The position numbers and the translations under genes are program-made. From Mytilus galloprovincialis (lineage: Eukaryota; Mollusca; Bivalvia; Mytilida; Mytilidae), in contig NC_134844.1 in NCBI RefSeq assembly GCF_965363235.1, forward strand, positions 78,895,244 through 78,959,243: DNA of 64,000 nucleotides, given 5' to 3'. The number at the start of each line of letters is the position of its first letter. The first letter of the stretch is position 1. The notes below the pieces were generated by a model. That model did no database searches, had not been told where the DNA came from, and worked only from the letters and a program-made list of their open reading frames with translations. This document shows positions 1 through 64,000 of the stretch, piece after piece.

Positions 1-2418
1 TTAAGTTGATCAGGTTAAAGTTTCCACCATTTTCTACATTTGAAAATGCCTGTACCAAGTCAGGAATATGACAGTTCTTGTCCATTCGTTTTTGTTGCGT
101 TTTGTTATTTGATTTTGCCATGTGATTATGGACTTTCTGAATTGATTTTCCTCTGAGTTCAGTATTTTTGTGATTTTACTTTTCCTACATTTTCAGTGTT
201 TTCCCTTGACATCCTAAACGGGGAAATTTGAAATACCAAATCTTGTTTCTAAAAATTATAGCATTACATCCTTAACATAATCTGTAAGAAAACCAATTCA
301 AATAGCATCACATTCAAGAAATATAGCATCACATTACGATGATGTTAAAAAGCCCTAGGGGGGAACACTGATTGCATAATCCAAACTTAAAAAAAAGATG
401 CACTAGACAGCTCATGCCGCCAACCCGTTTTCCATAAATTGTGCTCAATACCAACTGCAATATATCTGTGAAATCCTTATATGTCAGATGTAGTTTATAA
501 ATATATGAATGAATGCTAATTATTTCCACTGTGCAATTTTCTTGAAAGTTCTGGTTAGATTATAAAAATTGACAACAAAACACATTTTTTAAACCAGCCA
601 GTCCCAACCATGTTCAACATTAACATGATAAGGGGATTTCCCAATCATTCAAAATTTAAGTATAAAATTGAATGCACTGTTTTCACAACTGAATAAAATA
701 AGGGAAGAAACCATACAGAAGAAGCTGGCACTTAATACAAATGGGTGAAAGCTCAGCCTTGCCTTTCAAAACACCATGCATTCGTAAAAACAAATTTTTC
801 AACACAAACAACTATTGCTTACATCTTTATATTTACTGAATGCCTAGAACCAAAACAAAAGGTCAAATAAGTTTAATCAAAGGAACTACATGTAAATTCA
901 GCATGCAAGCAACCATGATTTGAAAAGCTCTTTTTCAATAGCTGAAAATTATAAACAAAAGTAAGCATTGAAAAATATCATAAAAATCCTCAACCTTTTA
1001 TTATCAACCAACATATTTGATGAAGAATTTAGAAAAATCTTCTGAATTTGATAAACTCATTTTCATCTTTTGTTAGTCTAGTTTTGATTGAGAGCAGCTT
1101 TGTCGTGTAAATATTTCTTTCTCTTTAATCATGTTAATACACATTCATTTTCTGCATTTTTAAAGATGTAGGTTGTTTTACAATTCTGACAATGATTCAT
1201 TTTCATTCTGTTTTTGGCAAGCATGGCAAGGTTTTTATTTTCAGTTCTTACAATACCAAAATACTCATTTTCAAAATCATCCTCACCATTATTTGTATTT
1301 TAATCTTAAGCAATAATTTTTTATACATATATTCATTCATTTTTAATAATCTAAAAGCAGTTAGTAATTAATACTTCCTAAATATGTGTTTTACTAACTA
1401 ACAAGTGCCTACATGGCATACGGTAAAGTGAAACATGATACATTGTAAAACACTTGTTTTCTTAAGCATATTAATAAGTGTAATACACTTTTTCTTTATT
1501 TACATGTATTTATATGATGTCAGTTATCATTTATTAACTGCCTATTAATATTATTTACTTCTCTAGATCTACATTTTATAATTTACATGTGTATGAAGTC
1601 ATCAATAACTGTATGCAGGTATGATGGGGAAAAAATGTTTATTTGATTTTAAAAATTATGAATATTTAATATAATAATATGGGTAAGTCATGTATTTTTT
1701 ATGACATTAGCCATGTGTTAGCTATGTATATATATATTTCACTGTGCGAGAAAATTTACAAGAAATTCAAAAGTTGTCTACAGGTCTCATGTTCATTGTC
1801 TAGTTAACATGATTTAAGGTTATTTATATCTAGTACCATAGAAATACACCAATGAAAGAAAAAGTGCAACAAATTTCTTGTAAATTTGAAGTTCATACTT
1901 TTAAGCTGAGAAAATTCATTTAAAGTTTTGCTTGTTTGTTTCTCTTAGACTTAGTCTTAGTTGTACTGAAAAATTATCTGCTTATTATGGCAAATTCGTC
2001 AGTGGTCTCATTTGGGCTGTGTGACATGGGATTGCTGTTAATAGACCACTTTCCAGTTTGTACGTCACGAAAAAAACTCATCAATTGTGCACATATTTAA
2101 GACGTCATTTACCAAATAGAGGGGATCGCTTGTATCCCTGCACTACTAACGTTCATCCAGCTTCTTAGTGATCGTCATTGTGCAGGATAAACAAGAAATA
2201 ATGGTTGTTCTATAGGTACAAAATGTACTTAATTACAATTCCCTAATGACAGCAGTGCTGATTGTCAAAATTTTTATGAGAATTCAATTTGCTGAATGAA
2301 TAATTTGTACAATATGGCATTATAGTTTTCCAACCACTAACTTAACATTGGAACAGAAGTGAAACCAAAACCAAAGTTTTTGACATAATGCATCGAACTC
2401 AAAAGTTGTCTCTTATAC
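1..2418. other. Non-coding AT-rich stretch
   Basis: No coding exon, RNA gene or clear repeat is visible on either strand. Short open frames here have no splice context, no recognisable protein and biased AT-rich composition. A 16-bp inverted match (AAATTTACAAGAAATT near 1754 and its complement near 1873) could form a hairpin of about 135 bases but has no other support. Confidence 0.5.
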
Positions 2419-3530
2419 CGCAGTCCCACTAGGCCATGATCGCACTACGATCTGTGAAAAAAAATGCAAATTTTGATGATCGCAGTACAAACTGGTAGAT
2501 CGCAGTAAGGTTGTATCACTGTTGTGGTGAGGTCTTCAAGATCGTGATGAGTGTGGCCAACTTTGAACATGTTCAAAACAATTGTGGGGCAGTCGTGGCA
2601 AAATCAGGTCGTAGTAGAAGCGTAGTGAGAGCGCACTTAGGTTGTAGGTCGTAGTAAGATGCCAGTTGCTGTACAATCGTAGCAAGAGCGTAGCATAAGC
2701 GTGATTCTATCCTGAGAGACTGCACTACGATCTCACAGCAACGTTATTACGACCTCACTACGACCATCACGTTCTCACCACAACCCAACTATGCTTCCGC
2801 TACGACTATACCACGTTTACACCACACTGTTCAAGATTCTAGCATGCCCTTGCCGTCCCCATCACACTCTTCTTACGACCTGACTACGTTCATACTATGA
2901 CCATCATTCTCATTGTCATTTTCACATGAAATACATTATATATATATACAGGTTTTGTTTGTCTGTATGAAGTTCTTGTCCATTTTCTCTAACGGCTCAA
3001 CCATGCTTCTCGTTTATATAGATTAGACCGTTGGTTTTCCCGTTTGAATGGTTTTACACTAGTAATTTTTGGAGCCCTTTATAGCTTGCTGTTCGGTGTG
3101 AGCTAATGCTCCGTGTTGAAAACTGTACCTTGGCATATAATGGTTCTCTATTTTTTACAATCCAAGATGGAGGAAGACACCCATACCACCTTAAGTAAGA
3201 TCATAGTATGAATGTAGTGTAATCGTGGTAAGAACATACTATAATCGCAGCAAAAGCGTGGTAAGATCGTGTTGCAATCAGATAACTGGTGGTATAGTCG
3301 TAGTGAGAACGTGATGAGCGTAGAAAGATCTTGATAAGCCTAAAGAGGTCGCAGAATAAGCGCGGTGAGAACGTGGTTTAATCGTAGTGGGATCGTTTTA
3401 GAAGCGTAATAAGGATGTGGTAGCATCGTGAAAGCAACGAAAATTTACATTTTCATGCCGCGACCTCACCACGATCTGAATTTATTTTAGATCGCAGTGA
3501 AGGTAATGCGATCGTGGTCTAGTCAGACTG
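2419..3530. mobile_element. Foldback element built of GATCGTAGT-like words
   Basis: The two ends are inverted copies: the left end reads CAGTCCCACTAGGCCATGAT and the complement of the right end CAGTCTGACTAGACCACGAT, both continuing into CGCA. The inside is a dense, irregular run of short words such as GATCGTAGT, AGCGTAGTA and, in other blocks, their complements (ACTACGATC, CTACGACC), so the strand of the motif flips along the element. No open frame is present. About 2940-3190 holds a different repeat inserted into it. It is read as a non-autonomous DNA element; its family is unknown and no certain target duplication was found. Confidence 0.6.
2945..3175 (+). repeat. Abundant bivalve interspersed repeat, nested copy
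   Basis: Contains the words AGACCGTTGGTTTTCCCG, ACTAGTAATTTTTGG and CTTTATAGCTTGCTGTTCGG, followed by GTGTTGAAAACTGTACCTTGG. The same order of words appears at 54336-54500 and, more diverged but longer, at 56210-56476. It sits inside the GATCGTAGT element, so it arrived later. Confidence 0.7.
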
Positions 3531-4346
3531 GGGCTTTAGTAGGCGTGACTTGTAAACATCAAATTTTTGTGTATAAAAAAGGAAAATAAATCAGGCCAGT
3601 TACCTGTAATTACAATAAATATCATTAATTAACCAGGATACAAGAATCTGACAAAACAGTAAGTGTGGTCCTGGATCTGACCCCATTATTTATAATTCGG
3701 TATGATAATAACAACATTTATAATTTACATGGCAGTAAAGGGCGGGCAGTAAACTCCAAATCCAAGGTTAAAAATACATCAAACACACTGGGTCGTCAGC
3801 TATTTTACACACTGACTAAATTTAAAATCTTGTTTCTTCTTTACCAAATTGACAATTTTAGAAAAAGGATCTATGTAGACTATATGGCATTTTTGACTGT
3901 CAAAAACAAACCTTTTTGATATTGTAAATGCGCGTTAGCATTCCACGACCTCGGTCGTTCATGATAGTTAGTTTTTCTGCCAGCTTCTGCTGGCTTGGCA
4001 TCATTCCTCGAGACATCTTTGCTGTGTTTTATGGGAGTAATTTCGCTAATAAGAGATGTTTAGATATTCTTCAACCATTGTATACTTCCTTAAAAGACAC
4101 TTCCGGTTATAACAAACAAGAGGCTCATGTGGTTAGTGGGATTATCTCCCCTGGTAAAAAAACTAGCACTTTAAAAAAAATAGGATTTCTGACGGGCGAT
4201 AATTCAGATTATAAATTATTTAAAAATTAGTTAACAAATTCCTGTCAATGTTCATTATTTATAGTATATTACCCGATAACAGCATCTTTTCAATTTGAAA
4301 ATGCCAGTAGGCTATATGGACCAAACAAACTTGGCCGACTTGATGG

Positions 4347-5483
4347 TAAAATATGCGGAGTGGCTATTCGTCCGGGTAGCCGGACGAATAGTTAAAAATC
4401 TCTATTCGTCCGGCCATCCGTCTGCGGATGCGCAAATATTCAATATCAATAAGAGTGTCATGTGACGTGGAAAGTGTCGCGGATGAGGTGTCGGATAACA
4501 CATGTGGTGTCGGATAACACACGCGCGTATGCAATGGATGTATTGAGAATTGGAGATCGCGATTCATATTTAAAGATGTCATAGAGAAAACCAGAGAGAA
4601 TATGATTGCTTTAAACAATTGTCTATAGGAGTGATTCCAGAACAATAGCGTATACATGTTAACTGTGAGGAATAAGCCTTAAATTAAAGTGAAATTGATG
4701 ATTTACCCCCATTTACCTTATGGGGGCAAAACGCATTCGGAAAAAGTATTATATCAAACTTGCCTGGATGCATTATTTTTTAGTTATACTACAACGCAGA
4801 TCTATGAACATACTTATATGCCTGGACTGGGAATAAGACACCAGGGTTTGGGTATCCCCCCTTTTTCTGTTGTATCTAATATACATTTTTTTTTCTAAAA
4901 AAAAACTTATCGAAAACACAATCCTACTTTTGGGTACAGGTTACACGTGCCTGCCCTTTTCAAATTTCATATGAATTAAAAATCGCTGAACAATTTAAAT
5001 GAAGAATCGTGCATAATCATATGAGGACCTTACTTTAACCAAACTTCACAGAAACTATAAATTCAGGATCTTTTGAAATCATAGATGAAGCCAATAATGA
5101 TTGGCCCGACTATTTACGTAACAGAAAATTCATAGGCAGAACAACAAAAGAGAGAATCATTTTTGCCCCCCTCAATACCAAAGTTCCTTTAGAATATTAG
5201 AATAAAAAATCTGAATCAAATGCACATGTATAATTTTTTTTTTTTTTTTTTATATTAGAATGAGGTTTTTTTTTCATAAAACGAGGTTAGACAATATATT
5301 TTAAAACAACCTGTGCTTCATCAAAAACCTTCAAAACACGATGTTATATCTTCATCATTATATATTTGGCCGGACAAATAGCGAAAAACCGTAAAAATGC
5401 TATTTGTCCGGCTTGCCGGATGAATAGACATTTTCAACTATTTGTCCGGCTAGCCGAACGAATAGCCACTGCCTAAAATATGC
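4347..5483. mobile_element. 1.1-kb inverted-repeat DNA element with 10-bp target duplication
   Basis: The element proper is 4357-5473. Its ends are inverted copies over about 55 bp: left GGAGTGGCTATTCGTCCGG, right (complement) GGCAGTGGCTATTCGTTCGG, each followed by a second copy of the CTATTCGTCCGG word. It is bounded by the direct repeat TAAAATATGC at 4347-4356 and 5474-5483, the expected scar of transposition. The interior has no credible transposase, so it is non-autonomous. A 9-10 bp duplication fits Mutator-like elements; that family call is inference. Confidence 0.75.
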
Positions 5484-8400
5484 ATTCAACTATTTTTCCA
5501 GGACTTTCGACGACGCTCTCCTCTGAGTAACGATTTGTTGCCTTGGGATTGCTTTGTTTCAAAATGGGCATTTTTGTTTTAATTTGTGCACATAGTTGAT
5601 CATAGTTGATCATAGTTACTATTCTGAAATCAGTTATGTTATCAGTGAATAAATTTTTCATTAATAAAACATAGCCCAGGAAGATCTTGACTAAAGGCTG
5701 AGTCAAAGATCCAACTCACTTAATGCGTCTAGTGTCTTCAATTATTGAGGAGTTTCTTCAACCGACAGTTTCTATAGCTAAACAATGGAAGTTTATTGTA
5801 AATATATAGATTTCATGTGTATTTCAAGTTCAAAGTTCCTACAGCTCTTTTCAGAACTTAATCCGAGTCCTATTTTTCAAATCAACCTCTCAGTCAAATC
5901 ATAAAGTATTTCATAACATCTTGCAGTTCCAATTTATATATTTTGTCTCGTAGAAAATTCTGGTGCAGTTAAGTAAGAAAGAATGAAAAATACACATCAA
6001 ATAATACAAAATACAACAACACAACGCGACAGTAAACCCGAACCTGGCTCAGGCATAGGAAAGACATCACGGTATCATTGTGCGGTCTACATTACGTAAA
6101 AAGACAATGTCTTACAATGCAAGAGACAAAATCGAGACTTTAAGAAGAATGAACGTTTTATACATTTTCTACATAGAATTATGATATGATAAAAGTTGAA
6201 TTTCAAAATTTATTTTATGAAAGTATTATTATAAATATATAAATGTTGAGGCTGTTAAAATCACGAATTGTCAAATTTTCTTTCCACACATACACTAGAA
6301 AATACTGAATAGTAAACCACAGTTATATAGGCATCTGCATTTTTCATTTTAAGTGTTTTGTGTGTAATTTGTCACGGTTTTCTGACATTTTAATGATTCA
6401 ATGTTTTCATTGTTCTCAGCTTTTCCACACATTTGCTTCAGAGTAGTCTTTATAACTACTAGTCAAGAAACTCGACTCTCCCTTTGGATCGAACACACGG
6501 CATCCCGTACAAAAAAGGAACATTGTATCACGAGTCCAACGCGTTGGGCGACTATATCAATGGCACTTTTAAACATAAATCATTTTGATGTGTACTCATT
6601 GATATTTTGTTTTTTGTGTCTTCTTGTTTGTTTTTCAGTATAGAAGGTTTCTGTTCTCTCTGACGATCTGGCGAGGCAAGCCAATGAAGCCATATCGGAA
6701 TAATCTGTATCGTTTGTATTTATGTTGCGCTGTAATTAGAACACTATTCCAGGCAAGCGGCTTATCGACTGAGCGCTTATCTTAAATACATTTTTAATCT
6801 AAACACCATATTATTTTTCTATCCGGTACCAATTTAGCCTATAATGTGATTGAGTGCTGGTTGCTGTATGTCTGTCATATTTGTTTCAAGTCGTTAACTG
6901 TATCACATAAATTAAGCTTTTGAATTATGCGACGCTTTTTCGTTCCAGAACTTTTTATAGTATTAATTGTAGATTTCGAAAAAGAGTAGGCTAATGCCAC
7001 TACAAGGCAGCACTCACACCCTCAAAGTGGAAAGGGATTAATATAAGCAGAGACATATAAATTTAGTATACATGTCTCTGATATAAGTTGCAAAACTTGT
7101 TTCCAAATCCACTATAAATAAATATGTTTAAACTAAACATATTAATTGGTTTTGTTCATTGAATTATTGTAGTCTGCATATATTGGCAAGTAGTTGGTTA
7201 CATTCTTATCAGTTTATTGGACGGTCCTGACTAGATAGCATACGGTTGATAACTTTTAAACATAAAACATCTCTTCATTTTGAAATAAACTGGAGAAGTT
7301 TTATTTGCATTAAATGGGCCCAAAAAGAGAATAATACATTATAAGACACTATTTAAAATCATTTTTCCAAAAGAAGGTCAGCGTTTCCCCCCAGGCACCC
7401 CAGCTTCCTCCGTCCATAAAAACGAAAGTGGCGTAAAACACTAATCAATATATCAATCAATTAAAAATAATCATCATTAAACAGTAACGCCGCACAAAGA
7501 AGTATAACATCAACGGACGATGTAACAAACGAGTGTCTTTTCAGAGTGTAGACTAGTAGGTCAATGATTAGCTGGATCTAGAACAATTTCGAATCATAAC
7601 TATATATACTAAATCGCGCTTAAAATATAATTTTGAGTTCATGGGCAGCTTAACTTTGATTGAACTCAATTTCTCAAGTAGTCGTCCTTTCAGCAAGATA
7701 AGAAGACTTGAACGAGAAAGATCAAACAACGATCAATTAAGTTAATTTAGTCACTAGCGTAGGAGCTGGGAATATGAATAGGACAAACCGGACAAAGACA
7801 CAGTGTTTTGTTGTCGCTTCTCATCTAGAAGATAGAGAAGATAGGTCGACGTTATCCAACGGTGATATATGAAGAGATAATTTCTTATAGCAAATATAAC
7901 AGTTTTTGTCTTCACATATATTTATGGGTCCATACCCTCGATATCCGCTTGTATAGAAATGACTGTTCCTTGGGTGCTTTTTGATTGGCATCGGTGCTCT
8001 TTTTAAAGCAACAGTCATTAAAAGGCCGAATACCGCAGTTTTGAAATGATTCCACTGAATTTTCTGTTAATGAAAAAAAACACAACTTGTCATAATTTAT
8101 TTTGTTCGTGTTCTCTTTGTAATCTGCGGTTTGAGATTAAATCAAAACAAAAACAGTATATTCGTGGAAAACATTTAAAAATAAGAAAGTCCGAGACACG
8201 AAGCTCTTATATAGACAAATATAACTTGTGAAAAATAACGAAAAACGGTTATCAATGCAGTTCAATAACTTGTACGATATCTAATATGATATACCGATTG
8301 TTTACAATTAAGACTATTGCATCCCTTGACAAATAATAATGTCAAGGGCGTTTATCAAAATTAGTACTTTTATGTGATCTAAATAAAGTGTTTAAATTTA

Positions 8401-8500
8401 GGAACAAGTTCGACCGAACGAAATAGAAGACGAACTAGCGTGGTCCAGATAAGATAGTACAATTTCAGACGTCATACCATAGATAAACGAACATACGTAT
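5484..8500. other. Intergenic region upstream of the peptide gene
   Basis: No exon is supported. It holds a possible tRNA-derived SINE remnant near 6465-6560 and, at 7381-7465, a fragment with the CGTAAAACACTAATCAAT type of tail seen at the 3' ends of many molluscan SINE/LINE copies. A reading frame at 6401-6643 starts with a hydrophobic stretch but overlaps the SINE-like sequence and has no splice or homology support. Confidence 0.4.
6465..6560 (-). repeat. Possible tRNA-derived SINE head
   Basis: On the minus strand a tRNA-like order is seen: a segment CGCCCAACGCGTTGGACTCG, then ACGGGATGCCG, then GTGTTCGATCC, which resembles a Pol III B box. No full cloverleaf with a paired acceptor stem can be drawn, so it is called a SINE-type relic and not a tRNA gene. 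Confidence 0.3.
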
Positions 8501-8578
8501 ACCGATATATACTTGTTTATTATCATTTTAAAGACACCTGTTGGTCACTGGACAAGTTTAAGAATAGCACTCCAAAAG
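8468..8578 (+). promoter_or_regulatory. Putative promoter and 5' UTR exon of the peptide gene
   Basis: TATATA at 8506-8511 lies about 30 bp before a probable start site near 8536-8541. A consensus donor, CCAAAAG|GTAATA, ends a candidate non-coding first exon at 8578; acceptor sites lie shortly before the start codon (TTTTAG near 8916 and TTTCAG ending at 8939). GACGTCA at 8468-8474 is one base short of a full cAMP-response element, which would suit a regulated neuropeptide gene, but this is inference from a short motif. Confidence 0.35.
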
Positions 8579-8945
8579 GTAATATTAATATTAATACCAT
8601 TTTACTTATTATTACATATTTTTTAAATTATTATATGTATTTTCATAATTCAAATTGGTTGATGTATATTTCATACCTTACATGTTTTGGTTTTAAAATT
8701 TATATGTTCTTCATCCCTAAAAAACGTTATTTTTACGTATACTTAAAAATTGCTGTAATGCTAGTGTTATATATAAAAATTTTGTCTTTGGAAATTCATA
8801 ATTTTACTTTAATAACTAGTAACAAATATCAGAACTAACGTTTTTTTTTTATTTCATTGTTTGTCATTGAATTATATATCAATTTGTTAAGAATGTTGTT
8901 TTTTTTCAAATGTTTTAGTCTCAAGAAATTGCTTTTTCAGACATC

Positions 8946-11900
8946 ATGTTTCAAATATTCGCAGTTTGTCTTTTCACATCAATGGTATTTGGTTATCCAA
9001 TTACAAATGACAGTAAGTATATTACAGTTATTTTCATGTTTTGTATATTTATGAAAGCGATTTACCATGTACGTGTATCAATCGAGGTATGTAACTAAAT
9101 TTTTTAAAACTGGTTTGTATGCCTAAAAAAACAAACAAAGTAGACGAAAATTTATGTGAGCAAAAAATAGTGGCAAATACAGTTAATTTTACAATAGTTG
9201 GACCATTCATATATCAAATTAACATTCAATGGGATTTTTAAACTTGGTGTTTGAAAAATCAAGGCCGTTCAAATTATGATTTTATAAAGTTAGTATTGAA
9301 TAATAATTTTCTGTAACAATTTGATAAAATAAAGAACACTTTCTATTGAAATATATGACAAAGAATAAAAGAAAACACCTTGCTCAAATATGTGCGCCAA
9401 GAATTAACAGATCTGTTTAACATATCATGCGATCTAAATGCCAATTACAGTTGGTTTTATATTGATATTTTTCATTGCAGTTGAGGATTTGGTTACAAAG
9501 AAATACAATGAAGTTTTAAATCAAGAAATTGAAAAAGGAATTGGTTCCTCTAAAATTTTAGAGTAAGTTCTTTATTTATTATCATTGTCATGTAATAAAA
9601 TATGATAGAAAATGAATTCAGTAAATTAAAATCAAATAAATTGTATAAGGAATACCTAAATTTGAAGAGACACAAGTGACATTAAAAGGGATGAAGCCCT
9701 GTAAAATATATATACTTGTGAAAAATCAACTTGTTTTGAATTTGAATAATAATATATATTTGAACTGTAGCCATGCAATAGGTTTAAGATGTATAATTTC
9801 AAGACTTGAAATAAATATGAAATTGTATTTTACAAACAAATATGTTTAATTTTATAGACTTCCTCACAAGATGCAAGAGTTTTTGAAAAACGTTGGAGAA
9901 TATCAGCTCCCATTGGTACAAAGTCAAATAAAAGAAGAAGTGAAAGAATATAGTGTAAGTTTAAACTTCATCCCTAAGTACTGAACTAGAAATCGTATAA
10001 GATGTGAATAAGTAGGACGGACGCAGAAGCATGAAGGCGTGGCCCACTGCCTCACAGTAATTTCACAGAGAAGATTGGGCTATGATGCCAGGCTAGTGAA
10101 ACGACCATTTGATGTTTTAAGGGGTGGGGTGTAGTTGCTTGAAACATAGCTTTCTGAGTTTTGCAGCTTATATAAAATACACGACTTTCTAACTTTATGG
10201 TGTTATAATCTTAACAGGAAAAGTGCATTACTTTAATTTCGATTATGACAGACAACCATTTATCTTGGATTTGAGTAGCTGGAAGGTAAAAGAAAGAAGG
10301 GGGGGGGGGGGCAAAAAAATCAATGATAAATCGATCTTTGGAGAAAAACTAAATGACGAGAATTTTGTTGTGTAACCATTACGCGGCCTGAAAAAAATAT
10401 TAATAATCTAACACTATCAGTATAAAATATAAAAGGTAAAGGATGGATTTAGACAATTTTCAAGAAGGTAAAAGTGAAAGAGGGAACAAAGGAAGATGGA
10501 TGGCTGAATTTAAAACCACTGTACATATGGTCCGTGTAACACTTATCAATTCAAAGTTTTAAAAAGTTTTGAAATTTTAGATTTTTTGAATTTTGATCAA
10601 AGTTTTAAAATATCAAAATTCCAAATTGTGTTAAAGTTTTGAAATTTTGAAATTTTAACCAAATTATCAAAATATCAAAATTCTAAATATCGTTTATAAA
10701 TTTGATATTTTAGAAACTTGATCAAACTTTTAAAATACTAAACCTAATGTGCAATTTTGATTATTTCACTTTTTGAAAGTTTAATTTTTTAAATGTTTGC
10801 TTAAAATATCAAAAGTATAAAGGGGCGACAAGAGGGATGGGTACCTGTAATCACTGATGTAAACACGGCTCTGATAAGAACTATTCTTAGTTATAAATAA
10901 ATAGCATGAAATATATCAAATCATTCTTAATAACAAAATAAATAATGAAAAGAAGAAGTCGGTTTTTTTTATGAAACATGTTAGACATCACATGGGATAA
11001 CAGTATCCTGAAATTTTAAGGTTGTGCATCTATCAAAAAAAATAAAAATAATTAAACCTATTTAAACCGGAATCAACTACGTTAATTTAAATCTCTTATA
11101 TAAGGTTAGCGTTTGAGATAAATAATTCAAAGCTATTTTGTGTTCCCAGTGCCCAACATTTAGAAGTATCAGTGAAAAATGACCAACTCGCAGTAAACCA
11201 TAAATTATTATTCGCCTTTTTGACGTTCCTGATGAAGGTAGATCCAGAAAAAAGCGCTTCGGTAGGCTGGCATACAACTTAAAACGTTTTCCTTTCTTGT
11301 TTATCGATTGCATGATGATAATATATTGCCTTTTATGATGTATTTCAGTTCCAAGAAATGATACCGAAGGAATACTTAAATATAGCGACGCAATAAAAGT
11401 TGTGCTAGGCGTATTTCAGCTGGCCCCTAGACAAAAAAGTGTACTGGTTCAGCCATTATAGACGTAATACTAAACTCCGAAACATAACAATGAACTAAAA
11501 TCAAAATCATACAAGACTTAGAAGGACAGAGGCTCATGGATTGGGACAGGCGCACAAATGCGGCGGGGTTTAACATGTTTCGTGAGATAACAACCCTCCC
11601 CTATACCTCTAGCCAATAAAGAATGAAAAACACACAGTAATACGAACAGTAAAACGCACTTCAATAGGAAATACAAGTCCTATGTCAGAATAGGAAACAA
11701 ACTAAGAAACTAATTAACATGCATGACAATGATAATAAAATAACAAAGGACTACTATACATAAGGCTAGCAGTTACTGTCATACGCCCGCTCCAGACCTC
11801 AATTAAACTAATTCAAAGGTTTTATATGTCCTCATTATGCACACTCTCTCCCTGTTGCATTTATTGCTATTTTGTTCCGGAACATTCATGAAATATTTGT

Positions 11901-14900
11901 CACTGGCAACAACAAAAAATCGATAATTTAAAATAGGTTGTTTACATACAAATTACCAAGAAACGTAAGATTCAACTTCCTAGGACAAAGTAGACCTTAT
12001 AGATGGATTTAAATATGTTTTAACTGCACTTTGGTCAAACACTTCTTTAATTGTTTTGTTCTTATTTTGCTTGAATTTCAAATTCAGTTTCAGCGTTCCG
12101 TATGTGAATTCTTTACTTCAAATTCAGCGTTTAACATTGTACTGGTTTTTCGAGAGCGACATTGGTGTACGGCCAAAAATGGGAAAAATCCATCATGCAG
12201 CTGACAGTGTGGCTTCTCTTTGCACGCCCCATTCTGACTGGGTGTACATGTGAACTTTTAGTTTGCTAAAAGTCGATTGTCGTACGATAACTTCAAAATA
12301 CCCAAATAACAAAATGCAAATACGGGACAGTAATATCCTTTAATACAAAAACATCTATTCCTTTTGTTTACTATAATAAAACAGTGGTTGATTTAGAACC
12401 TATAATGGAGCTACGTGTATGATAACCAGTCCAAACGATAGCAACCATTTTACTTTAAAAGTGGGGTGAGGTTGTTTTGTCGAAGCGCTAATAATTTTAT
12501 TAAGTTTTTCATCGCCATCAATCAACTTGTCTGGTTCAAAATTTAACACTAAAAGGCATGAATAATTTTTCTTTTGTCCTCTTCTGGCACAGAATATTAT
12601 ATCATCAAATTAGGGATCAGAATATTTTAATGTACCATTATATCGAAGCCCCTAGTGGTAGTATCAAGTAAAAAACAGGTACTATCTAAATATTGGTTCC
12701 CCAGAAGATTACCATTTATCGCTGATAAAAACTTTTGAACACAATTTTCAACTTTCAAAATGCCGACACCTACAACTGGATAGATGGGTGCTTAATGTAG
12801 TACAGCGGCAACTATTACATAAACATGAATGCAAGTTGGGTGCTTAATGTAGTACAGCGGTAATTATTACATAAATATGAATGCTCGAGAAAATAATGTT
12901 TATGGTATACGTTTATATATGATATGAAAGGTTTCAACTTTTACAAAACCAGAGCTATACGTTGGATGTAAAAGTTTACTTTATTTGGCCTTTTCAATTT
13001 TATTTGACTTTATTTGCCTTTTTAACTTAATTTGGTTCGAGTGTCAATGATAAGTCTTTTGTAAACGAAACGCACGTCTGGCGCAAAAACCGGCAAAATT
13101 TATATTCCGGTATCCATCTATGATGAGTTTTTGTAGATACCTTGTAACAGTATCTTGGCTCCAATTTGCTGATATTGGATCCTATGACCGTCCTAATTTC
13201 AGCGTAAAAAAGATTATATTTAAAACCTCCCACACTGTGGTCTAGCACAACCTTAAACCATGCATTCAGTATCATGAAGCGCTTTTCTTGATCGACCTCC
13301 TTACGGAACGCCTAAAGCTGAATATTTAGGGCAAACAACTTACAAAGAACAGATAAAAACGTTTAAGATGATCTTTCATTCTGTACATGAAATGATATAT
13401 TCTTTAGCCAACTTGATTGCAGAAAGTAAGAAGTCGTAAAGCAAAACAGAAAAAAAAATGAAATCAAAAGAGATAATACATCGTGTATTGGGCCTTTTTA
13501 TGGCTTAGAGTTTAGTAGAAAATGTATATACATGCTCAACATAACCATACTATTTGACCTACTGCGAGTTGTTCAGTTTTTACTGTTACTCCTGTTTCTC
13601 CTAAAATATGGGTGCTAGAAAAACCAGCAGGTAAAATGGTCAATATCAGAGCCGTACGTCTGGTTTTGAAATGAATTATCTTCTTTTAAGAAATATTAAT
13701 TTTGTCATCCAATTTTTCACCGCTTTCAACTCTCCGTTTTATTTCATACATAAACTTTTAAGTATCAGTATGTTTTTAATTCATATTGTTTCGTTTCGTT
13801 CCGCTTTTATTTCGTTTCGCTTTTTACAGGTATCCCTCTTATTGCCCCTTTTCTATTTTGATATTTTAAGCAAACATTTAAAAAATCAAACTTTCAAAAA
13901 GTGAAATAATCAAAATTGCGCGTTAGGTTTAGTATTTTAAAAGTTTGGTCAAATTTCTAAACTATCAAATTTATAAACGATATTTAGAATTTTGATATTT
14001 TAATAATTTGGTTAAAATTTCAAAATTTCAAACCTTTAACACAATTTGAAATTTTGATATTTTAAAACTTTGATCAAAATTCCAAAAATCTAAAATTTCA
14101 AAACTTTTTAAAACTTTGAATTGATAAGTGTTACACGGACCACATATAGTCAGAACCGATTCATTGAAACACATTTTATTTCATTCAATTGAGAGGCCTT
14201 AACACTGATAATAAATGTTGTTTGATCTTTTCTTCAGAATGACGTGAGACAATTTGTAGAGGGTGAAGTAAAGAATTATATTGAACCATTGAAGATTTCT
14301 GAGTTTGTATCCAACCATCTTCGTCGCCACAGACGTGATGATGATGAGATGCCCAACTACTTAGATCACTTTTATGGCGGACTTGGTAAGTAATTTGTAT
14401 CTATATTTCTTGATATATCGGATATTGAATGACTAGCTGTTCTTGTCTTATATCCAAAACCACATATTTTATTTATCTTCTAAAAGGCATATATTCGAAA
14501 GTCCCATGATACCTTTAAATATACCTAAACAAGAATGTGTCCACAGTACACGGATGCCCCACTCACACTATCATTTTCTATGTTTAAAGGACTGTGAAAT
14601 TGGAATAAATTCTCTAATTTGGCATTAAAATTAGAATGATCTTATCAAAGGGAACATGTATACTAAGTTTCAAGTTGATTGGACTTCTACTTTATCAAAA
14701 ACTACCTTGACCAAAAACTTTAACCTGAAATTTGCACTATCATTTTCTATGTTCAGTGAACCGTAAAATTGGGGTCAAAACTCTAATTTGGCATTTAAAT
14801 TAGAAAGATCATATCATAGGGCACATGTATACTAAGTTTCAAGTTGATTGGACTTCAACTTCACCAAAAACTACCTTGACCAAAAACTTTAACCTGAAGC

Positions 14901-16064
14901 CAAAAACTTTAACCTGAAATTTGCACTATCATTTTCTATGTTCAGTGAACCGTAAAATTGGGGTCAAAACTCTAATTTGGCATTTAAATTAGAAAGATCA
15001 TATCATAGGGCACATGTATACTAAGTTTCAAGTTGATTGGACTTCAACTTCATCAAAAACTACCTTGACCAAAAACTTTAACCTGAAGCCAAAAACTTTA
15101 ACCTGAAATTTGCACTATCATTTTCTATGTTCAGTGAACCGTAAAATTGGGGTCAAAACTCTAATTTGGCATTTAAATTAGAAAGATCATATCATAGGGC
15201 ACATGTATAGTAAGTTTCAAGTTGATTGGACTTCAACTTCATCAAAAACTACCTTGACCAAAAACTTTAACCTGAAGCCAAAAACTTTAACCTGAAATTT
15301 GCACTATCATTTTCTATGTTCAGTGAACCGTAAAATTGGGGTCAAAACTCTAATTTGGCATTTAAATTAGAAAGATCATATCATAGGGCACATGTATACT
15401 AAGTTTCAAGTTGATTGGACTTCAACTTCATCAAAAACTACCTTGACCAAAAACTTTAACCTGAAGCCAAAAACTTTAACCTGAAATTTGCACTATCATT
15501 TTCTATCAGTGAACCGTAAAATTGGGGTCAAAACTCTAATTTGGCATTTAAATTAGAAAGATCATATCATAAGGAACATGTGTACTAAGTTTCAAGTTGA
15601 TTGGACTTCAACTTCATCAAAAACTACCTTGACCAAAAACTTTAACCTGAAGCGGGACAGACGGACGAACGAACGAACGAACGAACAGACGGACGAACGG
15701 ACGCACAGACCAGAAAACATAATGCCCCTCTACTATCGTAGGTGGGGCATAAAAAAAACTTTAACTTTGGAGTGGAACAGATGATAGACGAACAGACCAA
15801 AAAAAATAATGCTCATAGATGGAGCATAACATGTAGACAATGGAACGTCATGTATTACATCACCAATAAAAATTATAGTAATTTATTATATGAGCGAACA
15901 TGCACTAATATATGGTTCTCTTTATTATAATTTCAAAGATAACCGATTACTCTTTTTCAAACGTTTAAATTGGCTTAAAATGGCCGCCAATCATATTCGA
16001 GGTTATATTGAATCTGTGTAAACGGTTCATAAATGTGCATTATTTCTTTTTTATAGGCAAATAA
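8946..16064 (+). CDS. Small secreted prohormone-like protein, 133 aa, spliced
   Basis: Coding exons are 8946-9012, 9481-9562, 9858-9954, 14238-14385 and 16057-16064, all with GT-AG ends and consistent phases (1, 2, 0, 1). The start ATG is followed by a hydrophobic signal peptide (MFQIFAVCLFTSMVFG), probably cut near residue 16-17. Residues 18-110 are charged, Lys/Glu-rich and probably helical, with no cysteine. At about residue 112 comes LRRHRR, which contains the furin-type site RHRR, then DDDEMPNYLDHFYGGL followed by GK and stop. In secreted precursors, GK at the end is trimmed and the glycine turned into an amide, so the likely product is a 16-residue amidated peptide. I do not recognise the family; it could also be an immune or structural secreted protein. 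Intron 3 carries a 3.6-kb inverted-repeat structure and intron 4 a 189-bp tandem array. Gene structure is well supported; the hormone role is inference. Confidence 0.75.
11392..11520 (-). repeat. Interspersed repeat, GGAGTTTAGTATGGCG family, diverged copy
   Basis: On the minus strand it reads CGGAGTTTAGTATTACG followed by AGGGGCCAGCTGAAATACGC, matching the better copies at 17455-17720 (plus) and 38326-38545 (minus). Confidence 0.6.
12786..12890 (+). repeat. Two-unit tandem duplication, 52-bp period
   Basis: The block GGGTGCTTAATGTAGTACAG starts at 12786 and again at 12838, each followed by CGG, AA/TTATTACATAAA and ATGAATGC. Two copies only, with few differences, so the duplication is recent. 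Confidence 0.8.
13018..13160 (+). repeat. Interspersed repeat with CGAAACGCACGTCTGGCG core
   Basis: Contains AAGTCTTTTGTAAACGAAAC, then GCACGTCTGGCG and TATCTATGATGAGTTTTT-like wording (CATCTATGATGAGTTTTTG), an order of words that recurs in bivalve genomes. Only this copy is seen in the window, so the family call rests on memory. Confidence 0.45.
14530..15765 (+). repeat. Tandem-cored interspersed element with six ~189-bp units
   Basis: The element opens with AAGAATGTGTCCACAGTACA and ATGCCCCAC and closes with GTGGGGCAT, so short inverted ends are present. Between them a unit beginning TTTGCACTATCATTTTCTAT repeats at 14731, 14920, 15109, 15298 and 15487, an exact 189-bp spacing, after one more diverged unit. 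The middle units each carry a small extra duplication of AAAAACTTTAACCTGAAG. A run of GACGGACGAACG-type simple repeat precedes the right end. The copies at 17848-18297 and 33757-34237 have only two core units. It lies in intron 4 of the secreted-peptide gene. Confidence 0.9.
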
Positions 16065-16140
16065 AGAGTATCCCAAAATGGTGACGGAGGACACGATCTA
16101 GAACAGAAAACAGATATAACATATAAAATGTAACAATAAA
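16057..16140 (+). other. First alternative terminal exon of the peptide gene
   Basis: The acceptor TTTTTTATAG precedes GCAAATAAAG at 16057. Joined to the last base of exon 4 it reads Gly-Lys-stop (stop 16062-16064). A polyadenylation signal AATAAA lies at 16135-16140. Confidence 0.6.
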
Positions 16141-16164
16141 TATGCCAATTATTCTATTTTATAG

Positions 16165-16182
16165 GCAAATAGAGACAATAAA
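16165..16182 (+). other. Second alternative terminal exon of the peptide gene
   Basis: The acceptor TTCTATTTTATAG precedes GCAAATAGAG at 16165, which also reads Gly-Lys-stop (stop 16170-16172). An AATAAA lies at 16177-16182, in the same ACAATAAATATG context as the first exon, so the two are duplicates. Confidence 0.5.
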
Positions 16183-16251
16183 TATGTACGGAAGAGAGAT
16201 CTGATGTAAAGAACTGTCAAATTATTTATTTTCAAAACAAAACAATTTAAA

Positions 16252-16257
16252 AATAAA
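16252..16257 (+). terminator. Polyadenylation signal AATAAA, distal, peptide gene
   Basis: AATAAA about 190 bp after the first possible stop codon and followed by T-rich sequence (CTTTTTGTTTCC). It is the best-placed distal signal if either terminal exon is extended. Confidence 0.4.
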
Positions 16258-16727
16258 AATGATAAAAATTCTTTTTGTTTCCACATAACATTCTATACAT
16301 TCTTCGGTGTGTAACCGTTCCTTCAAGATATCCAGACAAGTTAGGGGAATAATAAGCAAGCAATAGACGATTTCAATTTTTTACGGCAGGTTACCTTCTC
16401 TGGTGTAGGACATTCTAATATTTTGGTAAAGATCAAGCAGCAAAAAGAAGTAAAATCAAGCTTAAGATCTGTATAATTTTAGGGGGAAATAACTGTTTTA
16501 TGTACGTTTTCTAAACAAGAAACAAATCAACAATATCCAGATTACATAACAGGATGGTTGTATTTTCCATAGAAGTTTCAATGTTCAGATTTATTGTTGT
16601 TTTCTCCACCTCCAGTGGCAAATATGTCATGCATATCCAGGACGAGAACAAATAAACAATAAATACAATAAGTGGGATTTCAAAGTGGGTAATGTTGCAT
16701 ATCAACACACCAAATTTGGACATTTCT

Positions 16728-17215
16728 CAAGGGTCCACTAACATGCTTTGAGGATGCTTTCTCAATGGTCAAATAACATGCCTTGAGCATGCTTTCTCAA
16801 TGATCCACTAACATTTTTGAGCATGATTCCTCAATTGTCAACTAACACGTTTTGAGCATGCGTTTTTAATGGTCCACTAACATGCATGAGCATGCTTTCT
16901 CAATGGTACACTCGAATGCTTTATCAACAATCCAAAACCATGCTTTGATCATGCTTTCTTAAGGGTCAACTAACACGCTTTGAGCATGCTTTCTTAATGG
17001 TCCACAACCATGCCTTGAGCACGCTTTCTCAATGGTCCACTACCATGCTCTGAGCATGCTTTATCAATGGTCAACTAACATGCTTTCTCAATGGTCCACT
17101 CACATATTTTGAGCATGTTTTCTCAATGGTCCACTAACATGCTTTGAGCATGCTTTCTCACTGGTCCACTAACATGCTTTGAACATGCTTTCTTAATTGT
17201 CAACTAACATGCATT
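16728..17215 (+). repeat. Minisatellite, ~35-bp unit with CATGCTTTGAGCATG core
   Basis: About fourteen imperfect units of the form GGTCCACTAACATGCTTTGA then GCATGCTTTCTCAAT. Each unit carries the partly palindromic core CATGCTTTGAGCATG. Units differ by point changes and small gaps (GGTCCAC or GTCAAC, CTCAAT or CTTAAT). Confidence 0.9.
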
Positions 17216-17454
17216 CCCCATTTCCTTTCTCAATTTTATTGAGCCTTGAGTATGACACTCTCTTAAATGGTAATACAATGTATTGGCATGTGTTTTTTTA
17301 ACTTGATTTCACATTTTTCTGTACGAATTCATAAAGTCATTTGGTGACTTCTAAAAATAGTCTGATCGCACTTCATGAGAATGGAGCCAATCTATCAATA
17401 GTATAGTGTTTTTAGTGAAGTTTGGTTATAAATAGGTATTAGGAGCCTCTGGCC

Positions 17455-17720
17455 TTTGTTAGTTTTGTATTATTTTAATATTAGTTTCTTGTGTACACTT
17501 TGGAGTTTAGTATGGCGTTCATTATCACTGAACTAGTATATATTTGTGTAGGAGCCAGCTGAAGGACGCCTCCGGGTGCGGGAATTTCTCGCTACATTGA
17601 AGACCTGTTGGTGACCTTCTGCTGTTGTTTTTTCTATGGTCGGGTTGTTGTCTCTTTGACACATTCCCCATTTCTATTCTCAATTTTATTGTTTCTTCTA
17701 ATGTACATTTTCTGTTCTTG
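17455..17720 (+). repeat. Interspersed repeat, GGAGTTTAGTATGGCG family
   Basis: Contains TTTGGAGTTTAGTATGGCG, TTCATTATCACTGAACTAG, GAGCCAGCTGAAGGACGCCT, GGTGCGGGAATTTCTCGCTA and GGTTGTTGTCTCTTTGACAC. The same series is found on the minus strand at 38326-38545. No coding capacity seen. Confidence 0.75.
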
Positions 17721-17847
17721 TAAGTGAAATATCTATTATAAGACATAACTCTAGAATTTTCATATGCCATCATGTGTATACTAGAAATAAGATGAATACT
17801 GATTCATACCTATTAAGTTTAAGGTTTGGGAAAGACTTATCTAACAA

Positions 17848-18297
17848 GAATGTGTCCATAGTACACGGATGCCCCACTTGCACTATCATTTTCTATGTTC
17901 AGTGGACCGCGAAATTGGGGTCAAAATTATAATTTGGAATTATAATTAGAAAGATCATATCATAGGGAACATGTGTAATAAGTTTCAAGTTGATGTAACT
18001 TTAACTTCATCAAAAACTACCTTGACCAAAAACTTTAACCTGAACTTCGCATTATCATTTTCTATGTTCAGTGGACCATGAAATTGGGGTCAAAACTATA
18101 ATTTGGCATTAAAATTAGAAAGATCATATCATGGGGAACATGTGTACTAAGTTTCATGTTGATTGGACTTCAACTTCTTCAAAAACTACCTTGACCAAAA
18201 ACTTTAACCTGAAGCGAATGGACGGATGCACAGACGGACGAACGGAGGCACAGACTAGAAAACATAATGCCCCTCTACTATCGTAGGTGGGGCATAA
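17848..18297 (+). repeat. ATGCCCCAC...GTGGGGCAT element, two core units
   Basis: Same family as 14530-15765: it begins AAGAATGTGTCCATAGTACA, has two core units of about 180 bp, a GACGGACGAACGG run and the closing CTACTATCGTAGGTGGGGCAT-type end. Confidence 0.9.
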
Positions 18298-19058
18298 AAA
18301 TGACCAGAACATCTTTTTATCACTCAAGCATATCATTTGGCATTGATAAAAAGGCAGATGTTGTAATGCAAAATATTAATCAGCTTCATAGACACATGCT
18401 TGTATATGATAAGTTTGATAAACTCCAATGTACAGATAAATATGGACATCTGTCAATGATATATAAACGACTTATCATTTTATTCATATACATTATGTAA
18501 CACAAAATGGGGTGTGAACCTAAACAAAAAAGGTTAGAGTACATCTGAGACAGTTACCCAGTAGTTACAATAGGTTGCTGTCTGTTGTTATTGTTCTCCT
18601 GTAGTATTTCCAAGAGAACATATTAAATTAAACATAATTGAAGTAATAAGACCAGCACATCAAACGAGTTGGTGACAGGAGTCATATTGCTGACTTGGTA
18701 CAGGCATTTTCTGATGAAGGCCAATGGCTAAAACAACCAAGTACATATGTAATTGTTTTAACAAAACAAGGTTATAGGCTGGTTTAAAAAAAGAAATCTT
18801 TCATACTATTCCACACTTTTGTCATCATTTGCCTATTATACAGCTGACTTTATAGTTAAATTTGTTTTTTTTCCTCACTTTAACCTGTTCTTATCATTGA
18901 CGTGTAGTCTTTGGTGGATAGTTGTCTCATTGGCAAATTTATCACAGCTCCCTATTTCTATATAAGTTAATAAAAAAATAAAAGATTTTTCATTTCTTAC
19001 TTATCATTTCCTGGTATTATGCATTATAAGATACACAAAATGATATTTTGGTAAAAAG

Positions 19059-19064
19059 TTTATT
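19059..19064 (-). terminator. Polyadenylation signal of RFWD3
   Basis: On the minus strand AATAAA occurs about 970 bp after the RFWD3 stop codon, followed by CTTTTTAC. It gives a 3' UTR of about 1 kb free of obvious repeats; nearer candidates are also possible (plus-strand TTTATT near 19190). Confidence 0.4.
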
Positions 19065-20034
19065 GAACACATAAATGACACATACAATAAATACACTGTG
19101 AAACATGTACAATATGGAATGAGGGGATACCATACTTCATTTGTAAAGTACAAATGAGTTTAAGGACATAACATTAAATATTCAGATTCATTTATTTTCC
19201 AAGGTACAAGTTGAGAGAATTGGGGAAAAGTTCTGTAAATGTGGAGATTTAAAATCCTTGAATTTGCTGAAGTTTGCAAGCAAGAATATAGAAAATTGAT
19301 AATTGGGTAGTCATTTAAATTGTGGTAAACCTTAACCATTGAAATCCATGAAAAATTATTAACACATAATTTAAGATGAATCAACAGAATAACATTACAT
19401 TTCTGAATTATAAATTTTTCCACTCCTCTACTATACAGGGATTTTTTTTTAACAAATTATGACCTTTGTATACAGGTAGTTTCTGGTGTAATTCTTATGT
19501 CCAAGCCATTTACATGTATTATGCAGACACTTACATATACACTTTGCACAGGCACAAATCATAAAACACATTTTCTCTTGCATTCCTTCCAAGTTCAAGC
19601 AAAATTTACAACCATACACTTTTAAACATACAACAGATCATTCATACTATTGTTTTAACAAAATTCAATTGTTCTTTCAATCTCCTTAAATGACAATTCA
19701 TTTATAATTTTATAATCCAGAAAAAAATACTGTGGATTCATTTATTTTCTTGAGTATCAAATTTTTACAAAAAATAATTGAGTAAAAAATTTATTGTTAG
19801 TGTCTTTTTAGGAGTGAAACAATTCTAAAATGTTCACTCAAACTGATTTGTCTCTATTTTAAACTATTTCAGTTTAAGAATAAGTGCAATACATTTGTTT
19901 TAAGTTCAAAATGAAACACTTTTATCTACTAAATTTATAAGAAATTTTGAGATGGACTGTAATAACAACAATTATATAGTATTACTTCATAACAATAAAA
20001 TCATGAACACATTTTGGATTAAAATGAAAGACAT

Positions 20035-23000
20035 CTAGCACCATTTAAACACTTTAAGGATTTTGTCTGTCAGCGCTGCAAGATAAGTCATGTTATTTGT
20101 TTTTATTGCACAGATATCTAATACCGCACCATCTGTCCGTAATCTCTGTTTTAGCTGACTTTTCCCACAGTCCCATATATGCAACTGAAATGAAAATAGA
20201 GAACATGAAAAAAACACATGTGATAATGAGCAAAAAGTTTTAAAATTCAGATATAAAAATCATTTTTCAAAATAAAAATTGTTTCTAAAACAAATTTTGT
20301 TCTGTTTTGTATATTTCTGTAAATTATGTGATGAAGTGGAAAATATCACTTAAACATTTTACAGACTCCATCATGAGTTGGTTAACCTTTATGAAATATC
20401 TGTTTCACAGATGATGATGAAGTATCTGTTCTAACTACAATTCCAAATTAGACTTATCACTGAATTTGTACTAACATGAACAACAATATGTTTGTCACAC
20501 TTGGAGCAGGATCTGCTTAAAGTTTATATAACCTGAGATCACCAGCAGTTTTTGGTGCAATTTGTGTTTCTCAGTATTCAGTTTTCTATGTTGTGTTTTG
20601 TGTTCTGTTGTTTGCATTACCATTGGTGTTTTTTTTTTTTTTTTGCCATGGCATGGCTGGTTGGTTTTTAAAAAACTTATAAGTTCGAATATTCCTTTGA
20701 TATCTTTTGCCTATCTTTGTTACAAGACTATAAAAGAAAAAATGGCATAAAAATGAACTATGTTAACATGATTAACAGTAACTTATTCCAAACAATGCAA
20801 CTGTATAGGAGAATACCTAAGTACAGGAAAGGTTGAAAAATAATAAAACATTTATATTGGAAGATTTTGTAAATTTTACTCTTTAACTTATTTCGTAGAT
20901 TGTCAAAAGAAAACTCTAAACAGTAAAAAATCCATTTTGTTTTCTTTTCAAATAATTGAATAATATATGACATTGATACCTACCGATTGTGTAGACTCCT
21001 CTCCAGCACACACAAGCATATTATTTTCCATAGTTGGATGAGGTAATAACACAGATTTACTGAGTAAAGTTTGTGTACGTCCCGCATGGAATGTTTGTAC
21101 AATATCACAGGAACATGACATATCTAATGTTGTAGGATCAGCACTAATGTTTACACAATTCATTTCACATAACTGATGACGAACCGCAGCATGTTTTTGT
21201 GATGGTTTGAAACTACACAACAAATGTCTTGTATTTGGTTCAAAACACTGACTTGATAGACTACCTGAAATAAGTAACAATAAAAACATGTTGTGATTTT
21301 TTTCAAGATAGTTTTTTTCAACTAATTTATGTTTCAGTAAATTTGTAAAATCAGGAGTTAATATAAATTACTGAAATATTCAGGGATTCTGTAAAATCAC
21401 AAGCAGTTTTAGTAATTTGATAATACCCCTGTATTGTTATGAATCCTACAAAAGCACTCAAAATATTGCATGGAATTTTGTAAAATCCCTGATAAGCCAT
21501 ATAAATGTATCAGAAATGTTTTTTTTTCTATATACAGGGGTGTGGAAATATTTGTTGTGAGCACTTGTCCCTGGGCAAGTAAAACTAAAAATTGTACTTG
21601 TCCGGAAAAAAATTTACTTGCCCTGATGATCCCAATAAATATTGAAGTATTTCTTGTTAGCTAATATATCATTCTTACTTAGCACTGTTGTGCATCACAA
21701 ACAAATGAAATCCATTTGTTTATATGTGTAAAAAATTAGGAAAGTATGAAATGGGTTAACATCAATGGGACAGAAACCTAACAGCAAACCAACCAATGAA
21801 ATGACACGTAAAGGACAATTTTTCAGCAGTTTTTGAATAAAAATTGTAGCCAGTTAGTAGGTACATACACTAAATTTGAGGACAGTGATTGAAGATATGT
21901 AAACTAAATAATAGACAAACTATTTATTTTGTGGTGTTTCTCTCAAATGACACACTTGTTTTTTTCTTGATTATTTATTATTGTCTTGATGGGCACTATT
22001 AAAGTGTCCCTTCTATTTACCACTTTGACAACAAATAATGTTGACCGTTCATCTATAAATAAGACAAAAACTTAATTTATTTTCCGAATTTCCATAGATA
22101 GCCAGGGGCAATCTGATATCATGCACGATGTCTGAAATTCTCGCTTCCGTTTTTTTTTTTTTTTTAATACTGTGTGTCTTCCATTTGCATTTAAGGTTTT
22201 CTACTCGACTCATGACTCTTTTTGTCTTGCTTGCCCAGCTTTTTATTAAGTATTTATCAATCTGATCTCGATACAAAATTTAAAGAAATGACACTTCCGG
22301 TATATGATGGACAAAACCTAATCGACAATCCCGGGTCAATGGACAAAGCCAATGCAATGTTACGCGACTCGGGTTCGCATACTTATTTTTATTTATTTTG
22401 GTAATTGATCTATTTCCGGTATCATGTAATATTTATCGTCATGAACATTGATGTTTATACTTGCTGAACATCGGTTTCTTTTACATAAATTAAACATCTT
22501 TATACGTTTTGAAATTAATTTAATGTTTTTCTTGAATTTGAACTTTGTCTTGTATATTTTTTTACTTGTCCACGGGCAACCAAGACAAAAATAATTACTT
22601 GTCCGGTTGTTCAAATGTACGAGTCGGGCAAGTCGGACATAGCATTTCCACACCCCTGATATAAGTTTCTTGACAAAAGATAGGTATCTTTTACATCAAC
22701 CTATCCCCAGGAATTTACATTTTTTTTCATCATCCCTATAGTGCAGATCTGTTTTTTTGTTTTCTTGTAGTTTTTTGTTTCCAGGTCAACTCAATGAATT
22801 CTGTTCATTGATATAGAATAATTTCCCTATTCACAGATTTTGTCATATCAATTAATTTTCTATTACAGATAACTGCAATAGAATGATACATTTGCAATAA
22901 AATATTTTTTTCTTTCCATCTGTCATGATGGTTAACTAGAGAGCAAATAATACAGACCATTTTTGTCAAAATTTGAAAGTTTGTGCTAATTTTTAAAAAC

Positions 23001-26000
23001 ACATTTTCAAAATAATTTTGTTTTTTCATTTTTTAATTAAGTCACCTATCCGGGAGTCATCTCTAGCCTAACATTTCTTTTCTGTGACATATGTAATACA
23101 TTTTTCTTTTATGAACCAGTGCATTCAGGTGACTAAAAAAAAAATAAAATTTCATGCTGGCCAAAGGGAGATAACTCTAGATTTATAACTAACATATGTT
23201 TTTACAACTTTATATAACCTTACCCTCAACAGGTAATATATGTAGTTTGTGTTGGTCTTGTTTCTTCTCATAGAAACTAACTTTATCAAGCTGACCTACC
23301 AATAGACCACCACATCTGAAATATAAAATTTATAATCATAATACAAAGATGGTTTAAAACCATTCTAAAATTTGCTGTGAGGTGAATGTTTTTTGTAGTA
23401 TTGGCTCAACTGTTTTGGATATCAGTTAAAACTTGATTGTTATTAGCAAATGTTAAGAGCAGTATCAGATATTTTGTACTGTGTTTTTTTTTAATTTCTC
23501 TGATACCTAGTCTTGTGGATAGAGGAAAAATTGAATATTTGTTGATATTTGATTTCTTGATTAGCCAAAGTCTGCTTATATTCCAATAGAAATTTTGGAG
23601 CTCCTCAAACATTTAAATTTGTGGTTTCTCTGTTCCAATGAGAGCTTTGAAAATTGGTATCTAATAAATAATAAAACTCTGCAATAAATGATTTATGAAT
23701 AGATTATGTCAATATAAAATAAATGAGTCCATGGGACACACATGAACTGCATTTAATGTTCGATGATGTTATAAAGGAGTATAACTAGAGAATTGTAAAA
23801 GTGATGCCACCAAGTTCAACCTCATCTGTGTTTTGTGGTAATAGGCATTGTGTATTAATTTCATAATATTTGGTTGAGCCAAACAACAGTAAGAGTACCA
23901 AAACAAATTTCTTACAGACGGACAAGAGTAACACTTGATACCCCCTTCTGTGACAGCATACAAATACAATTAGAGAGGTTACAAAAAAATTTCAAATCTT
24001 TTAATACATGTGTTCTGTAGTAAAACATATGTATAAAGAATTCAGTACAAATACATTCATGACATAAGAAAATCTTAGTGGGAAAGAACCAAATCAAACA
24101 CTTACCTAAACATAGCATTCATATCACTAGGTACATACTGAAGTGAGGCTACAGGTGACCTACTTCCTTCAGTATTCAATTCTTGGACATGCTCAATCGT
24201 GTTACGTATATCATACTCTAACACACGACCATTCTGCATGCCAACATAGAAGAAGTTTCTATCATCAGCATTCCAAACACAACTCCAGGACGGTAACTGG
24301 GTTTCATATCTGTAAAATACACGAGTCATTATTAAATAAGAAGTAAGGAATGATGGTGCATGATTATCGAGGGTTATATTTGCAAATTTTGAGATAACAA
24401 TCATTCATAAATTGTTTTTCTCAAGTGAATTTTATCTTATAAATGAAGATCAGAATTATGCACAAAAAATATGGGAAAAACAAGCGAATCTGTGGGCTGC
24501 TGCTCACTAATGATACACCTGTCCGCTAAAAGTATAAGGTTAACAGGAACTTGTTGAGTGATGAATCTGAAAATGCATCACTCAATGCACAGTATAAATT
24601 ACTCATATAAAGCCTGAAACCAAATTTAAAAAATCCTTGCAATGTAGTAACTGAGAAAGTTGCGACGAAAAATATTCATGGAACAGATGTACGGACTGGC
24701 GGATGGATGGACAGATAGAAGTAAAACAGTAAACCCAGACTAGTGGATTCCATGTTCAAATAAATGCTCTTGAATTGTCTATTGTTCTCTTTAGGATACT
24801 CCAATAAACACTGGCCACAACAGTCTAGTCAGTAGTTCTGACAGTTGCGTTAAAAACCACAAATCAATCAATCTTAGGGAGCTACCATTTGATTTTTATG
24901 GGGGGGCTAGGATGAAAAATTTTGTCCTGCCTTTTTTTTTTAGTTGTAATATCTGTCCTTCCTTTTTATTTTTCACTCTATTCGGTCCTGCCTTTTTTTT
25001 ATTAGTTTGTCCTGACTTTTTTTCATAAATTGTCATCCTGCCTTTTTTTTTTGCAAAGTGTCTCATCCTGCCTTTTTTTTTTACTCAGAACTCCTGTCCT
25101 GCCAATTTTTTTCAAATTTCATCCTAGCCCCCCCATAAAAATCAAATGGTAGCTCCCTTATGTTATAAATTCAATAGTAATTAAAATTCTAATCAATGAC
25201 CCTAAAGTTCCAAACAAAGAGATAACAGTTTTAAAATGTTACTAAAAGGACTTTTCCTTGATAACTTTTGGCAAATGTTTTTTTTTCAAATAGTACAGCT
25301 ACACTTTCTATCAAAATTTCAAATATTTGCATGCTTTTAAAAAAACATGAAATGTTTTTTTTGTTTTTTTTAGACATATGCAATTATAAAAATAAATATT
25401 TTACAAAGAAGGAGATTGCAATAAATTTGTATTGTTATGCAAATAACAGTTATCAAAAGTATTTGAATGGAATATCCCTAAAGAAATTACAGTATTAACA
25501 ATATGCAATTCTTATTTAAACACTTATATAAATGAGAATATAACTTATTTGTATGAACACAACATATATAATCTATAATGAAAAGTCTATCATAAAAATT
25601 TGCTTAAGAACATCATTTCTTAAAAGCTTTAATCCTTTCCTACCGAAATTATCCTTTTGGCACCCTTGAGCGCGAGCCGAAATTATCGTTTTGGCACCAC
25701 GGAGCTGAGGGCGAAATTATCCTTAAGGATACCTAGATTTCTATTTTTAGACGGTCACAGTGCAAACAGTAAAAATAACGTTTAGACATGTTTCTTGGTG
25801 CAGTTGCTCCATAAATGTTATGATAAACATCAAATGCATTCTATATTTTAGTATCGGGCGTAAAAACGCTGTGAAAATATGTTTTTTCAAAGATTGTTGA
25901 GAACAAAAACCGTGTGAAAAACAAAATGGCGGAATCATAAATAATCGTGGTAAGGAGTTTCATTTCAAGTTGAAGCATTTAGAAAACTTAACCTGCAGTC

Positions 26001-29000
26001 TTTAAAGTCGTTTAACTTGTACAAAAGTAATGTATGAACGTAAATTTTGGACTGGTGAGAAGCATATTTGTAAAACAACTTGAAATTGAGACTTTGATTG
26101 TCGTCATCAGGTGCACGACTGTAAATTATTATTTCTCGCTCCCGTTTGACAGTCAACCTTTCATTACCGATTGAATCAGAGTCTTTTATCATCGTTTTAG
26201 ACACTCTTAGGAGTCTGCAGTGCTACAGGTTTTATTTCTATTTGTTGAAAGGCAGTACTGCAGTATCTAGGTCGACAAAACGAAAGTCAACTTCCATTAA
26301 AAATAGAACGGGATATTGACAAAAATGGAGAGTCTATAAATACTGCGGTTCATAAAAACATGTGTTTTCACATCTCATAGATTTATTATTTAAAAGAAAA
26401 GTGGTTTAGAAAGATGAGACAATATTCTGCAATCTTATTCGTATTTTAATCGAGTGTAAATTATTTTCCATGATGTATCTCGTCTTGTAACAGAGGTTTT
26501 ATAAAAGTCTGGTTCAGCATACAAAAATTTTTAAAGTTGTTTTGAAAAACAAATTCTGTTGCCAGAGAGTAAAACAACTGAAAGATGCCAAGATAATTAT
26601 TTTTATGTAACAAATTGTTTTTATTCTTTTTTTTTAAAGAAAACATTGTCAAAGAATGGAAGTGAAAAATAATATTTGTTTTAGAAGGGAAGGGAAAATT
26701 ATATTTTTTTTTTGCTGAAGGGAAGTGATTTTTTTTTTCAAAGTGAAAAACATAACGTGTTGATTGTTTCTACAGATTATTCTTAAGATGGCATTATTTA
26801 TTATTGTAAAACAATACTGTTCCTGTATGTTTCTGAAAACAATAGGGGTTCAATTTTTTGTTTTGAAAATTATGTGGAACATAATAAATTACTCCTCCTC
26901 ATGTTGCATACAAACACAAAAGATGAATGACCAGTGTGGCAGTACCTATTGTTATTGTAATTTATAATTCTCATATAAACAACTATTTTTGCACTAGGAA
27001 ACACATCTTTTGTGTTCAAAAAGAGACTGAAATGGTATTGAAATTGCTGCTTCTCTCAGAAGCCAAGTCATAAAGGACTCTAAAGAGAAACTAGAGGCTC
27101 TAAAGAGCCTGTGTCGCTCACCTTGGTCTATGTGCATATTAAACAAAGGACACAAATGGATTCATGACAAAATTGTATTTTGGTGATGGTGATGTGTTTG
27201 AAGTTCTTACTTTACTGAACGATTTTGCTTTTTACAATTATATCTATAATGAACTTTGCCCACTAGTAACAGAGAACTATATTTGGTAAAAATTTACATA
27301 AATTTACCAAATTAATGAAAATTGTTAAAAATTGACTATAAAGGGCAATAACTCCTTAAGGGGTCAATTGACCATTGACAGGGCAGATAGATCTTGACCT
27401 GATAAACATTTTTATCCCGTCAGATTTCCTCAAAATGCTTTGGTTTTTGAGTTATAAGCCAAAAACTGCATTTTACCCCTATGTTCTATTTTTAGCGGTG
27501 GCGGCCATCTTGGTTGGTTGACCAGGTCACGCCACACATTTTTTAAACTAGATATCCCAAAGATGATTGTGGCCAAGTTTGGATTAATTTGGCCCAGTAG
27601 TTTCAGAGGAGAAGATTTTTGTAAAAGATTAATTTAATTTATGAAAAATGGTTAAAATTGACTATAAAGGGCAATAACTCCTTAACGGGTCAACTGAGCA
27701 TTTTGGTCATGTTGACTTATTTGTAGATCTTACTTTGCTGAACATTATTGCTGTTTACAGTTTATCTCTATCTATAATAATATTCAAGATAATAACCAAA
27801 AACAGCAAAATTTCCTCAAAATTACCAATTCAGGGGCAGCAACCCAACAACCGATTGACTGATTCATCTGAAAATTTCAGGGCAGATAGATCTTGACCTG
27901 ATAAACATTTTTATCCCGTCAGATTTCCTCAAAATGCTTTGGTTTTTGAGTTATAAGCCAAAAACTGCATTTTACCCCTTTGTTCTATTTTTAGCCGTGG
28001 CGGCCATCTTGGTTGGTTGACCAGGTCACGCCACACATTTTTTAAACTAGATACCCCAAAGATGATTGTGGCCAAGTTTGGATTAATTTGGCCCAGTAGT
28101 TTCAGAGGAGAAGATTTTTGTAAAAGATTACTTTAATTAACGAAAAATGGTTAAAAATTGACTATAAAGGGCAATAACTCCTAAACGGGTCAACTGACCA
28201 TTTTGGTCATGTTGACTTATTTGTAGATCTTACTTTGCTGAACATTATTGCTGTTTACAGTTTATCTCTATCTATAATAATATTCAAGATAATAACCAAA
28301 AACAGCAAAATTTCCTCAAAATTACCAATTCAGGGGCAGCAACCCAACAACCGATTGACCGATTCATCTGAAAATTTCAGGGCAGATAGATCTTGACCTG
28401 ATAAACATTTTTATCCCATGTCAGATTTGCTCTAAATGCTTTGGTTTTTGAGTTATAAGCCAAAAACTGCGTTTTACCCCTATGTTCTATTTTTAGCCGT
28501 GGCGGCCATCTTGGTTGGTTGACCGGGTCACGCCACACATTTTTTAAACTAGATACCCCAATGATGATTGTGGCCAAGTTTGGTTTGATTTGGCCCAGTA
28601 GTTTCAGAGGAGAAGATTTTTGTAAAAGTTAACGACGACGGACGACGACGACGACGGACGACGGACGACGACGGACGACGGACGACGACGGACGACGGAC
28701 GCCAAGTGATGAGAAAAGCTCACTTGGCCCTTCGGGCCAGGTGAGCTAAAAACTGATCAAATTCGAAATGGGATAATGGGACTATTTAAGGGTCTTGTGG
28801 CTGTTACCTTGTAAGTCAGCTTCTTAAATTAACACCGTTTATGGGACTAGTACCTGTAAGCAGGATTTTCATACCACATTAATATATATAGGCTTACATG
28901 TATATGTAAGTAACACTTGCTACTGGATGTAATAGATTAATCAATAGACTGGTAACATTGGTTATAGTATAACAACCTCACTCAAGTTATTTTTATTTAC

Positions 29001-32000
29001 CTTTTGACAAACCATTCCATTAAATAGCCCAACAATAGCCCAACAACATAAACAGAAAATTAAAAAAAAAAATAGTTTCCATATGTCCTCACTCAATTTA
29101 AAAATTAGAATTTATGATATGAATCCTCCTATTCAAGGCAGCATAACAAACTGAAAATAAAACAAATTTCATAGCTTCCAAATGTTATTACAAACTATAT
29201 CAGCTCCCTGATGTAGCTTTCCATCAATGAATTTTAAAACTGCATTCTGCAGTAAAACATGTATTTTAATCCCTTTTTGGCAATAGTTTTCACTGACTTG
29301 CATCTGTGTGTGCATATCATGATTTTAAATAAAACAGTACCCAGTAGTTGTCAGCATATAATATGATCTTCTTTGCCTGTACTTTATGTGATTAATAAAT
29401 TAAACTATGATGAAAATAAATTTAAAATATTAATTGTCAGATTTTGGTATTTATTTGTGCTGCTTTAACAAACATCAGTTGATGTATTTGTCAATTTTAT
29501 GTTATCTTATACATCCTAAATTTTGACTACATAGTTAAGATTTCAATTTTTAAAATTTCCCAAAAAAATATATTCACTAGGCTCTTTTTCTTGAGAAACA
29601 GCTGAATATTTGCTTATCTGTAATACATTTACCGTATTTATTCTAATAAATACCCCGGGGGCGAAGACAATCTCCGAAAGGGGAGCGTCAATTTGAGAAA
29701 CGAATTTCGTACCTTACTTCATTGACCTTTACCTGAATTCAAATAATTTGTTAAAATTTTTGAATGAACAAGCGTGCACATCAATGGAACATAATTTCAA
29801 CAGCGTACTGTGTAACTGACAGATCTATTTTTGGAACTTGTACACACTGTGTTGGATTATCGGAGTGGATTAAAACATGGGCATCATTGATTTTTGTTTC
29901 ATGTTTCTCAGTGACCGGGTCGATGTCTTTGCAATATTGTAATGGTTAAGTTTCAATTTTATTTTTTAACTACAAAATGGGGGCGTTTATTAGAACTCAA
30001 AAGTTCTGAACGCACGATTTTTGGTAGGGGGCGTTAATTAGAAGGGGGGCTTTAAATAGAATAAATACGGTATTTATGTTTAAATATTTTTTATATTATA
30101 TTATTTATTGGAAATTTCATGGATTTAGAAAAAAAAGTCACTTTTTGGCTTAATTTAATACTTTTATTTATTAGAAAGCTTCATCTCATTCACATGTGGA
30201 AGAATTAATGCATTACTGGGGTTAAGTCATAAAGTAAGGAAGTACCATCGATTATTATTGCAGTTAAAAACTTTTATTAATTAGTTCATGATGACACATC
30301 AACGCTGGGGGTATTTATACAAATCATCTGGAAGAGTTATTGTCCGTTATCGAACCCGAGTTATCTTTCTTCTTTCGTAACCGTAAACAAATGGTGGCCA
30401 AAATCTACGTGAACGACAGTCTCGATTTACAAGTATTTTTGCCAAGAAAACGAAAACGGAAACAGTTTTTGAAGGAAAATAACTCAGTGGCTCATTGAAA
30501 TAGCATTTTGAAACACACGTGTGCATAAGAAATGTTGCGGAATGTAAGTGAAGGTGATATACAGTACGCAATGACAAAAAATCAATCTACGTTATCGACA
30601 CACGTTTTCAAGGTAAATTGCTTCTTTCTCTATGAACAGTCTACGGACGCTCAACCTATGATATTTATCTACATTTAATCAAAATTTGACCGCACAACTT
30701 GCTACGGTTCCTGAGTTTTCAATGACCAAAACTACGAGGTTGTTTTTGCTGTAGCACATGTCAAATTAATCCCGGTCAGGCAAACGGCTCATGCAAATAA
30801 ATTTCTGCCAGAGAATCCTGCGAAAAAAATAAATTCAGTAGTGAAAGTGTTAAAATATAATCTTGTAGTATTCTTAAACACACGAAATATACAAAACAAT
30901 GATACAATTTCCTTTTCCGATATGCTCATAAGTAAAAATGTTTGTTTTAATCAATAAACTTACGTTTGTACAACAGCATTACTTATAACACTGGTCATCT
31001 TGACCGTCTTGTCTAAAGCACAGCTCAGTAATATACCATCATCAACGTTAGGATGGAAACTTACATCACGTATAGTCTTACTGTGGATAGTTAAATACTG
31101 AGAAGTTTTGAAATCCAGCGTACTTATCTAAAACGAACAAATCATTTTATTTATTGTATGTGATTGTATTTTGTAATTTACCTCTTGTTTCACATGTCAA
31201 TGTGACAGAGTGTTTTTTGAAATACACCATATTGTATTGTATTGTATTATAAACAAGTTTACATGTAATCTTTGGACTACTGCTATCTTGATGATGATGA
31301 TAAATGCCTAACGTCCAGTAGCAAATCAAAAGGACTAGAACATGTTTATCATAATATAATATGAATATAGCTTTGTACATAGCTAACTTACGAGACCAAT
31401 GTTTAAAGGAAATCGGTAAACAAGAAGTTGATTAAGAATGAATCTAAATATGCTTCACACAGGAAAGTATGGTAACATGAAGACTGATAACAAAATTTAG
31501 GACTCTGATTTGCAGTTCCTGTAAAAATGCAAATAATTTCATATCTAATATATATATTTCTACACACAATATTTCTGAAATCAAAAAAAATAATCTCACA
31601 TTTTTGTCCAGACTTATTCAATAACAAATGCACACAATATTTACTTAATTTACAGTTATAAAATCTATATTTACCTATAAATTTAAAGTATTCATAACAA
31701 GACACCCACCTTCTTAATTCCAAATCCTGGAAAGAGAGAACTTGCTGACGGCTGAGACACAACCAGTGTGGCTAATGATGGACTGTATGCCATCACACGA
31801 CAGTTCCCACCCTGAAAGAAATAATTTTTTCAATCTAATAATGATCATGAGGGAGTTTAGATATCATGTTTTTGCATAGAAAACATGTCTGCTTTTACCA
31901 ATTTTCATTGCATCTTCTGGACTTTTCTATTTTCTATTCATTTATCAACTTTAATCAAAACCAAGATTTCCCTTCTTTTTCAATTTCCTTCAAAATTATT

Positions 32001-35000
32001 TCTCTCATTTGATGGTATAACAGATTTTGATTTAAATTGATTTTTGGTGTTTAATTGCACTTTCAAACCTATTGGCTATTTGGTGCCAGTAAGTTTTTAT
32101 TGTTAAGAGGAAGCCAAAGTCTCCTGAGAACAACCACCATTTGGCAGGATAGCTGATAAAACTAGTCAATTAATATGTGGGGTTCAAAATCACAATCTCA
32201 GTATGGATTGGCTTGTGGAACAGTAGTTGAACTATATACTTGGCCATCAAGGCCCTTGTAAAATAGAAATCCTAGCAAATTCAGTGGTATCTCTTACAGT
32301 GCAAGAAAACAAGCTTTAATTAATTTTGTGTTAACTCACATCCCATATTTTGATTGTTTTGTCCAAGATAAACTGTCCATCACTCTGTGTAGACGTAGGA
32401 TTATCTGATACATTTGACTGCGATGAATTTATAGACATCTGTGATGGCTGTGATCTGTAAATAAAAATAATATGTGGATTTTAAAATAATAAAATGTGTC
32501 TTATTTTCATGTTTTTCCAAAATAATGTGTTTCATTTTCATCATGTTCATGATTTTCAAAAATAACAATTTTTCTAATTTCAGTTCTAGTCAACATTTTT
32601 GGAATGGAGATATGCATAGACCCAGGTGAGCTTAGACTGAACAGCAAAAATAAAACAGAGAATAATTTGAAATAAAAACAATTTACTTATTTAGAAGAAT
32701 TTGTAAAGATTTTCAACATTTTCACACATATTCAAACGATAACTTTCAGGCCTAAAAGTAATTTGCCGTTTCAGAATCTAATGCATTCTGGGAAATATTT
32801 TGAAAAGCATACACCAAAACTTGGTGATAGGTTTAAAACGTGATAAATAGAAATTCAACCATTGACGTAACATTATTTTCATTTTGGTGTACGAACAATG
32901 AGATTACCCATAGTCCTTTAGATTCTGAAAAGGTGAATTGAATGTATCTGTATATAAACTTGAAGAAACAGAACCCAGAGCCCTGAACATATGAAAATTA
33001 ATTCAGTTGTTGTTGTTTCTTGCTACTTGTCGTATTGTTTTGAACTAAAATAAGACGCAAGTTTTCTGGTTAAATCGTTTTACATTTGTTATTTCTGGAC
33101 TTTTGTAGCTTGATAGGAGTTACAGATTTTGCTCAATAATGAAGGCACTACAGTGACCTAGATATGTTTACTTCTACATCATTTGGTCTGTGGGGGAGAG
33201 TTGTCTAATTGGCAATCATACCACATATTTATATTAAGATAAGTAAATTATCAACACATCTCTTTCAAAACTATACCCGACATTTTGTAATGTTCTCGTT
33301 ATCTCTTTAGCAATCATACCATATCTCCTTATATTTATATTAAGATGTATAAGCCTCTATCAAAACTTTACCTGACATTTTGTAGTTGTTCTCGTAACTT
33401 TGCAATCTCTGTCCGTAGCTTGTTATTGTCTCCGACAGTCATCTGATACTGCATTCTTATTTGTGCAGCCTCCATTTCACTTCTCCTCCTGCCCTCTTTT
33501 TCTTTTTCTAAGTCCTGGAGAGCTCTATCCCTTTCTGTAGTATCTACAACCTAAATATTGAACTTGTAGGTAAACATGGTAAAAACAATAAAGTGATTTT
33601 TGAATAAAAACTCAAGGTAATGCTAAACCATTAAGATTAATTCCTCCAACATGTGCATTCTCTTCAAAAGATTGAGAGGCAGAAGACCCCACCAGGATAG
33701 TCCAATATGAAAATAATTCTCCAAATATCATGGCAAAAAACTAACAAACAATCAAACAAGAATGTGTCCAAAGTACACGGATGCCCCACTCGCACTATCA
33801 TTTTCCATGTTCAATGGACTGTGAAAATGGGTAAAAAATATAATTAGGCATTGAAATTAAAAAGATCATATCATAGGGAACATTTGTACTAAGTTTCAAG
33901 TTGATTGGACTTCAACTTCATCAAAAACTACCTTGACCAAAAACTTTAACCTGAAACTCGCACTTTCATTTTCTATGTTCAGTGGACCGTGAAATAGGGG
34001 TCAAAAGTTTAATTTGTCTTTAAAATTAGAAAGATCATATCATAAGGAACATATGTACTAAGTTTCAAGTTGATTGGACTTCAGCTTCATCAAAAACTAC
34101 CTTGACCAAAAACTTTAACCTGAAGCGGGACAGACGGACGAACGAACGAACGGACAGACGAATGAACGGACAGACGGACGAACGGACGCACAGACCAGAA
34201 AACATAATGCCCCTCTACTATCGTAGGTGGGGCATAAAAACCAGAAGCTACAATGTTCCTATACTGAATATTATCATATTCGTACCAACCTTTAAACATT
34301 TAGCATACAACACTCGAATGTCTTGTCTTTTAGCTTTAGAATTACACTGAGGGCACTTTCCTCCTTGACCTTTCAACCATTTATCTATACAACTAAAAAT
34401 AAATTACATTGTCATTGATATTACATTTCAAAAATCTGTAACTTACCTGCAAATGTTTAAAATAACCACGAGGGAATTTATGCACAAACAGACCAGATAA
34501 ATCTGTTTTGCTTGCCATAAGAATTTTGAAACTAATAATCTTTGTTTTTTTATTTAGTTTTTTGGTTCTTAAAGTTTATTGAAATACACATATGAAAGTC
34601 TGAAATTTTATTTGTTCCTACTTTTCTACATTTTCCAATTACAATGCCATCAAAACAGATCCTTGAAATCTATATTTCTCCTTATCACAATCTTATCTTC
34701 AATCATGGAGTAAGATGTTTTCAAGATCTTTTTTTAATGTTGAATTGCTGTCTCCTTGACATATTCACATATCTATATTCATATCAACAAAAGTTAATCA
34801 CAAGTTTATATGTAGAATTATAGCGTATAACTACCTCTGTCCAAAAAGATGGCCACATTTTAATGAAGCTAGTCTGTGATTACCAGAACTTGTCCATTCT
34901 TCAAAACATATAGGACAGCACTGAAACAAAATGTATTTGTGCATTTTTAATTGTATAAATACTATTTGGATAGCAAATGTTTTTTCTCCTAAGGCTAAGT

Positions 35001-38000
35001 AACAAATGTCTAAGACTTCTTTATAAGGTTTTTGAGCTTTTTATATTTCAAAATTTTAATAATGCACAATTTTTTTCCTGTACAACTAAAACTTGGCAGT
35101 GTCAAAATATCTGCACATACTTGAAATTTGATTCTTCATAATTGAACGTCAAAATACAGAAGTGCATAGTACCATTTATCGCAAAATTGTTTGTTCTTTT
35201 GCCAACAATTGTTTGACGCAATTAAGAGGAATTAAATGCATCAAGGAAAATTAAGGAAAAATTATACACGTTTAAAATGACTTATACTATGCTTGATGTC
35301 AATAAATAAACAAACTCTTGTAAAGCCACTACCTGGTATTATTAAAACTAATAGTTTATATAATCATGAATAACAAAAATACTGGCAATTCTCCTCCCAT
35401 CTCCCCTTCCCCTAAAATGGAATAAAAGATTGCTCTTATCATTTTTCAGATGATTCAATATTTCAGGTATTTAATGCAAATAGCAGGAATTATTGTTTGA
35501 ACTTGAACATGGCTACAAACTTTAAAGTGATCATACATTGCCTTCGTCCTCTGGTTCACCACCACCAGGTTTCTCTGGCGTCATTATCCTCCGTCGTTTT
35601 GGTGACCTGAAATCTCTAGGTGAATCTGTATGTCCCTGAATAACCTGCACAGCATTGGTGGCTGATACAGAAGATAATACTGTAGACAGTGTTGAAGGTG
35701 CTCCTAAGTTAGGACCACCATTTCCTGCTGTTTCCATGGCAACAGATGCAGCAGATGATGTTGATGGCTGATTAGGTGAAGAGTTAGAACCACCGCTTTC
35801 AGTTGTTCCCATGTCAACTGGTGCAGCAGATGTTGATGGTTGATTAGATGCAGAATGAGGAACACTACTACCTGTTGTTTCCATGGAAACAGATGTTGAT
35901 GGTTGATTGGATGAAGATGATGATGATAAGATTGTAGATAAAGAGTTTGACGAGGATGTTGTGATGGGCTGCATTGTGATATTGTGGACAGAATCCATTG
36001 TTGTGACAGCATTTGATTGTATGGTGATGTTAGTTATGGATTCAACAGAAGTCTCTGCATTTGTTTCTAGATTCAGACTAGGAAGTGGTGGCAGGGTAAT
36101 AACACCAGGTAATGTTGACCTGGATGATTGAGCTCCTGAATCCACAACTGTAGCTGCTCCAACAGATGGCAGCACTTGTTGGTTTTCTTCCTAACAAAAT
36201 AAATGAGGTTATGTATGCTTGAACCAGTTGTTAAGATAATAAATTTCTCAATCAGAAGTTAAACTCATTGTTTGTTATTTACTTATCAATGATGTTTGAT
36301 TTTTCCCCAGGTTCACTTAGTTTACTTCGGTAAAAAAAACAGAAGAAATTGATCAGTTGAATAGAGGGGGTGGGGAGGGGGGATAAAAAATTTGCCCTGG
36401 ATATTACAATTTGATTTTTAAGAAGATATATATGAATAAGTAATTGATCAATGTCTAAAAAATATCTATTAATAATCCCTCTGTCTAGGTTCTACTACTT
36501 TTGCGGCAGGCTTGACAAAAACAAATTGAAAAGATAAGGAAGCACCTAGTTACCTTGTTTTCAGAGGTTAAAATATATAACTTCTTACAAAAAGCTTATA
36601 GAACTATATATATATATATATAATATAATATTATGAGGCAACTTTAAGTTTCAAGATCAGGACCCATCCTCCATCCCTATTGTCCTTTAAAATTGACAAT
36701 TCTCATAATCAAACTTATGTCAGCTTGTTTTTCTAAAACACTTAAGCATTCACCATTATTTACATGCATTATATTTAAAAAAAAATTATTTGTTCAAGTC
36801 CCCCCCCACCCCCTTGAGATTAAATAAAGATAATAAGTTAAAAATAGAAATAACATTTATAGTACATGTACCATTAATATACAATCTTGTAATTGAATTT
36901 ATTTACAAAGATACAATTTTGAAGTGTCTGCCATAAAAATTAGTATTAAAAAAAAATTCCAAAATCTTTATGATATTACCTAAAATATATGCAAAAAACA
37001 AATATTTGGTTAAAAAAAATAAAAATTTCTAATAAAATAAAATTACTGATTGGAAATGAAATGTTGATGTAACATCTGGAGTTCAAGGTTCATCTTATGT
37101 TGTTTATCAGTTAAGATGGTTACCTGTATCTTCACTTTATCAGTTTATGTCATTTCCATCAAGGGAAATAACTCTAGATTTTTTTTTAATATTTGTGAAA
37201 AAAGCCATTTCCCCCATAAAGTAGAGATTTCATAAATTCACAAAATAAGCCTTTATTGAATGAAATTGTTTTAACATTCCCAAGACATAGTTATCAATCT
37301 ATACTGTTACACAATAAAATCATAAAATATTTGCAAACTTTATTCTAATAATATTTAAATATGTTAAAGCTTTGTTGATGAAACTCAGAAAATTTGTGGG
37401 TATATAAATATTTAAGTAACCACTACCATTGCCGGAATGAACCTCAGTGGTCTGGGGTGCAGGCTTCAAACCTGTAGCTGATTAGCGTCAGAGTGGTTCA
37501 ATTCCACCTTTCCGGCGATTTTTAGTTTCAAAATATTTAGAACACTTGTAAAAAGAAAATATAATGAACACCTTACGTACCAGCTGGTTTTACAATTTTT
37601 TTTAAATGAATTAATCCCAGATCAAGTTTAGGTGGTCTCCAATGTGTTAGACATCCACATTATATGAACATGATTAATGATAAAGAAAAAATTCAGATGT
37701 AGGACTAGGAAATAATTTATTGTTGTCCATGAATCAGTTATGATTTGTCTCTCAATATGTATATATGTTATTGATATTAGCTCTTTAATATTATTTTTTT
37801 TGAAGCTTAAAAAAAATGTATGAGTCAACCCAATTGCATTATTCTGGGACATAGGCCAAGGACTCCCAAAAGATGATTTCATAGTAGCCTTTAAAAAAAT
37901 CTGAGAGCCATTCAGGTTTGCCTTTCAATATAAAGGCATTAACTTCAACATGTACCTAAACAGTCTTATTTTTCATGATTTCAAACATCAACATAAGTTG

Positions 38001-38783
38001 ATAATACGTCAACATTGAAATAAAGTTGTTACTTGTTTACCATCATAAACTTGCCATACAATTTTGGGCGAAATGACAAGGGCAAAATAATAGATTTCTA
38101 TTAAAGATTATAAACTGATCAATTACATGATTTGGAAGTGTGTCTACGTCTACTTCTACATCTTCATCATCACTGTCTTCTACGTTGACCTCTGACACGA
38201 TACTGACATCTGAATCATTGTCTTCTCCCTAAAATACAACAACAATTATTGATTAATAATCCATTCTGAATGTAACACATCCTCTGATTGGCTATAAGTA
38301 TTTTGTCTAGGAATAAAATTGAGAAAGGAAATGGTGAATATATGTCAAAGCGACAACCACCCGACCATAGAGCAAACAACAGCCGAAGGCAACCAATGGG
38401 TCTTCAATGTAGCGAGAATTCCCGCACCCGTAGGTGTCCTTCAGCTGGCCCCTAAAATATGCATAATAGTACAGTGATAATGGACGCCATACTAAACTCC
38501 GAATTATACACAAGAAACTAAAATTTAAAATCATACAAGAGAATATTTTACCATTTCAGCTATGCACATACATTGAAATATAATGGCAAAACAAATTCCA
38601 ATAAAATAAATGATATAAAACATTGATTGTCTTAATCTTAAATAATTTTAATTTAACAACCTCGGAATCTGGAAATAATTCTTCGTCTGTCACTGCCTCC
38701 ACGTCAATATCAATGTGCCGCTCGGGTGATTCTGTAACAACTATAATTTCATCATCCGAACCTTCCACATCAATGTCTGACAT
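20035..38783 (-). CDS. RFWD3: E3 ubiquitin-protein ligase RFWD3 (RING and WD40), 784 aa
   Basis: Thirteen coding exons, read on the minus strand: 38661-38783, 38127-38228, 35537-36190, 34835-34920, 34290-34392, 33372-33550, 32340-32454, 31710-31811, 30964-31127, 24106-24309, 23224-23315, 20984-21264 and 20035-20184. Phases agree at every junction and the total is 785 codons with the stop; human RFWD3 is 774 residues. The order acidic N-terminus, C3HC4 RING, coiled coil, WD40-like repeats is diagnostic, as are stretches such as LPGFG-type (here LFPGFGIKK) and IWD/KVFKW at the end. In animals RFWD3 ubiquitinates RPA and RAD51 at stalled forks and crosslinks and stabilises p53. A 5' UTR acceptor (TTTCAG|ATAA) at 38823 shows that transcription starts further upstream. 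The donor after exon 1 (GAG|GTTGTT) is weak. Confidence 0.95.
20361..20745 (+). repeat. Interspersed repeat shared with 62375-62920
   Basis: Both copies share, in order, CTGTTTCACAGA, GACTTATCACTG / GACTTGTCACTGG, ACATGAACAACA / ACATGAGCAACA, TTCTAT/CATGT and the closing TTGCCATGG with GTTTGTTTT or GGTTTTT and TTTGATATCTTT or TAAGTATCGTT. It lies in the last RFWD3 intron. Confidence 0.55.
21535..22663. mobile_element. 1.1-kb hAT-like non-autonomous element
   Basis: The ends are inverted copies: CAGGGGTGTGGAAAT on the left and ATTTCCACACCCCTG on the right, followed on each side by related ACTTGTCC...GGGCAAGTAA...ACTTGTCCGG sequence. CAGGGGTG is a typical hAT start. The flanks share ATATA only, short of the 8-bp duplication expected of hAT. 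No transposase frame is seen; a T-rich stretch and diverged ends suggest an old copy. It sits in the RFWD3 intron between exons 11 and 12. Confidence 0.65.
24480..24780 (+). repeat. Interspersed repeat fragment, GGGCTGCTGCTCACTAATGA
   Basis: Starts GGGCTGCTGCTCACTAATGA and runs through GTTGCGACGAAAAATATTCA to a GGACTGGCGGATGGATGGAC run. This layout (conserved text, then a simple GGA-rich run, then a short tail) is the same as in the other tandem-cored elements of the window. Only one copy here, so support is limited. Confidence 0.35.
24874..25160. mobile_element. Harbinger-like MITE with TTA target duplication
   Basis: The element is 24877-25157. The ends are inverted copies of about 40 bp starting GGGAGCTACCATTTGATTTT and continuing TATGGGGGGGCTAGGATGAAA. 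TTA is duplicated at 24874-24876 and 25158-25160. The inside is a short tandem of GTCCTGCC plus oligo-T. A second copy lies at 48952-49185. A 3-bp TTA/TAA duplication is the hallmark of PIF/Harbinger elements. Confidence 0.85.
27085..28752 (+). repeat. Tandem-cored element with ~500-bp units
   Basis: It begins GAGCCTGTGTCGCTCACCTT and ends with a hairpin, AGCTCACTTGGCCC then TTC then GGGCCAGGTGAGCT. A unit beginning GGGCAGATAGATCTTGACCT starts at 27381, 27880 and 28380, so spacing is 499-500 bp. Just before the end hairpin is an ACGACGG simple repeat. An opposite-strand single-unit copy lies at 63133-63872. It lies in the RFWD3 intron between exons 9 and 10. Confidence 0.85.
29631..30071. mobile_element. 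441-bp MITE with ACCGTATTTATTCT ends
   Basis: Left end ACCGTATTTATTCTAATAAA and right end AGAATAAATACGGT are inverted copies; inside them CCCCGGGGGCG and GGGGGCGTTAATTAGAAGG are also related. ATTT occurs on both sides (29627-29630 and 30072-30075) and may be the target duplication. No coding capacity. Confidence 0.7.
32769..32931. mobile_element. ~160-bp MITE with TTTCAGAATCTAA ends
   Basis: Left TTTCAGAATCTAATGCATTC and right TAGTCCTTTAGATTCTGAAA are inverted copies at the outer 14 bp, followed by TCTGGGAA and TTACCCA. Too short to encode anything. It lies between RFWD3 exons 6 and 7. Confidence 0.6.
33372..34920 (-). other. RFWD3: RFWD3 RING finger and coiled coil, exons 4-6
   Basis: Exons 4 and 5 encode residues about 294-356: CCPICFEEW, then [18 protein letters not shown] and [14 protein letters not shown]. 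The cysteine/histidine series fits a C3HC4 RING-HC, which recruits the E2 enzyme. Exon 6 (residues about 357-416) is charged and heptad-like ([20 protein letters not shown]...), a coiled coil at the place where human RFWD3 has one. All zinc ligands are present, so the ligase should be active. Confidence 0.93.
33757..34237 (+). repeat. ATGCCCCAC...GTGGGGCAT element, two core units
   Basis: Third copy of the family at 14530 and 17848. It starts AAGAATGTGTCCAAAGTACA, holds two core units, then GACAGACGGACGAACGAACG and the GTGGGGCAT end. Inserted between RFWD3 exons 5 and 6. Confidence 0.9.
37401..37410 (+). promoter_or_regulatory. TATA box of the selenocysteine tRNA gene
   Basis: TATATAAATA ends 20 bp, and begins 30 bp, before the first tRNA base. 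Selenocysteine tRNA genes, unlike other tRNA genes, use an upstream TATA box and proximal element for Pol III; I could not define the proximal element. Confidence 0.6.
37431..37517 (+). tRNA. Selenocysteine tRNA, anticodon TCA
   Basis: 87 bases, the length of animal tRNA-Sec. It matches the human gene almost base for base from CCTCAGTGGTCTGGGGTGCA through the anticodon loop (CTTCAAA, anticodon TCA) to GGTTCAATTCC. Differences are paired changes: the acceptor stem is GCCGGAA with TTCCGGC, and the long variable arm is CTGA-TTAGCG-TCAG where human has CTGT...ACAG. Such compensation argues for a working gene. A TATA box lies 30 bp upstream and TTTTT follows the 3' end. It decodes UGA as selenocysteine in selenoprotein mRNAs. 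It lies in the RFWD3 intron between exons 2 and 3, on the opposite strand. Confidence 0.96.
37519..37523 (+). terminator. Pol III terminator of tRNA-Sec
   Basis: A run of five T, one base after the discriminator G, as expected for Pol III termination. Confidence 0.7.
38326..38545 (-). repeat. Interspersed repeat, GGAGTTTAGTATGGCG family
   Basis: On the minus strand it reads CGGAGTTTAGTATGGCGTCC, GGGGCCAGCTGAAGGACACC, GGGTGCGGGAATTCTCGCTA, GGTCGGGTGGTTGTCGCTTT. It lies between RFWD3 exons 1 and 2. Confidence 0.75.
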
Positions 38784-39591
38784 TATAAGTACAACCTTGA
38801 GATTAAAATTTCCATGATTTTATCTGAAACATAAACAAATAAAGAGTAGCAATACAGATCTATAGAAGCTCACATTGATTTATCGAAATTATATACAACA
38901 ATATTCATGATGTTGCAATCGCTGTTATTTCACTGCCACACTGCATGTAGTAAAGGTATCATTGCTGTTGAGTCGTGTTGTCTTTATCTATATATCTATC
39001 AGCTTGTTTGATCACTGAGTCATGTCAGTCACAACTTTTGGGACTTTCATACTACAGATTCACCAGGCGTTGGTTCACTTTCATTTGTAATTTAAAAAAT
39101 GAAAATGTACATGTGTATGTACAATTCCATGCTCTGGCTTAGTACATGTACAATGTACAACACATGTATGTCATGTATGTAGAGTTTTAAAAAAAAAAAA
39201 AAAAAGGAGCATTTTCTTCTTCCGGGTTACGAGTCCAACTCTATTAAAGTGTTATTGCAATTGACTCTCAAATAGACAGGAGGCCACTGTCTGACCAAAT
39301 TTAAATAAACAGATAAAGTTAGATTAGACAAATGTTTGAAGAAAACAAATATGTAGGGTGTAAACAGACTTTGGGTGTGAACATGCAGGGTGTAAAAATG
39401 AAAGGGGGGAGAATGTGAATTGGCAGGAACAAGTTTTTTGGGAGAATGGACATGGATTCCTGGTTTTACACTGTCACTGTTCTACTGCTCTATCCCTGGT
39501 TAGAAGTGGAAATTTTGGCGTGAATTTGCGGAAACAAATTTTTGGGGAGAATGGACAAACATTCCTGGTTTTACACTGTCACTGTCAGAGG

Positions 39592-39738
39592 CGGATTTAG
39601 GGGGTGCCCCCCCCCCCCCATTTGAGAAAAAAAAATTTGGTTGCTTATATAGGGAATAACTGAAGCGTGACGAGATCAGTCCCCCTCTTAGGCAGCCAAT
39701 GGGCCCCCACTTATGAAAATTTCTGGATCCGCCACCGA
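39592..39738. mobile_element. Short MITE with AGGCGGAT ends
   Basis: Left end CAGAGGCGGATTTAGGGGG and right end CTGGATCCGCCACCG are partly inverted copies, with poly-C and poly-A inside. ACTGT occurs on each side and may be the target duplication. Related fragments occur at 39815-39945, 54213-54240 (directly after TBC1D7 exon 3) and 55117-55255. Confidence 0.5.
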
Positions 39739-40813
39739 CTGTTCTACTAGTGCTTGATTACTGGAGGATGGTAGTGGACATTTTGTCAGGAAACTCGTGC
39801 ACTTAGTACATAGGCTGATCCAGGGGAGAAAATGGTTGATTATACAGGGAATCACTGAAGCACGACTGACACAAGCCCAGCCCCTCACCTTAGGTCAGTC
39901 AGAGGTCCTTAATTATAAAAAAAAGTTTTGTATCCGCCTCAGATTTGTTATTTTTTTTAGCTAACCAAGTCAATTACTAAGGACTTTGGAATCAATTAAA
40001 CTGTACATGAAGACATTGTGTGTGTTTTTATAGGAGAATAAATGATATTTGTTGTTAGCAGAATTGCATAATCGGAATAATTTTCAGGAGAAAAAAACTA
40101 AAAAAATGGCATGTTTTTCAGTGTATAATTTTTCCTCTCTCAAATATGACATGCTATCATTTGTATTACCTATGAATATACTGGGAAGTCTATATAATTA
40201 TATGCCCTCAAAACATAAAGATGCATTTGCTAGTTCCAAAATAAATAAAGAGTTCAAAAATAATCATTTCATTTCAGAAAATTTACCGCTAAACATCATA
40301 TTCAAAGCAATGTAAATATCCAAGACAAGCCGAAATAAAATAATCTGGGTACTAGGGAAGCTTTGAATAATGTTTTTATTACATAAAGTGTTTAACTGAT
40401 TCTGATTTATATTATCGGAACTTACTTTGGTTTATCCATCCTGACTAATTGGACAGTCAGATGACAGTTCAGAGTGAGAGTTGTAACAGTTTTGTACTAC
40501 CTGATTTTTTTTTTTAAATCAAAACAACATTCTCTTTTCTATAAAGGAGGAGACTGTTGCTAGCTCTAGGTATAATTCACCAGTATAAGCACAAAATGCA
40601 TGTCAACAGTAACACTGTTCCAAGATCTTCCAAGTTGCAAACAAAATATTAGGCTCACACCCAATGGCTTAATTAGCTTAGTAGTTTTTACGTGTAAGCC
40701 AAAACCACGGAGAGGGGTATGAGGGTCGCTAGCGGGTCCAGGTCAATTTACTGAGACAAATTCGCTGCTAGATAAATTATCACAGAGGAAGAAATAAATC
40801 TTGTCAAAAGCAC

Positions 40814-40908
40814 TGTTCGTAGTAGTCCGAGATTACTCTGACGTCCAACGGCTGTTTTGAAAGACAAGCTGGGGCCACGTCCAGAGTAATCTCGGACTAT
40901 GTTCGTAG
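40814..40908. mobile_element. 77-bp hairpin element with perfect 9-bp target duplication
   Basis: The element is 40823-40899. Its outer 18 bases TAGTCCGAGATTACTCTG are exactly inverted at the other end, leaving a loop of under 40 bases. TGTTCGTAG is duplicated at 40814-40822 and 40900-40908. A 9-bp duplication with long terminal inverted repeats fits a Mutator-like MITE; the family name is inference. Confidence 0.85.
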
Positions 40909-42799
40909 TGGCTTGATAAGAGGCAAAGCCCACGAAAGCTAACGAGTTATCGAGAATTATATTTTATTCCTGTCATTAGAAACTCATCAATAGCAACATA
41001 CTTTTATGTCTTATTTATAGACAATGATAGATGTTCAGGTGCAATATTAAAATTTTTGAAAAGGTTTCTATGGAATCCTGGTTATTGTCTGCTATTGCTT
41101 CCCACTTTAAGAATCCATTTATCAGTCCATTACAGTATTTTAAAAAATCAAATGGTTCTTCATGTATTTTTATAAATTTATCATGTAATGATGTTTGAAA
41201 AAAAACATGACAGGCCATCTGTTAAAAATTTACCGTCACAATTAAAAAGTGATGTTGCTTGAAAGTTATTCAGAGCAGATCTAATGTCATTCGGAGACAA
41301 AATTCAATAAAATACTACATACCTGTCAACCTGTGATGATGAAAATGCAGGTCATGACCTGCATTGAAGAATCAAATCTCAGGTCATAACGCGTACGAAC
41401 TTTTTCGAGCTGAATTTCAGTATTTATGGTACATTTTCTTATAATGTATATCAAAGATACCAAAACATCAATGCATGTTCACTTTGTTAAGTCATTTTAA
41501 ATCTTATTAAATATTATTTCATTGCAATTTTCAAGATTTTTATAAATTTGTGTAACTCAGTCATATGTGCTTTACTTTTTGAGAAAAAATACTAAAATCA
41601 TCAAACACTAGAATTTAATGTAATTCTTTTGATGTTTGAGACTATTGACTATTAGTACGGTGACCAAGTAAGGAAAAGTCGCTTATTTAAGGAGTTTAAT
41701 CGTCATTCGGACTATACGGCTATAAAACACAGTATTGGTAGTATAAAGGTTACACTTCACATTTTGACTTGTCGTCAAAAAATCGTACGGTGCAATTTTT
41801 GTAAAATGGGCTTTGAAGTTCGTTCCCTTACTTTAAATAAAAAAATACTTTCAAAAGATTTTAGGCCTACATTCTAAAAGAACATTCGTGATATGCTTTT
41901 TGTTATTATATACATTGTTGTAACACCTTATTTTAACAATTACAAACAAAGTTTAGCAAACTTAATCCGTTATTGAAGAGTTTTTTGTTAAAATTGAACA
42001 CTACGAATATTTTGCATGTAATAGAGTACGTTTCAATTCCTTTTTCATCATTTATTTTTACGCAAAATGTAAAATAATCAACATTTATATGATATTTCAA
42101 ATCTTTATTAAACAACAATTTCAAAATCATTTATCTCAGAAGCATTATTTTGACTTGTGCATTGAAACAAACTATACACTACAAAATGAAGATACAGGGT
42201 TTCCTCTTAAAATTCGACTTCAGTTGTACAAAAATATTGAACCGGACCGCTACTTTTATTTTAATCTATAAATGCTATTTCATCTCACAACGATTTTCAT
42301 TGCTAAAATTTGTTCAATACGATCTTTTTTGTTTGTTCATGGTCCCATTTCGTGTTCGTTATCGTGGTTTTTTTTATGTATTTTTAAAAGATTTCTTATT
42401 TTCGTATGCTTATTTGATATGTTTTTTTTTCTTTTTATATATTTCAAAAATTAAGAACCAAGTCTGAACTTGGACATGTAGTTATCTGGAAAATGTTGGA
42501 ATTAGGAAGTCCTTTGCGATTAGGTCCTAGTAGTTAAAAAAGGCAACACATGTGTTTTAATTTTGAAAAGTGTATCGTTTGCCAGAGAAGAAGTAATGAA
42601 TCACTTCCTTTACTGTAAAGAGTAAACGTTGTTTTTACTGCCACATCATGCACAACAAACCAAGTAATAGATGATTAAACTTGTATACATTTTATATGGA
42701 TTATACAACGAAAAAGAATCACTTTGTGAATAGCTGATTTCGAATTGTAGGGTCAAAACCCTTCTCAATTACCTTTAAACTTTATAGGAGTTACATTTC

Positions 42800-43860
42800 G
42801 GAGATTATAACTGTTGAAAGACTTAATGACGCAATGTGTTGAAGAGTATGAGTCGTTTGTTGAAGTTCCTGATTTGGTGAACCTATATCTATTTGATTCT
42901 GATTTATATTGTGTACTTTCCCTTCCTTCCTTAGGCCCATCACTCACAACTTATACCAGTCTGAGAGGTGGTATGGCATTGCTCAAATGTATTGATGATA
43001 AAAAAAAGGAAGAATGATTCCTGACTGGAAGAAGTTTCTTTCTGTTAAAGAAAACCAACAGGCTCTCCCTAATTTCTTTTGTAGTTTTTCTTCTTCAAAA
43101 CTATGACAAATCCCCTATAATTCCCCCTTATAGTGAACTTTACTTAGCCAGAATGTTTGTAAATCCGAAATTGTTGAAGTCATTCCAGACAATAATGTTA
43201 ATCGCTGTCGTAAGTTGGTTAGCACTCAACAAGCGCCAATACTCGTATGATAATTAATGCCTCATACTTTGAAATGAAGTTATTAGAAATGAGAAAGAGC
43301 GACAGAATAATCATACGGACCTCTGATACGGATGTGATTGTTCTGTGTGTTCACTACTACAAACAGATGACACATGCATGCGAGTTGTAGGTGCAGATGG
43401 GGAACTTTAGCAGTGTAAACAATAGTTGAAGATTTTTAACCATTCACCAACTGTGACTGCGCTTGCTTTCACCCAACAATTTATAAACTGTCTCCTGCTG
43501 TACAGGATGCGACACAACTTTGTATCTGTTTGGAGTAGTGAGAAAATAGTCTACAAGACTTTGAAGGACACGCATGGCTATTGTAGTTACAGAGCTTTGG
43601 GAGTACCGGTACTGACGAAGATGAAGCCCTTGTTTGTGCAAGAATATAGTTTCGAAGATGTATGATCTGAAGCATCTCTTTAAATCATGATATGAATAAA
43701 ATGCGCGTCAAGCTTGCCACCAGTGAAGATGTAGGTTTAGTCAGGTTACTTCTCTGTGAAGCGGCAATTTTGACCGCATCACACATTGCTAAAGGTCCTG
43801 TTCGGTCACCCTTAGAATACGGTTGGCAAAAATTAATTAATTCAGTACATCCCGTTTATT
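42800..43860 (+). pseudogene. Decayed gene of a repeat-associated family with XPG/FEN1-like motifs
   Basis: No single frame covers it, but pieces in order match a family common in cnidarian, mollusc and fish genomes: IPDWKKFLSVKENQQALPNF near 43016, NTRMIINASYFE and SDRIIIRTSDTDVIVLC near 43240-43340, CTGCDTTLYLFGVVRK near 43500, and CEAAILTASHIAKGPVRSP with EYGWQ near 43757-43830. The TSDTDVIVL and GCDTT...FG..K blocks resemble the XPG-I and helix-hairpin-helix parts of FEN1/XPG nucleases; that link is my inference. It has several breaks and no introns. It lies within the candidate 9-kb element. Confidence 0.6.
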
Positions 43861-45839
43861 TTGAAGGGCATATGGACCATAATTTGGTATTCGGCCTTTG
43901 GTTTCTTTTTGTATCCTTTTTTATAAGTTCTAAAACTTTAACTTTTATTCTGTGGGTTGTGTTGGTGTTAGAATAGTATTAATGGAACAATTGAGTTTTT
44001 CAAGAAAAAATTAATACATTTTGATTCACCGTTTGCGTGACAGGAAACCAAACAGGAAACCAATCTTTATTTTCTTTATTTTGCACAATATATTTCAAAA
44101 GACATAAATGAACACCATTACTAGTGTTACTTGCTTCATGTTAATATTTAAAATCTATTTTTAATGTTAAATTAAAGTTTTTTTTAAACACGACACGAAA
44201 CCATAAGAAACCGAAAGCATTTTTTAAGTTTTATTTTATTGCAAAATCTGCTTAAAATAATCTGAACAGTATACTTTTTCTTAAAAGCCATCTTAAATGT
44301 AACAGTATTATAAAACTCCTAAATATGTGCTTGTTTTGAAAACAATAAGTACAATTTATTCAGAAATTTCCATATTTTCTTCATTGATACAGGATACCAT
44401 AATCGTTGTATCTTGATGTTTTAGCCAAAAAACTGTATTTATATTTGGTTTTGAAATTCCAGTAATATACAATTTATTCCAAATCATTGGCAATGTAAAA
44501 TTCTTTAAATCCAGTAAAGAAAAAAACTTTTAACTTGGAATTAAAATCTTTAAAATACATTGTAGGCACCATGTGATATTTGTGACCTGTACACCATCTA
44601 CATGGTTTCCACATTTTAACCTACTTTAGTGGGCTAAAATCAATAAAGTACTTCCTTTCAAGTCATGCATGGTAAAAGTTTACTTCTCCTTTGACAAGTT
44701 TATTGCGTTTCTGAAAAGTGTTTGCAGAACATGAATAAAAAAAAATAAATAAAAATTGTGACAAAGATACCAACTTTGTACATTCCAAGTGTAACGGTAC
44801 ATTAACATGTATTTTTTATTAAATTATCTTTATTCACCTAAAATATCCAGTAATATTTACTGCTGACGCAAAATCAATCCAACGAGCATCGGCACAATGA
44901 TAAGAGACGTAATGTCGATTGAATTTTCCAAGGACCCTTTACATCGTTATCTGGAAACGAAGTGTGTTATAACGTCTGTCAAATTTGAAATCGATTTTGT
45001 CAAGTCATTGGGCATTTATTTTCACACAAGATTGTATGTAACATTATGCACATAGGAAAAATAATAGACCCACGTCGCAATCTCTTTGAAAATTGTATTT
45101 TCCTTTTTTAAACAAGACGAAACAAGTCTACAGATTATGTTTGCTAACATCCTGTTGGAAACAAAAACAATGTTTAGACCTAGTATTTCATATATCCGGC
45201 TGTAAGGGCGTGATCACATGTTAGACACATGTTTCGCGTATGACCGGAAATGATTAGAACTTAACGACAAAAACAATTTTAATAAAAAAAAGGAAATAAC
45301 TGGACTTCTGTTTCGTGTGAAATGTAACGCATAACGATAACGTCATTTTCTAACTTAATTATTACGAAGAACAAAACTAGAATGTAAATCATCTCTGATT
45401 TACCTGTTTGAACATCTCGCGAGAGTTCATATTTGCATATTGTTATAAAGAATTCTATTACAACAAAGCAGATTACATCATCTAAAATTTGCGTTACGAA
45501 ATCAGAAACCAAAGTAACGCTAGTGTTCTTACACCTGCTACAGAATACTTATAGTTCTTGGCATTTTCTTCTGAGTATTCTTATTGGTCGATGTTCTTTA
45601 TTATTTGAAAGCAAAAGTTACGAATTTGCCGGTGACGATTATCTATAAATCAGTCAGCGTTATGCACTTTGGAAGCGAAAAGTAACGCGAGAAACGACAC
45701 AAAAATATGGTCGTATAATCTTTGAAATTTGTTAATTTCAATTTTTTTTCTAGGGAAGAGTAGCATACACTTGTATGTTGATAAAAATAAAGGCATCTTT
45801 AGATGTAGTTACAACTTTTCTTACAGTAATACACATTTT

Positions 45840-46975
45840 TGTCGAGCCTTCGACTTTAGTCGAAAAAGCGAGACTAAGCGATCCTACATTCCATCGTCGT
45901 CGGCGTCGTCGGCGGCGTCAACAAATATTCACTCTGTGGTTAAAGTTTTTGAAATTTTAATAACTTTCTTAAACTATACTGGATTTCTACCAAAGTTTGA
46001 CAGAAGCTTGTTTATGATCATAAGATAATATCCAGAAGTAAATTTTGTAAAAATAAAATTCCATTTTTTCCATATTTTACTATAATTGGACTTAGTTTTT
46101 TCTGCGGGGGGACAAAACATTCACTCTGTGGTTAAAGTTTTTTGAATTTTAATAACTTTCTCAAACTATCCTGGGTTTGTACCAAACTTGGACAGAAGCT
46201 TGTTTATGATCATAAGATAATATCCAGAAGTAAATTTTGTAAAAATAAAATTCCATTTTTTCCGTATTTTACTTACAAATGGACTTAGTTTTTTTCTGCG
46301 GGGAACCATTACATTCACTCTGTGGTTAAAGTTTTTAGAATTTTAATAACTTTCTTAAACTATCCTGGGTTTGTACCAAACTTGGACAGAAGGTTGTTTA
46401 TGATCATAAGATAGTATCCAGAAGTAAATTTTGTAAATAAATAAATCCATTTTTTCCATATTTTACTTTTAAATGGACTTAGTTTTTCTGCGGGGAATCA
46501 TTACATTCACTCTGTGGTTAAAGTTTTTAAAATTTTAATAACTTTCTTAAATTATCCTGGGTTTGTACCAAACTTGGACGAAGCTTATTTATGATCATAA
46601 GATTGTATCCAGAAGTAAAGTTTGTAAATAAATAAATCCATTTTTTCCATATTTTACTTTTAAATGGACTTAGTTTTTCTGCGGGGAACCATTACATTCA
46701 CTCTGTGGTTAAAGTTTTTAAAATTTTAATAACTTTCTTAATTAAACTATACTGGGTTTGTACCAAACTTGGACAGAAGCTTATTTATGATCATATTAGA
46801 TTGTATCCAGAAGTAAAGTTTGTAAAAAGATTACTCCGTTTTTTCTGTAATTTACTTTTAAATGGACTTAGATTTTCTTACAATCATAAAATAGTAACAA
46901 GAGGAATATTTTTATTGATTTTTTTCCTCATTATTGTTGAGCCTGCAATTTACAGCAAAAATAGGCGAGACACTG
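45840..46975 (+). repeat. Tandem-cored element with five ~192-bp units
   Basis: Opens GTCGAGCCTTCGACTTTAGT and AGCGAGACTAAGCGATCC, then a CGTCGTCGGCGTCG run. A unit starting TTCACTCTGTGGTTAAAGTT follows at 45928, 46120, 46314, 46506 and 46697, a spacing of 191-194 bp. It closes with TTGAGCCTGCAATTTACAGC and GGCGAGACAC. Units are 90% or more alike by eye. It lies inside the candidate 9-kb element. Confidence 0.85.
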
Positions 46976-48948
46976 GGTTCCGCGGAACCCTTACAAATTT
47001 TTATCACTTTTCTATCGTTATAGGAAACGAGCCCAATATCAAATTATGGTCCATATGTCAGCAGAATTCTTGCAGGATCTTTTGTGTTCATGTAAGGGAA
47101 AATCTCCATGTAAAAAGTGTTTGTTCATAATGGTAAAGCTCCTTACGTGTACGGAGCTTTGCTCCTGTCAAGGGTAAGAATTATGTAGAAATTCCTTGAC
47201 AGATGAATCAGAAGATACTCCTGGATGAAATCTGTTTTGTGAATCATTTTGATTGGATTTTTCGAGGTAATATAAGTTGTTTTTTTTTGTAATGAATTAC
47301 ATGCATTAGCTTTTGAAAAATAAACGTTCGGGATAGAAGGCTTTAATTGAAAACCACATTTATCATTTATTGCTGAGGTTGAATGTCATCCGGCACCCAG
47401 CAAGGTAACTTCTGTAACTTTAACGGAATTTGTATTGATCTTGTATAATAGAACAAGTGTTTGAAAAATTATAATTTTCAGAATTAATCGATTACTAAGT
47501 AATAAGTTCCTTTTTTTTTTTTTTACATTTTCAAGATAATTCAACACAAAATGCTGCTTATATCTTTCAATTTTGAAAATATAGATAGAAAAAAAAAGAA
47601 AACAGTATGTTGATCTTTGACCTTAATTTATGCAAAACTGTTACCACATTTCTTTTTGACGACATCGATATTCCAAAAGTACTCATTTTTCCGAATCCAA
47701 TGATATATAATCTAGCCATATACAGTTGGAAACCCGGTTGAAATAGAACAAAAGAATCGAAGCTCTTTGTTAGAGAAGGCGATAAATGTGAATTGCATTG
47801 TTTACTATAGTGACAAAATTTTTAAAAGTTAATCGAAACAAACAAAATTACAATTTTCTTCTCAATTACGAGGTGTTTTATTTTAAAAACACCATTTGCA
47901 TAAGTTTTCATTCAATTTATTTGGTATATAGTTAAGCAAACAATTAGATTTCAAGTCGACGACATTGGTATCTTTCAAGTTGGATGAAGAAAATGCATAA
48001 CCTCCGATTTTTTTGAAAAAATTACCACGAACGGAAAACATATCAATCTATTATTTCAAAAATTTTCGTGTCTTCCCTTCCATTATGTGACTCAAGAAAA
48101 AATTCCCAAAAATGGGTAACAATTGTATCGAAAAGAGAAAATCGAGTGCACCTTTTTATGTTAGGGCGTGCTTGAGTTGAATATTTTGTCTTGATATCGT
48201 ACAAAGTAAGAATATTTCATACATCGTCTCGCTTCAGATTCTATCATTTTTACATATAAAAGCTACAGATTGACTTTATAACACACAAAAAATAACAGTA
48301 CTAAAAGATGAAATATATGGGTCAAGTGAAATACCTATCTAATGAGTCACAAAAACAGAGAAGGTGTGTTCGAATAGCTATTTTTTTACTGAAAGTACTT
48401 GACGACGATCTTTCAAGTTGGATGATGAAAATGCATATCTTTGAAAAATTATAATTTTTTGTGTGTGAAAACTAGGGTTTATAGTCTTTATACACTAAAA
48501 AAATCTAGTCTGCCCTTCCTCGAAATTTTTAATTAATTTTTTTTTTAATGTTTATGAATTTTCGAAAATTCCACCTGACAACCGATCAGACAATAGTTTT
48601 GAGTTGAATCAATGCAGACAAGATCATTAACTGATGCTCATTAGCTAGTTGATACATTTGTCTTTTAAAATACAACTGACATATAAGGATCGTAATGGTG
48701 CAATGTGGATAAATTTATCGGTTTCCAAGAGCAAAATTGGTAGCGCGTCATCCATTTCTACGATTGTGAAAATGAACTGGCGTAATGGGGAGATAATTCT
48801 GACGAAGTAGGATCCTGACTGTATAGTATGTTAGACGATTAAATTTAAAAAAATATTGGGTCTGGTCACCGTACTATTTGTAGCCTTTAACCATAATATA
48901 TTTCATTTACCATGGAAATTAGACTATGATAAAATATAGTAATACAGT

Positions 48949-49188
48949 TAAGGGAGCTACCATTTGATTTTTATGGGGGGGCTAGGATGAAAAATTTTGT
49001 CCTGCATTTTTTTTTAGCTGTAATCTCTGTCCTGCCTTTTTTTTTTAGTTTATCCTGACTTTTTTTTACCTAAATTGTTGTTAGTGTCTCATATCCTGCC
49101 TTTTTTTTTTACTCAAAACTCCTGTCCTGCCTATTTTTTTCAAATTTCATCCTAGCCCCCCCATAAAAATCAAATGGTAGCTCCCTAA
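48949..49188. mobile_element. Harbinger-like MITE, second copy, TAA target duplication
   Basis: The element is 48952-49185, with the same ends as 24877-25157. TAA is duplicated at 48949-48951 and 49186-49188. It has fewer internal GTCCTGCC/oligo-T units than the first copy. Nested in the candidate 9-kb element. Confidence 0.85.
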
Positions 49189-49552
49189 AGGAAGTATAAA
49201 TGTAAAAAATAATTTTCAACTTTTAAAAAAAAATTGTATAAAGGTATAAAAATAATGAAAAGTTATTATTCAATATGTATTTGAATTTTATATTTTTATG
49301 ATTTAATCTTTTTCACCCATAAAACGTAAAATATAAGGAATAATTTTGAATGGTGACAAATAAGGGGAAGTACAATGTAACTCCAGTTCAGTTTGTAAAC
49401 CTGCAATTTATTTACGACCTAGAGCTAAGGTGATAATTAACATTATTTCTTATGCAGCAAAAATACTGCAATCTGATTGGTTAATTACCCCGGTGTAAAT
49501 TACACCCCACCCTGGTTCACCCCGGGATAAATAAAATTTTGCCAAAAATTTC

Positions 49553-49720
49553 AGAATTTTTTATTTTTTTATTGCCAAGAAATTTTTTTTTTAAAAAATA
49601 AAAAAAAAAAAAAAAAAAAATAATCAAAATAAAATGTTAAAAATTTAAAAAAAAAAAAAAAAAAAATTCAAAAAATTTTAAATAAAAAATATTTAAAAAT
49701 TTTTTTTTTCAGGAAAACTC
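49553..49720. repeat. Poly(A)/poly(T) low-complexity tract
   Basis: Runs of 8-19 A or T broken by single bases; no other content. Confidence 0.9.
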
Positions 49721-49894
49721 AAAGAACACAAAATTTTTCTGATTTTTTCCAAAAATTAAGTAAAAAGTATTTTACAATGCGCAGCAACATAGACATTCAA
49801 AAAAAGTTACACTGTAAATTTTTCATTACCATTTTTTCAATTTTACATCCTGGTTTCAAAATGAGTTAAGGAAATGTTCATAAGAAATAAATTC

Positions 49895-50034
49895 GTTATC
49901 TTGGTGTTATCAGGGGTGTACGGAATTTTACACCGTTGTTGAAAATTCATACACCCATTCGGCTGCGCCTCAGGGTGTATGAATTTTCAACAACGGTGTA
50001 AAATTCTGTACACCCCTGATTACACCAAGATAAC
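49895..50034. repeat. Long hairpin, two 62-bp inverted arms
   Basis: Arm one is 49895-49956 and arm two 49973-50034, separated by a 16-base loop (ATTCGGCTGCGCCTCA). The arms pair with only a few mismatches and contain CAGGGGTGTACGG and ATTTTACACCGTTGTTGAAA. It looks like two opposed copies of the end of a CAGGGGTG-type element. It lies about 260 bp inside the right end of the candidate 9-kb element. Confidence 0.8.
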
Positions 50035-50970
50035 TAATAGTGTGTTTGATACCAAAGCTGTCAAGTGAAGCCATGCACTTAATGGGTCACTTAATTTGAC
50101 AGTTTACATAGCTAGATGAACTTCCTGTTCATGGAAGAATTACGAATTTGCCAGTATTTCAAAGGAATATTACTTATGAAATCAATCTCAAGGCTAAGAA
50201 ATACGGGTGAAATCGGGTCATGGTTATTTCAATGACCCGGCGGGTGTTCCGGGTGATCCCTCAGAATTGTGAAAATCTCGGGTTACAGGTATGATACTAA
50301 AATGTTAAATACTTTTACATTGTATCTCCAAAATATTTTGTACAATGTATGATAAAACTTTTACACTTGTTTGCTCAACATTTGTAATGGAAGTGTTATG
50401 CATACAATTTGATCACATGGTGATGGAATTCACATGAGAGATTCAAGTAAATTGTAACTCCTGGAACTTGGCGTACTTGTTTTTACTGTGACAAAAGGAT
50501 ATGTTAGGGAAAGCGTATGAAATTGAAATGTGTCTATCATTATGGAATCTTGAAAAGCTATTTTAATTTTAGTTAAATTGTAAAGTCTTTGAAATGTCAA
50601 AAAATATGTAAAAAGGCATGAAAGAGATTGCTTCATATAAAATTTTGTTATTGATCAAAATAGCTTTTAAAGACGTCATAATCAGTTCAACTACATAATA
50701 CAACATGAAGGCATGTAGGTTTAGCTCTACATTATATTTGTATATGGAGAACACTTTGGTTTTAATTTCTAGCACTGGTTGAAATTTAGTAAGAAATTTT
50801 TCTCCTCATTTTATATCTTCCTGAACATTTCTACTTTTCAAATCTCATGTGCATATTTAATTAAAATATTTCAAAATTTTACAGTTTGTCTGAATCTTTG
50901 CTGTCCTAACTCTGGTTTGTGGTGGTCTAAGGGAGATAATTCAAATACATATCTGAGGTACTGAGTTAAG

Positions 50971-53900
50971 ATGTCAGATGAGAGAAATTTCCGTACATAC
51001 TACTACAAGAAGTTTGGAATAGGTGGAGTGGAAGAGAAGAAATCAATTGAAATACTTCTGAACGAGCATCCATTAAATGTTGATAAACTACGACAATTCT
51101 GTCTGATGTTCCAAGTGCCAGCAAAGTACAGAATATATTTATGGAAAGTTATTTTAGGTAATTTGTTTGATTAATATCATTTATCTTTGTTCGTTATGCA
51201 GTCTCGATTTAGTTATGAACAAAGAGCAATTATGATTTCTATAGTAGAGAATTCCACAAATGAAAAAAAGAAAAATACTCAGTCTCTCAGGGAGTCCAGA
51301 AGTAGGATCTGGATTGGGGGTCCTTTAATTCTGCATTCTTTATTGTTAAAGCCACTTATTCTTTATAAATTCTGACCATTATTTTTTATTCTTTAATTTT
51401 AGATCCCCTTGATTTTCTATTCTTTAAATTTTCCACGTATTTTTCAATAATCTTTATTTCTATAGCCATCTCTTCTGTAGTTTTGGCTCATTATTCTCTA
51501 TAAACCTTATTTCTGTTTGGAATTCTGTCTGAGCTGACCTGAACATCTGTCCTGCATCGACTGTTGACGTCATACAACAATCACTTTTCCATTGTAACGT
51601 CAGATATTTTGTATGATAATGTCAAAATTTTACGGGAACCTTTGTGATGTCTAGTAAATGTAATGGCAGACAAATAGCAATAAGGTCCAGACTCTCCACT
51701 AGTAGCACCCCTAGTAACACCTAATGTGTTACTCATTTCTAGTAAATTCTGAGGTGAGGTCCTAAATGAAAATAAAGTACTTTTCAGAGTTTGAAAACTT
51801 ACAATTGACAAAACAGGTTCATGTTATACATGTAAACATTTCGTTTTTTTAGGTATTTTACCATGTGGTCAAGGATCTCATGAATTTGTGATGGACCAAA
51901 GAAAACAACAATATAACGATTTACTTCATGCCCTTAAATTGATGAGAAGGGTAGATAACTCTACCACAGCAGGATTACTGGTTCTAAAAATGTATAAATT
52001 AGAAACTGGTATGCTGACTTTTGAAGAACAAGAATTAGTAAGTTTATATTACTATTTGGCCAGGGTTTTTGATTTGTTGGTTTACAGATTTTTCACATAT
52101 AAGGTATGGTTGGTCAGTCGGAAAAAAAAATACTCCTACAAGACATACCAATGATACAGTAAATAAATTGTAAAAAAATAAATATAAATTTCAGCTTACT
52201 AACAATATTTTTGATATGTTATTTGTTCATACTTCCTTAAATTTTAGTCCCAACTTTAGTGCTCAGTTATGTTAATTTTAACATACAACATGTACAACAT
52301 GTAAAATGTGTGCAAAAAATATAAACTTTATTCAAGACATTTTTGTTTTGCTTTTATTGGAGATTTTTGAAAAAAAACCTCTCATGCCTATACATTTGTA
52401 CATGCATTTCAAATGTTAACAAAGATATAATGTTTTTCCTCACTACCTGAAATCAATGAATCCACAGTAAAGTTTCTTGAAATTGTAAGTAAAAAATCAT
52501 AGAATCTCCACTGGGTGTGTGTGATAATTTTTACTATATTTTCAGGTGGACCCAGATGATATGGCTTTGTTTACTATCTCCACTGGGTGTATGTGATAAT
52601 TTTTACTATATTTTCAGGTGGATCCAGATGATATGGCTTTGTTTACTATCTCCACTGGGTGTGTGTGATAATTATACCCCCACTTTAAAAAAAAAAAAAG
52701 GGGGGGTATACTGTTTTACCTCTGTCTGTCCTTCCGTCAGTCCGTCCGTCCCATGAATATCTTTCGTCGCATTTTTCTCACGAACTACAAGATTTCTGAA
52801 ATTTGGTTTCAGGGTTTATATAAGTCTGCTACACCGTTTGATGCCTTTTCAGATTCATCACTCGACAACTTCCTGTTTACCGAACACTTGTATTATTTTA
52901 CACATGATAACCAAGTTGAAAATTTTAGTCACATTTTTCTCAGGAACTACAATACAAGGATTTCTGAAATTTTGTTTCAAGGTTTATATAAGTATGCTAT
53001 ACTGTGTGATGCGTTTTCAGATTCATCACTCAACAACTTCCTGTTTACCGAACACTTGTACTATTTTACTCATGATAACCAAGTTGAAAATTTCCGTCAC
53101 ATTTTTCTCGGGAACTACAATACAAGGATTTCTGAAAATTTGGTTTCAGGATTTATACAAGTCAGCTATACTGTGTGTTGGTTTTCAGATTCATCACTCG
53201 ACAACTTCCTGTTTACCGAACACTTGTATTATTTTACACATGATAACCAAGTTGAAAATTTCTGTCACATTTTTCTCAGGAACTACAATACAAGAATTTT
53301 TGAAATTTTGTTTCAAGGTTTATATAAGTATGCTATACCGTGTGATGCGTTTTCAGATTCATCACTCAACAACTTCCTGTTTACCGAACACTTGTACTAT
53401 TTTACACATGATAACCAAGTTGAAAATTTCCGTCACATTTTTCTCAGGAACTACAATACAAGGATTTCTGAAATTTGGTTTCAGGATTTATACAAGTCAG
53501 CTATACCGTGTGATGCGTTTTCAGATTCATCACTCAACAACTTCCTGTTTACCGAACACTTGCATATTTTACACTTAAAATTATCCACTTGCGGCGGGGG
53601 TATCATCAGTGAGCAGTAGCTCACAGTTTCACTTGTTTTTACTATATTTTCAGATGGACCCAGATGATATGGCTTTGTTTACTATCTCCACTGGGTGTGT
53701 GTGATAATTATACCCCTGCTTTAAAAAAGGGGGGGTATACTGTTTTACCTCTGTCTGTCAGTCCGTCAGTCCGTCCGTCAGTCCGTCCATCAGTCCGTCA
53801 GTCAGTCCGTCCCATGAAACTTTCGTCACATTTTTCTCAGGAACTACACATCCACTCTTTCTGTAATTTGGTATCAACATTTATATATGTCAGCCATACC

Positions 53901-56900
53901 GTGTGATGAGTTTTCAGATTCATCAGTCGACAACTTCCTGTTTACCGAACACTTGCATATTTTTACACTATTAATATTATCCACTTGCGGCGGGGGTATC
54001 ATCAGTGAGCAGTAGCTCGCAGTTTCACTTGTTTTAACTATATTTTCAGGTGGACCCAGATGATATGGCTTTGTTTACTATCTCAGAAGCTTTAAGTAAT
54101 ATTGAGGAAGATGATATTAATGTTTACTGGATTGCCAAAAAGTTTTATGAATATTTTCTGAAATGGAAGGAGCCAATTTTGAGTCTGGTTTGTAATTTTT
54201 GTAATTGCGTCTGTTTAAAATTGGCCCCTCCCTAAATCCGCCTCTGATATGTTTCTAAAAAAGAATTTCTGAATTTTTTTTCACAAACAAATTACCATAA
54301 TACATGTATCCCAAGTCAGGAATCTGATTTACAGTAGTTGTCGTTTATTTATGTAATTTATACGTGTTTCTCGTTTCTTGGTTTTTTATATAGATTAGAC
54401 CGTTGGTTTTCCCGTTTGAATGGTTTTACACTAGTAATTTTTGGGCCCTTTATAGCTTGTTGTTCGGTTTGAGCCATGGCTCTGTGTTGAACAGGTCGAG
54501 AACTCTAGATTTTCTGACGTCAGAATATATTTGCATAGTAATTTCCAAAACACAAGGGCAATATGGCCTTGAAAAACTGACCAATCGACTCAATGAACTA
54601 CAATGCATTGTGGGCTACTACGAGTAAACTAAAACTTAAAACACGTGGAATTAGTGGGAAAACAGTCAACTAATATAGTTGTCTGGGACTCTCATTACCA
54701 ATGTTTTTATTCTGCAAATATATTTAATGTAAAGTATATAACGTAATCCTCAATTTGCATGCTCTGATTAAAAAAATATTGTTTACTGGCTTCACGATTC
54801 GACTTTCTTTTTCGCCTTGCAAAAGTAGTTGAACCGGTTTTGTGCATTGTTATGACTTGAACCTGCATTAATTTCACGACATGAAACAGTGAAATATCCA
54901 ATGAAGTGACCACTGTCCAGTAAGAAAATAGTTTTAGCTCTTTTAAACCGGTATAATGTCATTCCAAAATCATTTCTGCCTAGAAAAACACGAAAACTTT
55001 CATTGAAACACTTCTTTCTGTACTGAATGTGTAATTTTTTTTTTATCAGGACCTGAACTAAAAGTAAGAATATCATAATATTCAGTATGCTAAAAATAAG
55101 TGTTATGAAAGCGGCAGGGGCGGATCCAGCCATTTTAAAAAGGGGGGTCCTAAACCTGGACAAAAGGGGAGGGGGTTCCAACTACATGTCCTCATTCAAA
55201 TGCACTGATCGTCCAAAAAAAGGGGGTCCATCCCTTCAGAACCCCCGCCCTCCTGTAGCGGGTACGGTATATAGCTCAAATCTTTTTGTTTTGTTTCATC
55301 CATCGATAATATCAGTTTATTGCCAATTTTATCACAAAAGGGGGGGTATACTGTTTTACCTCTGTCTGTCCTTCCGTCAGTCCGTCCGTCCCATGAATAT
55401 TTTTCGTCGCATTTTTCTCACGAACTACAAGATTTCTGAAATTTGGTTTCAGGGTTTATATAAGTCTGCTACACCGTTTGATGCCTTTTCAGATTCATCA
55501 CTCGACAACTTCCTGTTTACCGAACACTTGTATTATTTTACACATGATAACCAAGTTGAAAATTTTAGTCACATTTTTCTCAGGAACTACAATACAAGGA
55601 TTTCTGAAATTTTGTTTCAAGGTTTATATAAGTATGCTATACCGTGTGATGGGTTTTCAGATTCATCACTCAACAACTTCCTGTTTACCGAACACTTGTA
55701 CTATTTTACACATGATAACCAAGTTGAAAATTTCCGTCACATTTTTCTCTGGAACTACAATGTAGCGGGTACGGTATATAGCTCAAATCTTTTTGTTTTG
55801 TTTCATCCATCGATAATATCAGTTTATTGCCAATTTTATCACAAAATATACCTTAGAGGTTTTTTATCAATCGGCTGCTGTCCTGTTGACATATGTAAAA
55901 TATCTCGAATATTAAAACTATCTGGATCAAAGTGGGTGCCATATTACCTATTATTTTTTTTCTAAAACGTGCTTTGTATATAGAAATAAGAAGATGAGGT
56001 ATGAGTGCCAAATGAGACATCTTTCCAACAAAGACATAATTCAGTAAAGTAACTTCACGCAGTCATAGGTTCAATGCTGAAAAGTAAGCTATAAATGACC
56101 CAAAAATTACTTGTGTAAAACAATCCAAACAACAACAAAAAAAAAACCGTCCCAATTAAATATATCAAAGAAGAAGAAATCTATCCCATCAAAAAAAATT
56201 ATATTGTATAGGAGCCTGTATTTCAGTGGTTGTCGTTTGTTTATGTGTTACATATTTGTTTTTCGCTCATTTTTTTTTTAATATAATTAAGGCCGTTAGT
56301 TTTCTCGTTTGAATTGTTTTGCATTGTCATATCGGGGCCTTTTATCGCTGACTATGCGGTGTGGGCTTTGCTCATTGTTGAAGGCCATACGGTGATCTAT
56401 AAATGTTAATTTCTGTGTCATTTTGGTCTCTTGTGGACAGCTGTCTCATTGGCAATCATACCACATCTTTTCTTTTTTTATTATAGGTCCAACGCTGCAA
56501 TTTTCACAAAACATATCAAATTTTCCACCTTGTCGCACATACATATGGATAACATTATTACAGCTTATTTCCTACTGCATGTAGAGCAAAACTTTGGTTA
56601 GCTTGCTTACTTTGTTTTTATATTGTACAACATATTAAATATACAAGTTAAACTATGCCTATATATATATATTGTTTAAAGATTGTATAAACAACTATAC
56701 AAACAAAGTAGGCAAGCCAACCAAAGTTTTACATTGCAGGTATAAGAAATCAGCTGTAATAATTAATCCAGTTTGGCAAAAGTACGAGCCTGTTAAAAAA
56801 CGAACAAACTGAAACTACAGTTGCTGACTTCACTACCTTAAAAACAAAGGGAACAGTTTGGAAGTCACATTTACTGCAATGTGACAAAAATAAATACTAA

Positions 56901-59900
56901 CACTGCCATGCATGTAAATATTTCTTCGCCTTTTTTACGAACACAAAATTCAAGGATCACACATTTGTCTTTAATTATCTATACGAAAATTGATGTACTC
57001 GTGAATATTAGCACTGGCTGGTATGGACGGCTTATTCTTACACTAGTAAGTTTGTCTCATGGGTAATTGTGTTTTTCGTTGTTGTGTCGTTGCTGTCTGG
57101 TAGACGAATACATGAAATATCTGTGCCATCATCAAACATGTTAATGGCTTTATATCGGGTAATTCAAACCCTGTTTTCTTCGCATAGAAACAACTCTTCG
57201 TTAATCTGAGCATGGAAGTAATACTTTATATTACGAACTATAAATGAGGATACACAAAATGCAAAACTAAGCGAAATTGTGAATCCCGCATTGCACGAAA
57301 AAATGTGTTGTATTTCAGTAAATAACACATGTTCTTAGTTATTGTAAACACGTAGTAGTGCATCATGCATTGTGACTCATTTAGTGGATTGGTCAAAAAC
57401 CTAGGTAAAAATAAATTGCGTCACATGTAAATAAACAATTACATGTGCGAGAACATAAGTATGCTAATTTATGCATTTCCATATAAGGTAGTGGTCCCGA
57501 CCTGTTGAAGGCCGTACATTGACCTATAATGGTTTACTTTTATAAATTGTTATTTGGATGGATAGTTGTCTCATTGGCACTCACACCACATCTTCCTATA
57601 TCCTTATATATTATGAATGAAAGAACATAATCTGGTTTATTGAATTTAGTTAGTACACTGGGCAGATGTTCAGGGGATCTAGATTTCAGGCATCTTTAGC
57701 TGTTTCTGTGTGCACCATATAAATTCAGAAAACCATACAAGCAATGCCTTTAAACTTTTGGTATGCTACTGATGAAAATGAAAGTGAAGTGTTCTCATTT
57801 GCATGCAGTTCAAGAGTCTAATCCAAATTGGAAAATACCTTTTGTGTCAATTCCAATCGAACAAATTGAGATTACTTGATTTGATCTGTTACAATGATTT
57901 GATGTTATTAAGGTTTCTTGTTACAAAATGGAGGTCTGATTGATTGTGTTGAAATTGACTTTTGCTGTTCTGAGTTATGGCCCTGGATTGCATAAACAAT
58001 GACACTGATTATTTCGAAAAAAATCTTGATCGTTGTCGTTTTGACAGTCTCTTGTATAATATTGTATAAAGAAATTGGAAATTTAAAACAATATGACATA
58101 ATTTTTTATAATGACAAAAAATGATACCTATGGAATAAGGTTGAATCTATAAATGGCTAATTTTATTTCACAGACAGAAAAAGCTGTGAACAGCCTGAAG
58201 AAAGAGGACCCTAAGATTTGGCAGCACTTGAATCAACATGATATGTTCAGTATACTACCCCTCAGAGCCTGGTTCCTATCAGGATTTGCTGATATTTTAC
58301 CCAATACATCCATGGAAAGGTTTGGACTTTTGGATAACTTGTTTGTAGTCAGAAATATTGAATAAAAAACTTCTATAATTACCTAAGATGAATATCTGTC
58401 AGAGTATAATTGATAAATTTTATGACATTGGTTGCAATGTATTACCTTGATTTTTCAGTGAAAAAAAAACCCAATAATTTCACATGTGAAATAAATCTGA
58501 AAATTTCAATCCTCAAAGTCATGCAACAAGAGGTGTCTGGGTGTTGTCAAGATGTTGTTGATAATTTTGCATCAAAACAAATTGACAATGTCTTGAAAAA
58601 AATGTAGTTTCTATCATTTTCTACTTTATTTCAATCAGTATATTAAAGTCCATGGTCAATAATATAAAAAGATTAACTAATTCAAGAATTCAAATATCGA
58701 AACATATTCAACTTTATATGACAGATCAACACTGATATTTTTCTATATATTTGAAATCTGGGATAAGTTATTCTCAGTAAATTTTTGAAATTTAGCATAA
58801 ATATGATAAGAATTATTTTAGAACAATTGCAGTTGAATTATTTTTTTTCTGTTTTGATTTAATTAATTAGATAGACGTGAAATTAATATTTCAGAATATG
58901 GGACAAAGTGGTTGGAGGATCTTTTGCAGTTTTGGTACATGTAGCTGTTGCAATCTTCTTAACTTTCAAACGACCTCTGCTGAGTATGAACAACAGAGAA
59001 TCTATGTTAAAGTATTTATCAAAAGTAAGGAATTGTCTTGTATATAAAAGCGCACAGTGTCAAGTAAAATTAAAATAGATTAACCCTGCCACATGTGTAT
59101 GTTTCCCAAATTCTTAATTTTTGTCTTTCATGTCTTTTATAATACTTAGTGGTACTGGCAGATCCCAAATGCTTTTCTGACACCTGGTTAGAATGAGAAT
59201 ATTAAGTCCAATTTCCCTTTATGGGAGAGATTCATGCCTTAGTCATTCTTAAGAATCTTTCTCATTCACTCATAGTGCACCTTTTTAAAGCTAGGTCTAA
59301 GACTAAGCATACATACCCTTTTTTTCTGGTGGCAGTACACATTTCCAAAGCTTTATAAATTTTGACTAGCTTTACTGAAATATGCATAAGATAATTAAAG
59401 GTTCCTATTCTGAATATGCATATGATACGTAGATCTTTCCATTCTGAACATGAATAAGATAAATAAAGGTTCCCATCCTGTATGCATACTGTCCAAATAC
59501 TCAAATAGTCTAGAACATATACATGAGAGGTTTCCATCTTGAAAATACATATTTATATAAATTTAATATATTTATATGTTTTATCCTGAATATGCATACA
59601 ATAACTAATGGTTCCTGTCATGATTTACCTGAATTGCATAAGATAAAAACATTACAATTATGCACACACACAAAAAATGTAATCAAATATTATCTGTAGT
59701 ACATGTAGTACATTGTACTCTGAAAACAGTGTTTCATAAAAGATAGGATTATCTGCCTTTCCACACACACACTAAACAAAGAAAATAATTTGAACACAAG
59801 TACAACAACCATAAACTTATCCAATAACCCTTTAAAAAGTAAAATTTAAAGAATAGATAGTAGATCTTGCCTTTAATTTATTACTGTCAGTTTCTTACAT

Positions 59901-60426
59901 TTTAAACTTTTTTATGTTGATCAGATTTTTAGAGTTTTACAATAAAAATAAAAATGTGGTAAGGTTAAACCAGTTTGAGAAGCCAACATACAATCTGCTT
60001 TGCCTATCTAGACCAATTGTTGCAAAAGTAGAACACAAAATGAAGCCTGCACAGTTCAGCTACCAGCAGGATGACAACTTATTTGAACAATGGAATAAAA
60101 GTCGACACAGAATATGGAAAGCTGGAAATTGTGGTTGAGTTGCTGGGGAGAATAGATGTTAGAATTTCACAAAGTTGAATTTCATTGAATGTCATAAACA
60201 ATTTTTGGTCTGAAATAGACCCATAATAAACATGACAAATTATATTTATATATCAAGTGCTGATAACCCACTAATTTGATCTTAAATATTTTTCTATTGA
60301 TAGTTACCAGAAGATAGTGGAGATGTTGTGGTTGTCAAGGCATTAGATCTATGGCAACAACATGGAGGTCACCAGATGGTAGCAAGGTCTGATTCTCCAT
60401 TGTTTTCTGACCGCTCACCAAGCTGA
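50971..60426 (+). CDS. TBC1D7: TBC1 domain family member 7 (TSC complex subunit), 302 aa
   Basis: Six coding exons: 50971-51157, 51853-52037, 54050-54187, 58174-58319, 58895-59024 and 60304-60426; the total is 303 codons with the stop and phases agree (1, 0, 0, 2, 0). Human TBC1D7 is 293 residues. Matching landmarks: NFRTYYYKKFGIGGVEEKKS at the start, YRIYLWKVILGILPCGQGSH (residues about 53-72), YNDLLHALKLMRRV, then NVYWIAKKFYEYF (about 146-158), LPLRAWFLSGFADILP, RIWDKVVGGSFAVLV and VVKALDLWQQHGGHQ. TBC1D7 binds the TSC1 coiled coil, stabilises the TSC1-TSC2 complex and so restrains Rheb and mTORC1. An acceptor at 50884 (TTTTACAG) indicates an upstream 5' UTR exon. The exon 3 donor (CTG|GTTTGT) is weak, and intron 2 contains decoy copies of the exon 3 acceptor. 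Confidence 0.95.
52672..53632 (+). repeat. ATACCCCC-ended element with five ~168-bp core units
   Basis: Begins TATACCCCCACTTTAAAAA, GGGGGGGTATACTGTTTTAC and a GTCCGTCAGTCC run, then about five units starting near CATTTTTCTCAGGAACTACA, spaced 167-168 bp, and closes CCACTTGCGGCGGGGGTATC, ATCAGTGAGCAGTAGCTCAC, AGTTTCACTTG. It sits between GATAAT and TTTTTACTAT of the duplicated TBC1D7 intron end. Confidence 0.88.
53705..54030 (+). repeat. ATACCCCC-ended element, single core unit
   Basis: Same ends and same insertion point as the 52672 copy but with one core unit and a longer GTCCGTCAGTCC run. Sharing the exact insertion point shows that it arose by tandem duplication of unit plus element, not by a second insertion. 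Confidence 0.88.
54336..54500 (+). repeat. Abundant bivalve interspersed repeat
   Basis: Carries AGACCGTTGGTTTTCCCG, TTTACACTAGTAATTTTTGG and CTTTATAGCTTGTTGTTCGG, close to the copy at 2945-3175. It lies in TBC1D7 intron 3, 150 bp after exon 3. Confidence 0.7.
55256..55853 (+). repeat. Second-site copy of the TBC1D7 intron element, flanked by 90-bp direct repeats
   Basis: The segment 55343-55762 is nearly identical to 52701-53120, including private variants (CACGAACTACAAGATTTCTG, ACACCGTTTGATGCC). It has only the first two and a half units and lacks the normal right end. A 90-bp text beginning GTAGCGGGTACGGTATATAG stands on both sides (about 55256-55344 and 55762-55850). Confidence 0.85.
55983..56478. 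mobile_element. Interspersed element with opposed GTCTCATTGGCA ends
   Basis: The left part on the minus strand reads GATGTCTCATTTGGCACTCA then TACCTCATCTTC; the right end reads AGCTGTCTCATTGGCAATCA then TACCACATCTT on the plus strand, so the ends are inverted copies. The right half carries the GCCGTTAGTTTTCTCGTTTG and GTTGAAGGCCATACGGTG words. Partial 3' ends of the same family occur at 57487-57605, 33180-33240 and 18905-18965. Confidence 0.6.
56554..56763. repeat. Inverted repeat, two ~70-bp arms
   Basis: ATTATTACAGCT...AAAACTTTGGTTAGCTTGCT at 56554-56623 is matched, inverted, by GGCAAGCCAACCAAAGTTTT...AGCTGTAATAAT at 56695-56763, with about 70 bases between. It is likely a small MITE. In TBC1D7 intron 3. 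Confidence 0.7.
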
Positions 60427-60872
60427 ATCCAGCCTGTAACCAAAGTAACAATCACTAATGGTAACCAGTCAAGTCATGGTTGATAGAAGATGTCTGTCCA
60501 AAACAGAAATATCTTTATGGTTGACATGAAAGGAATAATCAAATGAAAGTTGTCCTTACGATGTTGTATTGTGGAAACATCTCTGTGAAAAGAAACTATT
60601 TATGTAATTTATTTTACTTCGATGAACAAATAATGAATAAGAACAATACTTGGCTTAGTTATTAAAGCTAAATATTTGTCATTTTAAAAAAAAACACTTT
60701 ATCAATATTGAAAATTATATATAATTAAACTTATCTTAAATAATTCAAGGTAAAATATTTGCATACACCATTCAAAAAAATGTGATTAAAGTGGGGTGAT
60801 TGGATTTTCATTCATACTTTACCTTGAGATTTTTTTTTATTGAAACTTTTTTTTTTAAATTTAATAAGTGCA

Positions 60873-60878
60873 AATAAA
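60873..60878 (+). terminator. Polyadenylation signal of TBC1D7
   Basis: AATAAA about 450 bp after the stop codon, followed by TTTTTAGGG. Other weaker candidates lie between 60630 and 60730, so the exact 3' end is uncertain. Confidence 0.4.
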
Positions 60879-61143
60879 ATTTTTAGGGAAGGAATTATAT
60901 TCTGCTTAATTGTTATCTCATTGATGTAATATCAATCATATCCATAGTGTTCTAGCTAGGATTTTAGGCAGAGTTTTTTGTGGCTGTAAAAAGTTTTGAC
61001 CACGCAACACAATCTCGAGATTAATGATTTTCTGTCATTTTAAAATCATGTAACACAATATAATTGGTTAATACCATGGAAACATTTATTTGAAAGGAAA
61101 TCCAAAGTTTGTCAGAATGCATAAAGAATAGTAGTTGATAATA

Positions 61144-61425
61144 TATGTTGGAAACTTGCTAGACATGACTATGATGTCATTTTCTATTTTTATTTGCCAA
61201 TAACTTTATGTAAATAACTTCATTGGAAATTTGCCAATATAAAATGTTGCTGATGAAGCTTTTTTTCCTTATCTTATCTAAAATGTTTTTAGATAATGTA
61301 TGTTGGACATTTGCCAGACATGACTATGATGTCATTTTCTATTTTTATTTGCCAATGACTTTATGTAAATAACTTCATTGGGAATTTGCCAATATAAAAT
61401 GTTGCTGATGAAGTTTTTTTTTTAT
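61144..61425 (+). repeat. Two-unit tandem duplication, ~153-bp period
   Basis: The block from ATGTTGGAAACTTGCTAGAC to TGTTGCTGATGAAGC recurs, with few changes, from 61297. Shared text includes ATGACTATGATGTCATTTTC and ATGTAAATAACTTCATTGG. Downstream of TBC1D7; no coding sense. Confidence 0.85.
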
Positions 61426-62374
61426 TGTTTTATACAATAAACAATGCATATTCACTTTTACTACCAACCAATCTTTACCATTCAGTGATAACAAGCACTT
61501 TATTTTACATTTTAATATTTTATGATGTATTTAAAAGAGTAGTTATTGTTGCAAACTCCATTAGAATTTTGAATTGATATTAGTTTTGGAAAAAGGGAAA
61601 CGGGGATGTGAAAAAAAAAATGGGGGGGGGGGGTTAAATTTTTCTCATTTCAGATTTCATAAATAAAAAGAAAAAAATTTCTTCAAACATTTTTTTGAGA
61701 GGATTAATATTCAACAGCATAGTAAATTGCTCAAAGGCAAAAAATTTTTTTTAAGTTCATTAGACCACATTCATTCTGTTTCAGAAACCTATGCTGTGTC
61801 AACTATTTAGTTTTAGATTTAAATAAGTTTGAAGAAGAAATCTTTAATTGATTTGTGAAATCTTTAATTGATTTGTAAAATCTTGACATTTTTTTTGTGT
61901 AAAAAAAACCATGTAATGTCAAAAATTTGATCACAATCCAAATTCAGAGCTGTATCACGCTTGAATGTTTTGTCCATACTTGCCCCAACTGTTCAGGGTT
62001 CGACCTCTGCGGTTGTATAAAGCTGCGCCCTGCGGAGCACCTGGTTATACATTGTGGCTTGCATAAGAGATACTTGAATTGAACAACAAATCACAAACTA
62101 AAACCTATACATTCAAATTATTTTCTGTGTTTATTCATTCATTTCTTACAAAATAAAAAGTAATTGCGATTATTCTTTGTTTAATTCTAAAAAAAAAATA
62201 TTGTCTTACAAATAAAATAAATTACTCAACAGATTATTCTATCCTACAATTCATGTTTCAGCTCACATTGATAAGATATTCAGAGATTGTATTTCATATC
62301 ATGATTTCCTTGATAAAGGGTTCCTGCACACAAGGAAGCATTTAAATCAAGAGTTTCAAGTGGTTAAGTTGAAA

Positions 62375-62920
62375 TTCTCCATTTGTAAAATTGTACTGAT
62401 GCCTTCACAAGTTGGTTGACAGTTATAGTCTATCTGTTTCACAGAGGACAAATGACATATGCTCTGATAAGACTTGTCACTGGGTTTGTTCTGACATGAG
62501 CAACACAAACAGTGCCACAATTGCTTACCACTCCTGGTCATTTGAGATCTCCCCCAGTGTTTGATGTAGTTCGTGTTGCTCAATCTAGTTTTCTACATGT
62601 GATTCGTGTACTATTGTTTATCTTTTGGTCGTTTGTGTCTCGCATAATGGAGTAAAAAAGCGAGACATATATATGCTGTTGTCGGCAGCAGTGTCAACAA
62701 TGTATAAGTTGCTTCGCATCACGGTGAGGAGCTATTAGGTTCAGTCGACATACACACCATCTTGTAATAATTACTTATCACGTATATATTACAAAAAGTG
62801 AGACATATCTCTGTGATAACAGTTTATTCATATATTGCCATGGGATTATCAGTTTGTTTTCGACTAATGAGTTTGAATGGCCCTTAAGTATCGTTCAACT
62901 AATTTTTCTTACTTCAAAAA
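62375..62920 (+). repeat. Interspersed repeat shared with 20361-20745, with a nested fragment
   Basis: The longer and better copy: GATGCCTTCACAAGTTGGTT, CTGTTTCACAGAGGAC, GACTTGTCACTGGGTTTG, GATGTAGTTCGTGTTGCTCA, and after an insertion at about 62640-62835 the tail GCCATGGGATTATCAGTTTG and CGACTAATGAGTTTGAATGG. The insertion starts AAAAAGCGAGACATATATAT and contains GTTGTCGGCAGCAGTGTC, related to the head of the 45840 element. Confidence 0.55.
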
Positions 62921-63132
62921 TTTCTTTCTTTATATTTCAGATTTGATTAAACCTTTTTCTGGTATCTTATTTTGAAAAAGTAATGCTAATTTTTAAAAGT
63001 CCAATAGTGTTGAAACACCTTTTACTACAACCACTTATCTGGGGTGCTGTGAATCGAAGATGAGAATGAAAGACTAACACTGTTGCACTAGTGCAAAATA
63101 ATTGTAGACGGTGTTGGTTCAAAAGTTTATTT

Positions 63133-63872
63133 TTAGGCCAAGTGAGCTTTTCTCATCACTTGGCATCCACATCTGTCGTCGTTGTCCGTCGTTTACTTTT
63201 ACAAAAGTCTTCTCTGAAACTACTGGGCCAAATTTAAACAAACTGATTCACAATCTTTATTAGGGTATTTAGTTTTAAAAATGTGTGTGGTGACCCAGCC
63301 ATGGCTAAAAATAGAACATAGAGGAAAATGTAGATTTTGGCTTATAACTCTAAAACTAAAGCATTTAGAGCAAATATGTCGGGGTTAACTTGTTTATTAA
63401 GTCAATATCTATCTGCTGTGAAATTTTGAGATGAATTGGACAACTGGTTGTTGGGTTGCTGCCCTCAACTGGTGATTTTTTAAAGAAATTTTGCCATTTT
63501 TGGTTATCACCTTGATACTATTATAGATAGAAATAAACTGTAAACAGCAATAATGTTCAGCAAAGCAAGATCTGCAAATAAGTCAACATGACCAAAATGG
63601 TCAATTGACCCCTTAAGGAGTTATTGCCCTTTATAGTCAATTTTTACAATTTTCATTAATTTGGAAAATTTTTGTAAATTTTTATAAAATATTTCCCTCT
63701 GTTACTAATGGGCAAAGTTTATTATAGATAGAGAAAATTGTAAGTAGCAAGAATGTTCAGTAAAGTAAGATCTACAAACACATCACCATCACTAAAACAC
63801 AATTTTGTCATGAATCCATATGTGTCCTTTGTTTAATATGCACATAGACCAAGGTGAGCGACACGGGCTCTA
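63133..63872 (-). repeat. Single-unit copy of the 27085-28752 element
   Basis: On the minus strand it begins GAGCCCGTGTCGCTCACCTT and ends GCCAAGTGATGAGAAAAGCT with CACTTGGCC, the same ends as the tandem copy at 27 kb. It has one core unit and a short GACGACGG-type run, so it shows the element before expansion. Confidence 0.85.
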
Positions 63873-64000
63873 ATTACGTTTGATTAAGATAAGAACATAA
63901 AGACATCGCATTGAATTAAAACAAAATATGTTACAAAAACACTATTTTGTGTCCTCAATGCCCTTCAATCTTGTACTTAGTTTAGCCTTTTTTAACTTTT

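Follow-up and report, generated by a model that had tools for sequence, protein, structure and literature searches.

How does a conserved gene find its working splice acceptor when the same intron-exon boundary stands four times in a row? A locus of the mussel Mytilus galloprovincialis raises this question. It lies in a window of 64,000 bases (C7:78895244-78959243), the whole stretch of DNA analysed; the genome searched comprises 1,384,861,812 bases in 331 contigs. The gene is modelled with six coding exons, from 50971 to 60426, encoding 302 amino acids. This model matches two human TBC1D7 chains over residues 3-286: 9ce3_E (E 4.7e-72) and 3qwl_A (E 7e-72). When the whole genome was searched with the protein, six TBC1D7 exon matches came up, every one at this same locus. 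The predicted gene that carries the duplicated acceptors is TBC1D7, homologous over its full length and, as modelled, otherwise intact. Its parts are these:

50971..51157, + strand: TBC1D7 coding exon 1, from the ATG (gene model; match to human TBC1D7 structures)
51853..52037, + strand: coding exon 2, ending in phase 0, donor GTAAGT (gene model; protein match)
52038..54049, + strand: intron 2, at present 2012 nt (gene model)
54050..54187, + strand: coding exon 3 of 138 nt, starting and ending in phase 0, with donor CTG/GTTTGT at 54187 (gene model)
58174..58319, + strand: coding exon 4 (gene model; protein match)
58895..59024, + strand: coding exon 5 (gene model; protein match)
60304..60426, + strand: coding exon 6, including the TGA (gene model; protein match)

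Mussel exon 3 (46 codons) and its intron position agree with human exon 5, which encodes residues 128-173. The modelled donors at 54187 (GTTTGT) and 58319 (GTTTGG) are unusual, and were placed by protein continuity only.

The duplicated segment is a unit of 72 bp, made of 42 bases of intron and the opening 30 bases of exon 3. Repeat finders recover all four copies, in register and with a 72-bp period at 52504-52673. A sequence-only reading had described a row of copies at 52508-54085, without E1 and E2, the elements within units 3 and 4. The row is indeed there, as a four-copy array, but it runs from 52504 to 54079, or to 54084 if the terminal ATCTC is counted. From left to right it contains:

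52504..52575, + strand: unit 1, without substitutions of its own; its decoy acceptor has 52546 as first exon-like base (repeat finder, sequence comparison)
52576..52647, + strand: unit 2, with two substitutions of its own; its decoy acceptor has 52618 as first exon-like base
52648..52672, + strand: left part of unit 3, as far as the insertion point TAAT^T
52673..53636, + strand: element E1, HINE-type, 964 bp, inside unit 3 (family comparison, repeat finder)
53637..53683, + strand: right part of unit 3; its decoy acceptor has 53654 as first exon-like base, with G changed to A at +1
53684..53708, + strand: unit 4, left part, up to the identical TAAT^T
53709..54032, + strand: element E2, HINE-type, 324 bp, inside unit 4, of a lineage other than that of E1
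54033..54079, + strand: right part of unit 4, with 17 bases of native intron and the opening 30 of the true exon 3

The unit opens with ATCTCCACTGGG in intron 2 and closes with TTTACT in exon 3, just before ATCTCAGAAG. The intron and exon ends share the 5-bp microhomology ATCTC, through which the duplication was joined. Private substitutions over the 72 bp number 0, 2, 1, and 1 in units 1 to 4. This star-like pattern fits a rapid formation of the array with later drift, although just four substitutions over 288 bases do not allow its age to be dated. A search scoring its best candidates only matched the start of exon 3 to these four places alone in the 1.385-Gb genome; the exact decoy-acceptor pattern occurs three times genome-wide, always in this array.

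E1 and E2 interrupt units 3 and 4 at the same point, after TGATAAT (TAAT^T). Together with the three added units, the two elements have taken intron 2 from about 508 nt to its present 2012 nt. The left end of their family, ATACCCCCGC, is the reverse complement of the right end, GCGGGGGTAT, and is followed by GGGGGTATA; E1 and E2 have one mismatch each in these subterminal inverted repeats. E1 contains 168-bp central tandem repeats (4.7 copies, 52786-53574), and E2 a GTCC/GTCA microsatellite (53753-53812). Both carry a 3' palindrome: GTGAGC-AGTA-GCTCAC in E1; GTGAGC-AGTA-GCTCGC in E2. Lying just upstream of decoy 3 and the true acceptor, these palindromes fold as hairpins of -9.6 and -9.2 kcal/mol, respectively. 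The energies do not differ significantly from those of shuffled sequence (z -1.76 and -1.22); 11 and 23 of 200 shuffles fold equally well. The 17-base right-end motif has 1,727 exact copies genome-wide. The same marks are given as HINE hallmarks in the accessible portions of PMC4067079 and PMC7492417, and E1 and E2 are classed by them as HINE-type (non-autonomous Helentron) elements. Units 1 and 2, which serve as empty sites, show no target-site duplication beside the insertion point.

Further repeated sequence lies elsewhere in the window. Within intron 3, at 55255-55846, is a 422-bp piece of E1 with 5 mismatches in 426 aligned bases. On either side of it stands a direct repeat of 85 bp, at 55255-55339 and 55762-55846, the two being identical; the arrangement looks like the product of a template switch in replication or repair. 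Tandem arrays with a period between 169 and 192 bp lie at 14711-15653, 17876-18213, 33788-34124, and 45927-46878; some adjoin short GACG-type microsatellites and may be the central repeats of more HINE-like families. An array of 35-bp units (14.7 copies) occupies 16723-17212.

Are E1 and E2 one insertion or two? Their identities were ranked against 24 other full-length copies, all from a single strand of the loci compared. Between E1 and E2, identity is 89.8% at the right end, which ranks 25th of 25 (the lowest) from E1 and 21st of 25 from E2, and 92.6% at the left end (20th and 15th of 25). Each has closer relatives elsewhere: E1 at 98.9% (right end) and 97.7% (left end); E2 at 93.8% and 98.2%. 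Neither, then, is a recent copy of the other, and with the lineages distinct, two insertions at one point are the simplest account. Family target flanks, gathered with element-internal queries on both strands, have T at -4 and -1 on the left (26 of 27) and T at +1 on the right (19 of 20). The used TAAT^T site has the best 8-base core score within the 72-bp unit, with three other sites close, so a second insertion there is not far-fetched. By this core score it stands at place 193 of 127,948 window positions; by a 26-base score it stands at place 1,051 of 127,948 and second in the unit. (A stronger ranking, among the best of the window, was dropped: queries that include their own flanks favour look-alikes, and the effect shrank with internal queries.) The array thus consists of four 72-bp units from tandem duplication, with two HINE lineages at one TAAT^T of units 3 and 4.

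What does this leave for the splicing machinery to read? The extra acceptors at 52546, 52618, and 53654, all 5' of the true acceptor at 54050, are present as first described, each with a polypyrimidine tract and an AG. The copied stretch of exon had been put at 36 bases; exon sequence is indeed copied, but the shared length is 35 (30 of the unit plus ATCTC). The idea that the true acceptor is nearly identical to the decoys holds for the last 17 intron bases, where it has one substitution, and fails farther upstream. Because the transposons interrupt units 3 and 4, these 17 bases are all the intron that the four sites have in common directly 5' of the AG. Decoys 1 and 2 keep old intron upstream, and with it the natural branch region that had been ascribed to every copy; at decoy 3 and the true site this place is taken by the end of a transposon. 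Nor are these "four equal sites". Only the true acceptor leads into the 138-nt exon and the donor at 54187, which makes the contest between the sites uneven.

A simple yTnAy rule was used to list candidate branch sites. For the true acceptor these are -23 (TTTCAC, in E2) and the native -13 and -14; for decoy 3, -23 (in E1) and -13; for decoys 1 and 2, -13, -19, and -22, all of them native. Decoy 3 and the true site each have an AG-free stretch of 29 nt, decoy 1 one of 45, and decoy 2 one of 64. A branch-to-AG distance of 13 is below the usual range in animals, which favours the E2 site. With 17 native bases left before the true AG, the branch point of the true acceptor would most likely lie inside E2 DNA, another respect in which the sites are unequal. 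The tract is T-rich throughout in decoys 1 and 2; that of the true site has one T fewer. The region 5' of decoy 1 folds at -11.4 kcal/mol (9 of 200 shuffles are equal), a weak result by which such a fold could dampen decoy 1. Recursive splicing, with CAG/GTGGAC as acceptor and donor together, was considered and dropped: GTGGAC is a poor donor by eye.

A message spliced at any decoy would meet an early stop. The sequence-only reading had placed it at about residue 140, correctly: all three read-throughs end after 140 residues, as ...EQELVDPDDMALFTISTGCM from 52546, ...EQELVDPDDMALFTISTGCV from 52618, and ...EQELMDPDDMALFTISTGCV from 53654. In human TBC1D7, according to PMC3979717, TSC1 binding is disrupted by in-frame loss of either residues 66-127 or residues 128-173, and also by substitutions at V88 and L114. 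The predicted decoy product would keep the part matching human 66-127 and lose most of the 128-173 part and all beyond, so that a truncated form lacking the TSC1-binding part, as had been suggested, is only half apt. In classic work on duplicated acceptors, exon sequence and proximity settle the choice between them. Decoy-spliced messages are expected to be rare, as a decoy is followed by 35 exon bases only, and the full exon and donor follow the last unit alone.

The locus as a whole is probably best explained by a microhomology tandem duplication and two HINE insertions, with the last unit as the working exon 3 and the decoys as by-products. A duplication bounded by microhomology copied the intron 2/exon 3 boundary up to four 72-bp units, and E1 and E2 would have inserted independently into units 3 and 4. 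The last unit would remain the working exon 3, the end of E2 just upstream supplying its branch point. The decoys would be used rarely if ever, and early-stop messages would presumably be removed by nonsense-mediated decay. Since only the last copy opens into the full exon 3 and donor, the additions would mostly be tolerated; the duplicated acceptors of TBC1D7 are probably a tolerated accident. Several points count against this explanation: the polymerase reaches decoys 1 and 2 first, and these keep the old upstream intron and the richer T tract; the true donor GTTTGT looks weak; and a candidate native branch A is present at -13 or -14, within the 17 bases, though nearer the AG than usual.

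The shared position of E1 and E2 could also reflect one insertion, duplicated jointly with its unit, one copy then being replaced by gene conversion from another HINE. The identical insertion point in two units speaks for this history, which nonetheless seems unlikely. Differences between E1 and E2 reach base 9 at the left end and about base 14 at the right, so near both ends that a conversion tract must span nearly exactly the whole element, and the target preference of the family makes a repeat hit plausible. It is hard to credit that the elements themselves captured and spread the exon piece. Helitrons are known for capturing parts of genes, but units 1 and 2 are element-free, the unit ends at ATCTC and not at element ends, and the genome has no decoy acceptor pattern outside this array. 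Assembly errors are known to arise in tandem repeats, but an artefact is scarcely more probable: the units carry private substitutions and two different elements, and a diverged E1 fragment lies in the next intron.

If the decoys were used appreciably, TBC1D7 output would fall or a 140-residue form would appear. All three have an intact AG and tract and the early stop, and all lie closer to the upstream donor than the true site. Such use is nevertheless doubtful: the decoys lack an exon body behind their 35 exon bases, the gene itself is not broken, and there is no sign of selection keeping the decoys, one of the three having lost the G at +1. More doubtful still is a mini-exon, running from a decoy acceptor to a GT donor in GGGTGTGTGTGA. 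GT donors do follow every decoy, with an in-frame 45-nt exon (TGT/GTGTGA) for 52618 and 53654, and in the intron gain of the potato RdRp gene the same type of segment was duplicated and a cryptic donor recruited (accessible part of PMC4974935). Yet the available GT donors match the usual donor poorly, and 52546 has no listed in-frame option except position 0. The preferred explanation, then, is tandem duplication and two insertions, with a last unit that still works. The structure and history of the array are well explained by it; any function of the decoys is putative.

Do HINE ends stand before other acceptors? The pattern of a right end, 3-28 bases, and TTTYAGG occurs at 26 genome places, TBC1D7 included; at 22 of the 25 others an open frame of at least 22 residues follows. 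Eight of the 25, chosen by eye, were compared with solved structures, and four were supported: exons of kynurenine aminotransferase (E 4.1e-10), dynein axonemal heavy chain 2 (E 4.7e-10), and KIF15 (E 4e-5), and one WD40 exon (against a designed WD40 protein, E 1.1e-18; 1.6e-11 to cleavage stimulation factor subunit 1, residues 3-36). The other four gave two with no match and two weak ones (E 0.031 and 0.023). At the supported exons, the HINE ends lie 24, 29, 29, and 22 nt upstream, with the same TTTCAC at about -28 to -35; HINE ends thus do stand at the expected branch-point places of conserved genes. Among the pattern's places, L117, L119, L120, L121, L127, L134, and others have right ends no more than about 30 nt from acceptor-like sites that open into long frames.

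Enrichment of HINE ends before real acceptors is, however, unsupported by the controls. TTTYAGG occurs 26 times at 3-28 nt and 17 times at 60-85 nt, no clear excess. Within 3-28 nt it occurs 26 times against 11 for TTTYACG, where the window background is 45 to 22. Pfam support (E <=0.01) was found for 3 of 25 near sites (27 peptides) and, among 53 control sites (44 peptides), for no more than 4; 135 control sites had been found, and 82 inside HINE cores were left out before the count. What can fairly be said is that HINE insertions before acceptors are tolerated; a preference for such places is unsupported. It is a tentative idea that the HINE right end (the hairpin, then CAGTTTCACTTGT), when it inserts into the T-rich stretch directly 5' of an AG, might be a portable branch-point module, replacing the branch half harmlessly and repeatedly rebuilding host acceptors. 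If so, this rebuilding may let the last of the four TBC1D7 acceptors keep working.

Mobile DNA is known to give part of a splice site, as in Alu exonisation and introner elements. In contrast to these, the TBC1D7 element would give the branch side of an existing conserved acceptor, with no new exon or intron. Of the published cases found, the potato RdRp gene comes nearest (PMC4974935). It likewise has a tandem copy of an intron 3' part and the next exon 5' part, with branch site, tract, and AG; the TBC1D7 units also include tract, AG, and exon 5' part. The potato copy became a spliced exon, as 106 RNA-seq reads prove, whereas the TBC1D7 array is known from DNA alone. Moreover, TBC1D7 has four units, a stop after each decoy, and two transposons inside. 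The elements have published relatives: Cg_HINE (oyster), Pearl, and MgE (Mytilus) share with E1 and E2 the subterminal inverted repeats, a microsatellite of GTCY type, central repeats of 160-170 bp, the 3' palindrome, and T-rich insertion (available portion of PMC7492417). That portion mentions neither the E1/E2 family nor a splice-acceptor position, and the main text of the paper lacks "exon" and "splic". In titles and the starts of abstracts, with subscription journals mostly outside the scope, no branch-point role of HINE ends was described. A 3' splice site duplicated in tandem and a splice signal supplied by a transposon are of a known kind; new is the TBC1D7 variant, which combines both.

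If real in the animal, this array would be a natural competition among four near-identical acceptors in one conserved gene. RNA reads could show how distance, exon body, and branch point govern acceptor choice in TBC1D7. More widely, conserved acceptors may draw branch points from a transposon that is common in bivalves.
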